A stretch of DNA of 64,000 nucleotides from Chloroherpeton thalassium ATCC 35110 (GTDB lineage Bacteria > Bacteroidota > Chlorobiia > Chlorobiales > Chloroherpetonaceae). The stretch's first letter is position 1, and the number at the start of each line of letters is the position of its first letter. This document shows positions 1 through 64,000 of this stretch, piece by piece. The notes under the pieces are model-generated. The model saw only the letters and a program-made list of their open reading frames with translations. It did no database searches and was not told the origin of the DNA. A program made the position numbers and the translations under genes. The stretch is from positions 2,710,001 through 2,774,000 of the forward strand of contig NC_011026.1 in NCBI RefSeq assembly GCF_000020525.1, read 5' to 3'.

Positions 1-1
1 C

Positions 2-2086
2 AACGACGAGCGCGTCGACGGCGAGGCCTACCTAAAAGCACGCTTGCTCGATCTTTTCCTCGGCGATTGGGACCGGCACTATGATCAATGGCGTTGGGCG
101 GGCTATAAAAACGGGAAAAAACGTATTTGGCAACCCATTCCTCGCGACCGCGACCAAGCATTTGCTCGCTTTGATGGCGTTTTTCCTTGGGTGGAAACGC
201 AAGTTGTCCCGCAAATGAACAATTTTTCCGAATCTTATCCGGGCATTTGGTTTCTGACTTGGTCGGGGCGACGCGTAGATAGAAAATGCCTTACGGCCAT
301 TGATAAAAAAACCTGGAAGCGCGTTGCCAAAGAAGTCCAAGCTGTGCTCACCGATTCGCTCATTCACGAAGCCATCCAAACCCTGCCCACTTCGCTGCAA
401 AATGAAGAAGCTGCCTGGCTGGAAAAGGCGTTGAAATCCCGAAGAGACCACTTGCTGGAAGCCGCCGACGAGATGTACCGCATCTACGCTGCGTATGTCG
501 ATATCGATGGCAGCGACAAAGACGATTATTTGGAAATCGTGCGGCTTGAAAACGGGTCGGTTGCGGTGCGCATCTACAAAATGGACAAAAAAGAATGGGA
601 GAAAAAAGGCAAGCCTTGGTATAGCCGCGTGTTTGATCCCGATTACACCGAAGAAATTCGCGTGTATTTGCACGGCGACGATGACAAGACCGTGATTTCA
701 GGTGACGCAACTGAGAGCATCGTTGTGCGTGTGATCGGCGGCGAGGGCAACGACCAATTCTACGACCAATCCTACGTCTATTGCTGCGGCTTTTTTCGCA
801 GTTCACTCACCTACTTCTATGACAGCGATCCGAACACGTATTTCAAATCTGGAGCCAATACGGAGATCAATCGAGAAATTCTCAGCACACCGCCCGATCT
901 TGTGGAAAAATACGAACGAACGCCTCGCGATTATGGCTATGAGCTTTGGTACTCGGTCGATAATTTATGGGCAACTTACAACTCAGACTTTGGCCTGATG
1001 CTGGGTCATGGCGCTCGCCTCGAACGCTATAAGTTTCGGCAATCGCCTTACGCTTACCAAATGAGCATCAAAGGTGGCTATGCCTTTGGAAGCGAGAAAT
1101 ACGAACTTTCTTACAATGCGGATATTCGCTCGTTTATTTCCGGCACCAGCCTTCGAGTTGAGGCGCAAACAACCGGCCTTGCAATGCTCAATTTTTACGG
1201 CTACGGCAATAAATCCAAAATCAACGAAGCGCGCGACGAAGATGAGCTTTACGAGACGGAAAGCCAAAAGACGACGGTTAGCACAAAACTGATCATACCT
1301 GCCAGCCCTTACACGGTGGCCTTTGTCGGCTGCGATTATAAACACTTGAACATTCATTTTGAACCGACGCTCAATCCTGACGATCACGAGCAAACCTACC
1401 TCAATCTGAATCGCCCGAAAGGGGTTTATGAAAACCAGAACATCAGCCTTTACGCCGGCTTTTCCATTGATACACGCGCGAAGAACGTGCTTTCATCATC
1501 CAACGAAGAGCATCTTTCCTTCGAATGGCGCGCACCAAGCTCCCCCGCCACGAAAACGGCAGCTTGCAGCGGCTATTTTCTTAGCCTCGAAGGACGGTAT
1601 TTTCCAAATGCGCTCAAAAACGATATCGACTTTTCCAAACTCAAGCTTGACTTGGGCACATACATTCCCTTGCCACTCAAGCTTTCGCGATTAGCCTTAA
1701 GATTTGGCGGTGAAAAAATTTGGGGACCTTATCCGTTTTATGAAGCGGCTTATCTGGGCGGGCAAAACACCCTGCGCGGCTTTCGACTTCAGCGCTACGC
1801 CGGCGACGCCGAAATTCACGCGGGCTGTGAACTTCGGTTGTATCTTTCAAAATTCAAATTCTTAGTGCCGATTTCCTTTGGACCGCTCGCTTTTTCGGAA
1901 ACAGGACGCGTATTTCTGGAAGGCGAACGCCATGCAGATGCTTGGCATACCAGTGTTGGCGGCGGCCTTTGGTTCTCGTTTGTCGATCCGTCCTACACCA
2001 TCAGCATTTCTCTTGGGCGAACGGTTAGCGAAGCCAGCGGCCTGAACACAACCGCCGCGTACTTAACCACAGGATTTACATTCTGA
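2..2086 (+). CDS. Outer-membrane BamA/TamA-like (Omp85) protein with kinase-like segment, 5'-truncated
   Basis: The frame is open to the left edge of the window, so the true start lies outside. The visible protein (about 694 residues) ends in an Omp85/surface-antigen beta-barrel: a GGxNTLRGF motif (TamA/BamA loop-6 region), alternating hydrophobic strands and a terminal aromatic Phe. Residues 20-54 contain GDWDRH and, about 22 residues later, PRDRDQAF. This pair resembles the catalytic-loop and metal-binding motifs of Fam20/HipA-like kinases. A GGEGNDQFYD stretch near residue 245 looks like a calcium-binding turn. Related Bacteroidota/Chlorobiota proteins often carry an N-terminal metallophosphoesterase, which would be upstream of the window. 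The function is unknown; an outer-membrane location is inferred. Confidence 0.75.
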   Translation, partial: NDERVDGEAYLKARLLDLFLGDWDRHYDQWRWAGYKNGKKRIWQPIPRDRDQAFARFDGVFPWVETQVVPQMNNFSESYPGIWFLTWSGRRVDRKCLTAIDKKTWKRVAKEVQAVLTDSLIHEAIQTLPTSLQNEEAAWLEKALKSRRDHLLEAADEMYRIYAAYVDIDGSDKDDYLEIVRLENGSVAVRIYKMDKKEWEKKGKPWYSRVFDPDYTEEIRVYLHGDDDKTVISGDATESIVVRVIGGEGNDQFYDQSYVYCCGFFRSSLTYFYDSDPNTYFKSGANTEINREILSTPPDLVEKYERTPRDYGYELWYSVDNLWATYNSDFGLMLGHGARLERYKFRQSPYAYQMSIKGGYAFGSEKYELSYNADIRSFISGTSLRVEAQTTGLAMLNFYGYGNKSKINEARDEDELYETESQKTTVSTKLIIPASPYTVAFVGCDYKHLNIHFEPTLNPDDHEQTYLNLNRPKGVYENQNISLYAGFSIDTRAKNVLSSSNEEHLSFEWRAPSSPATKTAACSGYFLSLEGRYFPNALKNDIDFSKLKLDLGTYIPLPLKLSRLALRFGGEKIWGPYPFYEAAYLGGQNTLRGFRLQRYAGDAEIHAGCELRLYLSKFKFLVPISFGPLAFSETGRVFLEGERHADAWHTSVGGGLWFSFVDPSYTISISLGRTVSEASGLNTTAAYLTTGFTF

Positions 2087-2213
2087 TGTGCTTTTTTCAT
2101 AAACCGTGAAAAGCGTTTTATCTTCTCTGGGTTGCTTTGGAAAACGCCGGTTGTAAGAAAAATAATACTTCCGTACCGGATGTTGACTTGTAGGATGGTG
2201 ACAAACAGCAATT

Positions 2214-2290
2214 TGTCATGCTGAGTCTTCTTAGACGAAGCTTCCATCCTGCGGGCGTGTGGATTCTTCGCTAAGAAGCTCATAATGACA
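2214..2290. repeat. Interspersed palindromic repeat, family R1 copy 1
   Basis: An imperfect inverted repeat that opens TGTCATGCTGAG and closes CTCATAATGACA, with an internal GGATTCTTCGC block. Two further copies with the same ends lie at 20473-20545 and 29491-29563. All three are intergenic. Confidence 0.8.
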
Positions 2291-2318
2291 TGTGTTTTTA
2301 TCAATCAACAACAAAAAC

Positions 2319-2342
2319 GCCGGCAGCCTGGGGGCTTTTTTT
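2319..2342 (+). terminator. Short intrinsic-terminator-like hairpin
   Basis: AGCC-TGGG-GGCT followed by seven T residues, just upstream of the VWA gene. The stem is short, so the call is weak. Confidence 0.4.
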
Positions 2343-2374
2343 CGTTTCAAAAAAACGTATTTCATTGACAATTG

Positions 2375-4531
2375 ATGTTACCGGAGCTTGACCTTACACT
2401 TTCGCATCCTTGGCTTGCAACCGTATTTGCACTTCTCGCCATCGGCCTTTCCGTTTATGCTTACGCGCAAGCGCCGATTTCCACGCCCGTAAAAGGCACA
2501 CTCATTTCACTTCGCAGCGCTTCGCTTTTTTTCGCGCTGCTGCTTTTGCTTGAACCCGTCATCGGCAAAAGCTTGCTGAAAACGAACGAGCCGGTGCTGG
2601 CACTTGCATTGGACAATTCCGAAAGTATGCGCATAGAAGACGCTGGCCTTCGCCGAAGCGACGCGCTGAAGGAAATCATGTCGAACTATCGGGATAAAAT
2701 CAAAACACTTGGCGAACTGAAAACCTACGGCTTCGGGAAATCCTTGCGCAAGCTTGAGCTGGATTCGCTGCATTTTGATGAAAAAGAAACGAACCTTTCG
2801 GAAACGATTCGCGCGTTGGGCCGGCGGCGAGCGGAAAATTCCGCGAAGGCGATCTTGCTCGTGAGCGATGGCCAATTTACCGCCGGTGAAAATCCGATTG
2901 ACATCGCCGAAGAATCCAGCGTGCCGATTTATACGCTGCTCATCGGCGATACGCTCCAAAAGCGCGACATCACCGTCAAGCGTATTATTGCACCTGTCAC
3001 CGCTGTTGCCGGTTCAAAAATTCCCGTCTCGGTCATTCTCTCGCAGCAAGGCTTTACGGGCAACTCGCTGAGCGTGGAACTGAGCGGCGGCGGCGAGGAA
3101 AATTTGAGCCTTCAAAAAACCTTGTCGCTCAGTGGCAAAGAAGAAACGCTCTCGTTTGAGATTTCCGCGAAAACGCCCGGCGAAAAGAAATTCGTCATCA
3201 ATTCCCCGCCGCTTGCGGGCGAGTTTTCCACGCGCAACAACGCTTTGCCGTTTTATATCAACATCTTGAAAAGCCGGAAAAAAATCTTGGTTATTTCTGG
3301 CCTTGCCGAACCGGAAATTTCTGGCGTTCGCAGTGCGCTCGGCAACAATAAAAATCTTGAAGCCTCGTTTTTCATTCAGCGCAATCCGCAAGCATTTTTA
3401 GACAAAAATCTGACCTCCGATGATTTCAAAGATGCTGACGCTTGCATTTTGCTTGGCTTCCCGAGCGACATGGCTTCCAACGAGCTTTCCAATCAAGTGC
3501 TTCAACTGCTCGCACAAAGCAAATTGCCGGTTTTCACCTTCGTGACCGCGCAAACGCTGGGCGCAAAACTCAAACGCTTCGAAAAACTGCTCTCGGTCAC
3601 ACTCGGAAAAACTCGTGCGGAAAACGATTATGAAACGGTTTTTGCCGCACCGACAAACCAGGCGACATCTTCGCCGATTTTCAAATCGCTCACGAGTCCA
3701 CTCGAGGATGCACTGCAAAAAGCGCCGCCGCTCGGCTATCAGGATTTTGGATTTGCGCCAAAAAACAACGCCACCGCGCTTTGGAATATGCAAATCAATG
3801 CGCGAAAAACCGACATGCCCATTTTTGCCATCACGAATTCACAGAGCCAAAAATTCGCGACTTTTTGCGCATCGGGATTTTGGCAGTTTCACCTTTCACC
3901 CGACCCGGAAGTGCGCGACCTTTATGAACGCACCATTTTAAACACCATCGAGTGGCTGACCACTCGCGACGATATCGAGCGTTTTAGCGTAAAACCTGCT
4001 TCAAAAATTTTTGAGGCGGGCGATCAAATCCTTTTTTCGGCCTCGCTCCAAGACGAAACCCTCTCACCAATTTCAAATGCAAACATTACCCTCAAAGCCA
4101 TTCATCAAAAAACGAAACAAATTTTTGAGACCGTTTTTGATTCGCAATCTGAGGCGGGCTTATATCTGGCCAATTTTGAATCGCTTCCCGAAGGCGACTA
4201 TTCTTTTTTGGCCGTAGCAAATGAAAACACGCGCGTGGTGGGCAAAGCTTCGGGGATCTTTTCCGTAAGCGAAACCGGCGCGGAATATCGTCTGCCGCAA
4301 GCCCAAAGCGATGTGCTTCGCGAAATGGCGCATCGAAGCGGCGGCAAGTTCTATACGGCTGCCAATTTTGCTTCATTTTTTAGCGATTTGCTAAAAGACA
4401 TGTCCTTTCAAAAAGCAGATGTGATGGAACGCAAAAGCTATGAGTTATCAAACGCAAGCTTTTCATTGATTCTAATATTTTCACTGCTTACAATTGAGTG
4501 GCTGATAAGAAAATTAAACACACTGCCTTAG
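2375..4531 (+). CDS. Membrane-anchored VWA-domain protein
   Basis: About 718 residues. Two hydrophobic segments fill the first 65 residues (near 12-32 and 45-64). A von Willebrand A-like domain follows, with a DNSESM (DxSxS) MIDAS motif near residue 80 and a VSDGQF motif around residue 167. The middle has beta-rich (Ig-like) sequence and a glutamine-amidotransferase-like segment, as in other large VWA membrane proteins of Bacteroidota and Chlorobiota. A single C-terminal membrane helix ends in basic residues. An ATG at 2375 directly follows an in-frame TTG at 2372; I prefer the ATG. The biochemical role is unknown; the topology suggests a periplasmic body held in the inner membrane. Confidence 0.75.
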   Translation: MLPELDLTLSHPWLATVFALLAIGLSVYAYAQAPISTPVKGTLISLRSASLFFALLLLLEPVIGKSLLKTNEPVLALALDNSESMRIEDAGLRRSDALKEIMSNYRDKIKTLGELKTYGFGKSLRKLELDSLHFDEKETNLSETIRALGRRRAENSAKAILLVSDGQFTAGENPIDIAEESSVPIYTLLIGDTLQKRDITVKRIIAPVTAVAGSKIPVSVILSQQGFTGNSLSVELSGGGEENLSLQKTLSLSGKEETLSFEISAKTPGEKKFVINSPPLAGEFSTRNNALPFYINILKSRKKILVISGLAEPEISGVRSALGNNKNLEASFFIQRNPQAFLDKNLTSDDFKDADACILLGFPSDMASNELSNQVLQLLAQSKLPVFTFVTAQTLGAKLKRFEKLLSVTLGKTRAENDYETVFAAPTNQATSSPIFKSLTSPLEDALQKAPPLGYQDFGFAPKNNATALWNMQINARKTDMPIFAITNSQSQKFATFCASGFWQFHLSPDPEVRDLYERTILNTIEWLTTRDDIERFSVKPASKIFEAGDQILFSASLQDETLSPISNANITLKAIHQKTKQIFETVFDSQSEAGLYLANFESLPEGDYSFLAVANENTRVVGKASGIFSVSETGAEYRLPQAQSDVLREMAHRSGGKFYTAANFASFFSDLLKDMSFQKADVMERKSYELSNASFSLILIFSLLTIEWLIRKLNTLP

Positions 4532-4572
4532 CCTGCTTTTGCTATATTATTTAAGCTATTTAGACGGTGTGA

Positions 4573-4986
4573 ATGAATTCTAAATACCTTATGTCTGAAA
4601 ACAATCAACCGGAAACTCGGTTCAACATTACCCCTGACGAAAAACATTTGTATCTGCAAATTCGTGTTTTTCAACCGATCACCAATGACTTGGTTATTCA
4701 TTTAGTCAGGGCGATCGTTCAAACCAGTCGATCACACAAGCTTCAAAAACAATTGCTCGATCTGCGAGGCATAAAACAACTTCAAAAATCCTACCAGCTT
4801 TACGATCCGATTCATCATGGCTTGATGAACTTTCGCGCGCTGTTCAAATTTCAAATTGCGATTGTCGTTTCCCCAAGCGAAACGCCACCCGATTTCATTC
4901 AGACGATTTTTGTAAAAAACGGTATGAATATCAAGCTTTTTGAAGACGAAGCAGAAGCACTCACATGGCTTGATATAAACAGTTAA
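4573..4986 (+). CDS. Small STAS/SpoIIAA-like protein
   Basis: 137 residues, soluble, no signal peptide. The alternating beta-alpha pattern (a QIRVFQPI strand, a helix rich in Gln and Lys, a LLDLRGI strand, and a late IKLFEDEAEALTWL helix) resembles SpoIIAA/STAS-like proteins, whose last helix typically reads EDxxEAxxWL. A second ATG six codons downstream (4591) is an alternative start. It lies between the VWA protein and a secreted LTD protein on the same strand, with no obvious link. The family call rests on pattern only. Confidence 0.6.
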   Translation: MNSKYLMSENNQPETRFNITPDEKHLYLQIRVFQPITNDLVIHLVRAIVQTSRSHKLQKQLLDLRGIKQLQKSYQLYDPIHHGLMNFRALFKFQIAIVVSPSETPPDFIQTIFVKNGMNIKLFEDEAEALTWLDINS

Positions 4987-5027
4987 AAGGAAGCGATCCC
5001 CTGTTTTCCCCAAAATCCTTTTTCAAC

Positions 5028-6872
5028 ATGTTGCTTAAGCGTATTGGCTATTGCCTGATTTTTTTCGCCAGCCTAATTTTTTCGGGAGACTTGACAGCCC
5101 AAAGTTCCGATTCAAGAAAAATCATCGTAAGTGAGGCTATGTATAGCCAGTCGTCGAATTCCACAAACGACGAATTCATTGAGCTTTACAATCCAAGCGA
5201 AACCGAGTCCGTTGATTTTACCGGCTGGCGGTTGGCCGGCACACAAAGCTCGCCGCTTGCGCTGGCCGACACGGGAAATGGCCTGTGCGTTTTAGCGCCG
5301 AAATCCTACGCCGTCGTGCTGCCTGCAAACTATTTTTCCGAACCGCACTTCCGGCTTTATGAATCGCTGATTCCTGCTGGCGCAACCGTTTTGAAAGCCG
5401 AAAAAAGTTTGAGCTTAGACAATAGCGGCGACCGAATTATTTTCCTGAATGCCGCTGGCGACAGCGTTCTCGACATAACCTATTTTCCCGACGCAGAAAA
5501 AGGCTATTCGCTTGAAAAAATTGATCTTACGGCTGGTGACGATCGCGGGAATTTTGTGCAAAGCTGGAAACTCAATGGCTCGCCTGGCGCAAAGAATTCT
5601 GTTCCATCTAAAGCTTTTGACCTGTCCGTTTCCGCACCATCGACCCGCGCTGTGCCGCCCGACGAGCAAGCCGCGATTTCTTGCACGGTCACGAATGCCG
5701 GAGCAAAACCGTTCGGCGCGGAAAGTGTGGTTCGGCTATTTTTGGATAAAAATCAAAACGGAGAGGCTGAAGCAAACGAGCAGATTTCGGAAAAACCGCT
5801 GTTTTTTAATTTGGAGCCGGAAGCATTTTGGGAGACCGTTTTTTTCCACACGCCAAGTTCGGCAACCGAGCGGCTAATTTTTGCCGTCGCGAACGCAGAG
5901 GACGAAAATTCCGCGAACGATTCCGCCAAAACCGCGCTCAGTGTTGGCACGGCGCGAAACGCTGTTATCATTAACGAGATTCTTTACGCGCCGGTGCAAA
6001 ACAGCACGGACTTCATTCAAGACCAACCGGACTTTGTGGAGCTTTATAACCGAAGTAGCGCCGCCGTCGATTTGCGCGGCTGGTCGCTCTCGGACGCAGC
6101 CGATGAACACGGCGAATTTGACACCTACTTTTTCGCGGAAGACGACGCGCAAAACACGATTCTCAGTCCCGGCCAGTACGCCGTCGTTTCGCCCGACAAG
6201 GCGGAAAATCTTGACAGCTCGCGGCTCGCGTTGTTCTTCCCTTTCGTAAAATCGCTTTCTCAGGCAAAAATCTTTTATGTTACCAACCGCGCAACCTTTT
6301 CCTACAACAACGACGGCGACGAAGTTAGGCTCAAAGACGAGCTCGGCTTTACGATCGATTCGCTTCGTTACGACGAATCTTGGCATCATCCGTTTTTCAA
6401 TTCAACCGCCGGCAAATCGCTGGAACGGCTGAATCCCGATATGCCATCAACAGCAAAAAGCAATTGGTCGACTTGCACGGACAGGCTTTACGGCGCAACA
6501 CCGGGCAAAGCCAATTCGATTTTCACCGCCGGAGCAACCAGCCAAAAAGAATCCGGCCTCGCGATTTCCCCGAACCCGTTTTCTCCCAACGCCGACGGCC
6601 ACGACGATTTCACCGTCATCGGCTACACGCTGCCCAGTGCCGTGAATCGAATTCGCGTCAAAATTTTTGACGTACGCGGGCGCTTAATCAACACATTGGA
6701 AAATAGTTTGCCCGTAGCGAGCAAAGGCGAGATTATTTGGGACGGTTCGGATAAAAACGGCAAACGCGCAAGAATGGGAATTTACATCGTCCTGCTCGAA
6801 GCCCTGAGCGCGACAAACGCCGCAGTGAAAAGCTACAAAGCGACGGTGGTTTTAGCCATGCCGCTGAATTAA
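5028..6872 (+). CDS. Secreted protein with two lamin-tail domains and FlgD-like C-terminus
   Basis: 614 residues with a Sec signal peptide (Lys-Arg followed by a hydrophobic core, cleavage near residue 25 after LTAQ). Two lamin-tail domains are visible: residues about 34-160 (SEAMY...DEFIELYNPS...FTGWRL) and about 315-480 (INEILYAP...DFVELYNRS...LRGWSLSD). Between them lies a CARDB-like Ig segment (VTNAGAKPFG, DKNQNGEAEANE). The C-terminus is a FlgD-Ig-like fold (SPNPFSPNADGHDD, then KIFDVRGR and WDGSDKNGKR), common at the end of secreted proteins in this phylum group. It is probably an extracellular or surface-associated structural or adhesion protein; no catalytic motif is evident. Confidence 0.8.
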   Translation: MLLKRIGYCLIFFASLIFSGDLTAQSSDSRKIIVSEAMYSQSSNSTNDEFIELYNPSETESVDFTGWRLAGTQSSPLALADTGNGLCVLAPKSYAVVLPANYFSEPHFRLYESLIPAGATVLKAEKSLSLDNSGDRIIFLNAAGDSVLDITYFPDAEKGYSLEKIDLTAGDDRGNFVQSWKLNGSPGAKNSVPSKAFDLSVSAPSTRAVPPDEQAAISCTVTNAGAKPFGAESVVRLFLDKNQNGEAEANEQISEKPLFFNLEPEAFWETVFFHTPSSATERLIFAVANAEDENSANDSAKTALSVGTARNAVIINEILYAPVQNSTDFIQDQPDFVELYNRSSAAVDLRGWSLSDAADEHGEFDTYFFAEDDAQNTILSPGQYAVVSPDKAENLDSSRLALFFPFVKSLSQAKIFYVTNRATFSYNNDGDEVRLKDELGFTIDSLRYDESWHHPFFNSTAGKSLERLNPDMPSTAKSNWSTCTDRLYGATPGKANSIFTAGATSQKESGLAISPNPFSPNADGHDDFTVIGYTLPSAVNRIRVKIFDVRGRLINTLENSLPVASKGEIIWDGSDKNGKRARMGIYIVLLEALSATNAAVKSYKATVVLAMPLN

Positions 6873-7431
6873 CGAGGTTATGATATGTTCGTCGGTGAGG
6901 CCGTTTCAAAAAAATGACGAGCTTCTTTTGAGAGAGCATTTGTACAAAACAAATTCAGTCGTCAATAAACAAAGGTTTTTCCTCACCGACATATCTTCTT
7001 ACTGTAAATCAAAAACAACCACGCTTTTCTATTAAAAAGAACCAGGCCTGATTCTTGCTCATTGAGTGTCGCCAACCGGAAAAAGTCCGGCTTGGGAAAA
7101 ATTTTTTAATACATGGAACATTGTTGGGGGTTTTCTTGCGAGGACATTTTAAAGAAAAATGAGCTTCAACATATCGAAAAAACCGCTCCCCTTACGGAAC
7201 TTTCTTCAATAAAAAGGCCACACATTTTTTTCGTTTTGCGTAAATTGACAGTGAAAGCTTTTTTTGATAGGGTATTTTCGATTATCAAAATTGGTTTGCG
7301 CTTACAAATTTTGGAGTTACCGCTCACCCGTGAAACATTTCTGACATTCCTTGATATAACATCTCTTTGTATAATTGAAACCTTGAACGGCGAATTTGAT
7401 TTTAGAGAAGTAACACTAAAGTAATAGAATC
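6873..7431. other. Intergenic region with two inverted repeats
   Basis: 559 bases with no convincing gene. GTCGGTGAGG (6891-6900) and its exact complement CCTCACCGAC (6981-6990) form a 10-bp stem around an 80-base loop. At 7072-7095 a CCAACCGGA/TCCGGCTTGG hairpin precedes a T-rich run and may terminate transcription from the left. A 103-codon open frame at 7113-7424 has unconvincing composition and is not called. Confidence 0.5.
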
Positions 7432-7923
7432 ATGGTTGAAGAAAAAGAAGACATATCGTTGCAATCCAAGACCGATTTATATAAATCTCTCACCCGAGAA
7501 CTTTTCGTCCTTTTAAAAGGAGATAACGACCTAATTGCCAACACCGCAAATTTCGTGGCGTTGATTTTTCATAATGTCCCAGATATTCATTGGGCGGGCA
7601 TCTATTTTTACAAAAGCGGCAAGCTGATTTTAGGGCCGTTTCAAGGCAAGCCGGCCTGCCCGAAATTGGAAGTTGGCAGAGGGCTAACCGGTATAGCCGC
7701 CGAACGCATGAAAACAACCATGCTGGAAAATGTTCACGAAATACCTGGGCAAATTTCATTTAACGCGGCAGAAACAAATTCACAAATTTCCGTGCCGCTT
7801 ATCAAAGAAGGCCACCTTATCGGCGTTCTCGACATTAGCAGCGAGCTGCTTTCCCGATTCGATGCCGAAGATAAAGCTGGACTGGAAAACCTTTGCGAAG
7901 TCTTTTTAGCCCTGCTTAAGTAA
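7432..7923 (+). CDS. GAF-domain protein, free-methionine-(R)-sulfoxide reductase-like, catalytic Cys missing
   Basis: 163 residues with the whole-length architecture of YebR/MsrC: HWAGIYFY, LGPFQGKPAC, VGRGLTG, the QIS...SQISVPL segment and GVLDISS. In E. coli the three key cysteines are at 84, 94 and 118. Here the residues at the equivalent positions, all with the same offset of eight, are Cys76, Thr86 and Phe110. Only the first is kept, and the reported catalytic one is lost. The fold is clear, but methionine-sulfoxide reductase activity is doubtful; the protein may be a ligand-binding GAF sensor. The neighbouring AhpC/AhpD genes are also redox-related, but a possible promoter region separates them. 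Confidence 0.8.
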   Translation: MVEEKEDISLQSKTDLYKSLTRELFVLLKGDNDLIANTANFVALIFHNVPDIHWAGIYFYKSGKLILGPFQGKPACPKLEVGRGLTGIAAERMKTTMLENVHEIPGQISFNAAETNSQISVPLIKEGHLIGVLDISSELLSRFDAEDKAGLENLCEVFLALLK

Positions 7924-8097
7924 AATTTTTGTTTCGGTTGCAGCATCCCCCTTATCTGCTGCAACCTTTATCATCCAGCTTCGCTAAGGGAAACCTGATA
8001 GCATTATCATCTCGTCCTCCACAAATGGAAAATCACTGTGTCTTAATAGAAAAAAGTTGAAACCACCGGTTGTTTTTTCCGTTTGTCTATTATAAAT

Positions 8098-8112
8098 TAG
8101 TAATAATTACTA
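8098..8112. promoter_or_regulatory. PerR/Fur-family-like 7-1-7 operator upstream of ahpC
   Basis: TAGTAAT-A-ATTACTA is a perfect 7-1-7 inverted repeat in the AT-rich promoter region 29 bases before the ahpC start. It closely matches the PerR box layout (TTATAAT-N-ATTATAA). A TTGTCT hexamer at 8083 could be a -35 element. The regulator itself is not in the window. Confidence 0.55.
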
Positions 8113-8140
8113 TTAACTAAAACTCTAAATTTTAATTATT

Positions 8141-8683
8141 ATGGTAACCGTAGGACAAAAATTCCCGGACTTCAAACTCGAAGCTTGTGTTTCCCTTGAG
8201 CATGGCAAAGAATTCAAACACATCTCTCTTGAAGAGTATCTTAAAACCGGCAAGTGGTTGCTCATTTTCTTTTGGCCAAAAGATTTCACATTTGTTTGCC
8301 CAACGGAAATCAAATCCTTTAATGATGCTTATGGCGAATTTCGCGACCGCGACACCGAACTGCTCGGCGCAAGCACCGACACGGCATTCGTCCACCTGGC
8401 TTGGCGCACACACCATGCTGACTTGAAAGAGTTGAAGTTCCCAATGCTTGCCGACGCAGGAAAGAAACTTTCCGGGGAATTGGGCATTTTAACCACTGAG
8501 GATCAAGTTGCTCTTCGCGCCACCTACATTATCGATCCTGAAGGCATGGTTCGCTGGGTGAATATCAACGACCTCAATGTGGGCAGAAACATTGAAGAAA
8601 CCTTGCGCGTTTTGGATGCCTTGCAAACCGACGAGCTTTGCCCATGCAATTGGAAAAAAGGCGAAGATGTCTTGCATGTTTAA
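8141..8683 (+). CDS. ahpC: Peroxiredoxin, AhpC/TSA family
   Basis: 180 residues, cytoplasmic thiol peroxidase that reduces hydrogen peroxide and organic peroxides. The peroxidatic cysteine is Cys53 in FTFVCPTE. A C-terminal ELCPCNWKKG motif supplies the resolving cysteine (Cys167 or Cys169). Near the middle lie the THHADLKELKFPMLAD and ATYIIDPEG segments typical of AhpC. An AhpD-like gene follows, as in the mycobacterial ahpC-ahpD pair, although a terminator lies between. A PerR-like palindrome upstream suggests peroxide induction. Confidence 0.93.
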   Translation: MVTVGQKFPDFKLEACVSLEHGKEFKHISLEEYLKTGKWLLIFFWPKDFTFVCPTEIKSFNDAYGEFRDRDTELLGASTDTAFVHLAWRTHHADLKELKFPMLADAGKKLSGELGILTTEDQVALRATYIIDPEGMVRWVNINDLNVGRNIEETLRVLDALQTDELCPCNWKKGEDVLHV

Positions 8684-8705
8684 GCTTTAAACTCAAACTT
8701 GAAGG

Positions 8706-8737
8706 AAACGCCTTGCAACTTTTGTAAGGCGTTTTTT
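8706..8737 (+). terminator. Intrinsic terminator after ahpC
   Basis: AAACGCCTT/AAGGCGTTT stem followed by a T run, between ahpC and the AhpD-like gene. Partial read-through to ahpD is possible. Confidence 0.85.
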
Positions 8738-8756
8738 CATAAAAACCGATACAACC

Positions 8757-9335
8757 ATGGAAGAGACTCGCAAAGATTTGCTTGCCGATTTAAAAATAGA
8801 GGATGCGCTCTACCCTTCGCTTGAAGCGCTTGTTAAAGGAGAGCACAAATACATTCGGGATTTAAGAATCAATTTGAAAAATGCGCTCCAAAGCGAGAGC
8901 CTTGGTGGGAAAAAGAATGCGTACCTCATCGCACTGGCCGTTGCGGTAAATGAGAAAAACAGAGTGCTTGCTGAGGCCTTTACCGAGCTGGCCAAAACGG
9001 AAGGCGCTACACAAAGTGAAATTGCGGAAATTCATGCGATTGCTTCCCTGCTCGCCTCGCTCAATGTCTTTTATCGCTTTCGGCACTTTAGCAGCAACAA
9101 GTCTTACGAAGACATGCCCGCCGGAATCAAAATGACCATCATGGCCAGGCCAGGGCTTGGCAAACAGTTTTTTGAATTGGTGGCGCTCGCCGTCAGCGCG
9201 GTGAACGGATGCGAAACATGTGTCAATAATCATGAAAAGTCTGTTCGGCAAGAAGGCGCGTCTGAGCAAACAATTTTTGATGCGATTCGCTTGGCGTCTA
9301 TCGTGAAAGGGCTAACGATTTCTTTCCAATCGTGA
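8757..9335 (+). CDS. AhpD-like carboxymuconolactone decarboxylase-family protein
   Basis: 192 residues, all-helical, with the AhpD active site GCETCVNNHEKSV: Cys152, Cys155 and His159 of the CxxC...H motif. The N-terminal half resembles the degenerate first repeat of AhpD. In Mycobacterium, AhpD passes electrons to AhpC, and the position directly after the peroxiredoxin gene supports the same partnership. Length is close to the usual 175-190. The reductant for this system cannot be told from the window. Confidence 0.85.
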   Translation: MEETRKDLLADLKIEDALYPSLEALVKGEHKYIRDLRINLKNALQSESLGGKKNAYLIALAVAVNEKNRVLAEAFTELAKTEGATQSEIAEIHAIASLLASLNVFYRFRHFSSNKSYEDMPAGIKMTIMARPGLGKQFFELVALAVSAVNGCETCVNNHEKSVRQEGASEQTIFDAIRLASIVKGLTISFQS

Positions 9336-9386
9336 AAAGAAATGGCAAAACGCACCGTTCTTCTAATTTAGGAATAGACTTTCCGC

Positions 9387-9422
9387 AAGGCTGAGAGAAG
9401 CCCCGTAGCTCGCCTCAGCCTT
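9387..9422. terminator. Hairpin between convergent ahpD-like and recJ genes
   Basis: AAGGCTGAG and CTCAGCCTT form a perfect 9-bp stem with an 18-base loop that may fold further. It lies between the two 3' ends, with only weak T runs, so it could act as a shared terminator. Confidence 0.5.
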
Positions 9423-9464
9423 TAGCCCAACGAAAAAACATAGAAAAATTCATTGATAAAATAC

Positions 9465-11168
9465 CTAATCCTCAAAGCTCAAATCCCGCAGACGAATTTG
9501 AATCGAAGTTCGCCTATTCCAGACATTTTCGGTTAGCGAATACACAAGGCTGATGCGCCTATCGGGCGTTTGCAACGGCTTGAAATACTCCGGCATGTTG
9601 AAGCCAACCACATCAAACCGACGCCCGAGCGCGTCGCAGATTGAAAATTTCAAATGCTTTTCCTTCAAAAGTTGCGGCAGACTGCAAAGTTTCACATTGC
9701 GAGTCAGGAACACCGGGCGCGGATTTTTTGGGCCGAACGGCGCAAACTGGCTTAAAACCTTAAAGAAGTTCGGTGTGATTTGCTCGAGCACAACTTCCGC
9801 ATCGACTTTGATTTCCGGCACACGCATCTCGATGGTAAATTGCTCCTCGACCGCCCTATCAAACGCTTTTCGAAACGATTCCAAATTGGATGGCGCAAGC
9901 GTAAGGCCTGCGGCGTGTTCATGTCCGCCGAATTGCAGGAGAAATTCTTCACAAGCTTGCAGCGCCTCATAGACATTCACGCCTTGCACGCTGCGCGCCG
10001 AGCCTTTCAACACACCGTCCGCAGCGGTCAAAATCAGCGTTGGGCGATAATATTTTTCCAAAATGCGCGAGGCGACAATGCCAATTACGCCCACATGCCA
10101 CGAGTCCTTATAGAGCACGATGGACGAAGCGTAATTCAGCGCATAAACTTCCGCAAGTTGCTCGGCTTCCTTGAAGGTCTCCGTATCGATTTCGCGTCGT
10201 TCTCGATTGACAAATTCCAGTTCCTCAGCCAACGCCACCGCTTCATGTTCGTCTTCGGCGATCATCCATTCGATAGCCTGCCGCGCGTGGTTCAACCTGC
10301 CCGCCGCATTGATTCGTGGCGCAATGCTAAAAACAATTTGCGAACTCGATACATTTGATAGGTCTAATCCACAAACTTTCGACATCACCGCAAGGCATTG
10401 GCGCGGGCGGCATTGAATCGTTTTCAACCCTTCGGCCATCATCACGCGATTTTCGCCCGTCAGATTCACAATGTCCGCCGCGATGGCGAGCGCCACATAA
10501 TCAAGGTAGGCATAGACTTCCGCCGGCGCAATTTCCACAAGCGACGCAACAGCTTGAATCAGCTTGAAGGCCACCCCGCAACCGCAAAGCTCCCGATATG
10601 GATAGCCCGAGTCCGGCAATTTCGGATTTAAAATCGCATACGCGTCCGGCAAATCGCTCGGCTCGTGATGGTCGCAGATGATAAAATCAATACCGTGCTC
10701 GTTGCAAAAGCGAACCGGCTCAACGGCGGAAATGCCGCAGTCAACAGAAATAACCAGGTCGGTTTGCTCGTCCTTCGCTTTTGCAATGCCGGACGAGGAA
10801 ATCCCGTAGCCTTCGCTGTGACGGTCGTTGACGTAGTAAGCCACGTTTGCGCCCAATTTTTTCAGAAACAAAACCAGCATGGCCGTTCCGGTTGTGCCGT
10901 CGACGTCGTAATCGCCATAGATCAAAATCTTCTCGCCGTTGCGAACAGCCTGCAAGACGCGCCCCGAAGCCTTTTTCATGTCCTTCATCAAAAAGGGCGA
11001 ATGCAACATATCGAGATTCGGGCGAAAAAATGCTTTGGCTTCCTGAAAATTGCTCACACCACGCCCGAGTAAGGCTGTCGCAATCGGCGCACTGACATTG
11101 ATAGATTCCGAAAGCGCCTTGACGGACGCGGCTTCGGGACGATAGAGCGTCCAGTTAAATTTCTTCAT
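9465..11168 (-). CDS. recJ: Single-stranded-DNA-specific exonuclease RecJ
   Basis: 567 residues from the chosen start. It has the DHH-family motifs: ILIYGDYDVDGTTG (residues about 81-94), VISVDCGIS, ICDHHEPSD, then a DHHA1 domain (GSARSVQGVNVYEAL, QFGGHEHAAGLT). RecJ degrades single-stranded DNA 5' to 3' in RecF-pathway recombination and repair. The frame opens 23 codons earlier at a TTG (11237), but the ATG at 11168 has a GAGG ribosome site about 6 bases upstream and gives a normal N-terminus. It is divergent from fbp. Confidence 0.95.
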   Translation of the reverse strand: MKKFNWTLYRPEAASVKALSESINVSAPIATALLGRGVSNFQEAKAFFRPNLDMLHSPFLMKDMKKASGRVLQAVRNGEKILIYGDYDVDGTTGTAMLVLFLKKLGANVAYYVNDRHSEGYGISSSGIAKAKDEQTDLVISVDCGISAVEPVRFCNEHGIDFIICDHHEPSDLPDAYAILNPKLPDSGYPYRELCGCGVAFKLIQAVASLVEIAPAEVYAYLDYVALAIAADIVNLTGENRVMMAEGLKTIQCRPRQCLAVMSKVCGLDLSNVSSSQIVFSIAPRINAAGRLNHARQAIEWMIAEDEHEAVALAEELEFVNRERREIDTETFKEAEQLAEVYALNYASSIVLYKDSWHVGVIGIVASRILEKYYRPTLILTAADGVLKGSARSVQGVNVYEALQACEEFLLQFGGHEHAAGLTLAPSNLESFRKAFDRAVEEQFTIEMRVPEIKVDAEVVLEQITPNFFKVLSQFAPFGPKNPRPVFLTRNVKLCSLPQLLKEKHLKFSICDALGRRFDVVGFNMPEYFKPLQTPDRRISLVYSLTENVWNRRTSIQIRLRDLSFED

Positions 11169-11304
11169 GTTTTGCCTCAAAGAGAACGATTTCGGTTTGG
11201 AGTTGAGCTTGAAATATGTAATTTCTTTGCCCGACAAAAGTTAGCTACCCTGTGTTTTTTGTGTTAGTATCTTAGTTAAACCTCTTTATTGGAGACACTT
11301 TATT

Positions 11305-12354
11305 ATGGGTGATTTAATCACAATTGAACGTCATGTTTTAGAGTCGCAGAAAGATCATCCGGGCGCAACCGGCGAATTTACCAAGCTGCTTTATGATGTG
11401 GCCTTTGCCGCCAAGTTGGTGTATCGCCACGTGGTCAGAGCCGGATTGGTTGATATTTTAGGCTCTGCCGGCTCAACCAACGTGCAAGGCGAGGAAGTTA
11501 AAAAACTTGACCTGTTTGCCAATGAACAATTCACAAAAGCAATTGGGCATCATGGGCGTTTTGCGGTCATGGCTTCCGAAGAAAACGAAGATATCATTCT
11601 CCCGCCGCTTGATAAATATGGAAAATATGTCTTGCTTTTTGACCCACTCGATGGTTCATCCAACATCGATGCCAACGTAAGCGTGGGCACAATTTTCTCG
11701 ATTTTCAAACGTAAATCCGACGCAGGCGGTCCTGGCACGCTTGAAGACTGCTTGCAAAAAGGCGCTGAGCAAGTCGCATCGGGCTATGTCATCTACGGTT
11801 CGTCCGTCATGCTTGTCTACACTACTGGACAAGGCGTTCACGGCTTCACCCTCGACCCGTCCATCGGCGAATTCCTGCTTTCACACGAAAATATCAAAAC
11901 GCCGAAGCGCGGCAAGATTTACTCCATGAACGAAGGCTATTATCGCTACTTCGACGACGGCATTAAAAAGTACATTAAATATTTGCAACAGGAAGATAAA
12001 GCTAGCAAACGACCCTACTCCGCCAGATATATTGGCTCTTGCGTAGCAGACTTTCACCGGAACTTGCTTTACGGCGGTATTTTCATCTATCCGCGCACGG
12101 CAAAAAGCCCGAAAGGCAAATTGCGCCTCATGTATGAAGCCAACCCGCTTGCGTTCATTTGCGAACAAGCCGGCGGCAGAGCCAGCAATGGACGCGAGAG
12201 AATTTTGGACATCAAACCGACGGAACTTCACCAGCGAACCCCGCTTTTCATCGGCAGCGAAGAGGATGTGAAAATTGCGGAAGAATTTGAACAAGGCTTG
12301 CGCGACATCGAACACGACGAGGCGCTTTGCCCAAAATCGCTTACCTCTGAATAA
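11305..12354 (+). CDS. fbp: Fructose-1,6-bisphosphatase, class I
   Basis: 349 residues. It hydrolyses fructose-1,6-bisphosphate to fructose-6-phosphate in gluconeogenesis, needed to turn fixed carbon into sugars. Class I signatures are clear: ASEENED (metal-binding glutamates), [11 protein letters not shown] at residues 112-122, and the C-terminal [18 protein letters not shown]. Length matches the family. A GGAGA ribosome site lies about 9 bases before the ATG. A strong terminator follows the gene. Confidence 0.96.
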
Positions 12355-12400
12355 GCCTATTTAGATTTTCACTTTTTAAAAGAGAAGTACAGTTCGAACA

Positions 12401-12428
12401 AAAAAGCCCGCTTAAGAGCGGGCTTTTT
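12401..12428. terminator. Strong bidirectional terminator
   Basis: AAAAAGCCCGC-TTAAGA-GCGGGCTTTTT lies between the convergent fbp and lipoprotein genes and would work on both strands. Confidence 0.92.
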
Positions 12429-12449
12429 ACTTTCCAAAAGAAAGCTTTT

Positions 12450-13388
12450 TTATGGCATCACTTTGATGGTGATTTTGATAGAGCCTGTTGAATTAGCCGT
12501 AAGTTCTTCTACCAAGACCAAACCTGTTTTGCTTCCACGATCGGCATCTGTAGCAAAGGCAAACACAGTGCTCTCAGTCAAGTGATTTGCTCTTGTGTTT
12601 GGATCGTAACTGTCTGTTGCTTCTGCATAAGCAGCTTCAAGCTCGGATACGGATCCAATATTGTTGAAATCAGACTCACCTAAAGTTGTTGCTTTAAAAA
12701 CAGTGCTGTTTTTAGTTGTCCAATCGCTAATACCGAAGGTGGTAATAGTTGCAACCGCTTCATCATCCGGTGATGCAATTGTTGCTTCGTTAGTAGAACC
12801 ATAAAAGTAAACAAAATCAACTTTTTCTTGATTACTTGCACTTGCTACCTGAGAAACGGTGTAAACATCACCTTCGATTGAAGCGCAAAAGCTTCCTGTT
12901 ACATTCTCTTGTGCGCCCAAAGTGATGCTGCTATTTTCAGTAACAGCAACCGCAACATTTACGGTGTAAGTATAGGTTGCAACTTCATCATCACTATCGG
13001 TTACGGTAATGATAATGTCCGTATCAGAAGAGCCTACCGTGTAGGTAAATGTTAAACCGGTTTGCTGTGCGCTGCCTTCGAAAGTCTGATTATATAGCTC
13101 GGTGGTGCCTGCCATAGCTTTCACAGCAGTGACTTCATCATCATCATTTGCCTGGAAAGAAAAACTTAGAACGTCACCTGTCCAGTATTCAGCTGATGCG
13201 GCATTGCTGGTAAAGGTAATTGCGGTTGCTGTCCCACTATTTACAGATACCATCACGTTGCTAATCGTTGGGATCGTATTGTCCACCCCTGTTGAACTGT
13301 CGTCGTCGTCGCAGCCAGTTAATGTGAAGTTTGCCGAAGCTGCCACCAAAAGCAAAACAAGCAACCGAAAGAAGTTTCTCTTTTTCAT
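12450..13388 (-). CDS. Secreted lipoprotein of unknown function
   Basis: 312 residues. The N-terminus is a lipoprotein signal (KKRNFF, Leu-rich core, lipobox LTGC, Cys at residue 26), and the mature start is Cys followed by four Asp. In Bacteroidota such acidic residues after the Cys act as a surface-export signal, so surface exposure is plausible here (inference). Residues about 40-150 read as Ig-like or cadherin-like beta strands rich in Thr, Ser, Asp and Val. The remainder is unrecognised. The protein is very acidic. It is transcribed alone. Confidence 0.7.
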   Translation of the reverse strand: MKKRNFFRLLVLLLVAASANFTLTGCDDDDSSTGVDNTIPTISNVMVSVNSGTATAITFTSNAASAEYWTGDVLSFSFQANDDDEVTAVKAMAGTTELYNQTFEGSAQQTGLTFTYTVGSSDTDIIITVTDSDDEVATYTYTVNVAVAVTENSSITLGAQENVTGSFCASIEGDVYTVSQVASASNQEKVDFVYFYGSTNEATIASPDDEAVATITTFGISDWTTKNSTVFKATTLGESDFNNIGSVSELEAAYAEATDSYDPNTRANHLTESTVFAFATDADRGSKTGLVLVEELTANSTGSIKITIKVMP

Positions 13389-13644
13389 GATTTATATCAA
13401 TTTTTTGTTTTTAAAATGGGGTTACTTAAAACCTACGTTAAGGCTTTGTTAATATAATAATAGAGTTATGAAATTTAATAGCTGCCCTTGAGCAATTTCA
13501 CGCACCACGCGGGACATGCAAGACAACGAGACTTTCAATTATCTACATATTTTTGTTGACTTGCGCTACCATACCGATACCATGGCGGAGAAAATTTCCA
13601 TCTTTAGAAAAAACTTTTGACAAAATTTCTTCACAAAAAAAAGA

Positions 13645-13974
13645 ATGAACTGGATCATTTTGATTATCGCCGGGCTCTTTGAGGTTGGTTTTGCCACCAG
13701 CCTGGAAAAAGCGCGGCAAACTCATGGAATAGAATCTTGGCTTTGGTGGTCGGGATTTTTGGTAAGCATTTTTTTTAGCATGACGCTGCTCTATAAAGCC
13801 AGCGAAACCTTGCCCATTGGAACGGCCTATGCGATTTGGACAGGCATCGGCGCGGTGGGAACGGTTCTCATCGGGATGATATTTTTCAAAGAGCCGACAG
13901 ACTTTTGGCGATTGTTTTTCATCGCCACGCTGATTTCATCTATTGTCGGGTTGAAAATTGTGTCGCACGAATGA
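13645..13974 (+). CDS. SMR-family transporter, Gdx/SugE-like guanidinium exporter
   Basis: 109 residues with four membrane helices, the normal SMR size. Glu13 in GLFEVGFA is the conserved proton/substrate-coupling residue. The GTAYAIWTGIGAVG motif in helix 3 matches the Gdx (SugE) subtype that exports guanidinium with proton exchange, rather than the EmrE drug-export subtype. No convincing guanidine riboswitch was found in the 256 bases upstream. The gene stands alone and converges on sucC. Confidence 0.85.
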   Translation: MNWIILIIAGLFEVGFATSLEKARQTHGIESWLWWSGFLVSIFFSMTLLYKASETLPIGTAYAIWTGIGAVGTVLIGMIFFKEPTDFWRLFFIATLISSIVGLKIVSHE

Positions 13975-13996
13975 ATGACTACGTGTTCGAAAAAAA

Positions 13997-14022
13997 GAGG
14001 CCGTGCAAAAATGCACAGCCTC
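13997..14022. terminator. Shared hairpin between SMR gene and sucC
   Basis: GAGGC-c-GTGCA / TGCAC-a-GCCTC has one internal mismatch, with A-rich sequence on the left, so it gives a T run on the sucC strand. It lies between the two convergent 3' ends. Confidence 0.75.
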
Positions 14023-14049
14023 ATTCAAATTACATGTTGCAAAAAAGTC

Positions 14050-15228
14050 TTAGGCAGCCGCAAGCGCTTCGTTGACTTTTTTCGCAGCGTCGCTCAAGCC
14101 TTTTGCCGAAACCAGGTTCAAGCCGGACTCATCCAACATTTTTTGCGCGATGTCGGCGTTTGTACCTTCCAAGCGGACAATCACCGGCACATGAATGTCG
14201 ATGTTTTTCGCCGCTTCAATCACGCCGCCCGCCACACGGTCGCAGCGAACGATGCCGCCGAAGATATTGACCAAAATGGCCTTCACGTTCGGGTCGGTCA
14301 AAATAATGCGGAAGCCTTCTTGAACGGTTTGTGGATTGGCGCCACCGCCGACATCCAAGAAGTTCGCCGGTTTTCCGCCCGCAAGCTGAATCATGTCCAT
14401 TGTTCCCATCGCCAAACCTGCGCCATTGACCATGCAGCCGACGTTTCCGTCCAAGCGAACATAGTTCAAATTCGATTTTGACGCTTCGACTTCCAGCGGA
14501 TCTTCCTCGCTCGTGTCTCTCAAATCAATGTAATCCTTGTGGCGGAAGAGGGCATTGTCATCAAAATTGATTTTCGCATCAAGCGCAATAACACGGCCTT
14601 CCTTCGTCACAACCAATGGATTGATTTCAGCCAGCGAACAATCGGCTTTCATGTACGCATTGTAGAGCGCAGAAATAAACTTCACCGCATTTTTGAACTG
14701 CTCGCCTTCAAGACCAAGAAAAAACGCGGCCTCGCGTGCTTGGTTTGGCTGCAAACCCAAAGTCGGGTGAATTTGAATTTTGAGCAATTTTTCCGGTGTT
14801 TCTTCGGCTACTTTTTCAATTTCCATGCCGCCTTCGGTCGAAACCATGAGCACATTGCAGCTTGTGGCGCGGTCAAGCGTGATGCCGAGATAAAGTTCTT
14901 TCTCGATGTTCATACCTTCTTCAACCAAAAGCCGGCGAACTTCTTTTCCTTCCGGGCCGGTTTGGTGCGTAACAAGTGTTGTGCCGATCATTTGTGTCGC
15001 AACTTCAAACGCTTCATCGGCAGAGCGCACGAGCTTTACGCCGCCAGCTTTTCCGCGACCGCCTGCGTGAATTTGCGCTTTCACCACAACCACACCGCCG
15101 CCTTGCTCCGTCAAAAGCGTTTCGGCTGCTTTCTTGGCCTCCTCTGCCGAAAACGCCACAATTCCCTTCGGAACCGTGACGCCAAAGCCACGCAAAATTT
15201 CTTTTCCTTGATATTCGTGTATGTTCAT
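14050..15228 (-). CDS. sucC: Succinyl-CoA synthetase (ligase) beta subunit
   Basis: 392 residues. It forms succinyl-CoA from succinate, CoA and ATP, with the alpha subunit (SucD) not in this window. Visible features are the N-terminal [12 protein letters not shown], the ATP-grasp segment ([18 protein letters not shown]), EINPLVV and [16 protein letters not shown], and the C-terminal [16 protein letters not shown] and [13 protein letters not shown]. In green sulfur bacteria this step runs in the reductive TCA cycle that fixes carbon dioxide (family knowledge). Accessory genes on the same strand lie just upstream. Confidence 0.96.
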
Positions 15229-15323
15229 AATGATTTTTTAGAAATTGTAAATGAACCTATGAGCTATAAAAACGGGAGAAAAGTATATGAAAAATATAGA
15301 GCAGATAAAACAGTTTTGGGAAA

Positions 15324-15878
15324 CTAATGCCGAATTATTTTTTCACGGCTTAAAAAAATAGCGGGTTCGAGATGTTTATGAAAAAAATAGGCGAATGAGC
15401 GATTTTTTTTGATCGCAGTTCGCATGCTATAACGCTTTAGAATACTTAACATAAAGCTGATTCGCGAACAATTTTTCGGCTTCAGTTCTGCAAACGCTTC
15501 TTTCGTTATCTGGTCGGTCGATGGAAACCGACGCACCTTGAGCTTTTCGCTGGAATAATTCGTCAAGCCAGCCAAATACCAACTTTCGATCTCTTGAATA
15601 ACAACAACGATTCGCGCATCCGAAACCAACCGAAACCGATGCTTGATGTAATGCTTCTTTGAAGTCACGCAAGGATGAAAATCAATGTCGCAGGCGACGA
15701 GCACATCTGCACCGATTTGCAACAGCCCCTGAATCAAGCGCTGAAGCTTTTCCGTTTTCATCTGGGCATATTGACGAACTTCCACCGCATCGTATTCGGC
15801 CAGAAAAATCGGCTTCACAATGCGATTAAAAAATAGCATATCATCATTTCCCTCAACCCAAATGAACAATCTTTTCAT
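15324..15878 (-). CDS. TOPRIM-like protein of unknown function (DUF4276-like)
   Basis: 184 residues, soluble. The start LFIWVEGNDDMLFFN matches the first TOPRIM strand with its acidic VEGxxD, and VACDIDF supplies the DxD strand. An EIESWYLAG segment is typical of DUF4276/OLD-associated TOPRIM proteins. It follows a broken Rpn-type nuclease gene by 53 bases on the same strand and precedes sucC. No AAA ATPase partner, common for this class, is present. Nuclease activity is possible but untested. Confidence 0.6.
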   Translation of the reverse strand: MKRLFIWVEGNDDMLFFNRIVKPIFLAEYDAVEVRQYAQMKTEKLQRLIQGLLQIGADVLVACDIDFHPCVTSKKHYIKHRFRLVSDARIVVVIQEIESWYLAGLTNYSSEKLKVRRFPSTDQITKEAFAELKPKNCSRISFMLSILKRYSMRTAIKKNRSFAYFFHKHLEPAIFLSREKIIRH

Positions 15879-15931
15879 GAAACTTCAACGATTTTCCTTA
15901 TCAAAACTTCAAGCCTACACGATGCCACTGC

Positions 15932-16925
15932 CTACAACTCCTGAATCTTTTCAGGCGATAGTCCCGTTTCCTTCTGAATTTCCTCCACGCTTGCGCCAAA
16001 CTTTTTCATTTGAATGGCTAATTTCACGGCCAGCGAAGTCTGTTGTTCTAATGCAGCCGCCTTTTCCTTTAGCGCGGCTTCTTTTTCTTGGCGTTCTTTT
16101 TCAGCTTTTTGCTCTGCTTCAGCTTTTGCTGCTTCGGCTTCAGCTTTTGCTGCTTCGGCTTCGGCTATTTTTTTTTATGTACTTGGCCTCCTGCTCGTCA
16201 AATATCCGGTCGATTTCCTCCTCTGCTTCCAAGTTTCGTCTAAATGACTCGTCCATGAGCGGGCTTCGCAAATATTCAACCATGTCTGCAAATTCCTCTG
16301 GCGTTTCTTCTAATTCCAATATGTAATCGGCCTCTTTGCTTATCCATTTTTGGTTGAACAACGTCAAAAACTTTTCTAACCGTGTGCGCCGCTCTTTCGG
16401 CAAACGCCTCACTTGAATGATGTGAGATTGATGCGTTAAATGCTCTACAAAAAAACTCTTCACGTTCAACCGCTCTTTGCTCACCGAATCGATAATTTCA
16501 CGATTCACCGTTACGGCCATGTACGGTAAATCCTCCATGTTATAACCCAAAATGTATATCGTAATGATGGGATACGCTGCCTGATATTCAGCCATTGCGG
16601 ATTCATCCTCGCGCTTCTTCGGCTTTGCCATGTAGTTTGCGCCAAGATAATTTCTAAAGCGTTGAATGTCGGTTGAGAACTTGGACTTTTGAAGTTCAAT
16701 TAGCACAGTTTTTCGGCTGCCATCTGCTTCTTTGATGACCGCTTTGAAATCCAAGCGAAACAGAGTTAGCTGGCGTTTCTCGTCGGGAAATATGGTTTCC
16801 TGCTGATCCAGCGTCACTTCCTCAACTTCTACATCCAAAATCACCGACAAGACTTTCTTGGCAAACTTGTCATTTGCCATCAAATATTTAAATGCCTTGT
16901 CATAGAGCGGATTGACAATTTTCAT
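15932..16925 (-). pseudogene. Rpn-family PD-(D/E)XK nuclease gene, frame broken at an A9 run
   Basis: The uninterrupted frame covers 16140-16925 (261 residues). It starts MKIVNPLYDKAFKYLM and carries the nuclease core (LFRLDFKAV, then VLIELQKS), as in Rpn/PDDEXK_2 recombination-promoting nucleases or putative transposases. It stops soon after a run of nine A residues (16168-16176 on the top strand). Dropping one A restores a frame to a stop at 15932: an Ala-Glu-Lys coiled coil, then LAVKLAIQMKKFGAS and a short helix-turn-helix-like end. The restored product (about 330 residues) matches the intact paralogue at 23503-24474 (323 residues) end to end. This could be a real frameshift, a sequence error or transcriptional slippage. 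Confidence 0.75.
16116..16157. repeat. Two perfect 21-bp tandem repeats
   Basis: Two head-to-tail copies of a 21-bp unit beginning GCTTCAGCTTTTGC encode the AEAEAAK-type coiled-coil heptads in the restored frame of the broken Rpn gene. Confidence 0.85.
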
Positions 16926-17016
16926 AGCGCGTGATTGTCTTGGTTCAAGATTACAAACAGTCTGTTTTAGTAAAGCTAACGCAATTTCACAAGTGCCCCC
17001 AAAGCTGAGTAAACGA

Positions 17017-17042
17017 AAAAAGGGCTTTTAGAAAGCCCTTTC
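17017..17042. terminator. Intrinsic terminator
   Basis: AAAGGGCTTT-TAG-AAAGCCCTTT stem, downstream of the lipoprotein gene on the minus strand and upstream of the Rpn gene. Confidence 0.85.
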
Positions 17043-17082
17043 ACGCTCTAAATTTTCCAAGGAGAAATAAAAATCATGCTGG

Positions 17083-18064
17083 CTAATACTTTAATTTCTT
17101 TTTACAAGTTTCAAGCTTTGCATCCGTAGCTTTGAACGATGCCGATATAGATGAAAACGTCTCGACGACTTCTGGCGGATTTTGATTTTTTTCAAGTGGA
17201 TTGCTCGCTGCTTGATAAAATCGATTAGAGAGTTCTTCAAAACGCGTGCTTTTTTGCTTGCTATACGCTTGTAGCTTTTCAATCATTTGATCGCATTGCT
17301 GCGCGGCCACATTTCGCACTTCCTGCAAACGGGGGCTTTTTACTAACAAATTTAGCACTTTGTGGTATTCCATCGCCTCCGCATGGCTGATGTCTTGAAC
17401 GGTAAAGGCAAGCACTTTCATTTTCTCCAGCGCCCCGATTAGCGCAATTTCCTCGTGAACCGCTCGCACTTTTTGCGCCAAAAGCATTGTGCTGACTTGC
17501 TCTTCTAACCTATCAAATAAAGATGTAGATAATTGAATTAATGAATCATAACGGTTAGCCGACTTGAGCGCCGTTATCTTCAATTGCGCAACCGCTTGGC
17601 CAAGTAAACTATCCGACACAGTTTGTGTCGAATCCGATTCGCGAATACCCTCTACGAAAAACTTCGCTGCATCTTGCCCTGCATCGCAACCATAGACTTT
17701 ATTGACCTTCACCAAATAAGCAATTTCCGCCACATCCCCGATAAAAACCAGCGCCGAGTCATGACTTGCTGTGTCGGGATGCGCCACCATTACCGATTTT
17801 TTGCTGACACTTTCCGGGGCTTTTAAGGCAAGATATTCGTCCTGCTTTTTTGCTTTTTTTTTGCGCCACTTTAAACCACGCTGGCACAGCTTGCGTCTTT
17901 GGTTGAACGAATTCCTGACGCGCCGCCGGCTGCTGACTTTCTTTTGAGCTGCCACAACCGGTGGCCAGAAAAACGGCAAGTAAGAAAAAAAGTGCAACCA
18001 GAGCGTGCTTTAAATCGCTGTTTTTGAAAAGATGAATCACCATAATTTTTTTCGGATTTGCCAT
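17083..18064 (-). pseudogene. Lipoprotein gene with frame broken at an A9 run
   Basis: Two overlapping frames make one gene. The first (from 18064, or an internal ATG at 18043) encodes a lipoprotein signal, Leu/Phe-rich with lipobox LATGC, then GSSKESQQP and WFKVAQKK. The second, down to 17083, encodes the remaining 250 or so residues: KKQDEYLALKAPESV, then a helical region with many Gln, Glu and Lys. They join at nine A residues (top-strand T run at 17854-17862). With eight As the frames fuse into a protein of about 326 residues. The family is not recognised. The same kind of break occurs 1.7 kb away in the Rpn gene. Confidence 0.7.
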
Positions 18065-18112
18065 TTTCTTTTTATCTGACTTATCAAAATAAAAAACCTG
18101 GCCAACTTTTTG

Positions 18113-18133
18113 TTATGAATATGATATTCATAA
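18113..18133. promoter_or_regulatory. Perfect 10-1-10 palindrome between divergent genes
   Basis: TTATGAATAT-G-ATATTCATAA lies between the divergent lipoprotein gene and the tail-specific protease gene. Its core TGAATAT-G-ATATTCA has the 7-1-7 geometry of Fur-family boxes. It is an operator candidate; the regulator is unknown. Confidence 0.45.
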
Positions 18134-18263
18134 TACGTTGAAGGACGCTTCTTTCCTTAAGAAAAATCCACAATAATTTTTTGAGCTGCGGTTCAGGAAT
18201 TGATAGGGGCTAACAAAATGTTATCTTCAAATTAAAATTCTTGCGCTAAGATAATTTTGTTTT

Positions 18264-20363
18264 ATGATGTACAAAAAAAATTTTTTTCTCTCTTTTGCGC
18301 TTCTCTGCTTAGTTTCACTTTCTCCTGTTTATCCAGCTATTGCTCAAAGCAGCGCGCAGCCGGATACCACATCGGGAGATATAGAACCCTCCGCTGGCTA
18401 TTCTCGCGCTGAGCAGATTATTTCTTTTATTTTAGAAAAACTTCACTACCGCGAGTTTAGCTTCAACGATTCGCTGTCTTCCGAAATCTTCGAGCGCTAC
18501 CTCAAGACACTGGATTATAATAAAACCTACTTTCTTGAATCTGATGTCCGCGCGTTTGCCACGCATCGCCTGGCACTTGACGACGATTTGCGCGCCGGCA
18601 GATTGGATGCGGCTTATGAAATCTTTAATGTTTATAAAGACCGCGTTCGCCAGCGCATCAAATGGGCACAAGCTCGCATCGATGAACGGTTTGACTTTAC
18701 CCTGGATGAGCGCTATGAGTACAAACGCGAAGACATGAAATGGGCGGCAACCGAAACCGAACTCAACGAGGTTTGGCGAAAACTTCTAAAAAATCAAGCG
18801 CTGGAACTCAAGCTTTCTGGCAAACAGCCTTCCGAGATTGCCAAAATCCTGAAAGATCGTTTAGCAAATCAGCAGCGCAGAATTGAACAATATAATGTTG
18901 AAGATGTATTTCGGCTGTTTATGAATTCTGTAACGGCGTCCATCGATCCGCACACAAACTACTTTTCCCCGATGGACTCCGATAATTTCAAAATCAACAT
19001 GAGCCTTTCGTTTGAGGGAATTGGCGCAAGGTTGCAATCGGAAAATGAATACACGATGGTTTATGAAATTATCCCTGGCGGCCCGGCTTTCAAGGCGAAA
19101 CAATTAGCCAAAGGAGACAAAATCATCGGTGTTGGCCAAGGCGAAAACGGTGAGATTCAAGATGTGATTGGCTGGCGCCTGGACGATGTGGTTAAGCTGA
19201 TTCGTGGCCCGAAAGGCACCATTGTAAAGTTGCAAATTATTCCAGCCGTTGGCGGCCCGGATGCACCGAGCAAAGTCATTAAAATTCTTCGCGGCAAGGT
19301 TAAGCTCGAAGAACAAGCCGCCAAAAAGCGTGTACTTTCCCTCAATCACAATGGGAAAAATTATAAAATTGGCGTCATCGACATTCCCGCGTTTTACCTT
19401 GATTTTGAAGCTTACCATAATGGCGACCCGAACTACAAAAGCACCAGCCGCGATGTCGAGCGCCTTATCAGCGAGTTGAAACAGGAAAAAGTGGATGGCA
19501 TCATCATCGACTTGAGAAACAACGGTGGTGGTTCGCTCGAGGAAGCCATTAAAGTAACTGGCCTGTTTATTCCATACGGGCCGGTTGTGCAAGTTCGGCG
19601 TTCAGATGGTGCAGTCGACGTGAATTCGGACGACGACCCCGATGTTGCTTATGATGGACCGCTCGGCGTGCTGATTAATCGTTATAGCGCCTCGGCGTCG
19701 GAGATTTTCGCCGGTGCAATTCAAGACTACAAGCGCGGCCTCATTATCGGTGAACAAAGCTACGGGAAAGGCACCGTTCAAAACCTGCTCGACTTGAACA
19801 GCTACATCCGATTTGGCGACCAACGCTTCGGACAAATCAAATTGACTATCGCGAAATTTTATAGAATCACTGGCGCGAGCACGCAGCGCAAAGGCGTCAT
19901 ACCCGACCTGCAAATGCCGTCTCCGATTGATCCCGAAGATGCCGGCGAAGACACCGAGCCCAGCGCCTTGCCTTGGGATGTCATCCAAGCTGCAGACTAC
20001 AAGCTTTCGCAGAAAATCAATGGGCAAGTGGTCTCAAAGCTCATTAAAACCCACAACGAGCGCCTGAAAACCGAACCGCAATTGAAAGCCTATATTGAGG
20101 AAATTGAAAAGATTAAGGAAAATGAGGATAAGAATTATGTTTCGCTGAAAGAAAGCACACGCAAAAAGGAGCGCGACGAAATAGAACAAATTAGAAAGAA
20201 AATTAAGGATTTGATGAGCAAGTCCCCGGAAAACGCCTCTGATAAAAAACCCGACTCGCAAAGTGAGGATGCCGAAGAAACCGTGCAAGCTTCTGAGGAA
20301 GAAGACATTTTGCTGAACGAATCTGGCGAAATTTTAGCGGATTTTATTCGCTTCCAGCGATAA
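18264..20363 (+). CDS. prc: Tail-specific (C-terminal processing) protease, S41 family
   Basis: 699 residues. A Sec signal peptide covers residues 1-28. Next come a helical N-terminal domain, a PDZ domain around residues 240-340 (FEGIGARLQ...IIPGGPAFKAKQLAKGDKI), and the S41 catalytic core: NRYSASASEIFAGAIQDY from about residue 472, and the SYGKGTVQ lysine near residue 502. The C-terminal Lys/Glu-rich tail is predicted coiled coil. It degrades periplasmic proteins by recognising their C-termini. Length and order match the Prc/Tsp branch rather than the shorter CtpA branch. Confidence 0.93.
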   Translation: MMYKKNFFLSFALLCLVSLSPVYPAIAQSSAQPDTTSGDIEPSAGYSRAEQIISFILEKLHYREFSFNDSLSSEIFERYLKTLDYNKTYFLESDVRAFATHRLALDDDLRAGRLDAAYEIFNVYKDRVRQRIKWAQARIDERFDFTLDERYEYKREDMKWAATETELNEVWRKLLKNQALELKLSGKQPSEIAKILKDRLANQQRRIEQYNVEDVFRLFMNSVTASIDPHTNYFSPMDSDNFKINMSLSFEGIGARLQSENEYTMVYEIIPGGPAFKAKQLAKGDKIIGVGQGENGEIQDVIGWRLDDVVKLIRGPKGTIVKLQIIPAVGGPDAPSKVIKILRGKVKLEEQAAKKRVLSLNHNGKNYKIGVIDIPAFYLDFEAYHNGDPNYKSTSRDVERLISELKQEKVDGIIIDLRNNGGGSLEEAIKVTGLFIPYGPVVQVRRSDGAVDVNSDDDPDVAYDGPLGVLINRYSASASEIFAGAIQDYKRGLIIGEQSYGKGTVQNLLDLNSYIRFGDQRFGQIKLTIAKFYRITGASTQRKGVIPDLQMPSPIDPEDAGEDTEPSALPWDVIQAADYKLSQKINGQVVSKLIKTHNERLKTEPQLKAYIEEIEKIKENEDKNYVSLKESTRKKERDEIEQIRKKIKDLMSKSPENASDKKPDSQSEDAEETVQASEEEDILLNESGEILADFIRFQR

Positions 20364-20400
20364 ACCAATTCGTCTCGAACCGTAATTTTCAGGATTATCG

Positions 20401-20430
20401 ATAAACCCTAAAATATTTTTAGGGTTTATT
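20401..20430 (+). terminator. Intrinsic terminator after the protease gene
   Basis: AAACCCTAAAA / TTTTTAGGGTTT, an AT-rich stem directly after the stop region. Confidence 0.8.
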
Positions 20431-20472
20431 AAGTGGCCGGTGTGGCGGCGCGAAGATCTCTTGTACATTTTT

Positions 20473-20545
20473 TGTCATTCTGAGCCGAGCTGGCGAAGAA
20501 TCCACCAGGACGGCAAGTGGATGCTTCGCGTCGCTCAGCATGACA
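20473..20545. repeat. Interspersed palindromic repeat, family R1 copy 2
   Basis: Opens TGTCATTCTGAG and closes CTCAGCATGACA, with an internal GCGAAGAATCC block, so it is inverted relative to copies 1 and 3. The rest of the 20364-20798 gap shows no gene; open frames here run through the repeat. Confidence 0.8.
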
Positions 20546-20798
20546 GAAAAAAAACAAAGCCGGACTTACCTACGGGTGTTTCGGCCACGATCAATACTGC
20601 GTCTATGGCAAACTCCCAAAGTGAATGACAGGAAATGCACAGCCCCGTGCGTCTCTACCCATTTGGAATGGCCACAATATTTTTTACTCGCTCCTTCTCT
20701 GTTTGTGATTTTTCCACCCTGACGCACATAACACGACGGCATTTTTTTCTATCTTAGCGGTCTATGCTAATTTTTTAGTGCTTCTTTAAGGCAAATAC

Positions 20799-21467
20799 AT
20801 GTCTGTTTTTGAAATTTCAGGTCATATCGCTTTTGCGCTTATCGCGATTTCCTACCTTGTTAAAGATATTCTTTGGCTTCGGATTCTTTCGATTATTGCG
20901 AGCGCAGCGGGCATCGTGTTCAACTATGTCGTGCCAGCCACGCCGCTTTGGCTCGTGATTTATTGGAACATCGGGTTTATTTTGGTGCACACCTTCCACA
21001 TTACGCTGATTTTACGCGAGCGCGCTTCAGTTGATTTTTCGGAGGAAGAAAAGGAGCTTTACCAAACCGTGTTTCAAACTTTTTCGCCGGTTGAGTTTAT
21101 GAAATTGCTGCGCGTTAGCGACTGGAAAATTGCCCAGCCAACTGAACCGATTACGGTTGAAGGCGAAGAAGTCCCGAACGTGATGCTGATTTATAACGGC
21201 CTCGTTTCAGTCATTTCTGGAGGGAAGGAAGTGGCGCAACTCAAGGATGGACAATTTATCGGTGAAATGAGTTTCATTCGCGGCGGCAATGCGTCGGCGA
21301 CATGCAAAGCCCTTCGGGAAACGCGCTACCTCTCTATTCCCAAAACGAACTTACACAAACTGCTCAACCGCAACCCAGCCATGCGCACCGCCGTTCATGC
21401 GGTTCTCAGCACCGACTTGGCCAAAAAGCTTTCACCTGTACAAGCCTCGCAACTGACTTCTGAGTGA
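20799..21467 (+). CDS. Popeye-like membrane protein with cyclic-nucleotide-binding domain
   Basis: 222 residues. The first 72 hold three closely spaced hydrophobic helices (about 7-26, 28-46 and 50-72). From about residue 100 a cyclic-nucleotide-binding-type beta barrel follows: VMLIYNGLVSVISGGKEVAQL, then GQFIGEMSFIRGGNASAT. This layout (three helices, then a CNMP-like barrel) is that of Popeye-domain proteins, best known from animals but also found in bacteria. The canonical RxxAT phosphate-binding arginine region reads RGGNASAT, so ligand binding is uncertain. It stands alone; the role may be signalling at the inner membrane. Confidence 0.75.
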   Translation: MSVFEISGHIAFALIAISYLVKDILWLRILSIIASAAGIVFNYVVPATPLWLVIYWNIGFILVHTFHITLILRERASVDFSEEEKELYQTVFQTFSPVEFMKLLRVSDWKIAQPTEPITVEGEEVPNVMLIYNGLVSVISGGKEVAQLKDGQFIGEMSFIRGGNASATCKALRETRYLSIPKTNLHKLLNRNPAMRTAVHAVLSTDLAKKLSPVQASQLTSE

Positions 21468-21608
21468 TTTTTATTACAAATTTTATAGTGGTAAAGTCTT
21501 TGCTTTCCATGATAAAAGACTTGGAAATATCATGTACGGCGCTTCTACGTTGGGTTAAAGGGGAACATTGGAAGATATTGACCAGCGATTACGTTACGGC
21601 TCACGCCT

Positions 21609-23405
21609 CTAAAAAATACTCATGTCATAAGTCGAGTCTATGTCCGAGATGTTCGGCTGCCAAGTGCGCACATGAATCAGGGGTTTGTTCGTATCGTTCA
21701 AATCCACCATCAAAAACAGGTAGCCCGTGTCGCCGTAGTTTGAGGAAAAATAATGCTGCTTGATTTGCACACCGTACACATTTCCGCCCGTGCCGCCCTT
21801 GCGAACCCGGCTTTCCTCAAACCGAATATTGATATACTCTTTGCTTCCGAAGGAATATCTCAAATTTCCGATGTACTCGGCTTTGGGTTGGCGATTGTAT
21901 TTTACAATCCGATTGTTTTTAAACCGATTTTCAACATCGGCGTTTTTTACCAAATGTCCCGTGATAATCAGCGCATTATCGGCAAAAATAGACTCGATAT
22001 AATCCGCTCGCTTCAGCGCATACGCGGTTTTAAAATGCTCCAAAAAGTTTATCAACACAAAGCGGTTGCTTTTTTCCCAAGCCTCTTGTTCCATGATGCT
22101 CGAAAAAGCTTTTTCGGACAGCCCGAACGAAAGGCTCTCGATCTTTTTTTCCTTGTCAAAATGAAATACGACATCTTCAACAAACTTTTTGTAGTTGTTT
22201 TGAAAATGAAACGCCATTTTCACCGAACGATACATCACCTCGCCGCGATGCGCGAAAATTTGCGGTTCGGGCGTGCTTAAAATGCGGGCGTTGCCATATC
22301 CGACAAGCTTTTGAAATATCTCAAAGCCTTCCTCCGTAAAAAAACGTTTCACCGAACGATACTTGCCGTTTCGTATGGCCGCCGAGACCTTTTGAACGAT
22401 TTCCTTATATGTTTCGGGATTTCGGACAAATTCCATATCCGCCGCAACCGGCAAGGCTGCAGGCCTCGCCTCGTCGTCGGAGTCGCCGTCGAAGCGAATA
22501 TCGTAGTAGCTTTTTCGGAAGGCAATCGGCTCGATGCGCTGCATGACCATTTGAAGCTCGTCATCAATTTTGGCTTGATTTTCATATATATATTCGACCT
22601 TCAAGCGAGCGTTTTCCTTATTCTTTGAATTTTCGCCGACGTATTCCAAAAAGCCTTCGCCGTCTTTAGCGCCGATGAGGTTCGTCCAGTCGCGCCCGTC
22701 CCAGTAGGAATAATCCAAATTCGCAACCGGTGCGTCTTTGTAAAAAATCTTGAGCGGCACGATTTTCGTTTTTTCGCCGTCTTCGCTGTCGGTCGCTTTA
22801 AACCGAAGATGACCGAAAAGCTCATCCATTTTAACCGGCAGCCACACAATGAGTTTTTGCGCTGAGCGGCCTTCAACGGAAAGGTTGATTTCGTTCCAAT
22901 CGGGATGGCTTTTCAAGAGTAGAAGCGCCCAATAAGCATAGCGCAGCGCGTCGCCGATGCGCCGTTCCGATTCGGCCTTCAAGGCGGATTTTACAAAAAC
23001 GATGATTTTTTCCTTGCGCTCGCGAAAGACCTTTTCAACTTCCGTCCGTTTGATGTAGCGAAACACGCGGGCATCCGGCTCGTTGCCGAGAACAAGCCGT
23101 TCGGTATTGTTCAGCGTGGCGGTTGAATAAGTTTTGACGACGGAGCGGGTTTTTTCCTGCAAGACGGCTTTGTCGCCCTTGCTTTGTTCATCTACCAAAT
23201 GCTCGAATTTGCTTTCAACTGTGGTTGAAATTTGACCGGCGAGCATGGCCAATGCCTGCTTATCTGCGACGTTGAGCGTCGCGCCCACGCCTTCGCCCCA
23301 TAAGTATTGTGGATTTTGCTTTATCTCCTCGATGGTCTGAGCCAAGAGGATATTCAAGTTCAAAATGAAAAGGGCGAAAAAGAAGAGGAATCGTGCGTTT
23401 TTCAT
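21609..23405 (-). CDS. Secreted LPP20-like protein
   Basis: 598 residues with a signal peptide (cleavage near residue 22 after LLAQ) but no lipobox. Residues about 30-150 resemble the LPP20/FlgT-N-type domain: YLWGEGVGATLNVADKQAL followed by ARVFRYIKRTEVEKVF. The rest is mixed alpha/beta, with two similar late segments (YRSVKMAFHFQNNYKKF and related) of unknown fold. Similar proteins in Bacteroidota often sit near PEGA-repeat proteins, and one lies on the same strand 1.2 kb upstream, past an Rpn gene. An envelope role is inferred only. Confidence 0.6.
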   Translation of the reverse strand: MKNARFLFFFALFILNLNILLAQTIEEIKQNPQYLWGEGVGATLNVADKQALAMLAGQISTTVESKFEHLVDEQSKGDKAVLQEKTRSVVKTYSTATLNNTERLVLGNEPDARVFRYIKRTEVEKVFRERKEKIIVFVKSALKAESERRIGDALRYAYWALLLLKSHPDWNEINLSVEGRSAQKLIVWLPVKMDELFGHLRFKATDSEDGEKTKIVPLKIFYKDAPVANLDYSYWDGRDWTNLIGAKDGEGFLEYVGENSKNKENARLKVEYIYENQAKIDDELQMVMQRIEPIAFRKSYYDIRFDGDSDDEARPAALPVAADMEFVRNPETYKEIVQKVSAAIRNGKYRSVKRFFTEEGFEIFQKLVGYGNARILSTPEPQIFAHRGEVMYRSVKMAFHFQNNYKKFVEDVVFHFDKEKKIESLSFGLSEKAFSSIMEQEAWEKSNRFVLINFLEHFKTAYALKRADYIESIFADNALIITGHLVKNADVENRFKNNRIVKYNRQPKAEYIGNLRYSFGSKEYINIRFEESRVRKGGTGGNVYGVQIKQHYFSSNYGDTGYLFLMVDLNDTNKPLIHVRTWQPNISDIDSTYDMSIF

Positions 23406-23502
23406 GGGAATACAGTGGTCACGGGTTCGACGGGTTTTGTATTATAATTCCATTCGGTTCGGAAAATACGAAAATCAAAATTTTTCAATTTCTCAAATAT
23501 GA

Positions 23503-24474
23503 CTACAACCGCATAATTTCTTCGAGCGAAAGGCCGGTTTCTCGAGCAATCTCTTCCGTACTTGCGCCGAATTTTTTCATTTGAACGGCCAATTTCACCG
23601 CAAGCTCTTCTTTTTGTCGGCGGTCGGCGTCTCTTTCCCGGCGCTCTATTTCCAACATTTTTTCCGTTTCGGCTTTTGCTTTCTCGGCTTCCTCACGGCC
23701 TTTTTTTTCCGCCGCGATTTGCTTCATATACTTGGCTTCCTGCTCGTCGAATATCAAATCCAGTTCCTCTTCGGCTTCCAAGTTTCGCCGAAATTCCTCG
23801 TCCGACAGCGGCGTGCTTAAATACGTCGCCATTTCCGAATATTCCTCCGGCAGTTCTTTCAGGTCTAGGATGTACTCTTTATCGGTTATCCATTTTTGAT
23901 TGAACAGGGTCAAGAACCGCTCCAAACTCGTTTGACGTTTTTCCGGCAGGCGCTTGACCTGTATGATGTGCGATTGATGCGTCAGGTGTTCCACGAAAAA
24001 GCTCTTCACATCCAGCTTTTCCTTGCTGACCGAATTGATGATTTCACGATTGACCGAGACCGCCATGTACGGTAAATCCTCCAATTTATACCCCAAGATG
24101 TAGATGGTGATGATCGGATAGGCGGTATGGTATTCGGGATAGCGGTTCGTTTCCGATTCCTTCTCTTTGGGTTTCGACATGTAATTCGCCCCGAGATAGT
24201 TTCGGAAGCGATGGATGTCGGTGATATATTTCGATTTTTGCAGTTCGATCAACACCGTTTTGCGCTCGCCGCCCGGTTCTTGAATCACGGCTTTGAAGTC
24301 CAGACGAAACAAGGTGAGCCGGCGCTTTTCATCGGGAAACAGCGTTTCCTGTTGCGCCAATGCGACTTCCACGACTTCCGTGTCCAAAATGACCGACAAG
24401 ACCTTTTTGGCGAACTTGTCGTTCTCCATCAAATATTCGAACGCCTTATCGTAAAGCGGATTGACGATTCTCAT
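23503..24474 (-). CDS. Rpn-family recombination-promoting nuclease / putative transposase
   Basis: 323 residues, intact. The N-terminal PD-(D/E)XK domain starts MRIVNPLYDKAFEYLM and contains LFRLDFKAVIQ and VLIELQKSKY. An EAEEELDLIFDEQEAKY helix, a Glu/Lys/Arg-rich coiled coil and a terminal FGASTEEIARETGLSLEEIM helical pair follow. Rpn proteins are Ca/Mg-dependent DNA endonucleases tied to RecA-independent recombination and phage defence. It is a close paralogue of the broken copy at 15932-16925, yet its codons are clearly GC-richer, which suggests separate arrival. It separates the LPP20-like gene from the PEGA gene. Confidence 0.8.
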   Translation of the reverse strand: MRIVNPLYDKAFEYLMENDKFAKKVLSVILDTEVVEVALAQQETLFPDEKRRLTLFRLDFKAVIQEPGGERKTVLIELQKSKYITDIHRFRNYLGANYMSKPKEKESETNRYPEYHTAYPIITIYILGYKLEDLPYMAVSVNREIINSVSKEKLDVKSFFVEHLTHQSHIIQVKRLPEKRQTSLERFLTLFNQKWITDKEYILDLKELPEEYSEMATYLSTPLSDEEFRRNLEAEEELDLIFDEQEAKYMKQIAAEKKGREEAEKAKAETEKMLEIERRERDADRRQKEELAVKLAVQMKKFGASTEEIARETGLSLEEIMRL

Positions 24475-24641
24475 TTTTTCTTGCTTTTCGTTTTGACCTC
24501 AATTTACATCATTTGTCCGAACCTTGATTCACCTGATGAAAGGCTGGATAAAGACAAAAAATAACGCCTCGTTCTTCTTCCTTGCGCTTTTCTCCTGCCC
24601 CCATTTGCCTTTATCAGAGGAATCATGGTTTAAGCTATCCT

Positions 24642-26321
24642 TTAACGCACCCGTTCCATCTCATCAGACACTGCTTGCCAACCATTCTGAGATGGGAAGT
24701 CTACCAGCATATCATAATCCCCTGTGAGGCCAACCTCTTTAACAATTCCTACATCTCCATGCTTGACTTCACCCCACTTACGCTTTGGAGTACTTATACT
24801 CCTTTTTACTCTAACTTTATCACCAACTTGAAAGCTCTGTATGATACTAGTCTGTACATGTTCAACCCGTTCCATCTCATCAGACACTGCTTGCCAACCA
24901 TTCTGAGACGGGAAGTCTACCAGCATATCATAATCCCCTGTGAGGCCAACCTCTTTAACAATTCCTACATCTCCATGCTTGACTTCACCCCAATCACACT
25001 TTGGAGTACTTATACTCCTTTTTACTCTAACTTTATCACCAACTTGAAAGAACCCTGACGGAAACGAATCGCTTTTTTCCAGCTTTACGCTTAGGGTTTG
25101 CGTTTTGCCTTCCGTCACCTGCACGGTTTGCACCACATCTTTGTACCCCGGTTTTGTCAGCTTTATTTCATAAACGCCTTCCAAAAGGTTTTTCAGGGTT
25201 TTCGGCGTTTCGCCCTGTTTTTTGCCCTCTATGTAAATGTCGGCTTCCCAAGGGTCGCTGGCAATATCCAGCGTTCCGTATTTCGGGCGTGGAATCAGGT
25301 TTAGGGTTTGGGTTTCGCCTGCGATAATTTCCACCGTTGCTCGGGCGTCTTCATGCTTGGGCTTTGTCGCGGAAACGGTATAAACGCCGGGCAGGAGCCT
25401 GCCGGTGTAGCCGCCCGTTCCCACCGGCTTGTTATCAATTCTAATTTCCGCGCCTTCCGCCGTCTCCACGCTCACCGTTCCAAAGGCCTGCTTTAAACGA
25501 ACCGTGAGCGTTTGCGGCACGCCGGCTTTTACGGTCATACTTCGCTCCGTCGGCTCGTACCATTCGCGCAAAAATTTCAGCCGGTGTTCCCCCGCCATGA
25601 CTTCGGTTAGTGTGCAAGGCGTGGTTTTTCCGGTCGGGTTGCCGTCCAAAAGCACCGTCGCGCCGCTTTCGGGTTCGCTCTCAAGCCTGAGCGAGGCAAA
25701 ATTCGGTTTCAGCTTCAGCGTCAATTTTTCCTTATCGCCCGTTCGGGTTAAATCAATCACGCCGGCAGCCGGTTGGTATTTGGCCTTGGTGAGGCGGTAA
25801 TTGTATTTTTGCTTTTTCAGCTTTTTCTGAAACGGCGTTTGCCCCAGATATTGCTCGTCCAAATAAAGTTCCGCGCCCTCCGGTTCAGTTTGCACCAAAA
25901 GCCACGCGCTTTCAATTTCAGGCGCTTCCACGATGGTTTTTATTTTTCCCGTTACCAACACCATCTCATAAACCGTCGCCTCCGAAATCGTTTCGGGATA
26001 AACGTAGTCGCGCAAAACGCCGAGCTGATCGTGTTTAATGGTGATTTTTTTTGAGCCGTAAGGGACGTAAATCCACCATTCGCCGGTTTTTTTCAGCGTT
26101 TTCATAATGCCCATCATGCCGCCTTCAAAGACGAAGCCGGTCTCGGTGGTCACCATTTTGATGAGGGCGCATTTGTCGCCGTTTTGGTCGATGACGGGAT
26201 CGGTAATGCGGGCGGTCTGGTCAAGAGGCAGGCTGCGGAACGATTTTACGCTCATTTGCTGCGCCCCGGCTTCCGAGAAAAGCAGCGCCAGCAAAAAAAA
26301 CGAAAGCAATACATGTTTCAT
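24642..26321 (-). CDS. Secreted PEGA-repeat protein with two KEG/HERC2-like C-terminal repeats
   Basis: 559 residues with a signal peptide (cleavage near residue 20). An N-terminal domain (SFRSLPLDQTARITDPVIDQNG, then WWIYVPYGSKKITI) resembles PEGA-linked proteins of Bacteroidota. Four PEGA repeats follow, each with a GAxxxxDxxxxGxTP-like turn, from about residue 143 to 415. The last 135 residues are two near-identical units, each GDKVRVKRSISTPK...W, VKHGDVGIVKEV, MLVDFPSQNGW and DEMERV, a pattern I know from the HERC2-like repeats of plant KEG ubiquitin ligases. These units use AGA/AGG/ATA/GTA codons, unlike the GC-rich PEGA part, so the gene is a mosaic. Confidence 0.75.
   Translation of the reverse strand: MKHVLLSFFLLALLFSEAGAQQMSVKSFRSLPLDQTARITDPVIDQNGDKCALIKMVTTETGFVFEGGMMGIMKTLKKTGEWWIYVPYGSKKITIKHDQLGVLRDYVYPETISEATVYEMVLVTGKIKTIVEAPEIESAWLLVQTEPEGAELYLDEQYLGQTPFQKKLKKQKYNYRLTKAKYQPAAGVIDLTRTGDKEKLTLKLKPNFASLRLESEPESGATVLLDGNPTGKTTPCTLTEVMAGEHRLKFLREWYEPTERSMTVKAGVPQTLTVRLKQAFGTVSVETAEGAEIRIDNKPVGTGGYTGRLLPGVYTVSATKPKHEDARATVEIIAGETQTLNLIPRPKYGTLDIASDPWEADIYIEGKKQGETPKTLKNLLEGVYEIKLTKPGYKDVVQTVQVTEGKTQTLSVKLEKSDSFPSGFFQVGDKVRVKRSISTPKCDWGEVKHGDVGIVKEVGLTGDYDMLVDFPSQNGWQAVSDEMERVEHVQTSIIQSFQVGDKVRVKRSISTPKRKWGEVKHGDVGIVKEVGLTGDYDMLVDFPSQNGWQAVSDEMERVR
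24650..25050. repeat. Two 185-bp direct repeats, 216-bp period
   Basis: Copies at 24650-24834 and 24866-25050 differ at only a handful of positions (for example gatggg against gacggg), with a short linker between. They encode the two KEG/HERC2-like units of the PEGA protein. The near-identity at silent positions shows a recent duplication or ongoing conversion. Confidence 0.92.
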
Positions 26322-26523
26322 TGTTGAGGAGTTTCCGGTTTTTTCAAATTCATTTTTCTCGGCGGAAAAATAAGGAATTTTCGGGCGGGAAACAGTGATT
26401 TGCTTGATTGCAAGGCGGGATAAATCATGTCTTGAACATGATTAAAAAGAATTATAGTAAAAGCGGGAATTTATGATAGAAACTTGTCCCGGATTTAGCT
26501 TGCTTACTCAATCCGTGTCGGTC

Positions 26524-26569
26524 TGAGCGAAGACGAAGACCGGCTTTTAGCGCCCATCGTCTTCGCTCA
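26524..26569. repeat. Interspersed palindromic repeat, family R2 copy 1
   Basis: TGAGCGAAGACGA and TCGTCTTCGCTCA form a perfect 13-bp inverted repeat with a 20-base loop, upstream of argC. The same motif with GGAGACG in place of GAAGACG recurs between argC and argJ. Confidence 0.85.
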
Positions 26570-26693
26570 AAGTACAATATAGTTTTGTAATCTTACATTG
26601 CAATAACAGAATTAATTGATAAGCAAAATGAAAGGCAAAAACCTGCCTTAATCCTGTTCGAGACGAAATTTTTTACCACAAAATATTTTCATT

Positions 26694-26731
26694 CTTGAAT
26701 ATTTATTCGTAATTTTGAATTTTTATTCATC
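26694..26731 (+). promoter_or_regulatory. Tandem ARG boxes (ArgR operator) before argC
   Basis: TGAAT-ATTT-ATTCG (26696-26709) and TGAAT-TTTT-ATTCA (26716-26729) match the ARG box TGAATwwwwATTCA with one and no mismatches. They are spaced 20 bases start to start, close to the 21 seen in E. coli operators, so two ArgR trimers could bind on one face. argR lies in the same cluster. Confidence 0.85.
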
Positions 26732-26759
26732 AAAAACCAAAGAAAGACATCACGAGAAA

Positions 26760-27782
26760 TTGAAGCAGAAAGTTTCTATTATCGGCGCTTCGGGCTATTC
26801 CGGCTCGGAACTGACACGGCTACTTTCCGATCACCCTGCTGTTGAAATCTTGCATCTTTATGCACACGGACAGGCCGGAAAAAAAGCAGCGGAAGTTTAT
26901 CCTTACCTCGAAACGGACTTAACCTACGAAACTTACGAAGGCGACCTTTCCTCAAATATTTACTTCCTTGCGCTGCCTCACGGTGAGGCGCTCAAACTCG
27001 TTCCCGATTTGCTCAAAGCCGGCAAAAAAGTTATCGACCTTTCCGGCGACTTCCGAATTCATTCGGTGAGCGTGCATGAAAAATATTACAAAAACACGAA
27101 GCCGGAAGGCTCAACCCTTCAATACGGTCAGCCGGAGCTCTTCAAAGAGGACATCAAAAAAGCGACGGCTATCAGCAATCCGGGCTGCTACGCAACCAGC
27201 ATCACGCTTGCGCTTGCGCCCATTTTAACCGATGCACACCTGAAGGCAGAAACTGAGTCCGTTACTGTCAATGCGCTTTCGGGCATGTCGGGTGCTGGGC
27301 GCTCGAGCAAAACCATTCACTCGTTCTCGGAAATGTCGGGAAATGTGTGGGCGTATAAAATTGGCGTGCACCAGCATTCGCCGGAAATCCTTCAAAATTT
27401 CGGCTTGGACATCGCCTGTCCGCCATTTCCATTCACCTTTGTGCCGATGGTTGCGCCGCTCGTGCGCGGCATCTACACAACGACAACCGTGAAGCTGAAA
27501 CAAAAATTGTCGCTGGAAGAAGCCCACGCCCGCTTCCGCGATTTTTATAAAAACGAGCCGTTTGTTCGCATTAAAAACGAAGCGCCGGAAATTCGCGGCG
27601 TGGCTTATACCAATTATTGCGACATTGGCATTCAATATTGCGATGACTTTGGAAACATCGTCATCATTTCAGCTATAGATAATTTGATCAAAGGCGCTGC
27701 GGGCCAGGCCATTCAAAATATGAACTTAATGCTCGGACTTAGCGAGGAAACGGCTTTAAAATCCGGCTTTTTCGGGCAATAA
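26760..27782 (+). CDS. argC: N-acetyl-gamma-glutamyl-phosphate reductase
   Basis: 340 residues from the TTG at 26760. It reduces N-acetylglutamyl phosphate to the semialdehyde with NADPH, the third step of arginine synthesis. The Rossmann start VSIIGASGYSGSEL, the LPHGE motif and the catalytic-cysteine motif AISNPGCYATS are all present. An open frame extends upstream to a TTG at 26715, but that codon overlaps the second ARG box and would add 15 unusual residues, so the later TTG is preferred. First gene of the arginine cluster, presumably repressed by ArgR. Confidence 0.94.
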   Translation: MKQKVSIIGASGYSGSELTRLLSDHPAVEILHLYAHGQAGKKAAEVYPYLETDLTYETYEGDLSSNIYFLALPHGEALKLVPDLLKAGKKVIDLSGDFRIHSVSVHEKYYKNTKPEGSTLQYGQPELFKEDIKKATAISNPGCYATSITLALAPILTDAHLKAETESVTVNALSGMSGAGRSSKTIHSFSEMSGNVWAYKIGVHQHSPEILQNFGLDIACPPFPFTFVPMVAPLVRGIYTTTTVKLKQKLSLEEAHARFRDFYKNEPFVRIKNEAPEIRGVAYTNYCDIGIQYCDDFGNIVIISAIDNLIKGAAGQAIQNMNLMLGLSEETALKSGFFGQ

Positions 27783-27850
27783 AACGTTGCCATTTCGAGC
27801 AGGTGATTTTTCCGGTGGGAAAAGATAAACGGTTAAATGACAACCTTCCC

Positions 27851-28060
27851 GTGTCGTGTTGAGCGGAGACGAAACACGGCAATCATGAGGACTTATTTTA
27901 GTTCCGATTAAAAGTTGTCATCAGGAGACGAAGGCCTGCCTTTTAAAGAAGCCGCACTTCGTCTCCGCTCAGTCCGACATAAGAAAGTCTTGTCATCGCT
28001 AACGGAGACAAATCCGAGTTCTAAAACAAAATCAAAATCCGTCTCCGCTCAATCAGGACA
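27851..28060. repeat. Family R2 palindromic repeats filling the argC-argJ gap
   Basis: The motif TGAGCGGAGACGAA occurs at 27860-27873, its complement TTCGTCTCCGCTCA at 27958-27971, and a further CGTCTCCGCTCA at 28040-28051. The arms pair over about 110 bases. These repeats occupy most of the 397-base gap between argC and argJ; no gene is seen there. Confidence 0.75.
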
Positions 28061-28179
28061 CAAAGTTCACCAATTTTAGAGGTTACTTTTTTAAACTTCG
28101 TAATAAGAAATTTTTAAACCGATTGCTCGTGAGCACATTTATTGTACCCATTTCGCGGGAAGCGGCTTATGAGATTGCC

Positions 28180-29424
28180 ATGCAAACTCCAAAGCCTGAG
28201 CATGTTTCCATTTTAGCCGCCCTCGACCAGGAAACAGCAGAAGCTACACCAAAAGGATTTAGCTTTGCTGGTCTTCATTCAGGCGTCAAAAATCGCAACA
28301 AAGATTTGATGCTTTCCTACTCCGAACATCCGGCAATTGCAGCTGGCGTATTTACGACCAATGTGGTGAAAGCACCGCCCGTTGTCTTAAGCCAAGAGTT
28401 TGTTGCAAAGTCAAATGCCATTCGCGCGATCGTTTGCAATAGCGGCAATGCTAATGCTTGCACCGGCGAACCGGGCATGAAAGACGCAAAAGCGATGGCC
28501 GAAATTACCGCAAAGGCACTGAAGATTTTGCCAGAAGAGGTTGTTGTTTCATCGACAGGTGTGATCGGTCGGCTGCTGCCAATGGAGCCTATCAAAAACG
28601 GCATTCTGCAAGCTTCGCAGGAGCTTTCTCCAATCGGGTTCCAAAATGCCGCCGCGGCAATTATGACGACGGATACTTTTACTAAAACGCTGTTCATTGA
28701 AATTGAGCTTGTTTCTGGCAAAAAGGTAAAGCTCTGCGGCATGGCAAAAGGCTCGGGGATGATTCACCCGAACATGGCAACCATGCTCGCGTTCCTTTCT
28801 ACCGATGCCACATTTGAAAAATCCGTTTTGCAGCAAGCTCTGTCGGAATCGAACCAATGCTCGTTCAATTGCATTTCAGTTGATGGCGATACCAGCACGA
28901 ACGATATGGTGGTCGTGCTGGCTAACGGCGCGGCTCAAGCCGAACTCATTGAGCCCGGCAGCGAAAATTACGACCGCTTCCAAGTAGCGCTGCAATACCT
29001 GATGACTGTGCTCGGGAAACTCATTGTGCTGGACGGCGAAGGCGCAACCAAATTTATTGAACTTAATATCGAAGGTGCTGAAACTGATGAAGATGCCCGA
29101 CTCGCTGGAAAAACCGTTGCGACGTCAAGCCTTTTTAAAACAGCGCTTTTCGGCGAAGATGCCAACTGGGGCAGAATTATCGCAGCGCTTGGGCGCTCGG
29201 GTGCGGTGTTCAATCCGGCTGATGTGGAAGTTTCTTTCAATGGCTTGCCTATTTTGCAAAAAAATTACGACATCGTCATTAAGGAAGAAGAAGCCAAACG
29301 CGTCCTCAAAGAACGGCTCGTTGAAGTCCACATCAAACTTGGTGAAGGCAGCGGGTCTGCGAAAGTCTGGACTTGCGACCTAACAGACGGGTACATCCAT
29401 ATTAATGCAGATTATAGGACATGA
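28180..29424 (+). CDS. argJ: Bifunctional glutamate N-acetyltransferase / ornithine acetyltransferase
   Basis: About 414 residues from ATG 28180. It recycles the acetyl group from N-acetylornithine to glutamate, and in bifunctional forms also uses acetyl-CoA. The self-cleavage site is visible in KGSGMIHPNMATMLAFLSTDA (written here as motif KGSGM...NMATM; the Thr becomes the new N-terminal nucleophile). Also seen are SGNANACTG and ANWGRIIAALGRSG. An upstream TTG at 28123 would add 19 residues; the ATG start gives the usual family length. No classical ribosome site is clear at either. Confidence 0.92.
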   Translation: MQTPKPEHVSILAALDQETAEATPKGFSFAGLHSGVKNRNKDLMLSYSEHPAIAAGVFTTNVVKAPPVVLSQEFVAKSNAIRAIVCNSGNANACTGEPGMKDAKAMAEITAKALKILPEEVVVSSTGVIGRLLPMEPIKNGILQASQELSPIGFQNAAAAIMTTDTFTKTLFIEIELVSGKKVKLCGMAKGSGMIHPNMATMLAFLSTDATFEKSVLQQALSESNQCSFNCISVDGDTSTNDMVVVLANGAAQAELIEPGSENYDRFQVALQYLMTVLGKLIVLDGEGATKFIELNIEGAETDEDARLAGKTVATSSLFKTALFGEDANWGRIIAALGRSGAVFNPADVEVSFNGLPILQKNYDIVIKEEEAKRVLKERLVEVHIKLGEGSGSAKVWTCDLTDGYIHINADYRT

Positions 29425-29430
29425 TGACAC

Positions 29431-29463
29431 AAGCACCATGTCGGCCTGAGCGGGTGCTTTTTT
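29431..29463 (+). terminator. Intrinsic terminator after argJ
   Basis: AAGCACC / GGTGCTT stem with a T run, 7 bases after the argJ stop. It may split the arginine cluster into two transcripts. Confidence 0.7.
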
Positions 29464-29490
29464 CGATGCGGAAAAAGATAAATTCAACTT

Positions 29491-29563
29491 TGTCATGCTG
29501 AACGCAGAGTGATGCTTCCATTCATAACCAGGTGGATTCTTCGCTAAAACGCTCAGAATGACA
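29491..29563. repeat. Interspersed palindromic repeat, family R1 copy 3
   Basis: Opens TGTCATGCTGA and closes TCAGAATGACA, with internal GTGGATTCTTCGCTAA shared almost exactly with copy 1. It lies between argJ and argB. Confidence 0.85.
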
Positions 29564-29612
29564 TGATTATCTAAAAGTTCAATAAAAACCATAAATGCCG
29601 TAATCAATTCAA

Positions 29613-30536
29613 ATGGAACACTTTAAGCAAAACATCAAACCGATTATTTCCAGCAAGCAGGTAGCCATCGAGAAAGTTCTGATTGAAGCCCTTCCCTACA
29701 TTCGCGAGTTCGAAGGGAAAACTTTTGTGGTGAAATACGGCGGCGCAGCCATGACGGACGAAAACCTAAAATCGGCTTTTGCCCAAAATGTAACGCTGCT
29801 TCGGAAAGTCGGTATCAATGTCGTGCTGGTGCATGGCGGCGGGAAGGAAATCACCGGTCTTGCTGAAAAACTCGGGCTTAAAACGGAGTTTCGCCAAGGC
29901 AGGCGGGTTACGGATGCGGACATGATTAATGCTGTGCAAATGACGCTTGCCGGCAAACTTAACCAAGACATTGTTCGCCTGATCAGTTCGCACGGCGGAA
30001 AAGCCGTCGGCGTTTCTGGGCTCGATGCTGATTTGATTACCGCCAAGCAATTTAGAAATCAAAACGGCTCGGATTTGGGATTTGTTGGTGAAGTGACCGA
30101 AGTCAATACCAACTACATCGACTTGCTTTGCCAAGCCGGCCTCATTCCGGTGATTGCGCCAATCGGCTCGGACGAGAAAGGACAAATCTACAACATCAAC
30201 GCCGACGACGCAGCCAGCAGCATCGCCATTTCGCTTAAGGCCGAAAAGCTGATTTACGTCAGCGATGTGGTCGGCATTTATGCGGACAACCACATTTTGC
30301 GAACGGTTCAAAAAAAGGACGCCGCCGAGCTTATCGAATCCGGCGTTGTCACAGGCGGGATGATTCCAAAAGTGCTTTCCGCGTTTAGAACGCTCGACGC
30401 GGGCGTGAAAAAAGTTCATCTTATCGACGGGAGCTTTGCGCACTCGTTGCTGTTGGAAATCTTTACCAACGACGGCGTCGGCACGCAGTTTGTCATTTCA
30501 GACGATAGATTCTACTCTTTTAACGACAACGATTAA
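29613..30536 (+). CDS. argB: Acetylglutamate kinase
   Basis: 307 residues. It phosphorylates N-acetylglutamate with ATP, the second committed step of arginine synthesis. Amino-acid-kinase motifs are present: [10 protein letters not shown] near residue 38, [10 protein letters not shown], and the late [12 protein letters not shown] and [11 protein letters not shown]. The N-terminal helix (residues about 1-25) is the extension that, in arginine-inhibited hexameric kinases, forms the arginine-sensing interface, so feedback inhibition is plausible. Followed closely by argF. Confidence 0.95.
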
Positions 30537-30607
30537 AAACCCATTTTACCGTGCAATACCCATTTTATCTTGACACAACCAAGTCAAATCCGAAAGAATC
30601 GCTTCCA

Positions 30608-31606
30608 GTGAAAAAACGCGATTTTATTTCCATAGATAGCTTAACCTCGGAACTCATCTACGAGCTTTTCGATTTTAGCGCGTATATCAAAGCCATTCGC
30701 CGCTCGCCAAATCCTGACGCGCCATTTTTGCCGCTTAAAAATCGCACGGTTGCGATGATTTTTGAAAAACCGTCGCTCAGAACGCGCGTTTCTTTTGAGG
30801 TGGGCGTTCATGAACTTGGCGGCTATGCGATTAACTTGACCGGCGACGGTATCGGCATCGGCAAACGCGAGTCGGTTAAAGACGTGGCAGGCTTGCTTTC
30901 GCGCTACAACGACGCCATCGTCGCTCGGCTCTACAGCCACGACATGATGGAAGAACTTGCGCATTACGCCACGATTCCCGTCATCAATGCGCTCACCGAC
31001 CTTTCACACCCTTGTCAAGTGCTGGCCGACGCTTTTACGCTTTATGAAAAAGGCCTTTGGCACGACGGCATCAAAGTCGTGTTTGTCGGTGACGGCAACA
31101 ATGTGGCCAACTCGTGGATTGAACTTGCCGGCCTTTTGCCGATTCACTTCGTACTCACTTGCCCGAAAGGTTATGAGCCGGACGAGCAAATTTTTGAAAA
31201 AGCCAAAGCAAGCGGCATCAGCAAAATCGAAATTATCAACGACCCGAAGGAAGCCGTTGCAGAAGCCGATGTGCTCTACTCCGACGTTTGGACAAGCATG
31301 GGACAGGAAGCCGAAAAACAAAAACGCTTGAACGACTTCCAGCCGTATCAGCTCAACGCAGAATTACTTTCGCACGCAAAATCTTCAGCGGTAGTGATGC
31401 ACTGCATGCCGGCCAAGCGCGGCGAAGAAATCACCAACGACGTGATCGATGGCGAACAATCGATTATTTTGGACGAAGCAGAAAATCGCCTGCACTTGCA
31501 AAAGGCCTTGATGGTGAAGCTGCTAAACCGAGAACTTTATAAGGATTTCGGCCTAACGCATCGCTTGCAAAACGCAGCACAAAAATATGAAAGTCAAAAA
31601 CGCTAA
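30608..31606 (+). CDS. argF: Ornithine carbamoyltransferase
   Basis: About 332 residues from GTG 30608; an earlier GTG at 30551 would add 19. It makes citrulline from ornithine and carbamoyl phosphate. Seen are the carbamoyl-phosphate motif SLRTRVSFE, the HPCQVLADAFTL motif, the FVGDGNNVANSW loop, DVWTSMGQE and the catalytic-cysteine motif HCMPAKRG. These fit ornithine rather than acetylornithine transcarbamylase, consistent with argJ in the same cluster. A GAAAG ribosome-like site lies about 12 bases before the later GTG. Confidence 0.92.
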   Translation: MKKRDFISIDSLTSELIYELFDFSAYIKAIRRSPNPDAPFLPLKNRTVAMIFEKPSLRTRVSFEVGVHELGGYAINLTGDGIGIGKRESVKDVAGLLSRYNDAIVARLYSHDMMEELAHYATIPVINALTDLSHPCQVLADAFTLYEKGLWHDGIKVVFVGDGNNVANSWIELAGLLPIHFVLTCPKGYEPDEQIFEKAKASGISKIEIINDPKEAVAEADVLYSDVWTSMGQEAEKQKRLNDFQPYQLNAELLSHAKSSAVVMHCMPAKRGEEITNDVIDGEQSIILDEAENRLHLQKALMVKLLNRELYKDFGLTHRLQNAAQKYESQKR

Positions 31607-31654
31607 AGAAAGCGTTTGCCCGACCGTTTCTTTTGATTATGTTTAAGCGAGATT

Positions 31655-32101
31655 ATGACTAAGCAAGAAAGGCAGTTGAAAATTAAGGAGCTAATCTCTG
31701 GCCAAACCGTTAGCAGCCAATACGAATTGCTGAGCGAACTGAAATCGGTCGGCATCGAGATTACTCAAGCAACGCTTTCAAGAGATTGCGCCGAATTAGG
31801 CATTGTTCGCATGTATTCGGGAGACAGCTATAAACTGAGCATCCCGGCGAGCGGAGAAAAAAACGTGATTAAAAATTTGATCGGCGTTGAAATTCTCAGT
31901 ATTCAGGCCAACGAAATCTTTGTGATTATCAAAACGCTGCCCGGGCGTGCGTCCGGTGTGGCGTCGTTTATCGACAGTTTTGAAAATCCGATGATTATCG
32001 GTACGCTTGCCGGTGACGACACGGTTATGGTGATTCCGAAAACGATCAAGGAAACGAAGAAAGTCCATCAATTTATAAGAAATTCTATTTCTGATAATTA
32101 G
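31655..32101 (+). CDS. argR: Arginine repressor ArgR
   Basis: 148 residues, normal length. The N-terminal winged helix-turn-helix (residues about 1-70) contains QYELLSELKSVGIEITQATLSRD (recognition segment ITQATLSRD). The C-terminal oligomerisation and arginine-binding domain shows GRASGVASFIDSF and the IIGTLAGDDTVMVI motif with the two acidic residues that contact arginine. It binds ARG boxes when arginine is plentiful; two such boxes precede argC, so the cluster is probably autoregulated. Confidence 0.95.
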   Translation: MTKQERQLKIKELISGQTVSSQYELLSELKSVGIEITQATLSRDCAELGIVRMYSGDSYKLSIPASGEKNVIKNLIGVEILSIQANEIFVIIKTLPGRASGVASFIDSFENPMIIGTLAGDDTVMVIPKTIKETKKVHQFIRNSISDN

Positions 32102-32118
32102 CCTAACTAACTTTACCC

Positions 32119-33393
32119 ATGAGCGACATTAAAAAGGAAAAAATCGCCCTTGCTTATTCCGGTGGCTTAGACACTTCGGTGATGATCAAATGGTTGGCGG
32201 AAAAATACGACGCCGAAATCGTTGCCGTAACCGGAAATCTCGGCCAGCAAAAAGAAATTGAAAACTTGGAAGAAAAGGCGCTAAAAACTGGCGCAAGCAA
32301 TTTCTATTTTCTGGATTTGCGCAAGGAATTTGTCAATCACTATATTTGGCCGGCATTAAAAGCCAACGCGCTTTACGAAGGCATTTATCCGCTCGCCACT
32401 GCGCTCGGTCGCCCGCTTTTGGCCAAAACCTTGGTGGAGGTGGCGTTGCAGGAAGGCTGCACCGCCGTCGCGCACGGATGCACTGGCAAAGGAAACGACC
32501 AAGTTCGCTTCGAAGTCACCTTCGGCACGCTCGCGCCCGAATTGAAAGTGCTTGCACCGCTTCGCGAATGGGAGTTCAAATCGCGCGAAGAAGAAATCGC
32601 TTACGCGCAGCAACATAGCATTCCGGTTAAAGCAACCAAGGACAATCCGTATTCCATCGATGAAAATCTTTGGGGAACCAGCATCGAATGCGGCGTTTTG
32701 GAAAATCCAATGAACGAGCCGCCGGAAGATGCCTATACAAGAACGGTCTCGCCGGAAAAAGCACCAGATACACCTTATGTGTTTGATATTGAATTTCAAC
32801 AGGGTGTGCCCATTGGATTGAACAACGAACGCCTCGACGGCGTTGATATCATCGAACGCTTAAATCAAGTTGGCAGCGAGCATGGCGTTGGCCGAATTGA
32901 TTTGGTGGAAAACCGCTTGGTAGGCATTAAATCGCGCGAAATTTACGAAGCACCTGCCGCTACGATTTTGCATTTCGCACATCGCGAGCTCGAGCGCTTG
33001 ACCTTGGAAAAAACGGTCTTCCAATACAAGCAAAATATTTCCAATGAATACGCCAACTTGATTTACAATGGCGTTTGGTTCTCACCGCTTCGCTCCGCGC
33101 TCGATGCGTTCATCAACGAAACGCAAAAGCCAGTAACAGGCATGGTTCGTCTGAAGATCTATAAAGGCAATGTGATTTTGCTTGGCCGCCAGTCGCCATA
33201 TTCACTCTACAACGAGCACCTTGCCACTTATACTTCCGACGATACGTTCAATCATCAAGCTGCCGAAGGATTCATCCACATCTATGGGTTGGGATTGAAA
33301 ACCTTCAGCCAAACACTTGAGAAAAAAGTGCCGAAAAAACGTTCTATTTCGGTTAAAAGCGTTGAAGCCAAAAAAGTTACTTTCAACGTTTAA
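32119..33393 (+). CDS. argG: Argininosuccinate synthase
   Basis: 424 residues. It joins citrulline and aspartate using ATP to give argininosuccinate. The PP-loop [17 protein letters not shown] is at the N-terminus, followed by [16 protein letters not shown] and [11 protein letters not shown]. It lies 17 bases after argR and is clearly co-transcribed. A strong terminator ends the cluster; argH and argD are not in this window. Confidence 0.96.
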
Positions 33394-33422
33394 CTCAAAG
33401 CATTTCAATAATTTGCATTTCA

Positions 33423-33447
33423 GGGCGAGCTTTTTTAGCTCGCCTTT
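33423..33447 (+). terminator. Intrinsic terminator after argG
   Basis: GGCGAGCT / AGCTCGCC stem with a short T-rich tail, closing the arginine cluster. Confidence 0.85.
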
Positions 33448-33531
33448 ACTATTTCAGGAATACGGCGACTTTGTAAGTAGCGCATTCCATCTTCTAAGTT
33501 CCAAAATGCTTTTCGCTGATTCAAAAAATAA

Positions 33532-33567
33532 AAAAGGGAAACAACGCATCAGCCCTGCTTCCCTTTT
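33532..33567 (-). terminator. Intrinsic terminator after lpxD
   Basis: AAAAGGGAA / TTCCCTTTT stem with an 18-base loop and a T run on the minus strand, downstream of lpxD. Confidence 0.75.
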
Positions 33568-33591
33568 CAAAAATAGATTCTTTCCGCTTAT

Positions 33592-34641
33592 CTACGATTT
33601 TAACGCTTTTAACTCCGCCTCAAGCGCTTGAATGCGCTGCATCATTTCGGGCAACTTTCTTAACAACGCTTCTTGCTTCATTTGCTCTCTAATGGCTTGC
33701 GCTGGAGCTCCACGAATGGTCTGCCCTTTCTCAAGAAATGATTTGGAAACACCGGCTTTGGCACCAACGTTGACGCCATCTGCGATTTCGATGTGTCCGA
33801 CAAATCCAACCTGACCGGCAACCATACAGTTATTTCCGATTTTCGTGCTGCCCGAAACGCCTGCCTGCGAAGCAATCACCGTATTTGATCCGATAACACA
33901 ATTATGCGCCACCTGAACCAAGTTATCAATTTTCGCTCCGCGCCGCACAACAGTTTCACCAAGTGTTGCTCTATCAATGCAAAGGTTCGCACCCAGTTCC
34001 ACCTCATCTTCGATCACCACAATGCCGATTTGCGGAATTTTTCTATAACTCCCGTCCGGTTTAGGCGCAAAGCCAAATCCATCAGCCCCAATGCTCGTGC
34101 CAGAATGAATAATAATTCGATCTCCTAACCGACAGCCATCATAAATGGTGACGTTTGGATACAGCTTACAGTTTTTTCCGACTTTCACCCCATCTAAGAT
34201 CACAGTCCCAGGCCCGATGACCGTGCCGTCGCCAACCTCACAGTTATTTCCGATATATACATTTGCGCCAATACTAACATTTTCACCCATCACCACCGAT
34301 TCCGAAATCACGGCTGTAGAATGAACTCCCAATGGAATCATTTCCCTCGGTGGCGACATTTTTTCAAGCAAAAAAACAAACGCAATATATGGGTCATCTA
34401 CTTTTATAAACGCTCTATCATTTAATTCAAAATTCAGTTCTAATTTCTTTGGGACCAGCACAACGGAAGCTTGGGTTGCGGAAACAAATTTTTCATATTT
34501 TGGATTTGATACAAATGTCAAGTCTCCTTTTTTTGCACCCTCAATTTTGCCGACACGCTCAATTTGGACGGACACCTCACCAAGAATTTCAATATCTTGA
34601 AAAAATTGCTCGAGGTACGCTTTTATTTCAGTTAAAGTCAT
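33592..34641 (-). CDS. lpxD: UDP-3-O-acylglucosamine N-acyltransferase LpxD
   Basis: 349 residues from ATG 34641 (the frame opens 7 codons earlier at a GTG). It transfers a hydroxyacyl chain to UDP-3-O-acylglucosamine, step three of lipid A synthesis. A uridine-binding N-terminal domain (residues 1-100) precedes a long left-handed helix of hexapeptide repeats (residues about 105-300). IHSGTSIGADGFGFAP and the catalytic-histidine motif VQVAHNCVIG are present. The C-terminal helix KLPEMMQRIQALEAELKAL is typical. It confirms a Gram-negative, lipid-A-containing envelope. Confidence 0.95.
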   Translation of the reverse strand: MTLTEIKAYLEQFFQDIEILGEVSVQIERVGKIEGAKKGDLTFVSNPKYEKFVSATQASVVLVPKKLELNFELNDRAFIKVDDPYIAFVFLLEKMSPPREMIPLGVHSTAVISESVVMGENVSIGANVYIGNNCEVGDGTVIGPGTVILDGVKVGKNCKLYPNVTIYDGCRLGDRIIIHSGTSIGADGFGFAPKPDGSYRKIPQIGIVVIEDEVELGANLCIDRATLGETVVRRGAKIDNLVQVAHNCVIGSNTVIASQAGVSGSTKIGNNCMVAGQVGFVGHIEIADGVNVGAKAGVSKSFLEKGQTIRGAPAQAIREQMKQEALLRKLPEMMQRIQALEAELKALKS

Positions 34642-34785
34642 ATTGGATTTTTCGGAACACACTTGAAGTTAAAAAAGCATTTTTCTTGAATTTTTTGTAT
34701 ATTTTGCCTTCATTTTTAGTTATTCTCATGAGTAACTACCGGCAGGAACATAACGTTAATCAAGATATAGGCCAGCAACTGCGCA

Positions 34786-35730
34786 ATGGATAGACAAATT
34801 AAAATTTTTTCGGGGCGAAGCAATCGCCCACTCGCTGAAAAGATCGCCGATTATTTATCACTTTCTATTTGTGATGCAGAGGTCGGAAATTTTTCAGATG
34901 GTGAAATCTCGGCACAGTACAACGAATCGATCCGAGGTTCTGATTTGTTCATTATTCAGTCTACAAATCCACCGGCAGAAAACCTGATGGAACTGCTCAT
35001 TTTGATTGATGCAGCCAAACGCTCATCAGCCAACCGTGTAACAGCTGTGATGCCTTACTATGGCTATGCCCGCCAGGATCGTAAAGACAAACCACGCGTT
35101 TCCATTACAGCCAAGCTAATTGCAAATTTGATTACCAAAGCTGGCGCAGATCGTATTTTAACAATGGATTTGCATGCGGCACAAATTCAAGGATTTTTCG
35201 ACATTCCTTTTGATCATCTTTATTCCTCCGTTGTTCTTGTAGACCACATCAAAAAAATGGGCTTGGAAAACCTGATTATAGCGTCTCCAGACGTCGGCGG
35301 TGTAAAGCTAGCTCGTTCCTATGCTTCAAGACTTGGAACAGATTTGGTTATTGTAGATAAACGTCGCCCGCGCCCAAATGTGGCTGAAGTAATGAACATC
35401 ATTGGAGACGTCAGAGGGAAAAATGTGCTCCTCGTCGATGACCTTATCGACACTGCTGGGACTATGGTTAATGCCGCGCAAGCACTGAAAAATGCTGGGG
35501 CTGTTTCCATTCTTGCCGCTTGTACGCATCCGATTCTCTCAGGAAAAGCCGTTGAGAGAATTTCATCTTCCGTTATCGAAAAAGTGATTATGACCGATAC
35601 AGTTGTCACTGACCATGCCGATTGTGACAAATTTGAGCTTGTTTCCGTAAGCGCCTTGTTTGGTGAGGCGATCAAGCGCATTTATGATGACGCTTCCGTC
35701 AGTCATCTTTTCGAAACTGTGAAAGCCTAA
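34786..35730 (+). CDS. prs: Ribose-phosphate pyrophosphokinase
   Basis: 314 residues. It makes PRPP from ribose-5-phosphate and ATP for purine, pyrimidine, histidine and tryptophan synthesis. Class I signatures: FSGRSNRPLAEKIA at the start, FSDGEISAQYNESIRG, YYGYARQDRKDKPR, LTMDLHAAQIQGFF, and the PRPP loop VLLVDDLIDTAGTM. Followed 51 bases later by rplY, the common bacterial prs-ctc order. Confidence 0.97.
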   Translation: MDRQIKIFSGRSNRPLAEKIADYLSLSICDAEVGNFSDGEISAQYNESIRGSDLFIIQSTNPPAENLMELLILIDAAKRSSANRVTAVMPYYGYARQDRKDKPRVSITAKLIANLITKAGADRILTMDLHAAQIQGFFDIPFDHLYSSVVLVDHIKKMGLENLIIASPDVGGVKLARSYASRLGTDLVIVDKRRPRPNVAEVMNIIGDVRGKNVLLVDDLIDTAGTMVNAAQALKNAGAVSILAACTHPILSGKAVERISSSVIEKVIMTDTVVTDHADCDKFELVSVSALFGEAIKRIYDDASVSHLFETVKA

Positions 35731-35781
35731 CCGATTTTTTAATGTCTATTCAATCAATAAGTAAAACACAGACCACAACTA

Positions 35782-36381
35782 ATGCAAACGATTGTACTTG
35801 AAGCCGAGCGCCGGATGCCCGGTAAAAAAAGTGATTTGAAACAGCTTCGCGCAAATGGGAATGTTCCAGCTACGCTATATCACAAAGGAGAACCCTCTAT
35901 TTCACTCTCTGTTAAAGAGCAGTCTCTTCGCAAAGTTATATATACAACTGAGTCTCATATTATAAACTTGCGCTTCACCGATGGAACTGAAAAACCTTCG
36001 GTTATGAAAGATTATCAATTTAATCCATTAACAGACAGCATTACTCACGCAGACTTTCAGCTTCTGAAATCAGATGAGTATGTAGAAGTCGAAGTCCCTA
36101 TTCTCTTTACGGGCAACCCTGTTGGCGTTGTTAAAGGTGGAATGGTTCAAGCAACGCTTCATAAACTGGAAATTCGTTGCTTGCCTTCAGACATGCCGGA
36201 ACATATTACCGTAGACATTTCATCCATGGATATGGGTGAGTCATTACATGTTGGAGAACTGAGCAGCAAAATTCAAGAGAAAATCGAATTTACCGTACTG
36301 ACTGACTCACACGCGCCGGTTATTTCAGTATTAGCACCACGCGTAGTTGCCGACGCAGCGCCAGTTGCTCCTGAAGCATAA
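35782..36381 (+). CDS. rplY: 50S ribosomal protein L25, Ctc (long) form
   Basis: 199 residues, the long form with an N-terminal 5S-rRNA-binding L25 domain (residues about 1-90; LRANGNVPATLYHKGEP, ITHADFQLLK) and a C-terminal TL5/Ctc beta domain (VEVPILFTGNPVGVVKGG, LEIRCLPSDMPEHI). It binds 5S rRNA in the large subunit. The Ala-rich tail is normal. Co-transcribed with prs. Confidence 0.95.
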   Translation: MQTIVLEAERRMPGKKSDLKQLRANGNVPATLYHKGEPSISLSVKEQSLRKVIYTTESHIINLRFTDGTEKPSVMKDYQFNPLTDSITHADFQLLKSDEYVEVEVPILFTGNPVGVVKGGMVQATLHKLEIRCLPSDMPEHITVDISSMDMGESLHVGELSSKIQEKIEFTVLTDSHAPVISVLAPRVVADAAPVAPEA

Positions 36382-36403
36382 CTTTCATCTACACAGAAAA
36401 TGC

Positions 36404-36427
36404 AAAAGGCAGCGTACGCTGCCTTTT
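36404..36427. terminator. Perfect palindromic bidirectional terminator
   Basis: A 24-base perfect palindrome, AAAAGGCAGCG-TA... folding on itself, lies between the convergent rplY and response-regulator genes. Confidence 0.9.
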
Positions 36428-36456
36428 CTTATTTATACATTTTCAAATAAACCTGC

Positions 36457-36828
36457 CTACATCAAGCTTTCCAATTGACTCAATAGCTGCTCAATATCAA
36501 ACGGCTTATGAATAAACGCGACTTTAGGCTCTTGCAATATTTTAATGACGTCAATTTCCTTTTCAAATCCTGTGATAATAATTACAGGCAAACTTGGATT
36601 TTTTTCCCGAAGCTTTTCTAACAGCTTGTCTCCACGCATTCTCGGCATTATTAAATCTGTAATCACCGCATCAATTTGAGACGAATTTATCTCGTACTTT
36701 TTCAACGCTTGCTCACCATCTTCAGCTAAGAGCACTTCATACTCCCCTTCTAACACATCATATAGCAACTCCCGTATTAGTTCTTCATCATCAACCACTA
36801 AAACGGTCTTCTTATTGTTGGTTTGCAT
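36457..36828 (-). CDS. Stand-alone receiver-domain response regulator
   Basis: 123 residues, a single CheY-like receiver: acidic pocket VVDDEEL near residue 12, phospho-acceptor Asp in AVITDLIMPRMRG (about residue 60), Thr in VIIITGF and Lys in FIHKPFD. No output domain follows. Such proteins relay phosphate or act by protein contact. No histidine kinase is adjacent; the partial PAS protein at the right end of the window is 26 kb away. Confidence 0.9.
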   Translation of the reverse strand: MQTNNKKTVLVVDDEELIRELLYDVLEGEYEVLLAEDGEQALKKYEINSSQIDAVITDLIMPRMRGDKLLEKLREKNPSLPVIIITGFEKEIDVIKILQEPKVAFIHKPFDIEQLLSQLESLM

Positions 36829-37272
36829 CTTTTAATAAATAGTTTTCTTCAAAAACGCTGTACCGACATTGCCTTTTTGAATTCTTTGGCAAGATGTATG
36901 CAACACACGTTTATGCTCAAAATGAATAGACTTTTTTTGAGATGATCTTTAAAGGCAATTGTATTCTAAGTGCAACAGCACGCACTTATGAGGCGTTCAG
37001 CCTGGTGAACATAACAAAAGTTTCTGAAACATTTGCGACCAAGCCAAGATTTAAACTTGCTCGAGACAACTGCTTCAGAGACTCATAAAATGATGAGCTC
37101 ATCGGGCTTTGGGTTTTCTATGGATTAATATAAGTTATTTTTCTAAATATCAACTCCCGTAACCCTTGTACAACTTCACCCGAATTATCTGCTTTACCCG
37201 TTTTTTTGCTATTTTATGTTTATACTTTACGGCAAGCGCATTGCATCAAAAAACAATACATTTTAGAGTTAC
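36829..37272. other. Intergenic region, nothing recognised
   Basis: 444 AT-rich bases between the divergent receiver and permease genes. It must hold both promoters, but no convincing promoter pair, operator, hairpin or small gene was picked out. Confidence 0.5.
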
Positions 37273-38802
37273 TTGCTAAAGAAAAAAATCGTTCCAGACC
37301 CGTTGGACAAGGAAAATCAAACTACAGCTGAACGCAAACTAGGATTTTTAGAACGGCTCATTCCCGGATATAGATTTATTCAAAGAGGGCAATACAAATC
37401 AGGCATTCTGACACTCACCGTTGCCTTTAGTTTCGTTCTTCTTGCAGCATTTAGAATTCAGTTGATTGTTGGCAGCCTAAAATCTTTTTTCCTATCCGCG
37501 TTTTTGGCAATTCTATCATGGAGCGAATTTATTGATATTTTCTCTGCCGACATTTTAGAATTTTGGATCGGGGCATTTTACCTCATCTTTATACTTACCA
37601 TTATTTACCGCTCGTCGCATAAAGCACTTTTAAAACCACAGCTACCAAAATCATCGGAACAGAGTTTTAGCCAATGGCAACTGGCGTGGAAGGAATTTCT
37701 GAAAAAAAAAGTGGCGCTAAGTGCTCTTTTTATTGCATTTCTACTTTATACAATTGCGTTCTTAGCTCCGTTTCTCGCGCCTTACGCACCAAATTCACAA
37801 AAGGACTTCATCGTTACGGCCTACCAACCGCCTCTTTCTAAATTTGATGTTTTGGTTTTTCAAGAAGAAAAGAAAAGCTTCATTCCACTCCGACAAGACC
37901 GCTCACTCACAGCAACTGTTGCCAACGAACTGATTCGCCAAAATGAATGGCTGCGGCTCAGAGGAAATACGGCAGAGTTCGAATTTGTCAACGCCTATCA
38001 AATTGAAGGCACATCTGTTGTTTATAAGCAAGGCTCTCGAGTTAAATCAGAGCCGCTCACGAGCTTTCGAGACCATGATAAGCTCGCCAAAACAGCTTCT
38101 AATGAAAATCTGCCATTTGTGGAGCAACGAACATTTTTGTTAGGCACAGATCAATATGGACGCGATATTTTTAGCAGGGTGATTTATGGTTCTCGAATTT
38201 CTCTCTCTATTGGATTTCTGGTTGTACTTATTGCCGTTACTTTGGGAACGATTCTTGGCGTCGTTTCTGGCTATTTTGGCGGGTTTACGGACGGTCTTAT
38301 CATGCGCTTTGTGGATATTTTGATCGCATTTCCGGGGTTATTTTTAATCTTAATTATTATTTCGGCTTTTGGGAATTCTATTTTTTTGATAGTCCTCACC
38401 TTATCTTTCACGGGTTGGATGGGCGTTTCAAGATTAGTTAGGGGACAAATTCTTTCTTTGAAAGAGCAAGAGTTTATTTTAGCAGCGAAAGCGCTTGGCC
38501 TGTCAAATGCAAGAATCATATTCAGGCATTTAGTTCCAAATTCCCTAACGCCTGTTATTGTAGCTGCAACGCTCAGAATTGGCAGCATTATTCTAACAGA
38601 AGCCGGTCTTTCTTTTCTTGGACTTGGCGTGCAACCGCCGACCGCCAGTTGGGGAAATATCATCAACGAGGGACGCGATAATCTGTTAAATCATTGGTGG
38701 ATTTCAACTTTTCCAGGCCTTTCAATTGTGCTCACAGTAGTTTGTTTCAACCTCATCGGAGATGGTATCCGCGATGCGATCGATCCCAGAATGAGAGATT
38801 AA
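37273..38802 (+). CDS. ABC transporter permease, OppC/DppC type, with extended N-terminus
   Basis: 509 residues, much longer than the usual 290-300. Residues 1-115 add two or three extra membrane segments before the standard permease. The OppC_N-like segment (WKEFLKKKVALSALFIAF...FLAPYAP) begins near residue 136, a soluble loop of about 130 residues follows, then the permease core (LGTDQYGRDIFSRVIYGSRISL) and the EAA loop (LAAKALGLSNARIIFRHLVPN) that contacts the ATPase. The start is a TTG with weak AGAG upstream. No other transporter subunit is adjacent. Substrate (peptide or other) unknown. Confidence 0.85.
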   Translation: MLKKKIVPDPLDKENQTTAERKLGFLERLIPGYRFIQRGQYKSGILTLTVAFSFVLLAAFRIQLIVGSLKSFFLSAFLAILSWSEFIDIFSADILEFWIGAFYLIFILTIIYRSSHKALLKPQLPKSSEQSFSQWQLAWKEFLKKKVALSALFIAFLLYTIAFLAPFLAPYAPNSQKDFIVTAYQPPLSKFDVLVFQEEKKSFIPLRQDRSLTATVANELIRQNEWLRLRGNTAEFEFVNAYQIEGTSVVYKQGSRVKSEPLTSFRDHDKLAKTASNENLPFVEQRTFLLGTDQYGRDIFSRVIYGSRISLSIGFLVVLIAVTLGTILGVVSGYFGGFTDGLIMRFVDILIAFPGLFLILIIISAFGNSIFLIVLTLSFTGWMGVSRLVRGQILSLKEQEFILAAKALGLSNARIIFRHLVPNSLTPVIVAATLRIGSIILTEAGLSFLGLGVQPPTASWGNIINEGRDNLLNHWWISTFPGLSIVLTVVCFNLIGDGIRDAIDPRMRD

Positions 38803-38943
38803 TTAACAAACCGCTTTCTCATATCGATAGGAAAGCTTTCTTTTTTTCAATTAAAAACCACAAATTAGAGCCTTACGCTACTTGGAAATTTCATAAATTT
38901 AAGTTCAAGAAACCTAAGTACACACTCATATTCATTTCTTAAG

Positions 38944-39765
38944 ATGCAAATTATAGAGTTTTTGCTGTCGCTATTTGTTTTTATCCTGTATTTAGCAACA
39001 GCGTCTTTTTATCTGATTCATTTTTTCACGGATTCCGCGTGGTCACTTAAGGCCAAGCGCCCATTGCTCATCGCCACGTTTTCAGCTCACCTCATCTTTA
39101 TTAGTGCGCTAACAGCGATGAACGGGTACATTCCCATCGCATCGCTATATCAAATTATGACTATGATAGCACTGACGCTATCGTTCGTTTATTTAATTAT
39201 AGAGTTTAAAACGGAAGCTCACGAGACTGGCGGTTTTGTCATTTCTTTGGCAACCCTATTTCAAATGATTTCCACGATTTACTTTTCAACGGTTAAAAGC
39301 ATCGATCCCGCAATTAAAAATTGGATCATAGAAGTGCACATCCTAACAGCTTTTTTGGGATACAGCGCTATTTTTATCGCCGGAATTTATGGAATGCTTT
39401 ATCTGATTTTATATCGCCAAATTCAATCGAACCATTTCGGCCTGCTCTACCAACGCTTGCCGAACCTGGAAATCATGGAAAAAATGAGTTATACATCAAT
39501 TGTCCATGGTTTTTTTTTCATGTCAGTCGCGATTGTGGCTGGACTCATTGAAATTCCAAGAACGCACCAAAGCCCATCCCTTTTGCTAACAGATCCGAAA
39601 CTCATTGGAGTGCTGATTATTTGGACTTCTTATGGAATTGGGTTGTTGGTAAAAATCAAATTGGGCTGGAATGGCAGAAAAATGGCAATATTGTTTGTAG
39701 CAGGCTTAGTATTAACATTTTTTTCAATCACGTTTTTTAATCTTTTTTCGGCCAGATTTCACTAA
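38944..39765 (+). CDS. CcsA/HemX-like membrane protein
   Basis: 273 residues with about eight membrane helices. It belongs to the cytochrome c assembly (CcsA/CcmC/HemX) superfamily: the SLYQIMTMIALTLSFVYLIIE and HILTAFLGYSAIFIAGIYGMLYLILY helices carry the usual conserved histidines. A family member directly before hemA is the usual hemX position; HemX in Bacillus lowers HemA levels, whereas CcsA handles haem for cytochrome c. The sequence alone does not decide. A nine-T run at 39510-39518 is in frame. Confidence 0.75.
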   Translation: MQIIEFLLSLFVFILYLATASFYLIHFFTDSAWSLKAKRPLLIATFSAHLIFISALTAMNGYIPIASLYQIMTMIALTLSFVYLIIEFKTEAHETGGFVISLATLFQMISTIYFSTVKSIDPAIKNWIIEVHILTAFLGYSAIFIAGIYGMLYLILYRQIQSNHFGLLYQRLPNLEIMEKMSYTSIVHGFFFMSVAIVAGLIEIPRTHQSPSLLLTDPKLIGVLIIWTSYGIGLLVKIKLGWNGRKMAILFVAGLVLTFFSITFFNLFSARFH

Positions 39766-39893
39766 ACCTAACTGGATTTTATACAGGATTATATTTGCGT
39801 GATATTTTGAAAAAGGTCAAAGATGATATATATTTTGAACGCTGTAGCTCTTTTACAGAAATAAACCCCGTAAGCTAAAAAAACAAGCTAACT

Positions 39894-41207
39894 ATGAACT
39901 TGATCGCCGTAGGAGTAAATCATAACACCGCGCCTATTGAGCTTCGCGAAAAGATATCACTTACCGATTCAATGGCTCGCAGTCTACTTACCGAGCTTAT
40001 TGACAGTAAGCTTGCGTCCGAAGCTTTAGTACTTTCTACTTGTAATCGTACGGAACTTTATGTAGTTCCCGCCATGCCTGAAGTTACGGCAAATTATTTG
40101 AAGGATTACCTCATCGCTCACAAAGGGGTTCGTAAAGAAGTTACTCGCGATCACTTTTTCAATTATTTTGCTTGTGGCGCTGCTCGGCATTTTTATAATG
40201 TCGCTTGTGCCATCGATTCCTTAATTCTCGGGGAAGTACAAATTATTGGCCAGGTTAAAACAGCTTATAATCGAGCTGTTGAGATGAAAACGGTCGGGCC
40301 AATTCTCAACAAGATGTGTCACACCGGGTTTGGTTTAGCAAATCGTGTTCGTAGTAAAACCAAGCTTACCGCTGGTGCAGTTTCTGTAAGCTATGCAGCT
40401 GTAGAGCTAACCCAAAAGATTTATTCTGATGTTTCTACAAAAAACATCTTGCTTGTTGGCGCGGGCGACACGGCCAAACTTGCTGCGAAAAATCTTTTAG
40501 ATAAACGTGTCCGTGATTTTTATATCACCAACCGTACTTACGAAAAAGCAGAACTTCTTGCACAAGAATTAGGCACTGGCAAAATATTGCCATTAGAAGA
40601 AATGACGGAGCGCTTACATGAATTTGACATTGTTGTAACCGCTGTTGGTGGAAATGACCATATTATTAAAAAAGAGCATGTCGCCGCTGCGATGCAAAAA
40701 CGCCATCGCGATCCGATTTTGATCCTTGACTTGGGTTTGCCGCGCAACGTTGCACCAGAAGTCGGACAAGTTAACAATGTGTTCCTTAAAGACATTGACG
40801 ACTTGAAAATGATTATCGACAGCAATCTTGAGAAGCGACGCGCCGAAATTCCAAAAGTCAAGCATTTCATCCAAAAAGAATTGATTGAATACGCTCGCTG
40901 GTACTTCTCACTTGAGGTTAAACCGACTATTGTGGATCTTCAAGAGAAATTCTTTGAAATCAAAGCCCTTGAACTGGCGCGCATTAAAAATAAAGTTTCT
41001 GCTGAAGAGTATGAACGTATGGAACAACTCTCAGATAGAATTATCAAAAAGCTGCTTCACTTCCCTATCACAACACTGAAACAACAGACTGCCGATACAA
41101 CTGATCCAGTCTCGTTTATTAGAAACATCTTTGATCTAAAAGAACAAGAGGAAGAATTTCCTGGACTAACATTTCCAATCAACCTTAAAGAGCAGAATAA
41201 TAATTGA
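39894..41207 (+). CDS. hemA: Glutamyl-tRNA reductase
   Basis: 437 residues. First enzyme of the C5 tetrapyrrole pathway: it reduces glutamyl-tRNA to glutamate-1-semialdehyde. The N-terminal catalytic motif [13 protein letters not shown] contains the nucleophilic Cys; [14 protein letters not shown], an NADPH-binding [16 protein letters not shown] and a C-terminal dimerisation helix follow. It supplies both haem and bacteriochlorophyll precursors. Its stop overlaps the hemC start by four bases. Confidence 0.97.
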
Positions 41208-42148
41208 AAAAGGCATTAATTATTGGCACAAGATCCAGCCCATTAGCGCTTTGGCAGGCTGAGTTTATTAAAGCGGAATTATCAAAACATTACCCGTCGC
41301 TTGACATATCACTTCGTCATATAAAAACAACTGGCGATAAAATCTTAGATGCTCCTCTTGCTAAGATTGGTGATAAGGGTCTTTTTACCCGGGAAATTGA
41401 GCATGTCATGCTTCGCAATGAAATTGATTTAGCGGTTCATAGCTTAAAAGACTTACCGACGGAAACGCCGGAAGGGTTGGTGATTACTGCTATCACCGAG
41501 CGCGAAGATAACCGCGATGTGCTCATCTCAAAAGGAAAATACACACTCAAAACTTTACCGCAAGGAGCTATTGTTGCAACAAGCAGCTTGCGTCGTCGTT
41601 CTCAGTTGTTGCACCTTCGTCCTGATCTTGAAGTCATCGACATGAGAGGCAACTTGAACACTCGCTTTAAGCGTTTTGAGGAAGGCGATGCTGAAGCAAT
41701 GTTGCTTGCATTTGCTGGTGTCCATCGCTTGGAGTTCTCAGAACACATCGCTGAAATTATTTCCTTTGATGATATCTTGCCTGCCGTTGGACAAGGCGCA
41801 TTAGGCATAGAAACACGAATCGACGATGAAGAAACTCGCGAGCTTCTTAAAGTCTTGAACCACGCGGAAACGGAACTTTGCACCAAATGCGAACGCAGCC
41901 TTCTCAGAACTTTAGAAGGTGGCTGTCAAATCCCAATCGGTGCACATGCAAGAATTGAAAATGGCACTTTCCATTTCGCTACTTATGTCGGTTCTATTGA
42001 TGGCAAACGCGCTATCAAAAAGTCACTTTCACGTGAAAATGTGACAACCGTTGAAGAAGCAGAGCAAATCGGAATCGAAGTAGCCGATGCTGCACGTGCC
42101 GCTGGAGCAAACGAGATTCTATGTGAAATTCGCACAGACAACGCATGA
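41204..42148 (+). CDS. hemC: Porphobilinogen deaminase (hydroxymethylbilane synthase)
   Basis: 314 residues from a TTG that overlaps the hemA stop. It polymerises four porphobilinogens. Seen are [17 protein letters not shown] at the start, [22 protein letters not shown], and the dipyrromethane cofactor cysteine motif EGGCQIPIG. Translationally coupled to both neighbours. Confidence 0.97.
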
Positions 42149-42891
42149 AGACAGTTTTAGTTACTCGCCCAAAAGACCAAGCCGGCTCTCTTATAGCAGC
42201 TCTTTCAAAATTCAATTTGGGTTGCGAACTTTTTCCAACTATTGAAATTGCTGCTGTTCCCGGTTGGTCTTTGCCGGGGCTTTCCGGTTACGCAGGGATT
42301 TTCTTTACCAGCGTCAATAGCGTCAATTACTTATGCACACCGCTACAAAAAGATTTTCCCGAATTTGCCCGCGAAATTAATAAGCTCAAAGTTTTTGCTG
42401 TTGGAGTGAAAACGGCCAAAGCTTTAGCGAAGTTTAACATCTCTACCGAGGAACTTCCATCTCAGGCTTACGCAACTGATTTGATGGCTATGATAAAGCC
42501 AGAAGAAATTCAGAACAATAAATTTTTGTTTATCCGTGGCACACTTTCGTTAGGAATCATTCCTGCAGAAATTAGCAAGCACGGAGGCCTTTGCGATGAA
42601 ATCACCGTTTACGAAAACAAAATAGCTACTCCTCCACCCGACGAATTAGTCAGAATCAAATCTTTATTAGAACAAGGAAAAATTGATTGTATCGTTTTTA
42701 CAAGTCCGTCCACCGCAATTAATTTTTTCCAACTTCTCAATATTCAGTCACTTCCTGAAAAGACAAAAGTTGCGTCTATCGGGACGACAACCTCTGGCGC
42801 CCTTACAGACATGAATATCGCAACCGATATTATGCCAGATTACTCAACCTCAGAGGGACTTGCCGAAGCCATTGCGAACAGTCTTTATTAA
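42145..42891 (+). CDS. hemD: Uroporphyrinogen-III synthase
   Basis: 248 residues, start codon overlapping the hemC stop (ATGA). It closes hydroxymethylbilane with ring-D inversion. The family is poorly conserved, but the two-domain HemD pattern is clear: [25 protein letters not shown], then [22 protein letters not shown] and [13 protein letters not shown]. Usually hemB comes next in green sulfur bacteria; here it is 7.3 kb away. Confidence 0.93.
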
Positions 42892-42899
42892 GACTGTTC
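42876..42899. terminator. Perfect hairpin spanning both stop codons of hemD and the patatin gene
   Basis: GAACAGTCTT-TATT-AAGACTGTTC is a perfect 10-bp stem with a 4-base loop. It contains the last codons of hemD and of the convergent patatin gene, whose ends overlap by four bases. It probably serves as a two-way transcription end. Confidence 0.7.
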
Positions 42900-43868
42900 G
42901 GTCAATGCTTTGCATAATGCGTTTAAATCTTTTTGCCGCTCACGAATCATTGCCTCCGCTGCCAGTTTAAGCATCCGTATATTTGTTTTGCTTGTGTTAT
43001 CTATCTCTGCATGACGCTCGCTTAATTTTGGCTGAAATCTATAATATCGCTTAAACCCATCAGTGTTAGTTAGTAACTGCGACATTTGATAATTCACTGA
43101 AAGGTCACTGCCATGCACAATAATATCCAACAAAGGTTCAGCCCATTGTATTAATCCCCATCCTTTGTCGTCTTGATAAGTCTGGACAAAATTTACATCT
43201 CCCGTGCCTAAAGAAACCATTAAGAAATCTTCTGCGTCGGGAAACATACTTTTGGCTTCAACAAAGGCACACATAGCCGGATTGTTTGCAAAGACACTTC
43301 CATCGACCAACGCATAGTATTCTTGAAGTCCTTGAGTGTGCAATTTTAGAGGCTTAAAGTATGTTGGCGCTGCTGAAGTCGCTCTTGCTACAATTTTCAT
43401 CGGAAAGTCATAATCCACAAACTCTTTGGCTCTTACACTTTTGAAGAAAAATGGTATCCGCCGTTCTATTTCATAGCTTGAGACTAAAAGATTGGTCATC
43501 GCTTCGCTTAGCATGGTTTCACCTAAATACTCATTCAATACATGTTCTAAACCCTGCACTTTGTACTTCTCTTCTGTAAGATTGCCAATTGCAGGAATTC
43601 GATACCAAACAGAGTTTGAAAAAATTGTAGTCCCTTCAACCTCATATAGAGAAATTAATTCTTGAGCTGAGTAATAAGGCTTGCCATCCTGGTCTGGCTT
43701 TGTTAAGGCCAAACCGAGCATCCCACCCGTTGAAGTCCCCGCAATCAAATCAAATAACTTAGCAATTGGCTTGTTTGTTATCCGTTCTATCTCTGTTAAA
43801 ACAATTGCAGGAATAATACCACGAATGCCGCCTCCATCAATCGATAAAATCTTGACTATTTTTCTCAT
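42888..43868 (-). CDS. Patatin-like phospholipase
   Basis: 326 residues. The patatin Ser-Asp dyad family is clear: oxyanion motif SIDGGGIRGIIP near residue 8, nucleophile motif AGTSTGGML near residue 44, and Asp in the ALVDGSVFANNP motif around residue 187. No signal peptide. Such enzymes release fatty acids from phospholipids; related CapV proteins are CBASS effectors, but no cyclic-nucleotide synthase is next to this gene. It lies at the start of the block inserted between hemD and hemB. Confidence 0.88.
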   Translation of the reverse strand: MRKIVKILSIDGGGIRGIIPAIVLTEIERITNKPIAKLFDLIAGTSTGGMLGLALTKPDQDGKPYYSAQELISLYEVEGTTIFSNSVWYRIPAIGNLTEEKYKVQGLEHVLNEYLGETMLSEAMTNLLVSSYEIERRIPFFFKSVRAKEFVDYDFPMKIVARATSAAPTYFKPLKLHTQGLQEYYALVDGSVFANNPAMCAFVEAKSMFPDAEDFLMVSLGTGDVNFVQTYQDDKGWGLIQWAEPLLDIIVHGSDLSVNYQMSQLLTNTDGFKRYYRFQPKLSERHAEIDNTSKTNIRMLKLAAEAMIRERQKDLNALCKALTEQS

Positions 43869-43890
43869 AAATGACTTAAACTGATTGCTT

Positions 43891-43970
43891 TTATGCTTTT
43901 AAATTTTTTGATAACAGGTAGGTTGCTTCTAAACAAAATAAATCTTTAATGATTGGTAGTGACGCAATTG
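43891..43970 (-). pseudogene. Detached 3' end of the IS-interrupted methyltransferase gene
   Basis: On the minus strand this segment reads on from the target sequence in the methyltransferase frame: IASLPIIKDLF, then CLEATYLLSKNLKA and TAA at 43891-43893. Removing the IS and one target copy fuses it exactly to the gene at 45154-45933. Confidence 0.8.
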
Positions 43971-43980
43971 GGGTTAGTGA
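43971..43980. repeat. Target-site duplication, left copy
   Basis: GGGTTAGTGA directly abuts the left IS end; an identical copy abuts the right end at 45189-45198. Confidence 0.92.
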
Positions 43981-45188
43981 CAGGCGAAACGCGCTATGTA
44001 GCCAGTCCATTTAGAAGTTTGAGCAAATATTTTTCATCCCAGCCAGCCATGAGTCTTTTCGTTGCCTGGCCTACCTTTGCGGTCTTTTCCTGCTTCACTA
44101 AATTCAATGCGATTCGCCTCAATATCGCCATATTTTCCGCTGTGTTTCTCTGCCGAATCCGCGATTCGTCCTCGCGAAATGCCACATCTAAAGTCCAATG
44201 TAATTTATTTTCTATTTCCCAATGTTTTCTCACAACTTTTAAACAATCTTCCGCCGATAATTTTGCGCTGCTAATATAATATCTTATATCAAACTCTTTT
44301 TCTTTCTTTATTCTTTGCGATTCTATCATCGCGACTGTTTTTATATTTTTCCATTCATCATTTGCTATTATTTTTTCTATTTCATTCGTTGCATAAGCAC
44401 AACGAATCTCTTCTCTTCCGTATGATGTTTCGTCTGTTTTTGCGAAATCTATTTCATACCCTTCTCCTTCATTATCGGCTGCTAATTTAAAATATTCAAT
44501 GACGGATTGATGTAATTTCGGTTGATTTCCTTTGAGCGCAAGCACATAATCAGCATCTTTTTCTACGATTTTTTCGGCAATTTCAGTTTGGCAGCCCATT
44601 GCGTCAATGCTTACCAAACATCCCTTCAAATCCAAAAAATTCAACAATTCTGGAATGGCTGTGATTTCGTTAGAGTTCTCTTCAGTCTTGATTTGTCCGA
44701 TAACGAGCGCGGTTTCAGTCGCCCATGCGCTGACCAAATGAAGCGGAGATTTGCCATTTTTTTTGTCGGCAGAACCGCGCAAAGTTTTGCAATCTATGGC
44801 GATGTGTTCGCCGCTAAAAAACAGGCGAAAACTGTTTGCCCAAGTCATAAAACAGGCTTCAAACTCGTCAGGTGAAAGTTTAGCAAGCACATTATTAAAC
44901 GTATCGTGAGAAGGAATCCCGTTTGGAAGTGCTAAAAAAGTTTGAAACCATTCTTTTTTAGAATGTCCAAATTGTTCTATTTCAACGAAATTATTTGCCC
45001 CGGAAATCATCGCACAAACAGCAATAATAAGAATATCAAGGAAGTTATGTCGTTTGTTTAAGGTCTCACGTCTTGGGTCTTTTAAGCTCTTGAAATATTC
45101 TGAAAAGCTTTTTACAGCCTCATAATTCATATTATTATCCGTTATTTGTTTTATTATTTTATCCCTTTCACATAGCGCGTTTCGCCTG
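43981..45188 (-). mobile_element. Insertion sequence, ISAs1 family, 1208 bp
   Basis: Ends are 19-bp perfect inverted repeats, CAGGCGAAACGCGCTATGT on the left and its complement on the right. One transposase gene fills the interior. A perfect 10-bp target duplication flanks it, as expected for ISAs1 elements (8-10 bp). The intact gene, intact ends and exact duplication indicate a recent, complete insertion. Confidence 0.95.
43994..45130 (-). CDS. ISAs1-family DDE transposase
   Basis: 378 residues, full length. It has the family N-terminus (FSEYFKSLKDPRRETLNKRH), then LDILIIAVCAMISGANNF, and the catalytic signatures HIAIDCKTLRGS (first Asp), VSIDAMGCQ (second Asp), GNQPKLH and RKHWEIENKLHWTLDVAFREDE (Glu). 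Reading frame intact, so probably active. Confidence 0.95.
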   Translation of the reverse strand: MNYEAVKSFSEYFKSLKDPRRETLNKRHNFLDILIIAVCAMISGANNFVEIEQFGHSKKEWFQTFLALPNGIPSHDTFNNVLAKLSPDEFEACFMTWANSFRLFFSGEHIAIDCKTLRGSADKKNGKSPLHLVSAWATETALVIGQIKTEENSNEITAIPELLNFLDLKGCLVSIDAMGCQTEIAEKIVEKDADYVLALKGNQPKLHQSVIEYFKLAADNEGEGYEIDFAKTDETSYGREEIRCAYATNEIEKIIANDEWKNIKTVAMIESQRIKKEKEFDIRYYISSAKLSAEDCLKVVRKHWEIENKLHWTLDVAFREDESRIRQRNTAENMAILRRIALNLVKQEKTAKVGQATKRLMAGWDEKYLLKLLNGLAT

Positions 45189-45933
45189 GGGTTAGTGAAA
45201 GCTCAGGTATCCCAAATTTCATTTTAAACACTGGCCTTAATAAATAATAAGATTCTTTTTCGATCTGCATCCCTGCATTTAATGCTGCAATTTTAAACTT
45301 ATCTATTGTTAATTGAATTTGTCTTAATCGCTTAACTTCTTCAATGTCTGCCTTTCGCCCTGTTTTTATAGTCCAATTAAATATGGGGTCAGGAAGATAA
45401 TGCAGAAAAGGAATGTATCCCCAAAAATTCTTTAGCGTGTGCTGATGCGCACCGTATGGCGAGGTATAAGGGGGGAAACTTACGAGCACGCGCCCGTTTT
45501 GATTCAAAAATCCACTGATGTTTTGAAGAGCAAGTTCAGGATTGTCTAAGTGTTCAATCACATCTCTTAAAATTAATAGATCAAATCGCTCTTTCCATTC
45601 ATTCCTGATGGCATCCTGAAAGATGCCGTGCTTTTGCAGGTTAATGTTTAATGCCAAGCTCGCATTCATTTTTCTGCCCGTCTGCAATCTGGGTTCAACA
45701 ATATCTGTGCCCAGCCCAAACCCACCTCCATTTTGGATAAGCGCTGCCAAAACGCCGCCTTCTGCACAACCGATTTCTACAATAGCGGCATTTTCAATGC
45801 GAATATGATTCTTTTTGAAGTAGGGAATTAAAACCTCTTTGCCAAAGCGATATTGATATCCCCAGTAATACCTCTCATTTTTTGATAAACTGTTATCATT
45901 CAGAATCTTATTAAGAGTAGAAACTGAAACCAT
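45154..45933 (-). pseudogene. SAM-dependent methyltransferase gene truncated by the ISAs1 element
   Basis: 259 residues in the present frame. Class I methyltransferase fold: VEIGCAEGG (SAM-binding glycine loop, about residue 52), LLILRDVIEHLDNPE, and VLVSFPPY. The last ten residues (GETRYVKGIK and stop) are encoded inside the IS end. The original frame continued into 43891-43970 and gave about 26 further residues ending YLLSKNLKA. The core domain is intact, so the truncated protein could still fold, but the natural C-terminus is lost. Substrate unknown; SAM methyltransferases of this shape often act on small molecules or sugars. Confidence 0.82.
45189..45198. repeat. Target-site duplication, right copy
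   Basis: GGGTTAGTGA, identical to 43971-43980, lying inside the methyltransferase coding sequence. Confidence 0.92.
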
Positions 45934-46012
45934 TCGCTAAAGTATTTATTAAAAGGAAGTTTTTTATACATTGGCAAAATACAAAAAGCTTGAAAGAAGT
46001 GATTAAAATGCG

Positions 46013-46040
46013 AAAGGCGAACTCAAGCCTGTTCGCCTTT
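46013..46040 (-). terminator. Hairpin in the 322-base gap before the methyltransferase
   Basis: AAAGGCGAAC / GTTCGCCTTT with an 8-base loop and a moderately T-rich tail on the minus strand. It probably ends the transcript of the inositol-monophosphatase-family gene. The rest of 45934-46255 is AT-rich and shows no gene. Confidence 0.75.
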
Positions 46041-46255
46041 CTGTAATTCTTATCTTGTAAGTCATCCACATAAGTGGCTGAAAGCGTTTATACGCTGTTT
46101 ATTTTTTCTGATATGTCCTCGGAAAGCATATTATTTATCTCTTGCAGCCCTCCTTTCAATTTACAAAGACCTCTCATGAGTTATAGTTCGAGAATGCTAT
46201 TTTATTGTTTCAAATATTTTCAATTTTTTTATAAAAAAGTTTGATATACAAAGAA

Positions 46256-47017
46256 TTATTTATAAAGCATCGACAGCAATTTGTCGCCTAATTGAGCATT
46301 CGTACTGACAAGCCCTCGCCCACTCATTGTATTAACGCCATTATAATCAAAACATTTTCCACCTGCTTCTTCCATGATTGGAATAATTGCCGCGCAATCC
46401 CAAGAATTCATTTCAGGGTCAATCGCCAAATCAGCTTGCCCTGACGCTACAAGCATGTGCGCGTAACAGTCACCCCAGCCACGCACCAATCCTGCTTTTG
46501 TTTTGATGGTATCAAACGGATGAGTTGATTCTGTATCCATCAAGTATTCTCCGCCGATGCAGGCAAGCGTCGCTTCATCAAAATCAGCAATCTCTGAAAC
46601 TGAAATTTTCTCGTCGTTCATGAACGCGCCTTTTCCCTTTTCGGCATAATAGCAAAGTGACAAAGCTGGAAAATTCACCACGCCAAGCTTTAACGCCCCC
46701 GCGTCCTCAAAACCAATCATCACACCATAAAGCGGGACTCCATGAATAAACGATTTGGTTCCATCAATCGGGTCGATAATCCAGCGACGCTGATTTTCCG
46801 TTCCCTTCTCATCAAACTCCTCGCCAAGAATACCATCTTTTGGAAAGAATTTTTGAAGCTGCTCGCGAATCTTTGTTTCCGCTTCCCTATCCGCTTGCGT
46901 CACAGGCGTTCTATCCCGCTTCTTATCGACTTTCAACGATTTCTGTCTAAAATATTTGAGGGTAATTTGTCCGGCTTCTTTTGCCGCCGTTAAGGCAAAA
47001 TCGAGTTCAGGTGACAT
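46256..47017 (-). CDS. Inositol-monophosphatase-family enzyme, probably histidinol-phosphatase type
   Basis: 253 residues. Mg-dependent phosphatase motifs: GEEFDEKG (Glu), WIIDPIDGTKSFIHG (Asp-x-Asp-Gly-Thr) and the late SWDCAAIIPIMEEAGG (Asp). The TKSFIHGVPLYG and RGWGDCYAHMLVASG segments resemble HisN-type histidinol-phosphate phosphatases more than general inositol monophosphatases; the latter usually have TxNFVHG. Substrate remains inferred. No his genes are nearby. Confidence 0.82.
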   Translation of the reverse strand: MSPELDFALTAAKEAGQITLKYFRQKSLKVDKKRDRTPVTQADREAETKIREQLQKFFPKDGILGEEFDEKGTENQRRWIIDPIDGTKSFIHGVPLYGVMIGFEDAGALKLGVVNFPALSLCYYAEKGKGAFMNDEKISVSEIADFDEATLACIGGEYLMDTESTHPFDTIKTKAGLVRGWGDCYAHMLVASGQADLAIDPEMNSWDCAAIIPIMEEAGGKCFDYNGVNTMSGRGLVSTNAQLGDKLLSMLYK

Positions 47018-47119
47018 GTTTTTTTAGATTTAATGATAAAAAGGTCACTTTTTCAAAGAACGATTGAAAAATGTTTTGTTGAGTTTTTCATTTCCAGCTT
47101 CACAAACGCGAAGCATGAA

Positions 47120-47707
47120 TTATTCTACGATTTTTTCGACTTCCGAAAAATTCAAAATATCCATCGTACTTCCGGTCATCGCCATTGCATAAATCCCCGC
47201 TTTTGACAGAAACCGTATTTGCTCTTCCCGAAACGACAAACTTAAAAACACAGGAATTAACTTCCTGCCCGCAAACTCCGGGAAATAAGCAAAAAACTCC
47301 GGCAATGATTTGGCAAAATTTTCAAGATGTTCTTGCCTGACTGTCATTTTGGTTTCGTTCAAAAGCACCGCGTCACCAGAGACTAACACCACATCAAATT
47401 CTTTTCGCTTTGAACGGTCTTTAGAATTACGCACATAAGGATTTACCATCATGCGATCATAATCGTCTATGCCAAAATATTTTTTTGCGATTGTCGGAAT
47501 GTTAGGTGCAACAATATCCTCGATTATCGTTCCTAACTTGTTGGCCAAATCGCCCCATTTCTTGTTCATCTCATCTTTGAACGCTGTCATCTCGGTTTTG
47601 AACTCGCGCATTTCGGCTTCGGAGCGGCGTGCTGCGAGTGCGTTTTGAGCCATATATTCGCCCAAAATCATTTCCAATTCGCTCACTCTTTTTTTTATAT
47701 CGGGCAT
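47120..47707 (-). CDS. Coiled-coil protein with PD-(D/E)XK-like domain (DUF3782-like)
   Basis: 195 residues. Residues about 1-60 form a charged coiled coil (EAEMREFKTEMTAFKDEMNK); the C-terminal half contains RKEFDVVLVSGDAVLLNETK, with Asp and ExK spaced as in restriction-nuclease-like folds, then a FPEFAGRKLIPVFLSLSF strand. Such DUF3782-type proteins are common and numerous in cyanobacteria and Chlorobiota; their function is not known. It lies 42 bases after the E1 dehydrogenase gene and may be co-transcribed with it. Confidence 0.65.
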   Translation of the reverse strand: MPDIKKRVSELEMILGEYMAQNALAARRSEAEMREFKTEMTAFKDEMNKKWGDLANKLGTIIEDIVAPNIPTIAKKYFGIDDYDRMMVNPYVRNSKDRSKRKEFDVVLVSGDAVLLNETKMTVRQEHLENFAKSLPEFFAYFPEFAGRKLIPVFLSLSFREEQIRFLSKAGIYAMAMTGSTMDILNFSEVEKIVE

Positions 47708-47749
47708 CTCTATTACTCCTTTTTAAACTTATTGTGAGGTTTTGAACCG

Positions 47750-49858
47750 TTAATAACTTGCCAGCTTTAACGCCTCATCATAGACCTTTTGGTCATTGAG
47801 CAAAATGGCGTTTTCCAAAATTTTTGAAAAGCCGACCGGCGTATCTAACGAGCCAAGCCGTATGACGGGTGCATCGAGCGATTCGAAGCAATTTTCGGCA
47901 ATGAGCGCTGCAATTTCGCCGCCGAATCCGCCGGTGCGTTTGTCCTCATGCACAACCAACACCTTTGAGGTTTTTCGAACCGTTTCAAAAATCGCCTCTT
48001 TGTCAAGCGGAATTAACGAGCGCAAATCCAGCACCTCAACGGAAATGCCTTGCTCGGATTCCAAACGGTCGGCGGCTCGCATCGCGTGATGCACGGTTGT
48101 GCCATAAGTAATAATGGACAAGTCCGAACCGTAACGACGATAACGCGCTTTGCCGAACGGAATCAAGACATCTTTTTTCAGCCGCTTGGTTTTTGCCCAT
48201 GGATGATTGTATAAAAATTTCGGCTCGAGAATCACGGTTGCGCCTTTCGTGCGCATCGCCGAGCGAATTAAGCCTTGCATGTCGTCGGCAAATGCGGGGA
48301 CTAACACGCGCAAGCCGGGAAATGTGGTAAACGAGCCTTCCACATTTTGCGAATGATACAAACCACCGTTGATATATCCGCCAGACGCAACGCGGATTAA
48401 CATGTTCGGGACAAACTGCCCTTTCGTGCGCCAATATTCATGCGAGAGTTCAACCACTTGCTCCATCGCCGGCCAAATGTAATCGGCAAACTCCGCGCCT
48501 TCGACCAGCACCCAAATATCGTCGCGGTAGCGGCAAAAACCGTTCGCCGTTCCTACAATGAAATCCTCCGCAATCGGCGCGTTGAACACCCGCTCATTGC
48601 CGAATTTTTTGAGCATCCCTTTTTCCGCATTGAACACGCCGCCCTTCTCTTTCGAAGCCACATCTTGCCCCCACAAAAATGTGTTCTCATTTCGCTCAAA
48701 TTCTTCTATCTGGGTAAAATTAATGGCCTGCAAAAATTTGATTACTTCGTCGGTATAAAGCGACGGGTCGCCTTCCGGCTCAGTGAGTTCATGAACTTCG
48801 CCTTCAACAGGCTTGTATTCCGGCAAGACAAAATCCATGACCGAATCGGGCGAAGGCAAAGGCGCAGCTTCGGCTTTCGGCGCGGCTTCGGCAAGTTCGG
48901 CCTCGTTTTCATCTTCAATGGCTTTCAGTTCATCTTCAGTGAGCAACTTATTTTCAATCAGATGATTTCTAAATCGCGGCAGCGGGTCGCGCTCTTTGGC
49001 CTTCTCAAGTTCTTCGGGCGAGCGGTAAAGCTGATGGTTATCGGAATTTGAATGCGCGCCGATTCGCACACAATCCGCATGGACAATCACCGCGCCGTTG
49101 CCGTCAAGCACATGCTTTGTGGCTTCTTGCATGGCCCGCCATGAATCGAACACATCCGTGCCGTCGCAATAAATAATTCGGAGATTTAAAAAGCCCGAGA
49201 AGTTTTCCGCAACAATCGGATTCGCCGACTGGTCTTTCACCGGCACGGAAATCCCGTAGCGATTATTTTGAATCACAAAAATGACCGGAAGCATTTCCCG
49301 CGAAGCACCGCTCACGGCTTCATAAAAATAGCCTTCGGAACAAGCCGATTCACCGCCGGAATAAAAGGCAATCTCATCGCCGTTATATTTCTTAATGGCT
49401 CGCGCCACGCCGACCGCATGAAGCGAATGATTTCCGGTGAGCGAAGAGCCGTTTTGAATCCGAATTTCAGGCTTGGCAAAATGGTTCGACATGTGACGCC
49501 CACCGCCGGCCACGTCCGTATCGCGCGAAAGGCCGTTGAGCAAAATCTCCTCCGGCGTTAAGCCCGCCGCTAAGCAAGTTAGCATGTCGCGATAGTACGG
49601 AAACAAAAAATCCTTTCCGGCGCGAAACGTTAGGCCAAGAGCCAATTGAATGCCGTCATGTCCTTGATAGGGTGCATGATACGACCAGCCCATGCCTTTC
49701 TTCAAGTAACTCGCAGCTCTTAAATCCAATGAACGCCCTAACTGCAAATATTTATACCATTTTTTTAGGGTATCCTTGCTGTTTAGGATTTCACTTACTT
49801 GCGCTGAAATTGTTTCTGAATCAAGAATCGGCTCAGTGTTGTGATTTTTTTCTGACAT
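47750..49858 (-). CDS. 2-oxoacid dehydrogenase E1, fused alpha and beta subunits
   Basis: 702 residues from the ATG at 49858, which has GGAG about 9 bases upstream; the frame is open a further 15 codons. Residues about 1-330 form the thiamine-diphosphate alpha domain (YYRDMLTCLAAGL, GGRHMSNHF, then GESACSEG...VIQNNRYGIS). An acidic Ala/Glu linker follows, then the beta domain (FNAPIAEDFIVGTANG, VEGAEFADYIWPAMEQ, EDKRTGGFGGEIAALIAE). It decarboxylates a branched-chain 2-oxoacid or pyruvate; which one is unclear. The usual GDG of the cofactor motif reads GES. No E2 or E3 gene is adjacent. Confidence 0.87.
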   Translation of the reverse strand: MSEKNHNTEPILDSETISAQVSEILNSKDTLKKWYKYLQLGRSLDLRAASYLKKGMGWSYHAPYQGHDGIQLALGLTFRAGKDFLFPYYRDMLTCLAAGLTPEEILLNGLSRDTDVAGGGRHMSNHFAKPEIRIQNGSSLTGNHSLHAVGVARAIKKYNGDEIAFYSGGESACSEGYFYEAVSGASREMLPVIFVIQNNRYGISVPVKDQSANPIVAENFSGFLNLRIIYCDGTDVFDSWRAMQEATKHVLDGNGAVIVHADCVRIGAHSNSDNHQLYRSPEELEKAKERDPLPRFRNHLIENKLLTEDELKAIEDENEAELAEAAPKAEAAPLPSPDSVMDFVLPEYKPVEGEVHELTEPEGDPSLYTDEVIKFLQAINFTQIEEFERNENTFLWGQDVASKEKGGVFNAEKGMLKKFGNERVFNAPIAEDFIVGTANGFCRYRDDIWVLVEGAEFADYIWPAMEQVVELSHEYWRTKGQFVPNMLIRVASGGYINGGLYHSQNVEGSFTTFPGLRVLVPAFADDMQGLIRSAMRTKGATVILEPKFLYNHPWAKTKRLKKDVLIPFGKARYRRYGSDLSIITYGTTVHHAMRAADRLESEQGISVEVLDLRSLIPLDKEAIFETVRKTSKVLVVHEDKRTGGFGGEIAALIAENCFESLDAPVIRLGSLDTPVGFSKILENAILLNDQKVYDEALKLASY

Positions 49859-51197
<1,339 letters not shown>

Positions 51198-51225
51198 TCT
51201 TCATTTTACATTTTGCATTTGAAAG

Positions 51226-51262
51226 AAAAACTCTCTTGTGAAGTTCCTCAAGGGAGTTTTTC
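51226..51262 (+). terminator. Intrinsic terminator after hemB
   Basis: AAAAACTC-t-CTTG / CAAG-g-GAGTTTTT stem with T run. Confidence 0.82.
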
Positions 51263-51317
51263 TTATTATATTTATTATAGTTAGAGAATTTTTTCGTCTG
51301 TTCAGCGCTAAAAAAAC

Positions 51318-52496
51318 ATGATTAGATACTTAACTTCTGGGGAATCACACGGCCCTTCGCTTGTTGCAATTGTCGAGGGAGTTCCCGCCGGCCTTGCACT
51401 TCATCCTGATGATTTAAACATTCATTTACAACGCCGCCAGCAAGGCTACGGTCGTGGGAATAGAATGAAAATCGAATCGGACAAGGCAGAGATTCTTTCC
51501 GGCGTTCGTTTTGGCTACACGATCGGCTCACCGATTTCCTTTGCGATCAAAAACAAGGATTGGGCAAATTGGACGAACAAAATGAATCAATTTGAAAATC
51601 CGTCCGAGCCGGTTGCGACCATCGATATTCCTCGCCCTGGCCACGCAGATTTTAGCGGACGAATCAAATACGGATTCAACGACATTCGCCCGGTTATCGA
51701 GCGCTCTTCTGCAAGAGAAACCGCAGCTCGCGTTGGCGCCTGTTCGATTTCCAGAAAGTTCTTGCATGATTTGGGAATCGAAATTGGAAGTTACGTTTCG
51801 GCAATCGGCCAAGCTTTTGAGACCGAGCCAAATCATCACGCGGTAAAAATTCTGGAAAAAGGCGCTGAAACCTTGATGCACGAGGCCGACGAATCACCGG
51901 TTCGCATGTTGAATAAGGATTTGGAAAAGCAAGCGATGGAATTAATTGATACCGCAAAAAAAGCAGGCGATACACTTGGCGGCATTGTAGAAGTTTTTGT
52001 CACAGGTTTGCCGATTGGTCTTGGCAGCTATGTTCAATACGACCGTCGCCTCGGAGCCGATTTAGGCGCTGCAATTTTGTCCATCCAAGCGGTCAAAGGA
52101 TTTGAAATCGGACACGCCTTTAAAAATGCCGTGAGCTTTGGCTCGGAAGTTCATGATGAATTTTACTTAGATAAAAATGGCAACCCGCAAAGAAAGACCA
52201 ATCGTGCTGGCGGCCTGGAAGGCGGCATGACGAACGGCGAAACCTTGCACCTACGCGTGGCCATGAAGCCGATTGCCACCCTGATGTCGCCGCTTTCTTC
52301 ATTTGATTTTAAAACCATGTCGCCCGCAGCTTCTCACATTGAAAGAAGCGACACTTGCGCTGTTCCCGCTTGCGGAGTTATTGCGGAGTCTGTTATTGCG
52401 CCGGTTCTTGCCAATGCTATTTTGGAAAAATTCGGCGGCGATACCATCAACGAAACAAAATTACGCTTGGATAACTATACCCAGAAAGGAAAGTAA
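51318..52496 (+). CDS. aroC: Chorismate synthase
   Basis: 392 residues. It converts EPSP to chorismate using reduced FMN, last step of the shikimate pathway. Motifs: GESHGPSLVAIVEGVPAG, RRQQGYGRGNRM, the RPGHADFSGRIKYG segment, RSSARETAARVG, and the late RSDTCAVPACGVIAE. Length suits the large (plant/bacterial) type. Stand-alone gene between hemB and an LRR gene. Confidence 0.97.
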   Translation: MIRYLTSGESHGPSLVAIVEGVPAGLALHPDDLNIHLQRRQQGYGRGNRMKIESDKAEILSGVRFGYTIGSPISFAIKNKDWANWTNKMNQFENPSEPVATIDIPRPGHADFSGRIKYGFNDIRPVIERSSARETAARVGACSISRKFLHDLGIEIGSYVSAIGQAFETEPNHHAVKILEKGAETLMHEADESPVRMLNKDLEKQAMELIDTAKKAGDTLGGIVEVFVTGLPIGLGSYVQYDRRLGADLGAAILSIQAVKGFEIGHAFKNAVSFGSEVHDEFYLDKNGNPQRKTNRAGGLEGGMTNGETLHLRVAMKPIATLMSPLSSFDFKTMSPAASHIERSDTCAVPACGVIAESVIAPVLANAILEKFGGDTINETKLRLDNYTQKGK

Positions 52497-52558
52497 GCCT
52501 TTCATCCTTGATACATGCAGAAGATTAACTCATAAAAATCTTAACTTATTTCATAGCT

Positions 52559-53353
52559 ATGTTAAAAAAAATCTTCTCCATCGCCCTTCTTATTCTGGCT
52601 TTTTCGATCGGCAATGCACACTCACAAACGCCGCTCTTATCTGCTACTGAGCTGGCACAAGCACCGGCTTATATCTCGATAGATTCTGCTCTTGAAAAGC
52701 CAAGAAAAGCCTACAAGATTAGCCTTCGCGGACAGGGGCTAAAGGCGCTTCCGCCAAAAGTGATGAGACTTTCAAACCTCCAGTCGATTAATGCCAGCAG
52801 CAACCAGATTTCCATTGTTCCGAAATACATTGTTTCTTTTCAAAATCTTCAAGAGCTGAACCTTAGCAACAACGAGATTTCGGATTTGCCGTCTAAATTT
52901 GGAACGCTCTCAAACCTGAAGAACCTCAATTTGAACAACAACAAAATTTCTGAGCTTCCGCCTGACATCAACGGGTTGCAAAATTTAGAATGGCTGCTTT
53001 TTAATAATAACAACGTGAAAAAATTGCCGCCAACGCTCAACCAGCTTAAAGAACTTCGCCATCTTTACGCCGAAGGGAATAAATTAGACTCGATCCCCGA
53101 CGAAATTGGAAATTTGAAAAATCTTGAAGAGCTCTATCTCAACAACAACAAAATTGTCTACATCTCTCCCGAGATTAGCAACCTGAACAAGCTTCGCTAT
53201 CTTTATTTGAAAAACAACAAACTGACTACCCTGCCAAATGGAATTGAAAATCTCAAATCTCTTCGCGAAATAGATTTATCTGGCAACGACTTTTCCAATG
53301 CCGAGAAAAAACGGATCGAAGCGATGCTGCAAAATGTAAGAGTGCTTTTCTAA
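52559..53353 (+). CDS. Secreted leucine-rich-repeat protein
   Basis: 264 residues with a Sec signal peptide (cleavage near residue 23 after AHSQ). About eight 23-residue leucine-rich repeats follow, pattern LxxLxxLxLxxNxIxxLPxxIxxL, from about residue 55 to 250 (for example LQELNLSNNEISDLP and LEELYLNNNKIVYIS). No membrane anchor. LRRs bind proteins; the partner is unknown. It converges on the GWxTD gene at a strong shared terminator. Confidence 0.88.
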   Translation: MLKKIFSIALLILAFSIGNAHSQTPLLSATELAQAPAYISIDSALEKPRKAYKISLRGQGLKALPPKVMRLSNLQSINASSNQISIVPKYIVSFQNLQELNLSNNEISDLPSKFGTLSNLKNLNLNNNKISELPPDINGLQNLEWLLFNNNNVKKLPPTLNQLKELRHLYAEGNKLDSIPDEIGNLKNLEELYLNNNKIVYISPEISNLNKLRYLYLKNNKLTTLPNGIENLKSLREIDLSGNDFSNAEKKRIEAMLQNVRVLF

Positions 53354-53373
53354 AGTTTTAGCGTCCATCAAAT

Positions 53374-53409
53374 AAAAAAAGCCAAGTTTTTTGAAACTTG
53401 GCTTTTTTT
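53374..53409. terminator. Strong bidirectional terminator
   Basis: AAAAAAAGCCAAGTTT / AAACTTGGCTTTTTTT, between the convergent LRR and GWxTD genes. Confidence 0.93.
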
Positions 53410-53442
53410 ATTTCCCTTTCCTGCCGATGAAACATCTCATTT

Positions 53443-54810
53443 TTAGCTGCCTTTGTTTTCCCCAGAAAACCTTGATTCACTTACCAACTTATAGTTGCCA
53501 TTATTGTCCTGATCGGAAAAAATAAATTTTTTATTGATCGGGCTATCGTAAAACCAACTCTCGCGCGTTGGCTCATTGATAGGAAAAACGCGATCTACTT
53601 TGTGCGGCTCGCCATATAAAATATAAATGCGCCCTCTATCTGTTCGCCAGCCATATTCATTAGTCGTGTAAAAATTAAAAAACGCGTAATCGACCCTGCG
53701 AAAATATTCCGCCATCACTTCATTAAATGCGGTTTCTGGCGTTGGGTCTTTTTTCTTCCAATACTGTTTGAAATTATTTCGTCGCTGAACCGCGTTTCCC
53801 ACTTCCAATTCATCAATCGCTTTTGGCGACAAAATGTAAGTCATCAAGCGCAGCGCCAGATCGATATCGTAAAGTGGATAGGGCATATCGATCCAGGCAT
53901 TTTCAAATTCTTTCTCCATCCGCCCTTTATTTCCCTGCTTCGATTCAGCCGTGATAACCAATTTATACTTCGCATTATCCAATTCGCTGGAGTTGAAATC
54001 GATCAGCGCCAAGCCGCATTCGGAATGCGCTTGCATAGTTACCACAACCCCCAACGTGTTAAAATTAGCCAATCCTTCATGAATGGGGCTGATTGGCAAT
54101 ACATCGCGGCCTTCCACTACGCCACTTTTCACAACCGTGCTGTCATCACCGGAAATTTGAAGTAGCTCGTATTGCAGCTTCGCCAATGAATCGCCTTTGG
54201 GCAAAAACACCTCAACTGCCGATGTATACTTTTTTCCAAAAAGGCCTTTTCCAGAAAAAGCCAAAGGAATTAGCTTACATTGTTTTTTTTGAGTCGTATA
54301 GCTATCCAAAAAAAGCGGATCAGAAAGTCGAATTGGCAACGAATTCCAAGTTAAATCAAGCGTTTCTTTTTTTTGTGTTAGCGGCTTTTGATTCTGATTA
54401 TCTAACACTTCAGCGATGAACTCATATTTTCCTGTTGCCAATCGCATCTCCAAAGATGCAGAAACATACTTTTGCTTTTCCTCTGTTTCAGCAAAATCTT
54501 TCGCAACCACACTTCGCTTGACAATTTGACGCCCTGCCCCGAGCCCCTCTTTGAGCACTTCAACGGAAAAAAGAGCTTCCGCACTAAACTGGTCATTTTT
54601 GCTCTTTACAAACACCAGATAATTATAAGACACTTTAAAGTTCACCAACAGGCGCAACGAATCTGGCGAGCTTGCCGGAAACTTCACCGCCTCTATAAAT
54701 AGATTTGGCTTGCCATATTTTCTTACAATCTCTAAGTAACGCTCTTGCCCAACAGCTGAAGCCGACAGACAGATAAGCATTAGCAGTAAAATTGAACTGC
54801 GTCTTTTCAT
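53443..54810 (-). CDS. Secreted GWxTD-domain protein
   Basis: 455 residues with a signal peptide (cleavage near residue 21 after AVGQ). The C-terminal 115 residues hold the GWxTD domain: FNEVMAEYFRRVDYAF, the signature EYGWRTDRGRIYILYGEP, and WFYDSPINKKFIF. The N-terminal part is beta-rich with no clear family. GWxTD proteins are typical of Bacteroidota, Chlorobiota and Acidobacteria; their function is unknown. Confidence 0.85.
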   Translation of the reverse strand: MKRRSSILLLMLICLSASAVGQERYLEIVRKYGKPNLFIEAVKFPASSPDSLRLLVNFKVSYNYLVFVKSKNDQFSAEALFSVEVLKEGLGAGRQIVKRSVVAKDFAETEEKQKYVSASLEMRLATGKYEFIAEVLDNQNQKPLTQKKETLDLTWNSLPIRLSDPLFLDSYTTQKKQCKLIPLAFSGKGLFGKKYTSAVEVFLPKGDSLAKLQYELLQISGDDSTVVKSGVVEGRDVLPISPIHEGLANFNTLGVVVTMQAHSECGLALIDFNSSELDNAKYKLVITAESKQGNKGRMEKEFENAWIDMPYPLYDIDLALRLMTYILSPKAIDELEVGNAVQRRNNFKQYWKKKDPTPETAFNEVMAEYFRRVDYAFFNFYTTNEYGWRTDRGRIYILYGEPHKVDRVFPINEPTRESWFYDSPINKKFIFSDQDNNGNYKLVSESRFSGENKGS

Positions 54811-55251
54811 TTTTTTACCATTAAAGTTTATGCGCTTCCAAAGAAAAAGAAACCACCTTGTTGGTCTTTCAAAGCGGGACTACACACTTTTCCACATAGC
54901 AATTCCAACTATTTGAACAAGTGGCTTGCCATGTGAAATTATTTTATTTCGATGAATAAAAAAACTATTGAGCTTTGCATAAAAAGGTAGTGGGCTGCCC
55001 CCCTAACTAGGCAACCCACCGCGGCTGGAGAGAGAAATGTAAGAAGAAACGCTGTTTATATAAACACAAACATCGTGCCAACTTTTGAAGAACGTATAAA
55101 AACAGCGGCTTTTTTATATTTCGTGTCGATTATTAAGCGATTTTTACTATTATTATGCCCATTTTTTCGTTTACCGACGATAAAAGATGTGAACAATTTT
55201 TTAACGCTGTGCACATTTTTTGATAAAAAATTATTTTGGACAATTTTCATC
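54811..55251. other. Divergent intergenic region with a GC-rich hairpin
   Basis: 441 bases between the GWxTD and smpB genes. TGGGCTGCC (54991-54999) and GGCAACCCA (55010-55018) pair with one mismatch around a 10-base loop and are followed by CGCGGCTGGAGAGAG; this GC-rich patch stands out in AT-rich surroundings and is unexplained. The frame of smpB is open upstream to 55075, but no start there is credible. Confidence 0.45.
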
Positions 55252-55704
55252 ATGTCGAAACCGACTTACGTCACTTCGTTGCTTAATAGAAAAGCCCGAC
55301 ACGAATTTCACATTTTAGATACGCTTGAAGCAGGCATCGTGCTGAAAGGAACGGAGGTGAAATCCATTCGCCTTGGAAAGGCCGGCTTAAACGAAAGTTA
55401 TGCGATGATTCATCGTGGCGAAGTGTTTCTTGAAAACATGCAAATCACGCCATACGAGCACGGAACAATTGAAAATCATGAGCCGAAACGCAGCCGAAAA
55501 CTGCTGCTTCATAGAAAAGAAATCTTAAAGCTTCAGCAAAAAGTAGCCGATTCTGGCCTAACGCTCATCCCTCTCAAACTTTATTTTAATCAAAAAGGGA
55601 TTGCGAAAATTGAACTCGCCCTCGCTAAGGGCAAAAAATTGCACGACAAACGCGAAGCCATTAAACAGCGAGACACAGAGCGAGAATTGCGCCGTTTTAT
55701 CTAA
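55252..55704 (+). CDS. smpB: SsrA-binding protein SmpB
   Basis: 150 residues from ATG 55252. It binds tmRNA and carries it to stalled ribosomes for trans-translation. Motifs: [20 protein letters not shown] (start of the OB fold), [27 protein letters not shown], and the basic C-terminal tail [16 protein letters not shown]. The longer open frame is rejected because SmpB begins at this Met in all relatives I know. tyrS follows after 21 bases. No tmRNA gene was seen in the window. Confidence 0.96.
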
Positions 55705-55725
55705 CCATAATTATTTTATTTGTTT

Positions 55726-56934
55726 ATGCACTTTCCTTCTTTAAATGAGCAGCTTGACCTAATTAGTAAAAATACTGTTGAAATTATTTCTACAACTGAA
55801 CTCGAGGAGAAAATTCAACACAGCCTAAAAACCCAAACGCCTTTAAAAGTGAAGCTCGGCGCTGATCCCTCACGGCCTGATTTACATATCGGGCACGCTG
55901 TTGTGTTGAAAAAACTCCGGGATTTTCAAGATTTAGGCCACACGGCGATTTTGCTCATTGGCGATTTTACCGCACAAATCGGCGACCCTTCGGGCAAAAG
56001 CAAAACTCGCCCACAGCTCACTCATGAAGAAACTCGCATAAATGGACAATCTTACTTTGAACAAGCAGCCAAAATTCTCGACACAGAAAAAACCATCATC
56101 ACACACAACGCCGATTGGCTTGGCACGATGACATTCGCCGATGTCATCCGCCTTACCAGCCATTACACAGTTGCGCGTATGCTTGAGCGCGACGATTTTG
56201 AAAAACGCTACAAACAGGGCGAACCTATCGCGATTCACGAGTTCCTCTATCCGCTTGCACAAGCAATGGACTCCGTTCACTTACAAAACGACGTGGAACT
56301 TGGCGGCACTGACCAAAAATTTAATTTGCTCGTCGGGAGAGATTTACAACGTGAATACGGGCAAGCACCGCAAGTTTGTATTACGCTGCCCATTTTGGAA
56401 GGCACGGATGGCGTTCAAAAAATGTCTAAATCGCTTGGCAACGCGATTAGCTTTACGGATTCCCCTGCCGACATGTTTGGCCGAGTACTTTCGATTCCCG
56501 ACATTTTAATTGAAAATTATTTCAAATTAGCAACGCGCTTTTCCGATGAAAAATTGGAAGAAGCGCTCCTTGAAGCCAAAGAAAATCCGCGCGATGCAAA
56601 ACGGCGGCTGGCGCGCGAAATCGTTGCGATTTACCACAGCGAAACCGACGCGCAAAAAGCACAGGACGATTTTGACCGAATCTTTATTCGCAAAGAAGCG
56701 CCTAGCGATGTCACAGAGGTTCACCTGGAAGCCGGAGCGCATTCATTAATCGATGCGCTCGTTATCATCGGCGCCACCGCATCAAAAGGAGAAGCCCGGC
56801 GCTTAATGACGCAAGGCGGCGTTTCCATAGACAATGAAAAAATTGAGGATGCGAAATACCAATTGACGGTTAGCAATGAAGCGAAGTTGGTAAAAGTGGG
56901 CAAGAGAAAATTTTATAAAGTAACGCAAAAATAA
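55726..56934 (+). CDS. tyrS: Tyrosyl-tRNA synthetase
   Basis: 402 residues from ATG 55726 (a TTG two codons earlier is also possible). Class I motifs: HIGH in [29 protein letters not shown], and KMSKS in [13 protein letters not shown]-terminal S4 RNA-binding domain ([21 protein letters not shown]) contacts tRNA. Length and motif spacing suit the TyrZ-like bacterial branch. Probably co-transcribed with smpB. Confidence 0.96.
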
Positions 56935-57032
56935 CATTGCGGCATACGATTAAAGTCCATCTTCTTTGAGGTTTTTTATTATCTTCCTGTCTGAGCTTGT
57001 TTTATTTTTCTTAACTAAAATCGGATACGGAA

Positions 57033-57581
57033 TTGACATTCGTACCATCAAAAATCTTCTTTACGAAGGGCGTTGGGCGCCACAGAGAGTATTTGTCCTC
57101 TTTTGAGTTGGCGCTAAGGGATGCTAAAATTGAAAAATGCAATCTGGTAACAGTTTCCAGCATTTATCCACCAAGCTGCAAGAGAATTTCTATTGAAGAG
57201 GGGCTCAAGCACTTATCTCCTGGGCAAATCACTTTTTGCGTGATGGCTCGAAATTCGACAAACGAAAGAAACCGCCTGATAGCGTCGTCTATTGGGGTAG
57301 CTTTGCCGGCTGATGCTTCGCAGTACGGGTACCTTTCCGAGCATCATCCTTACGGTGAAACGGCAGAATATGCCGGCGAGTATGCAGAAGACTTGGCGGC
57401 CACGATGCTTGCAACCACGCTCGGCATTGAGTTCGACTCAAATACCGCTTGGGATGAACGCGAAGAAGTTTATAAAATGAGCGGCAAAATTGTCAAATCG
57501 TTCAACGTGACCCAGTCAGCGGAAGGCGACAAAAATGGTCTTTGGACGACGGTCATCTCGGCAGCCATATTATTGCCTTGA
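57033..57581 (+). CDS. Pyruvoyl-dependent arginine decarboxylase
   Basis: 182 residues from a TTG start. It forms agmatine from arginine for polyamine synthesis. The protein self-cleaves at the VSSIYPPSC motif (around residues 43-51), and the second Ser becomes the pyruvoyl group; FSVxxHPYGE-like [18 protein letters not shown] and WDEREEVY are also diagnostic. Common in archaea, cyanobacteria, Chlamydia and green sulfur bacteria. A strong terminator follows. Confidence 0.93.
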
Positions 57582-57611
57582 TAGACAAAATTGGTCATTT
57601 TCTTCACGAAC

Positions 57612-57641
57612 AAAAAAAGGACGCTGTGTGCGTCCTTTTTT
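57612..57641 (+). terminator. Intrinsic terminator after the arginine decarboxylase gene
   Basis: AAAAAAAGGACGC-TGTGT-GCGTCCTTTTTT. Confidence 0.92.
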
Positions 57642-57806
57642 ACTTGGAACGATTTCAATCATGACAAAGCGCAAGTTGGTATTAGTGAATTGATAGGCAA
57701 TGCGCTTGAAATACAACCGAAACAAAGTAAGCCTAACTCTCGTGTTAGCTTATGAAGTCGGAAGCGACTTCTTGAACACTTTAGTAAATCACATAACAAG
57801 CTTCTT

Positions 57807-58052
57807 ATGGAGAACTCACAACGGGTAAACGAATTAGCCGATACGTTCAAAAATGGCATTATGTTAGTGCCATCTATCGGTATTCCGTACCTTTTCGGGC
57901 TTACCGCTTATAAAGTGGGAATCGTTTTGTATGAGGCAGCCAGCAACGGGATTCAATCCATATCACTTACGCCGCAAAGAAAAGTTGCCCCGAAAGCGCC
58001 ACCAATTGAGCACAAAGTGACCATACACGCATCAACAGAAAAGAAATCATAG
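57807..58052 (+). CDS. Small protein with NGIxLxPSIGIPYLFG motif, chlorosome-envelope-like (CsmC/CsmD-type candidate)
   Basis: 81 residues. Residues about 15-31 read KNGIMLVPSIGIPYLFG, followed by TAYKVG, then an Ala-rich helix and a basic, Pro-rich tail. The protein at 59937-60152 shares MEN, NGIxLxPSIGIPYLFG and TAxKVG, so the two are paralogues. The pattern is like that of small chlorosome envelope proteins as I remember them, but I cannot confirm the subfamily. A BChl-type radical SAM gene between the two copies supports the link. Confidence 0.6.
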   Translation: MENSQRVNELADTFKNGIMLVPSIGIPYLFGLTAYKVGIVLYEAASNGIQSISLTPQRKVAPKAPPIEHKVTIHASTEKKS

Positions 58053-58159
58053 TTTTTTATATGATGGTTAAAACGACGCCGCCAAACAAATACATCTATT
58101 GAGAATTTATTTGACGGCGTTCTTCTGTTTCTGCTAAAGTGAAAATGCTCGCTATATTA

Positions 58160-59560
58160 TTATATAAACATCTCAGGGCGCAGCCGCTTGGAGAAAAAGT
58201 GCATCGCGACATTCACAAACCAAACCCAATTCAGCGACTTTCCTTGCATCCGTTTGTAAATTGACCTCCAAGAATAAACTTCCTGTTGAATCTTGATAAA
58301 GTTTTTTATTAGCTCTTCGCTTGAAAGAATTTTCGGTTCATAAACCGAATGGTAGGTGTCGTATTTTTCCCAGTCGGTGTGGCGCAAGCGCGGGCGCATT
58401 TCATCGTACCAAGGCGTTCCGGGAAATGGTGTGGTGATCGCAAAGACCGGAAATTCGATCTTGTTTTGCATGATAAAATCATAAGTCGCTTGGAAGCTCG
58501 CCGGCTTATCGGTGTCGAAGCCAAACATAAAATAGCCCTGAATGGCGATTTTTTGCTTTTGCACGTTTTTAATGACCTCTTCGTAATGCGCGTGGAAGTT
58601 CGATCCTTTATGCACTTGCTTAATTGTGTCGGGGTCGAGCGACTCAAAGCCGATGCTGAACATGTCGCAGCCGGAAGCGCTTGCCAGTTCGGGCACGCCC
58701 GGGCGCTCCAGAAAGTTCATGGAAATATTCGCGTTCCAAGTGACGCCCATGCCGGTCATGGCGTCCATGAGTTCGTTGAAGAAGTTCGGCTTAAAACAAA
58801 TATTATCGTCCATGAACGAAAAGCTGACCTTTTCTTTTCCGAGCCGATTTTGGTGATACTTAATTTCCTCAATCACATAATCGACCTCACGCATCCGAAA
58901 ATTCTTGCCATAAATTGTAGGCGTGGTGCAAAAGCTGCAACCAACGGGGCAACCCTTTGTGGCCAGTATTGGCACAAGGTTGCTGTATTTTTTGTAGTTT
59001 GGTGAGCTTTCCGCAAATTTAAAATTTGCCTGGCGCATTTTTGTCATGGACTTCAGCTCACCGGACTTATACATCGGCTTCATTTTGTCATTCAAAATGT
59101 CGCGTGCAAGCTCCTCCCAAATGGATTCTATTTCGCCATAAACGACCGTTGTGCAATGCGCTTTTGCTTCTTCCGGCATCATGGTTGGGTGCACGCCGCC
59201 TAAAATAACTTTCACGCCTTGCGATACAGCCTTGTCGCCAATTTGATAGGCTTTGGTCACGTTCAAGGTTCTGGCGGTGATAGCAAGCACATCATATCGC
59301 GATAAATCCGCAGGCAACTCGTCGCCGATTCGTTCATCAATAAAATCCACATCAAACATTGTACTCGCCACGGAGGCAACCATCATCATGTTCAGCGGAA
59401 TGCTGATATGCCCAGAATCTGTGCGAAGAGCGGTCAAGCTTTTCGGCTGAACAACTAGCCAGCGTTTTTTCCTTTTTTGTTTTGCCGCAAGAGCTTCAAG
59501 GGATTCCTGATTGCCATTTTTAAACAGTTCTTCGGCGGGAATAGAGCCATTATTAGACAT
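58160..59560 (-). CDS. B12-binding radical SAM protein, BchE/BchQ/BchR family
   Basis: 466 residues. N-terminal cobalamin-binding domain (residues about 35-165; VKVILGGVHPTMMPEEA), then a radical SAM barrel with the cluster motif GCPVGCSFCTTPTIYG near residue 205. The C-terminus carries basic and aromatic residues typical of this family. In green sulfur bacteria, relatives are BchE (oxidative cyclase) and the BchQ/BchR methyltransferases that add methyls at C-8 and C-12 of bacteriochlorophyll c. The sequence does not tell me which, and other substrates (hopanoid or unknown) remain possible. Flanking chlorosome-like genes favour pigment synthesis. Confidence 0.75.
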   Translation of the reverse strand: MSNNGSIPAEELFKNGNQESLEALAAKQKRKKRWLVVQPKSLTALRTDSGHISIPLNMMMVASVASTMFDVDFIDERIGDELPADLSRYDVLAITARTLNVTKAYQIGDKAVSQGVKVILGGVHPTMMPEEAKAHCTTVVYGEIESIWEELARDILNDKMKPMYKSGELKSMTKMRQANFKFAESSPNYKKYSNLVPILATKGCPVGCSFCTTPTIYGKNFRMREVDYVIEEIKYHQNRLGKEKVSFSFMDDNICFKPNFFNELMDAMTGMGVTWNANISMNFLERPGVPELASASGCDMFSIGFESLDPDTIKQVHKGSNFHAHYEEVIKNVQKQKIAIQGYFMFGFDTDKPASFQATYDFIMQNKIEFPVFAITTPFPGTPWYDEMRPRLRHTDWEKYDTYHSVYEPKILSSEELIKNFIKIQQEVYSWRSIYKRMQGKSLNWVWFVNVAMHFFSKRLRPEMFI

Positions 59561-59936
59561 AACAATTACTTCCAGCTTTTATTTTCCAATTTATAGATCG
59601 ATGTGCAAAATCGTGGGAATTTAGTGGCTTTTGCTAAAAAGCTAACCTATCGATTCTTTTATTTCTTGAGCAAGACGAACCGCCCTCAAAAAACGGATTA
59701 ATATAAACATCAATTTCTTAACTTTTCAGATTGATTCAAGAAAATATTCCTATTAGCATTCGGAAATCCGAAAGCGCTTAATATACAAGTCTGTTGGTTT
59801 TATTTTCACAGAAAATTGCGCCGATCAACGCTTAGACACATTCAATTAAAATGAAACGCCGAAAAAACGTTTGGCAACAAAAAAAGCTGCCTTGATAGGC
59901 AGCTTCTTCTTTTGATTTTCGTTTTTTTATGGAAAT
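59561..59936. other. Intergenic region upstream of the radical SAM gene
   Basis: 376 AT-rich bases between two minus-strand genes. It contains a terminator for the upstream small gene (59884-59905) and a TTCGGA-AA-TCCGAA mini-palindrome at 59760-59773. No gene and no cobalamin riboswitch motif was seen. Confidence 0.5.
59884..59905 (-). terminator. Intrinsic terminator after the small chlorosome-like gene
   Basis: AAGCTGCC-TTGATA-GGCAGCTT with A-rich left flank, giving a T run on the minus strand. Confidence 0.85.
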
Positions 59937-60152
59937 TTATTCGGCTTTATTTTCAGGCTGGGCAGCAGGAATCGTTTGCCCAAATACAACATCTTTTACC
60001 TGAGTGAGTGCCGAACCGGCTGTGTCCAAAACAAATCCGCCTACTTTGATCGCGGTCGATCCAAATAGATACGGAATGCCAATGGACGGAATTAACAAAA
60101 TTCCATTCATTAAAACGCTCGGCAATTGATTGCTTTGATTTGTGTTTTCCAT
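59937..60152 (-). CDS. Small protein with NGIxLxPSIGIPYLFG motif, paralogue of 57807-58052
   Basis: 71 residues: MNGILLIPSIGIPYLFGSTAIKVG around residues 15-38, given here as motif NGILLIPSIGIPYLFG plus TAIKVG, then an amphipathic segment and an Ala/Pro-rich tail. The core matches the other copy while the tails differ. Candidate chlorosome envelope protein (CsmC/CsmD-type), with the same uncertainty. An AGGAGA-like ribosome site (complement of tctcct) lies 5 bases before the start. Confidence 0.62.
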   Translation of the reverse strand: MENTNQSNQLPSVLMNGILLIPSIGIPYLFGSTAIKVGGFVLDTAGSALTQVKDVVFGQTIPAAQPENKAE

Positions 60153-60310
60153 CTCCTGTGATTTTTAGGTGTTTGCGAAAATTGAGTTGCTTCATTTTTA
60201 TTTTTACAGTCACACGAGTGCCCATTTTAATTGTTTCATCAGCTATCTTGCATCGATTCTTCGATCTATAAAAACAACGCAAGGCTATCAATCCCAAAAC
60301 TCAGAAAACT

Positions 60311-61306
60311 GTGGATGATATAGAAAACGACGCTCACCCGTATTTTCGGGAAGAGTACATCTGCCGCATCAATCGCGCTATCGATTACATTGAAACGCAC
60401 CTTTCAGAAAAACTCTCACTTGAGACCATCGCGAAAGCCGCATTTTTTTCTCCTTTTCATTTCCATAGAATTTTTCATGGACTGGTTGGCGAAACGCTCA
60501 ATCGCTTCATCAAGCGACTACGCGTTGAAAAAGCAGCCCGAATGCTCGCGGACAATCCGAAACAAACCGTCAGCGATATTGCGCTGGACTGCGGATTTTC
60601 TACAACATCGACGCTTTCGCGGGCTTTCAAGGAAACCTTTTCCATGAGTCCAACGGCTTGGCGAAAGGCCAGCTCAGCTACTCAAAGCAAGATTTGTCAA
60701 ACATTTCGCAAGACGCATCAACCGATTGGCAGCGCTCGCAAAAATTATGTCATTCACACCTCTTATTTTGATCGTGCTTCTCATCATCAAACATGGAGGA
60801 TTGAAATGCCAAAACAAAATGAAATTCAAGTTACGGTCAAAGATATGCCAGAAATGACGGTGGCCTATGTCCGCCACATTGGCGCGTACAAAAGCAATGA
60901 AGCGCTGTTTCAGGGACTTTTTGAAAAACTTATGACTTGGGCAGGACCGAGAGGGTTGCTTCGTTTTCCCGAAACCATTTGCTTATCGGTTTATCACGAC
61001 GATCCGAACATCACGGACGAGCAAAAGCTCCGTACCAGTGTTTGTATTAGCGTTCCACCCAATACGGAAGTTGACGGCGAAGTTGGCAAAATGACAATTC
61101 CGGGCGGGAAATACGCAGTTGGCCATTTTGAAATCCAAAGCTCAGAATATGAAGCCTCCTGGAACGCCCTCTGGAGCGCGTGGCTTCCTGAAAGCGGCTA
61201 CCAACCCGATGATAGACTTTCCTATGAAATTTATTTAAATAACCCAAACACGCATCCAGAAGGCAAACATATTGTTGAAATCTGTGTTCCAGTCAGACCG
61301 CTTTAG
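60311..61306 (+). CDS. AraC-family regulator with GyrI-like effector-binding domain
   Basis: 331 residues from a GTG. The N-terminal AraC/XylS DNA-binding domain (residues about 15-118) has both helix-turn-helix motifs: LETIAKAAFFSPFHFHRIF and VSDIALDCGFSTTSTLSRAFK. The C-terminal half (residues about 175-331) is a GyrI/Rob-type ligand-binding domain: VAYVRHIGAYK, and the late GGKYAVGHFEI. This arrangement is that of Rob- and BmrR-like sensors of small hydrophobic compounds or drugs. No efflux gene adjoins it. Divergent from the small chlorosome-like gene. Confidence 0.88.
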   Translation: MDDIENDAHPYFREEYICRINRAIDYIETHLSEKLSLETIAKAAFFSPFHFHRIFHGLVGETLNRFIKRLRVEKAARMLADNPKQTVSDIALDCGFSTTSTLSRAFKETFSMSPTAWRKASSATQSKICQTFRKTHQPIGSARKNYVIHTSYFDRASHHQTWRIEMPKQNEIQVTVKDMPEMTVAYVRHIGAYKSNEALFQGLFEKLMTWAGPRGLLRFPETICLSVYHDDPNITDEQKLRTSVCISVPPNTEVDGEVGKMTIPGGKYAVGHFEIQSSEYEASWNALWSAWLPESGYQPDDRLSYEIYLNNPNTHPEGKHIVEICVPVRPL

Positions 61307-61334
61307 GCTTTTGTTTTCGGTTAGGGAAGAATAA

Positions 61335-61359
61335 AAAGGCGGCTTTTTGAGCCGCCTTT
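61335..61359. terminator. Bidirectional terminator
   Basis: AAAGGCGGCT / AGCCGCCTTT stem, between the convergent AraC-type and clpX genes. Confidence 0.88.
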
Positions 61360-61367
61360 CTTGAATT

Positions 61368-62663
61368 CTAAGCCGATTTTTTTCGTTCAGATTCGCCATA
61401 TAAATACATCGGCTCGGCTTTTTTCTCGATGCACTCTTTCGTAATAATGCAAGTTTTCACCTCATTCATGTTTGGCAAATCAAACATAATGTTGAGCATG
61501 ACTTCTTCAAGTACGGAGCGCAAGGCACGAGCGCCTGTTCCCCGCTTCACAGCTGTATCCACAACCAAATCAAGCGCATCCGTATCAAAAATGAGCTCGA
61601 CATTTTCCATCTCAAAAAGCTTCTTGTATTGCTTCGTGATGGCATTCTTTGGCTCGATCAATATATTTTTTAGCGCTTCTTTGTTGAGCGGATCGAGCGT
61701 TGCAATAAAAGGCATTCGCCCGATAAACTCTGGAATTAACCCGAATTGATATAGATCTTCCGGCGTAACCTTGCTGATCAGTTCGATGCTTTCTTTCTCA
61801 GACGCTGCCGTGATCGCCGTTCCAAATCCCATTGCATTCTGCGCTAACCGGCGAGAAATGACTTTCTCCAATCCCTCAAACGCCCCGCCACAAATGAACA
61901 GAATATTCTTGGTATTCACATTGATCAGGTGTTGCTCAGGATGCTTGCGGCCTCCTTTTGGCGGAACACCTGCAACCGTGCCTTCTAAGATCTTCAGCAG
62001 AGCCTGCTGCACACCTTCGCCTGAAACATCTCTTGTAATGGATACGTTGGCCGACTTGCGCGCAATTTTATCTATTTCATCAATATATATAATGCCTTTT
62101 TCGGCTCGCTCTAAATTATAATCCGCAGCCTGAAGCAACCGCGCTAAAATGCTTTCGACATCATCACCAACATAACCCGCTTCAGTTAGCGAAGTGGCAT
62201 CCACAATGGTAAAGGGAACATCTAAAATGTTGGCCAGAGTTTGCGCCAGCAAGGTTTTGCCTGTTCCCGTTGGCCCAATTAACAGGATATTGCTCTTTTC
62301 AATGACAACGTCATCTTCTTCCAGCAGCCATTCTTGAGATTCGATTCGCTTATAATGATTATAGACCGCAACCGCCAGCGCTTTTTTAGCACGCTCTTGA
62401 CCGACCACATACTTGTTTAGTTCGTCTCTGATTTCGGTAGGCTTGACCAACTTGGCGGTTTTGTTTGACCGACGCTTTGTGGTTATCGCGCTTAAATCAT
62501 GTTTGATAATATCCACCGCGCTTTGAATGCATCGATCACAAATAAAGGCATTTGGCCCGGCTATCATGCTATTTACTTCATCGCTCGAACGCCCGCAAAA
62601 AGAGCAATTTACCATTAATTCATCTCGACTATTACTACTGCCGGATTGTTTTCCTTTTGCCAT
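61368..62663 (-). CDS. clpX: ATP-dependent Clp protease ATP-binding subunit ClpX
   Basis: 431 residues. An N-terminal C4 zinc-binding domain ([11 protein letters not shown] and FICDRC, residues about 21-46) recognises substrates. The AAA+ core has Walker [13 protein letters not shown], the pore loop GYVGDDVE, Walker [12 protein letters not shown] and the sensor-2 arginine in [10 protein letters not shown]. The ClpP-docking IGF loop reads MGF. It unfolds tagged proteins for ClpP, including those tagged through SmpB/tmRNA. clpP is not adjacent. Confidence 0.96.
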
Positions 62664-63030
62664 TAGAACAGGGTTTAATTAAAATTCGTAAGATATCCAC
62701 AAAAAAATCATTTAGTTTTCAAGATAATTTTTTTGCGCCACTCCTCAAAATTTCAAGGCAAGTTAGCCGCTTGCCCCTTGTATTGATTAAGTAGATATAC
62801 AAACTCTCTGCATTATCCGCTATATTGTTTTAGATACATGACTGTCTTAAATTCAAACTTGAATAGCCCTTATTTCATCTGATTTTTTGACTAAATTATT
62901 TTTTAATTGTCTTTCTGAAGAGCATCAGGCTTGCAACTGCTTCAGGATGATGGCATTATTATTCCATTCTCCAAGCCGCTCTACACACTTAAAGCTTGGA
63001 AGACTTGGCTCTCAAAAGGGATATTTTTCT
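62664..63030. other. Intergenic region between divergent clpX and PAS genes
   Basis: 367 AT-rich bases carrying the promoters of clpX and the PAS sensor. Nothing else was recognised. An AAAAGGGA ribosome site for the PAS gene lies at 63014-63021. Confidence 0.5.
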
Positions 63031-64000
63031 ATGGCATTACAAGAAATTGAAAAATTACGGCGAGAAATTAACCGCTTAAACGAAGAACTTGTTCTTGCAA
63101 AATCCAGATTCGAAAGTATCGTTAAAAACAGCGCGGACGGGATTCTGGTACTGGATGATAAAGGGCACATTGTCTACGCAAACCCAGCAACCCATGCGCT
63201 TTTCGGCGTTGCACCGCAGAGCCTACTTGGCTTGGATTTTGGATATCCTGCCGTTTGTGGTGAAACCACCGAGCTTGACTTACCGCGCCACCACGGACAA
63301 CCCACCGTTGTGGAAATGCGCGTAGCCGATACCGAGTGGGAAGGCCGCCACGCAAGTATTCTTTCTCTGCACGATGTTACAGAACGGAAAAAAGTTGAAG
63401 ATGCACTTCAAAAAGAACGGGATTTTGCGGAGAGTTTGGTAGCTACAGCTCATGCAATTATTGCGGTTTTTGATTTAGATGGCAATATCATCCAAATTAA
63501 TCCTTTTGCTGAGTCACTCATTGGGTATCCTTTAGAGAACATTAAGGGTCAAAATTGGTTCAAGCTTTTTGTTCCTGAGCATGATCGGGCTGAAGGAAAA
63601 AACATTTTCCACGAGCTTACCAAAGAGAACAAAACGCAATCTCACATCAGCACCGTTATAAGCGCCAATGGAAGCCAATACGCCATTGAGTGGTATTGCA
63701 AAACACTTACCGACACACGAGGAAAAATTATCGGTGTGCTGGGTATTGGCATCGATATTTCTGAGCGACTCCAAGCGGAATTTGCGCTAAAAGCATCTGA
63801 AGAGCGATTTCGCGGATTTTTTGAAAATAGCCCGATTGGCATCTTTCAATCCAGTTTTGAAGGCAAGTTGATCCATATTAATCCCGCTTTGGCCAAAATG
63901 ATCGGTTACGATTCGGTGAAAGAGGCCATGGATCATGTAACCAATTTTGGCGCGCAGTTCTACGATAAGCTGGAAACTCGAAAAAAAATTGTAGCGATCA
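63031..64000 (+). CDS. Multi-PAS sensor protein, 3'-truncated by window edge
   Basis: 323 residues visible and the frame is open to the edge. A short N-terminal coiled coil (EIEKLRREINRLNEEL) leads into PAS 1 (about 25-125; SADGILVLDDKGHIVYANPA, then LHDVTERKKVE), PAS 2 (about 140-250; AIIAVFDLDGNIIQINPFAE, then GIGIDISERLQAE) and PAS 3 (from about 255; ENSPIGIFQSSFEGKLIHINPA). The output domain, probably a histidine kinase or GGDEF, lies outside the window. No membrane helix is seen, so it is likely cytoplasmic. Confidence 0.9.
   Translation, partial: MALQEIEKLRREINRLNEELVLAKSRFESIVKNSADGILVLDDKGHIVYANPATHALFGVAPQSLLGLDFGYPAVCGETTELDLPRHHGQPTVVEMRVADTEWEGRHASILSLHDVTERKKVEDALQKERDFAESLVATAHAIIAVFDLDGNIIQINPFAESLIGYPLENIKGQNWFKLFVPEHDRAEGKNIFHELTKENKTQSHISTVISANGSQYAIEWYCKTLTDTRGKIIGVLGIGIDISERLQAEFALKASEERFRGFFENSPIGIFQSSFEGKLIHINPALAKMIGYDSVKEAMDHVTNFGAQFYDKLETRKKIVAI

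Follow-up and report, generated by a model that had tools for sequence, protein, structure and literature searches.

Two neighbouring genes lose their frames at A9 runs

The window, the whole stretch of 64,000 nucleotides that was analysed, belongs to the Chloroherpeton thalassium genome (a single contig of 3,293,456 bases) and contains two neighbouring minus-strand genes that each lose their reading frame at a run of nine A residues in the coding strand. The first encodes a putative Rpn-like nuclease of a distant PD-(D/E)XK type, whose ORF as it stands (16140..16925, minus strand, 261 aa) ends shortly beyond an A9 run at 16168..16176. The second encodes a lipoprotein; its N-terminal ORF (17759..18064, minus strand, 101 aa) includes a signal peptide and a lipobox-like Cys and loses frame at an A9 run at 17854..17862, two bases after which lies an A6 run. 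Counted from the start of the run, a stop codon is reached after 12 codons in the Rpn-like gene and after 34 in the lipoprotein gene. In a second frame, which is the +1 frame in both genes, the Rpn-like sequence continues for 78 codons and a stop (15932..16168, minus strand) and the lipoprotein sequence for 257 codons (17083..17862, minus strand), with coding-like codon use (scores of 23.4 and 40.5, respectively) and with no further stop or frame change in either stretch. The first-pass annotation had placed both runs and both losses of frame correctly, and had argued that eight or eleven As would restore the frame; this also holds, both long products requiring one A fewer or two more. Comparison with relatives and paralogues indicates that the halves on either side of each run were one gene.

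The Rpn-like gene and its copies

The Rpn-like protein of the window gave no match in Pfam, NCBIfam or PADLOC, TIGR01784 included. Six of the 19 aligned family members do match TIGR01784, the best homologue (L123) scoring 32.7 bits against a cut-off of 52.1 while spanning nearly the whole profile. In a profile search against the PDB, the tail alone was matched, to a designed-looking ‘CAP REPEAT’ chain (8vd6). A structure model of the protein (pLDDT 83) returned no Foldseek match at E ≤ 0.001, and its matches in VIA were weak: the best was acetyl-CoA carboxylase (Z 4.2), and many restriction and repair nucleases, including many of the PD-(D/E)XK type, were found at Z 2.5–4.1, EndoMS, McrC, BamHI and MspJI among them. 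Four residues (D58, E76, Q78 and K79) are invariant across 19 Rpn-like sequences. We call the protein Rpn-like and do not regard it as a proven Rpn.

As judged from the paralogue alignment, the part of the gene beyond the run comprises a repeat helix and a C-terminal part common to the paralogues, and it is 75.7% identical to the paralogue L002 over the last 37 residues of L002. The A9 run is adjoined by a 21-bp tandem repeat of 3.3 copies, encoding seven-residue repeats (16100..16166, minus strand); such 21-bp repeats are also present in other Rpn-like tails of this clade (L117, L119, L121–L123 and L125). The arrangement is like that described for Rpn with its intragenic antitoxin RpnS, namely an N-terminal nuclease domain, a repeat-bearing helix and a small C-terminal part (PMC10327210). 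The repeats in that description, however, have four residues instead of seven, the window protein is a weak match to the family, and the C-terminal part is out of frame in this copy. A literature search on heptad repeats in Rpn proteins yielded largely unrelated papers.

An intact Rpn-like paralogue with an in-frame A8 run in its tail lies in the same window (23506..24474, minus strand). Among the three other copies in the genome, two carry a single frame through the site of the A9 run, while the third (L004, genome 2800441–2801206) is frame-broken at a T6 run inside the nuclease domain. The dN/dS values between copies are 0.054–0.09 in the four of six pairs with unsaturated dS, showing, at the level of codon substitutions, that purifying selection acts on the Rpn copies. 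The tails are constrained too, with values of 0.107–0.212 in the five of six pairs that are unsaturated. Adjoining the Rpn-like gene, an ORF at 15324–15878 (minus strand) matches the candidate defence family HEC-01B (E 4.5e-7).

The lipoprotein gene and the region between the genes

The closest relative of the lipoprotein gene, L041, belongs to the same family, reads as a single open frame that includes a signal peptide and adjoins the same protease; the second-frame continuation in the window is 31% identical to it. Between the W-F motif and the K-S/T motif the window has 85 nt, compared with 84 nt in all three relatives compared (L041, L046 and L047), a count that left out further relatives matching mainly inside long proteins. 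Because the A6 run sits two bases after the A9 run, the extra base cannot be placed uniquely. The C-terminal region of the lipoprotein also has weak matches inside longer frames of about 640 to 2200 aa, both in relatives and in its own genome (L042, L043, L045 and L049–L051).

A terminator-like hairpin (17018..17042, minus strand) lies between the two genes, so that a shared transcript is not required; matches to the consensus are no commoner here than in shuffles of the region. With that reservation, the hairpin weakens a common cause acting through one transcript.

The runs are private

One scan of genome contigs yielded 26 Rpn-like loci, of which 19 reach the linker where the A9 run lies (L113–L129, L134 and L136); the remaining seven, which are truncated by contig ends or span other parts, are uninformative on the run. 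None of the 19 has A9 at the linker site, so slippage is not a conserved device there, and on these grounds we rejected a programmed slippage site for the Rpn family. The frame is open through the linker in 18 of the 19 loci, the exception (L134) looking decayed and likewise having no A9 there. Some of the Rpn-like loci carry A8 runs elsewhere in the gene. At the lipoprotein site, no run of seven or more As occurs in any of the three relatives.

Neither gene resembles a long-standing pseudogene. Each contains a single lesion, with no further damage beyond either run, which led us to reject long-standing decay, and relaxed constraint was not seen in the Rpn paralogues (dN/dS 0.05–0.09). A very recent lesion would not be expected to leave such signs. 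The low dN/dS and the single lesion therefore imply a break that arose recently, is an artefact or leaves the gene functional.

The dnaX run of the same genome

A positive control is provided by dnaX of the same genome, which is split at an A9 run in the coding strand (genome 166101–166109; L056:1101–1109). A search of 26 genomes gave a match in 25, of which 24 loci were read, one per genome (L199–L222); the remaining match was weak, lay in another part and was left out. A9 or A10 occurs at one site in all 24 loci of the order. In 22 of them dnaX is split: the short frame stops 10–34 nt from where the run starts, and the −1 frame encodes the long product. In the other two (L211 and L213) the run does not interrupt the long frame. 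In every one of the 22 split loci the long product requires one A more. Since this direction is constant, ribosomal −1 frameshifting and insertion-biased slippage could both serve. A dnaX split of this type has already been described, including the nine As of C. thalassium, and transcriptional realignment was argued for at the run (PMC3711429).

The two genes of the window share with dnaX the loss of frame at a coding-strand A9 run. They differ in that all 24 loci retain the dnaX run, which requires one A more in the 22 that are split, while the runs here are private and require one fewer. Programmed −1 ribosomal frameshifting of the E. coli dnaX type was rejected for both genes, the downstream frame being +1 in each.

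Homopolymer runs across the genome

To place the pair in context, 148 A or T runs of at least nine bases were examined, listed up to about 2.90 Mb together with sampled stretches beyond, so that the genome total is at least 148. By a codon-usage rule, which was loosened once after missing the two known breaks, about 30 of these runs lie in intact genes (20 A and 10 T on the coding strand), although a few of the 30 are near gene starts and possibly outside the gene. Runs of this length need not break genes, as had been proposed from the T9 run at 39510–39518, which is indeed in frame. A further in-frame run in the window, an A9 at 37702–37710, had been overlooked.

Five of the 148 runs break genes. 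Besides the A9 runs of the Rpn-like and lipoprotein genes, they are the dnaX run (A9, genome 166101), an A10 run in a GT4-type glycosyltransferase gene (L142, genome 634835) and an A9 run near the end of a BadF/BadG-type gene (L070, genome 940526). Three of the five, those in the Rpn-like, lipoprotein and BadF-type genes, look like A8 runs grown to A9. A8 runs were sampled over 1.264 Mb, where 108 were found on the coding strand of intact genes. In-gene A runs of nine or more were broken in 5 of 25 cases compared with 0 of 108 for A8 (Fisher’s test, P 0.00017), and leaving out dnaX changes this to 4 of 24 (P 0.0009). Four further candidates at eight-base runs comprised a T8 run (2094427) and three A8 runs that seem, on visual inspection, to mark gene borders. 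All five breaks are at A and none at T on the coding strand, a difference that is not significant (P 0.29). The window itself contains 22 A8 matches where 53 are expected from shuffles. Probable further breaks, judged by eye from codon usage, were noted at T7 (1885706), T8 (2094427), T7 (2421443) and A7 (2540184).

That two such events lie 1.7 kb apart had been considered unlikely by chance. This is borne out only mildly: given five breaks, the probability of a pair within 1.7 kb is 0.017 when drawn from the 35 in-gene runs and 0.011 under uniform placement, by a test chosen post hoc. Bare runs of at least nine are often close together, the 148 including 14 pairs of neighbours no more than 1.7 kb apart.

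Origin of the extra base

The two frame breaks are not a programmed device; their most likely causes are recent and private indels of a single base, or homopolymer miscalls that went uncorrected. The earlier proposal offered sequencing error or transcriptional slippage; of these, error could well be involved, while slippage fares poorly, the runs being private, the frame opposite to that of dnaX and the direction disfavoured. A plain recent indel made by replication slippage is a third option and at least as likely.

We give about an even chance to recent slipped-strand replication events that each added a single base to the A tract of one of the two genes in the strain that was sequenced. Under this model the tract would have lengthened by one base, probably from A8 to A9, in each gene, the Rpn-like gene losing the tail of a distant Rpn-kind nuclease and the lipoprotein gene losing most of the lipoprotein, in two events that would be functionally unrelated. 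Slippage by RNA polymerase may occur at the resulting runs, and any rescue should be low because the long products require the disfavoured direction of slippage. The model draws support from the 85 nt found where all three lipoprotein relatives have 84, and from the intact Rpn-like frame in two of the three other copies. The 19 Rpn-like loci without A9 at the linker, the single lesion in each gene, the constraint on the Rpn copies and the rise in broken genes from A8 to longer A runs also speak for it. The probable breaks at T6, T7, T8 and A7 runs suggest that homopolymer indels may arise by a general process in this genome. Against it, a random process does not predict two of five breaks 1.7 kb apart, and a base-calling error would leave an identical pattern. 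The confinement of all five breaks to A on the coding strand also counts against it, though not significantly.

Such an error, with a true genome sequence shorter by one A at each run and two undamaged genes, is a serious if distinctly less probable explanation. It agrees with the absence of other damage in either gene and with the apparent constraint on the Rpn copies, and probable frame breaks at T6–T8 and A7 runs are what homopolymer errors would also give. It sits poorly with the A8 runs, none of whose 108 in-gene examples is broken, though a base wrongly added to A7 would show there. The dnaX run, moreover, is genuine to the order, so that A9 calls in the assembly are not generally wrong.

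Transcriptional slippage at real A9 runs would yield mixed mRNAs and a short product together with some full-length product, and we regard it as unlikely. A precedent is the ‘pseudo pseudogene’, in which a frameshift turns a non-slippery A8 into a slippage-prone A9, the rest of the gene is intact and some normal product is kept (Baranov et al. 2005, PMC1088944). Frameshifts from A8 to A9 that leave residual product are thus already known, and dnaX, split at A9 in this very genome, is a case where transcriptional realignment has been argued (PMC3711429). Any rescue here, unlike in the ‘pseudo pseudogenes’ so described, would require the disfavoured direction: full-length translation of either gene calls for losing one A or gaining two, against a gain of one in all 22 split dnaX loci. 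According to PMC5574713, RNA slippage at homopolymers chiefly adds bases: in Buchnera, 151 of 157 RNA insertions but only 16 of 57 deletions fell in homopolymers, and in E. coli RNA homopolymer deletions were rare. These spectra, being from other organisms, offer an argument rather than a measurement that rescue is improbable here. Neither run, in addition, is kept in any relative compared.

Slipped-strand phase variation, in which reversible changes of tract length would turn production of the Rpn tail and of the lipoprotein on or off within the population, is very improbable: the run is the sole lesion in each gene and lipoproteins and defence-type nucleases are plausible phase-variable genes, but no run is kept at either site in paralogues or relatives, and contingency loci usually have tracts longer than A9. 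Hardly to be expected, too, is a length-variable switch at the Rpn-like A9 run that would disconnect the nuclease domain from the repeat and the antitoxin-like tail, leaving an unrestrained or inactive nuclease in part of the population or of the mRNA, with the neighbouring lipoprotein switched likewise. Among the papers listed by a literature search on Rpn and phase variation, none dealt with a switch in rpn, as judged from titles and abstracts.

Real A9 runs would offer new cases in which to measure rescue by RNA polymerase slippage in the disfavoured direction, the dnaX A9 run serving for comparison, and miscalls would call for a corrected annotation of both genes. A specialist would find neither result surprising. 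The 24-locus comparison of dnaX within the order extends the earlier description of that split (PMC3711429).

Follow-up and report, generated by a model that had tools for sequence, protein, structure and literature searches.

A 64,000-nucleotide stretch of the Chloroherpeton thalassium ATCC 35110 genome, called the window below, encodes a PEGA-repeat protein whose C-terminus resembles repeats of eukaryotic ubiquitin ligases. What is this tail, where did it come from, and what may it do on a bacterial protein predicted to be exported? The host genome is a single contig of 3,293,456 bases, in which the two paralogs of the protein and the neighbours of its gene could also be inspected.

Domain architecture and genomic setting

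The reading frame of the gene is intact and encodes 559 amino acids (Table 1). Pfam search of the protein assigned its PEGA part to PF08308 over four stretches (E=5e-52), preceded by an N-terminal domain of ~119 residues and a leader peptide, which was called by reading the sequence. The PEGA repeats lie behind an export signal, as in a PEGA-domain envelope protein, and, judged from the leader peptide alone, the protein is predicted to be exported, in agreement with the secreted carrier proposed in the initial annotation. The joining of PEGA and SH3_15 domains is a new architecture with known domains as its parts.

Table 1. The PEGA/SH3_15 gene and its parts, in window coordinates
Feature	Position	Strand	Basis
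Complete gene, 559 aa: signal peptide, N-terminal domain, four PEGA domains, two SH3_15 (HERC2-like) repeats	24642..26321	-	ORF, translation, Pfam
Predicted signal peptide, residues 1-21 (MKHVLLSFFLLALLFSEAGAQ)	26259..26321	-	sequence; similar leader peptides in both paralogs
N-terminal domain, residues ~22-140	25902..26258	-	common to paralog at genome 2854132 (51% identity)
PEGA domain 1	25704..25901	-	PF08308 E=4.7e-11
PEGA domain 2	25488..25697	-	PF08308 E=6.7e-14
PEGA domain 3	25296..25481	-	PF08308 E=1.0e-5
PEGA domain 4	25071..25277	-	PF08308 E=3.1e-19
HERC2-like SH3_15 repeat 1, STPKCDWG variant	24865..25050	-	PF18346; direct repeat
HERC2-like SH3_15 repeat 2, STPKRKWG variant	24649..24834	-	PF18346; direct repeat; AlphaFold2 pLDDT 93.9

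Both paralogs have the leader peptide, N-terminal part and PEGA repeats in common with the window protein. The paralog at genome position 2854132, whose identity to it extends over residues 1-280 of the paralog, lacks the SH3_15 tail and ends in a linker; in the one at 2798835 (25% identity), which likewise lacks SH3_15, the PEGA domains are followed by an FGE-sulfatase domain. The PEGA proteins of this genome thus bear different C-terminal modules. In locus L007 (817-2727 and 3107-4016), a PEGA paralog is joined to a SUMF1-like FGE-sulfatase domain, and the Rpn gene next to it is frameshifted.

Immediately downstream of the PEGA gene is an intact gene of the Rpn family of recombination-promoting nucleases (23503-24474, minus strand). 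A second Rpn-family gene (15938-16925, minus strand) is broken by internal stops in the nuclease frame, and further copies, some of them broken, are found elsewhere in the genome. Farther downstream, on the strand of the PEGA gene and its neighbouring Rpn gene, 21609-23405 encodes an exported protein of 598 aa that contains an LPP20 lipoprotein-like domain (E=8.6e-8).

The tail consists of two near-identical HERC2-type repeats

Residues ~425-559 comprise two copies of a ~62-residue unit, which the initial annotation had recognised and which at the DNA level is a direct repeat of 186 nt with 98% identity and 216-nt spacing. The copies differ at four bases, three in neighbouring codons and one silent, and their proteins differ only by CD in copy 1 versus RK in copy 2. 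Both repeats are intact and keep every family-invariant position. Across the family, the position of the CD/RK spot of the tail repeats (24642-25050) is variable.

The tail matched the Pfam family SH3_15 (PF18346, 'Mind bomb SH3 repeat domain') over two stretches (E=3.2e-8; 34.2 bits, cut-off 24), and even a single repeat scored 25.1 bits against the curated cut-off of 24. Plain-sequence search of the Protein Data Bank returned human HERC2 (9l8y, phmmer E=8.7e-18) as the only strong match, which, as a sequence match, is far above chance level; a profile search gave E=2e-30, the profile itself including HERC2. One repeat is 53% identical to the HERC2 domain in pairwise alignment, and the two share the signature GDKVRVK..(S/T)TPK..WG.V....VG.VK...D..VDFP.Q..W....EME.V. 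MIB1 repeats (REP) belong to the same Pfam family, whose cut-off the tail exceeds, but MIB1 structures matched the tail profile only weakly and partially (E=3e-4), far below HERC2.

AlphaFold2, run on an alignment of 15 domain sequences from the window and from phages, predicted the repeat as a confident five-stranded barrel (pLDDT 93.9, pTM 0.79). Foldseek placed this model on HERC2 structures 9l93 and 9l8y (TM 0.87-0.89, rmsd 1.6 Å, 49% identity), far ahead of other solved structures, and the superposition on 9l8y (TM 0.89, rmsd 1.6 Å) identifies the predicted repeat as a small SH3-like barrel. Sequence and structure comparison therefore bear out the HERC2-type identity first suggested, with HERC2, rather than some common bacterial SH3 family, giving the best matches. 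Pfam also returned NifZ, NHase_beta_C and L21e weakly; these were rejected as the identity of the tail, SH3_15 being the better match, and are read as related SH3-like barrels. Two further products were discarded: a full-length AlphaFold2 model built without an alignment (pLDDT 41 outside PEGA), and alignment A3 of the double repeat, in which single-repeat phage sequences had aligned to one copy only.

HERC2, whose solved fragment ends with the SH3_15 barrel, is a HECT E3 ligase found inside the cell; the window protein, by contrast, is a predicted exported protein and bears the barrel twice, on PEGA domains. In the 559-aa protein, Pfam found no HECT, RING, RLD or MIB/HERC2 domain. Nor did the host genome, searched for HECT and for ubiquitin, yield a HECT match, and its best ubiquitin match was sub-threshold (E=0.85), in keeping with the lack of a ubiquitin system noted in the initial annotation. 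A ubiquitin role of the window protein is very unlikely on these grounds. Substrate binding by the related repeats is documented: the HERC2-like repeats of KEG on their own pull down MAPKKK18 (PMC11020294), and the REP domain of MIB1 contacts the C-box of Notch ligands (PMC11887331). Structure 9l93 contains HERC2 with its ligand NCOA4, which may touch either the SH3_15 barrel or the MIB/HERC2 domain beside it.

The tail differs in composition from the rest of the gene

Residues 1-424 are encoded with a GC3 of 0.61-0.65, but for the tail the value is 0.33 (Fisher p=1.3e-5, with only one repeat counted), and one repeat still differs from the last PEGA domain alone (p=0.004). The fall lies at codon ~420, corresponding to position ~25060, where the initial annotation had expected it, so GC3 is not uniform along the gene. 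The codon bias noted there was likewise found: AGA, AGG, ATA and GTA make up 10.4% of codons in the tail, 2.6% in the rest of the gene and 2.0% in window segments. Among window ORFs (mean GC3 0.49, 95th percentile 0.60), the tail ranks at percentile 3 by GC3 and percentile 19 by total GC; some of the GC3 contrast comes from the PEGA part, whose GC3 is unusually high by the standards of the window. The data support a compositional history of the tail separate from that of the rest of the gene. This break is a direct observation, as are the domain identity, predicted fold and duplication of the tail and its absence from the paralog.

The domain is rare in bacteria and recurrent in phages

The tail is the sole SH3_15 match above cut-off in the host genome. 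Among 395 genomes sampled across Bacteroidota, no other one had SH3_15, either by Pfam search or with a profile built in this analysis, and at comparable score it was found in none of 97 other genomes of the class. Scanning one genome per species across 84,980 species with one exact peptide motif from the alignment, which gives a lower bound, revealed one further bacterial relative, in Syntrophomonas palmitatica; among 399 genomes drawn from its phylum, only Syntrophomonas itself has the domain. The S. palmitatica protein (L023, 5653-6663) has several SH3-like repeats and is close to phage contig L024, and its gene is probably that of a prophage or mobile element, given this close alliance. 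In plasmids, tblastn with two different query repeats returned zero matches.

The same subfamily occurs in seven Pseudomonas phage records and about a dozen IMG/VR contigs, with ~40-60% identity between the phage copies and the window repeat. Among viral structures, the repeat model fits best on the model of gp152 of Pseudomonas phage phiK7A1 (TM 0.89). The domain is thus HERC2-like, as had been claimed, but not restricted to eukaryotes, since these Pseudomonas and environmental phages share it and one copy is 60% identical. The phage proteins (phiK7A1 gp152, Otagovirus REC/M5.1 and IMG/VR L011-L025, with two repeats in L011) differ from the window protein in having neither an evident leader peptide nor PEGA domains, and in often lying within replication gene clusters. 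A single-sequence scan of IMG/VR gave zero matches, and a DNA pattern for VDFPxQxGW gave seven, four of them in contigs known already and three in new ones encoding unrelated proteins. In a coarse search of open-licence papers, no bacterium or phage was found described as having HERC2-like or SH3_15 repeats.

In seven phage contigs the domain gene has a DNA polymerase gene no more than 3 kb away: L011 (where a DnaB-type helicase gene is also nearby), L012, L013, L015, L018, L021 and L022. Since L012 is related to L013, and L015, L018 and L021 to one another, the seven loci amount to about four independent arrangements. The domain gene is near a Gp2.5-type ssDNA-binding gene in L014 and a thymidylate synthase gene in L017. 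This gene context is a sign, short of proof of a replication role, that phage SH3_15 proteins are often part of replication gene clusters; those near polymerase genes are possibly an uncharacterised family of replication accessory proteins.

Origin and possible role of the tail

Fusion to the PEGA gene followed by tandem duplication is the simplest reading of the history of the tail. We infer a foreign origin and a phage donor: foreign DNA, with a phage as its most likely carrier, was probably fused in frame to the gene, and a phage is the likelier donor considering how the domain is distributed among phages and which sequence is nearest. Direct transfer would instead derive the tail from part of the gene for a HERC2/KEG-type ligase in a neighbouring eukaryote, the phage copies then being separate or later captures. 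The 53% identity of HERC2 would fit such a transfer, as would the near-absence of the domain from sampled bacterial genomes and the fact that the best match of HERC2 among all rows of the domain tree is the window repeat, ahead of every phage copy. Phage L012, however, stands nearer to the window repeat (60% identity; path length 0.92 in the tree, against 1.65 for HERC2), the phage copies are diverse and spread over several unrelated phage groups, and the tree, of 62 columns, has mostly weak or unresolved forks and leaves the donor question unsettled. Transfer from a eukaryote is accordingly given little credence, and phage capture of the domain is considered likelier.

Whether the tail does anything is a separate matter. 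Foreign DNA might have joined the frame by chance and been kept because it is harmless; the confinement of the tail to this genome among sampled relatives, the near-identity of its tandem copies, which suggests youth, and the Rpn nuclease genes directly downstream and elsewhere nearby, some broken, are all compatible with this. An involvement of Rpn-type nucleases in the acquisition is speculation. Neutral addition nevertheless seems unlikely to us, as both repeats are intact with all invariant family positions kept, the fold is predicted with high confidence, and the amino-acid differences between the copies are confined to one variable spot. Still less probable is a barrel descended from phage replication factors that binds DNA, extracellular DNA for example, or a polymerase-type partner. 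The replication genes beside the phage homologues (polymerase in seven loci, Gp2.5-type in L014, thymidylate synthase in L017) and the weak matches to the SH3-like barrel of ribosomal L21e point that way, but by sequence count the 10 basic residues of one repeat are balanced by 10 acidic ones, leaving a net charge near zero, the ligands of the closest characterised relatives are proteins, and the polymerase loci shrink to about four independent arrangements.

A binding role, raised in the initial annotation, may reasonably be supposed for the tail by analogy with these relatives; its location and ligand binding are likewise what we infer. In the mechanism proposed here, an exported PEGA-repeat protein would have gained a C-terminal HERC2-type SH3_15 barrel that was later duplicated in tandem. 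The PEGA domains would form a stalk anchored in the envelope via the N-terminal domain, and the two near-identical barrels at its tip would grip a partner protein by a peptide segment or a surface loop, with avidity arising from the pairing of two weak sites, comparable to the holding of substrates by the related repeats of HERC2, MIB1 and KEG. For this anchored stalk with two barrels engaging a protein ligand with avidity, we consider the case evenly balanced. Against a periplasmic or surface role stands the lack of a characterised precedent, most relatives being phage proteins without an evident leader. Taken as a whole, acquired and duplicated SH3_15 barrels on an exported PEGA stalk, with putative ligand binding, form the best explanation, which we hold to be modestly probable.

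A broader scheme, which we put forward as doubtful, would have phages serve as a mobile reservoir of a widespread, uncharacterised, replication-linked HERC2-type SH3_15 domain that bacteria occasionally capture as an envelope binding head, the eukaryotic HERC2, KEG and MIB repeats descending from the phage family or sharing a source with it. By this finding, a module that binds substrates in eukaryotic ubiquitin ligases is present on a bacterial protein predicted to be exported, with close relatives in tailed phages. Its interest is moderate and is raised by the phage reservoir: the module may plausibly travel by phage, and in phages it can be studied free of the ubiquitin system, while the near-identical pair with its single divergent spot offers a test case for how a newly acquired binding head is retained or changed.
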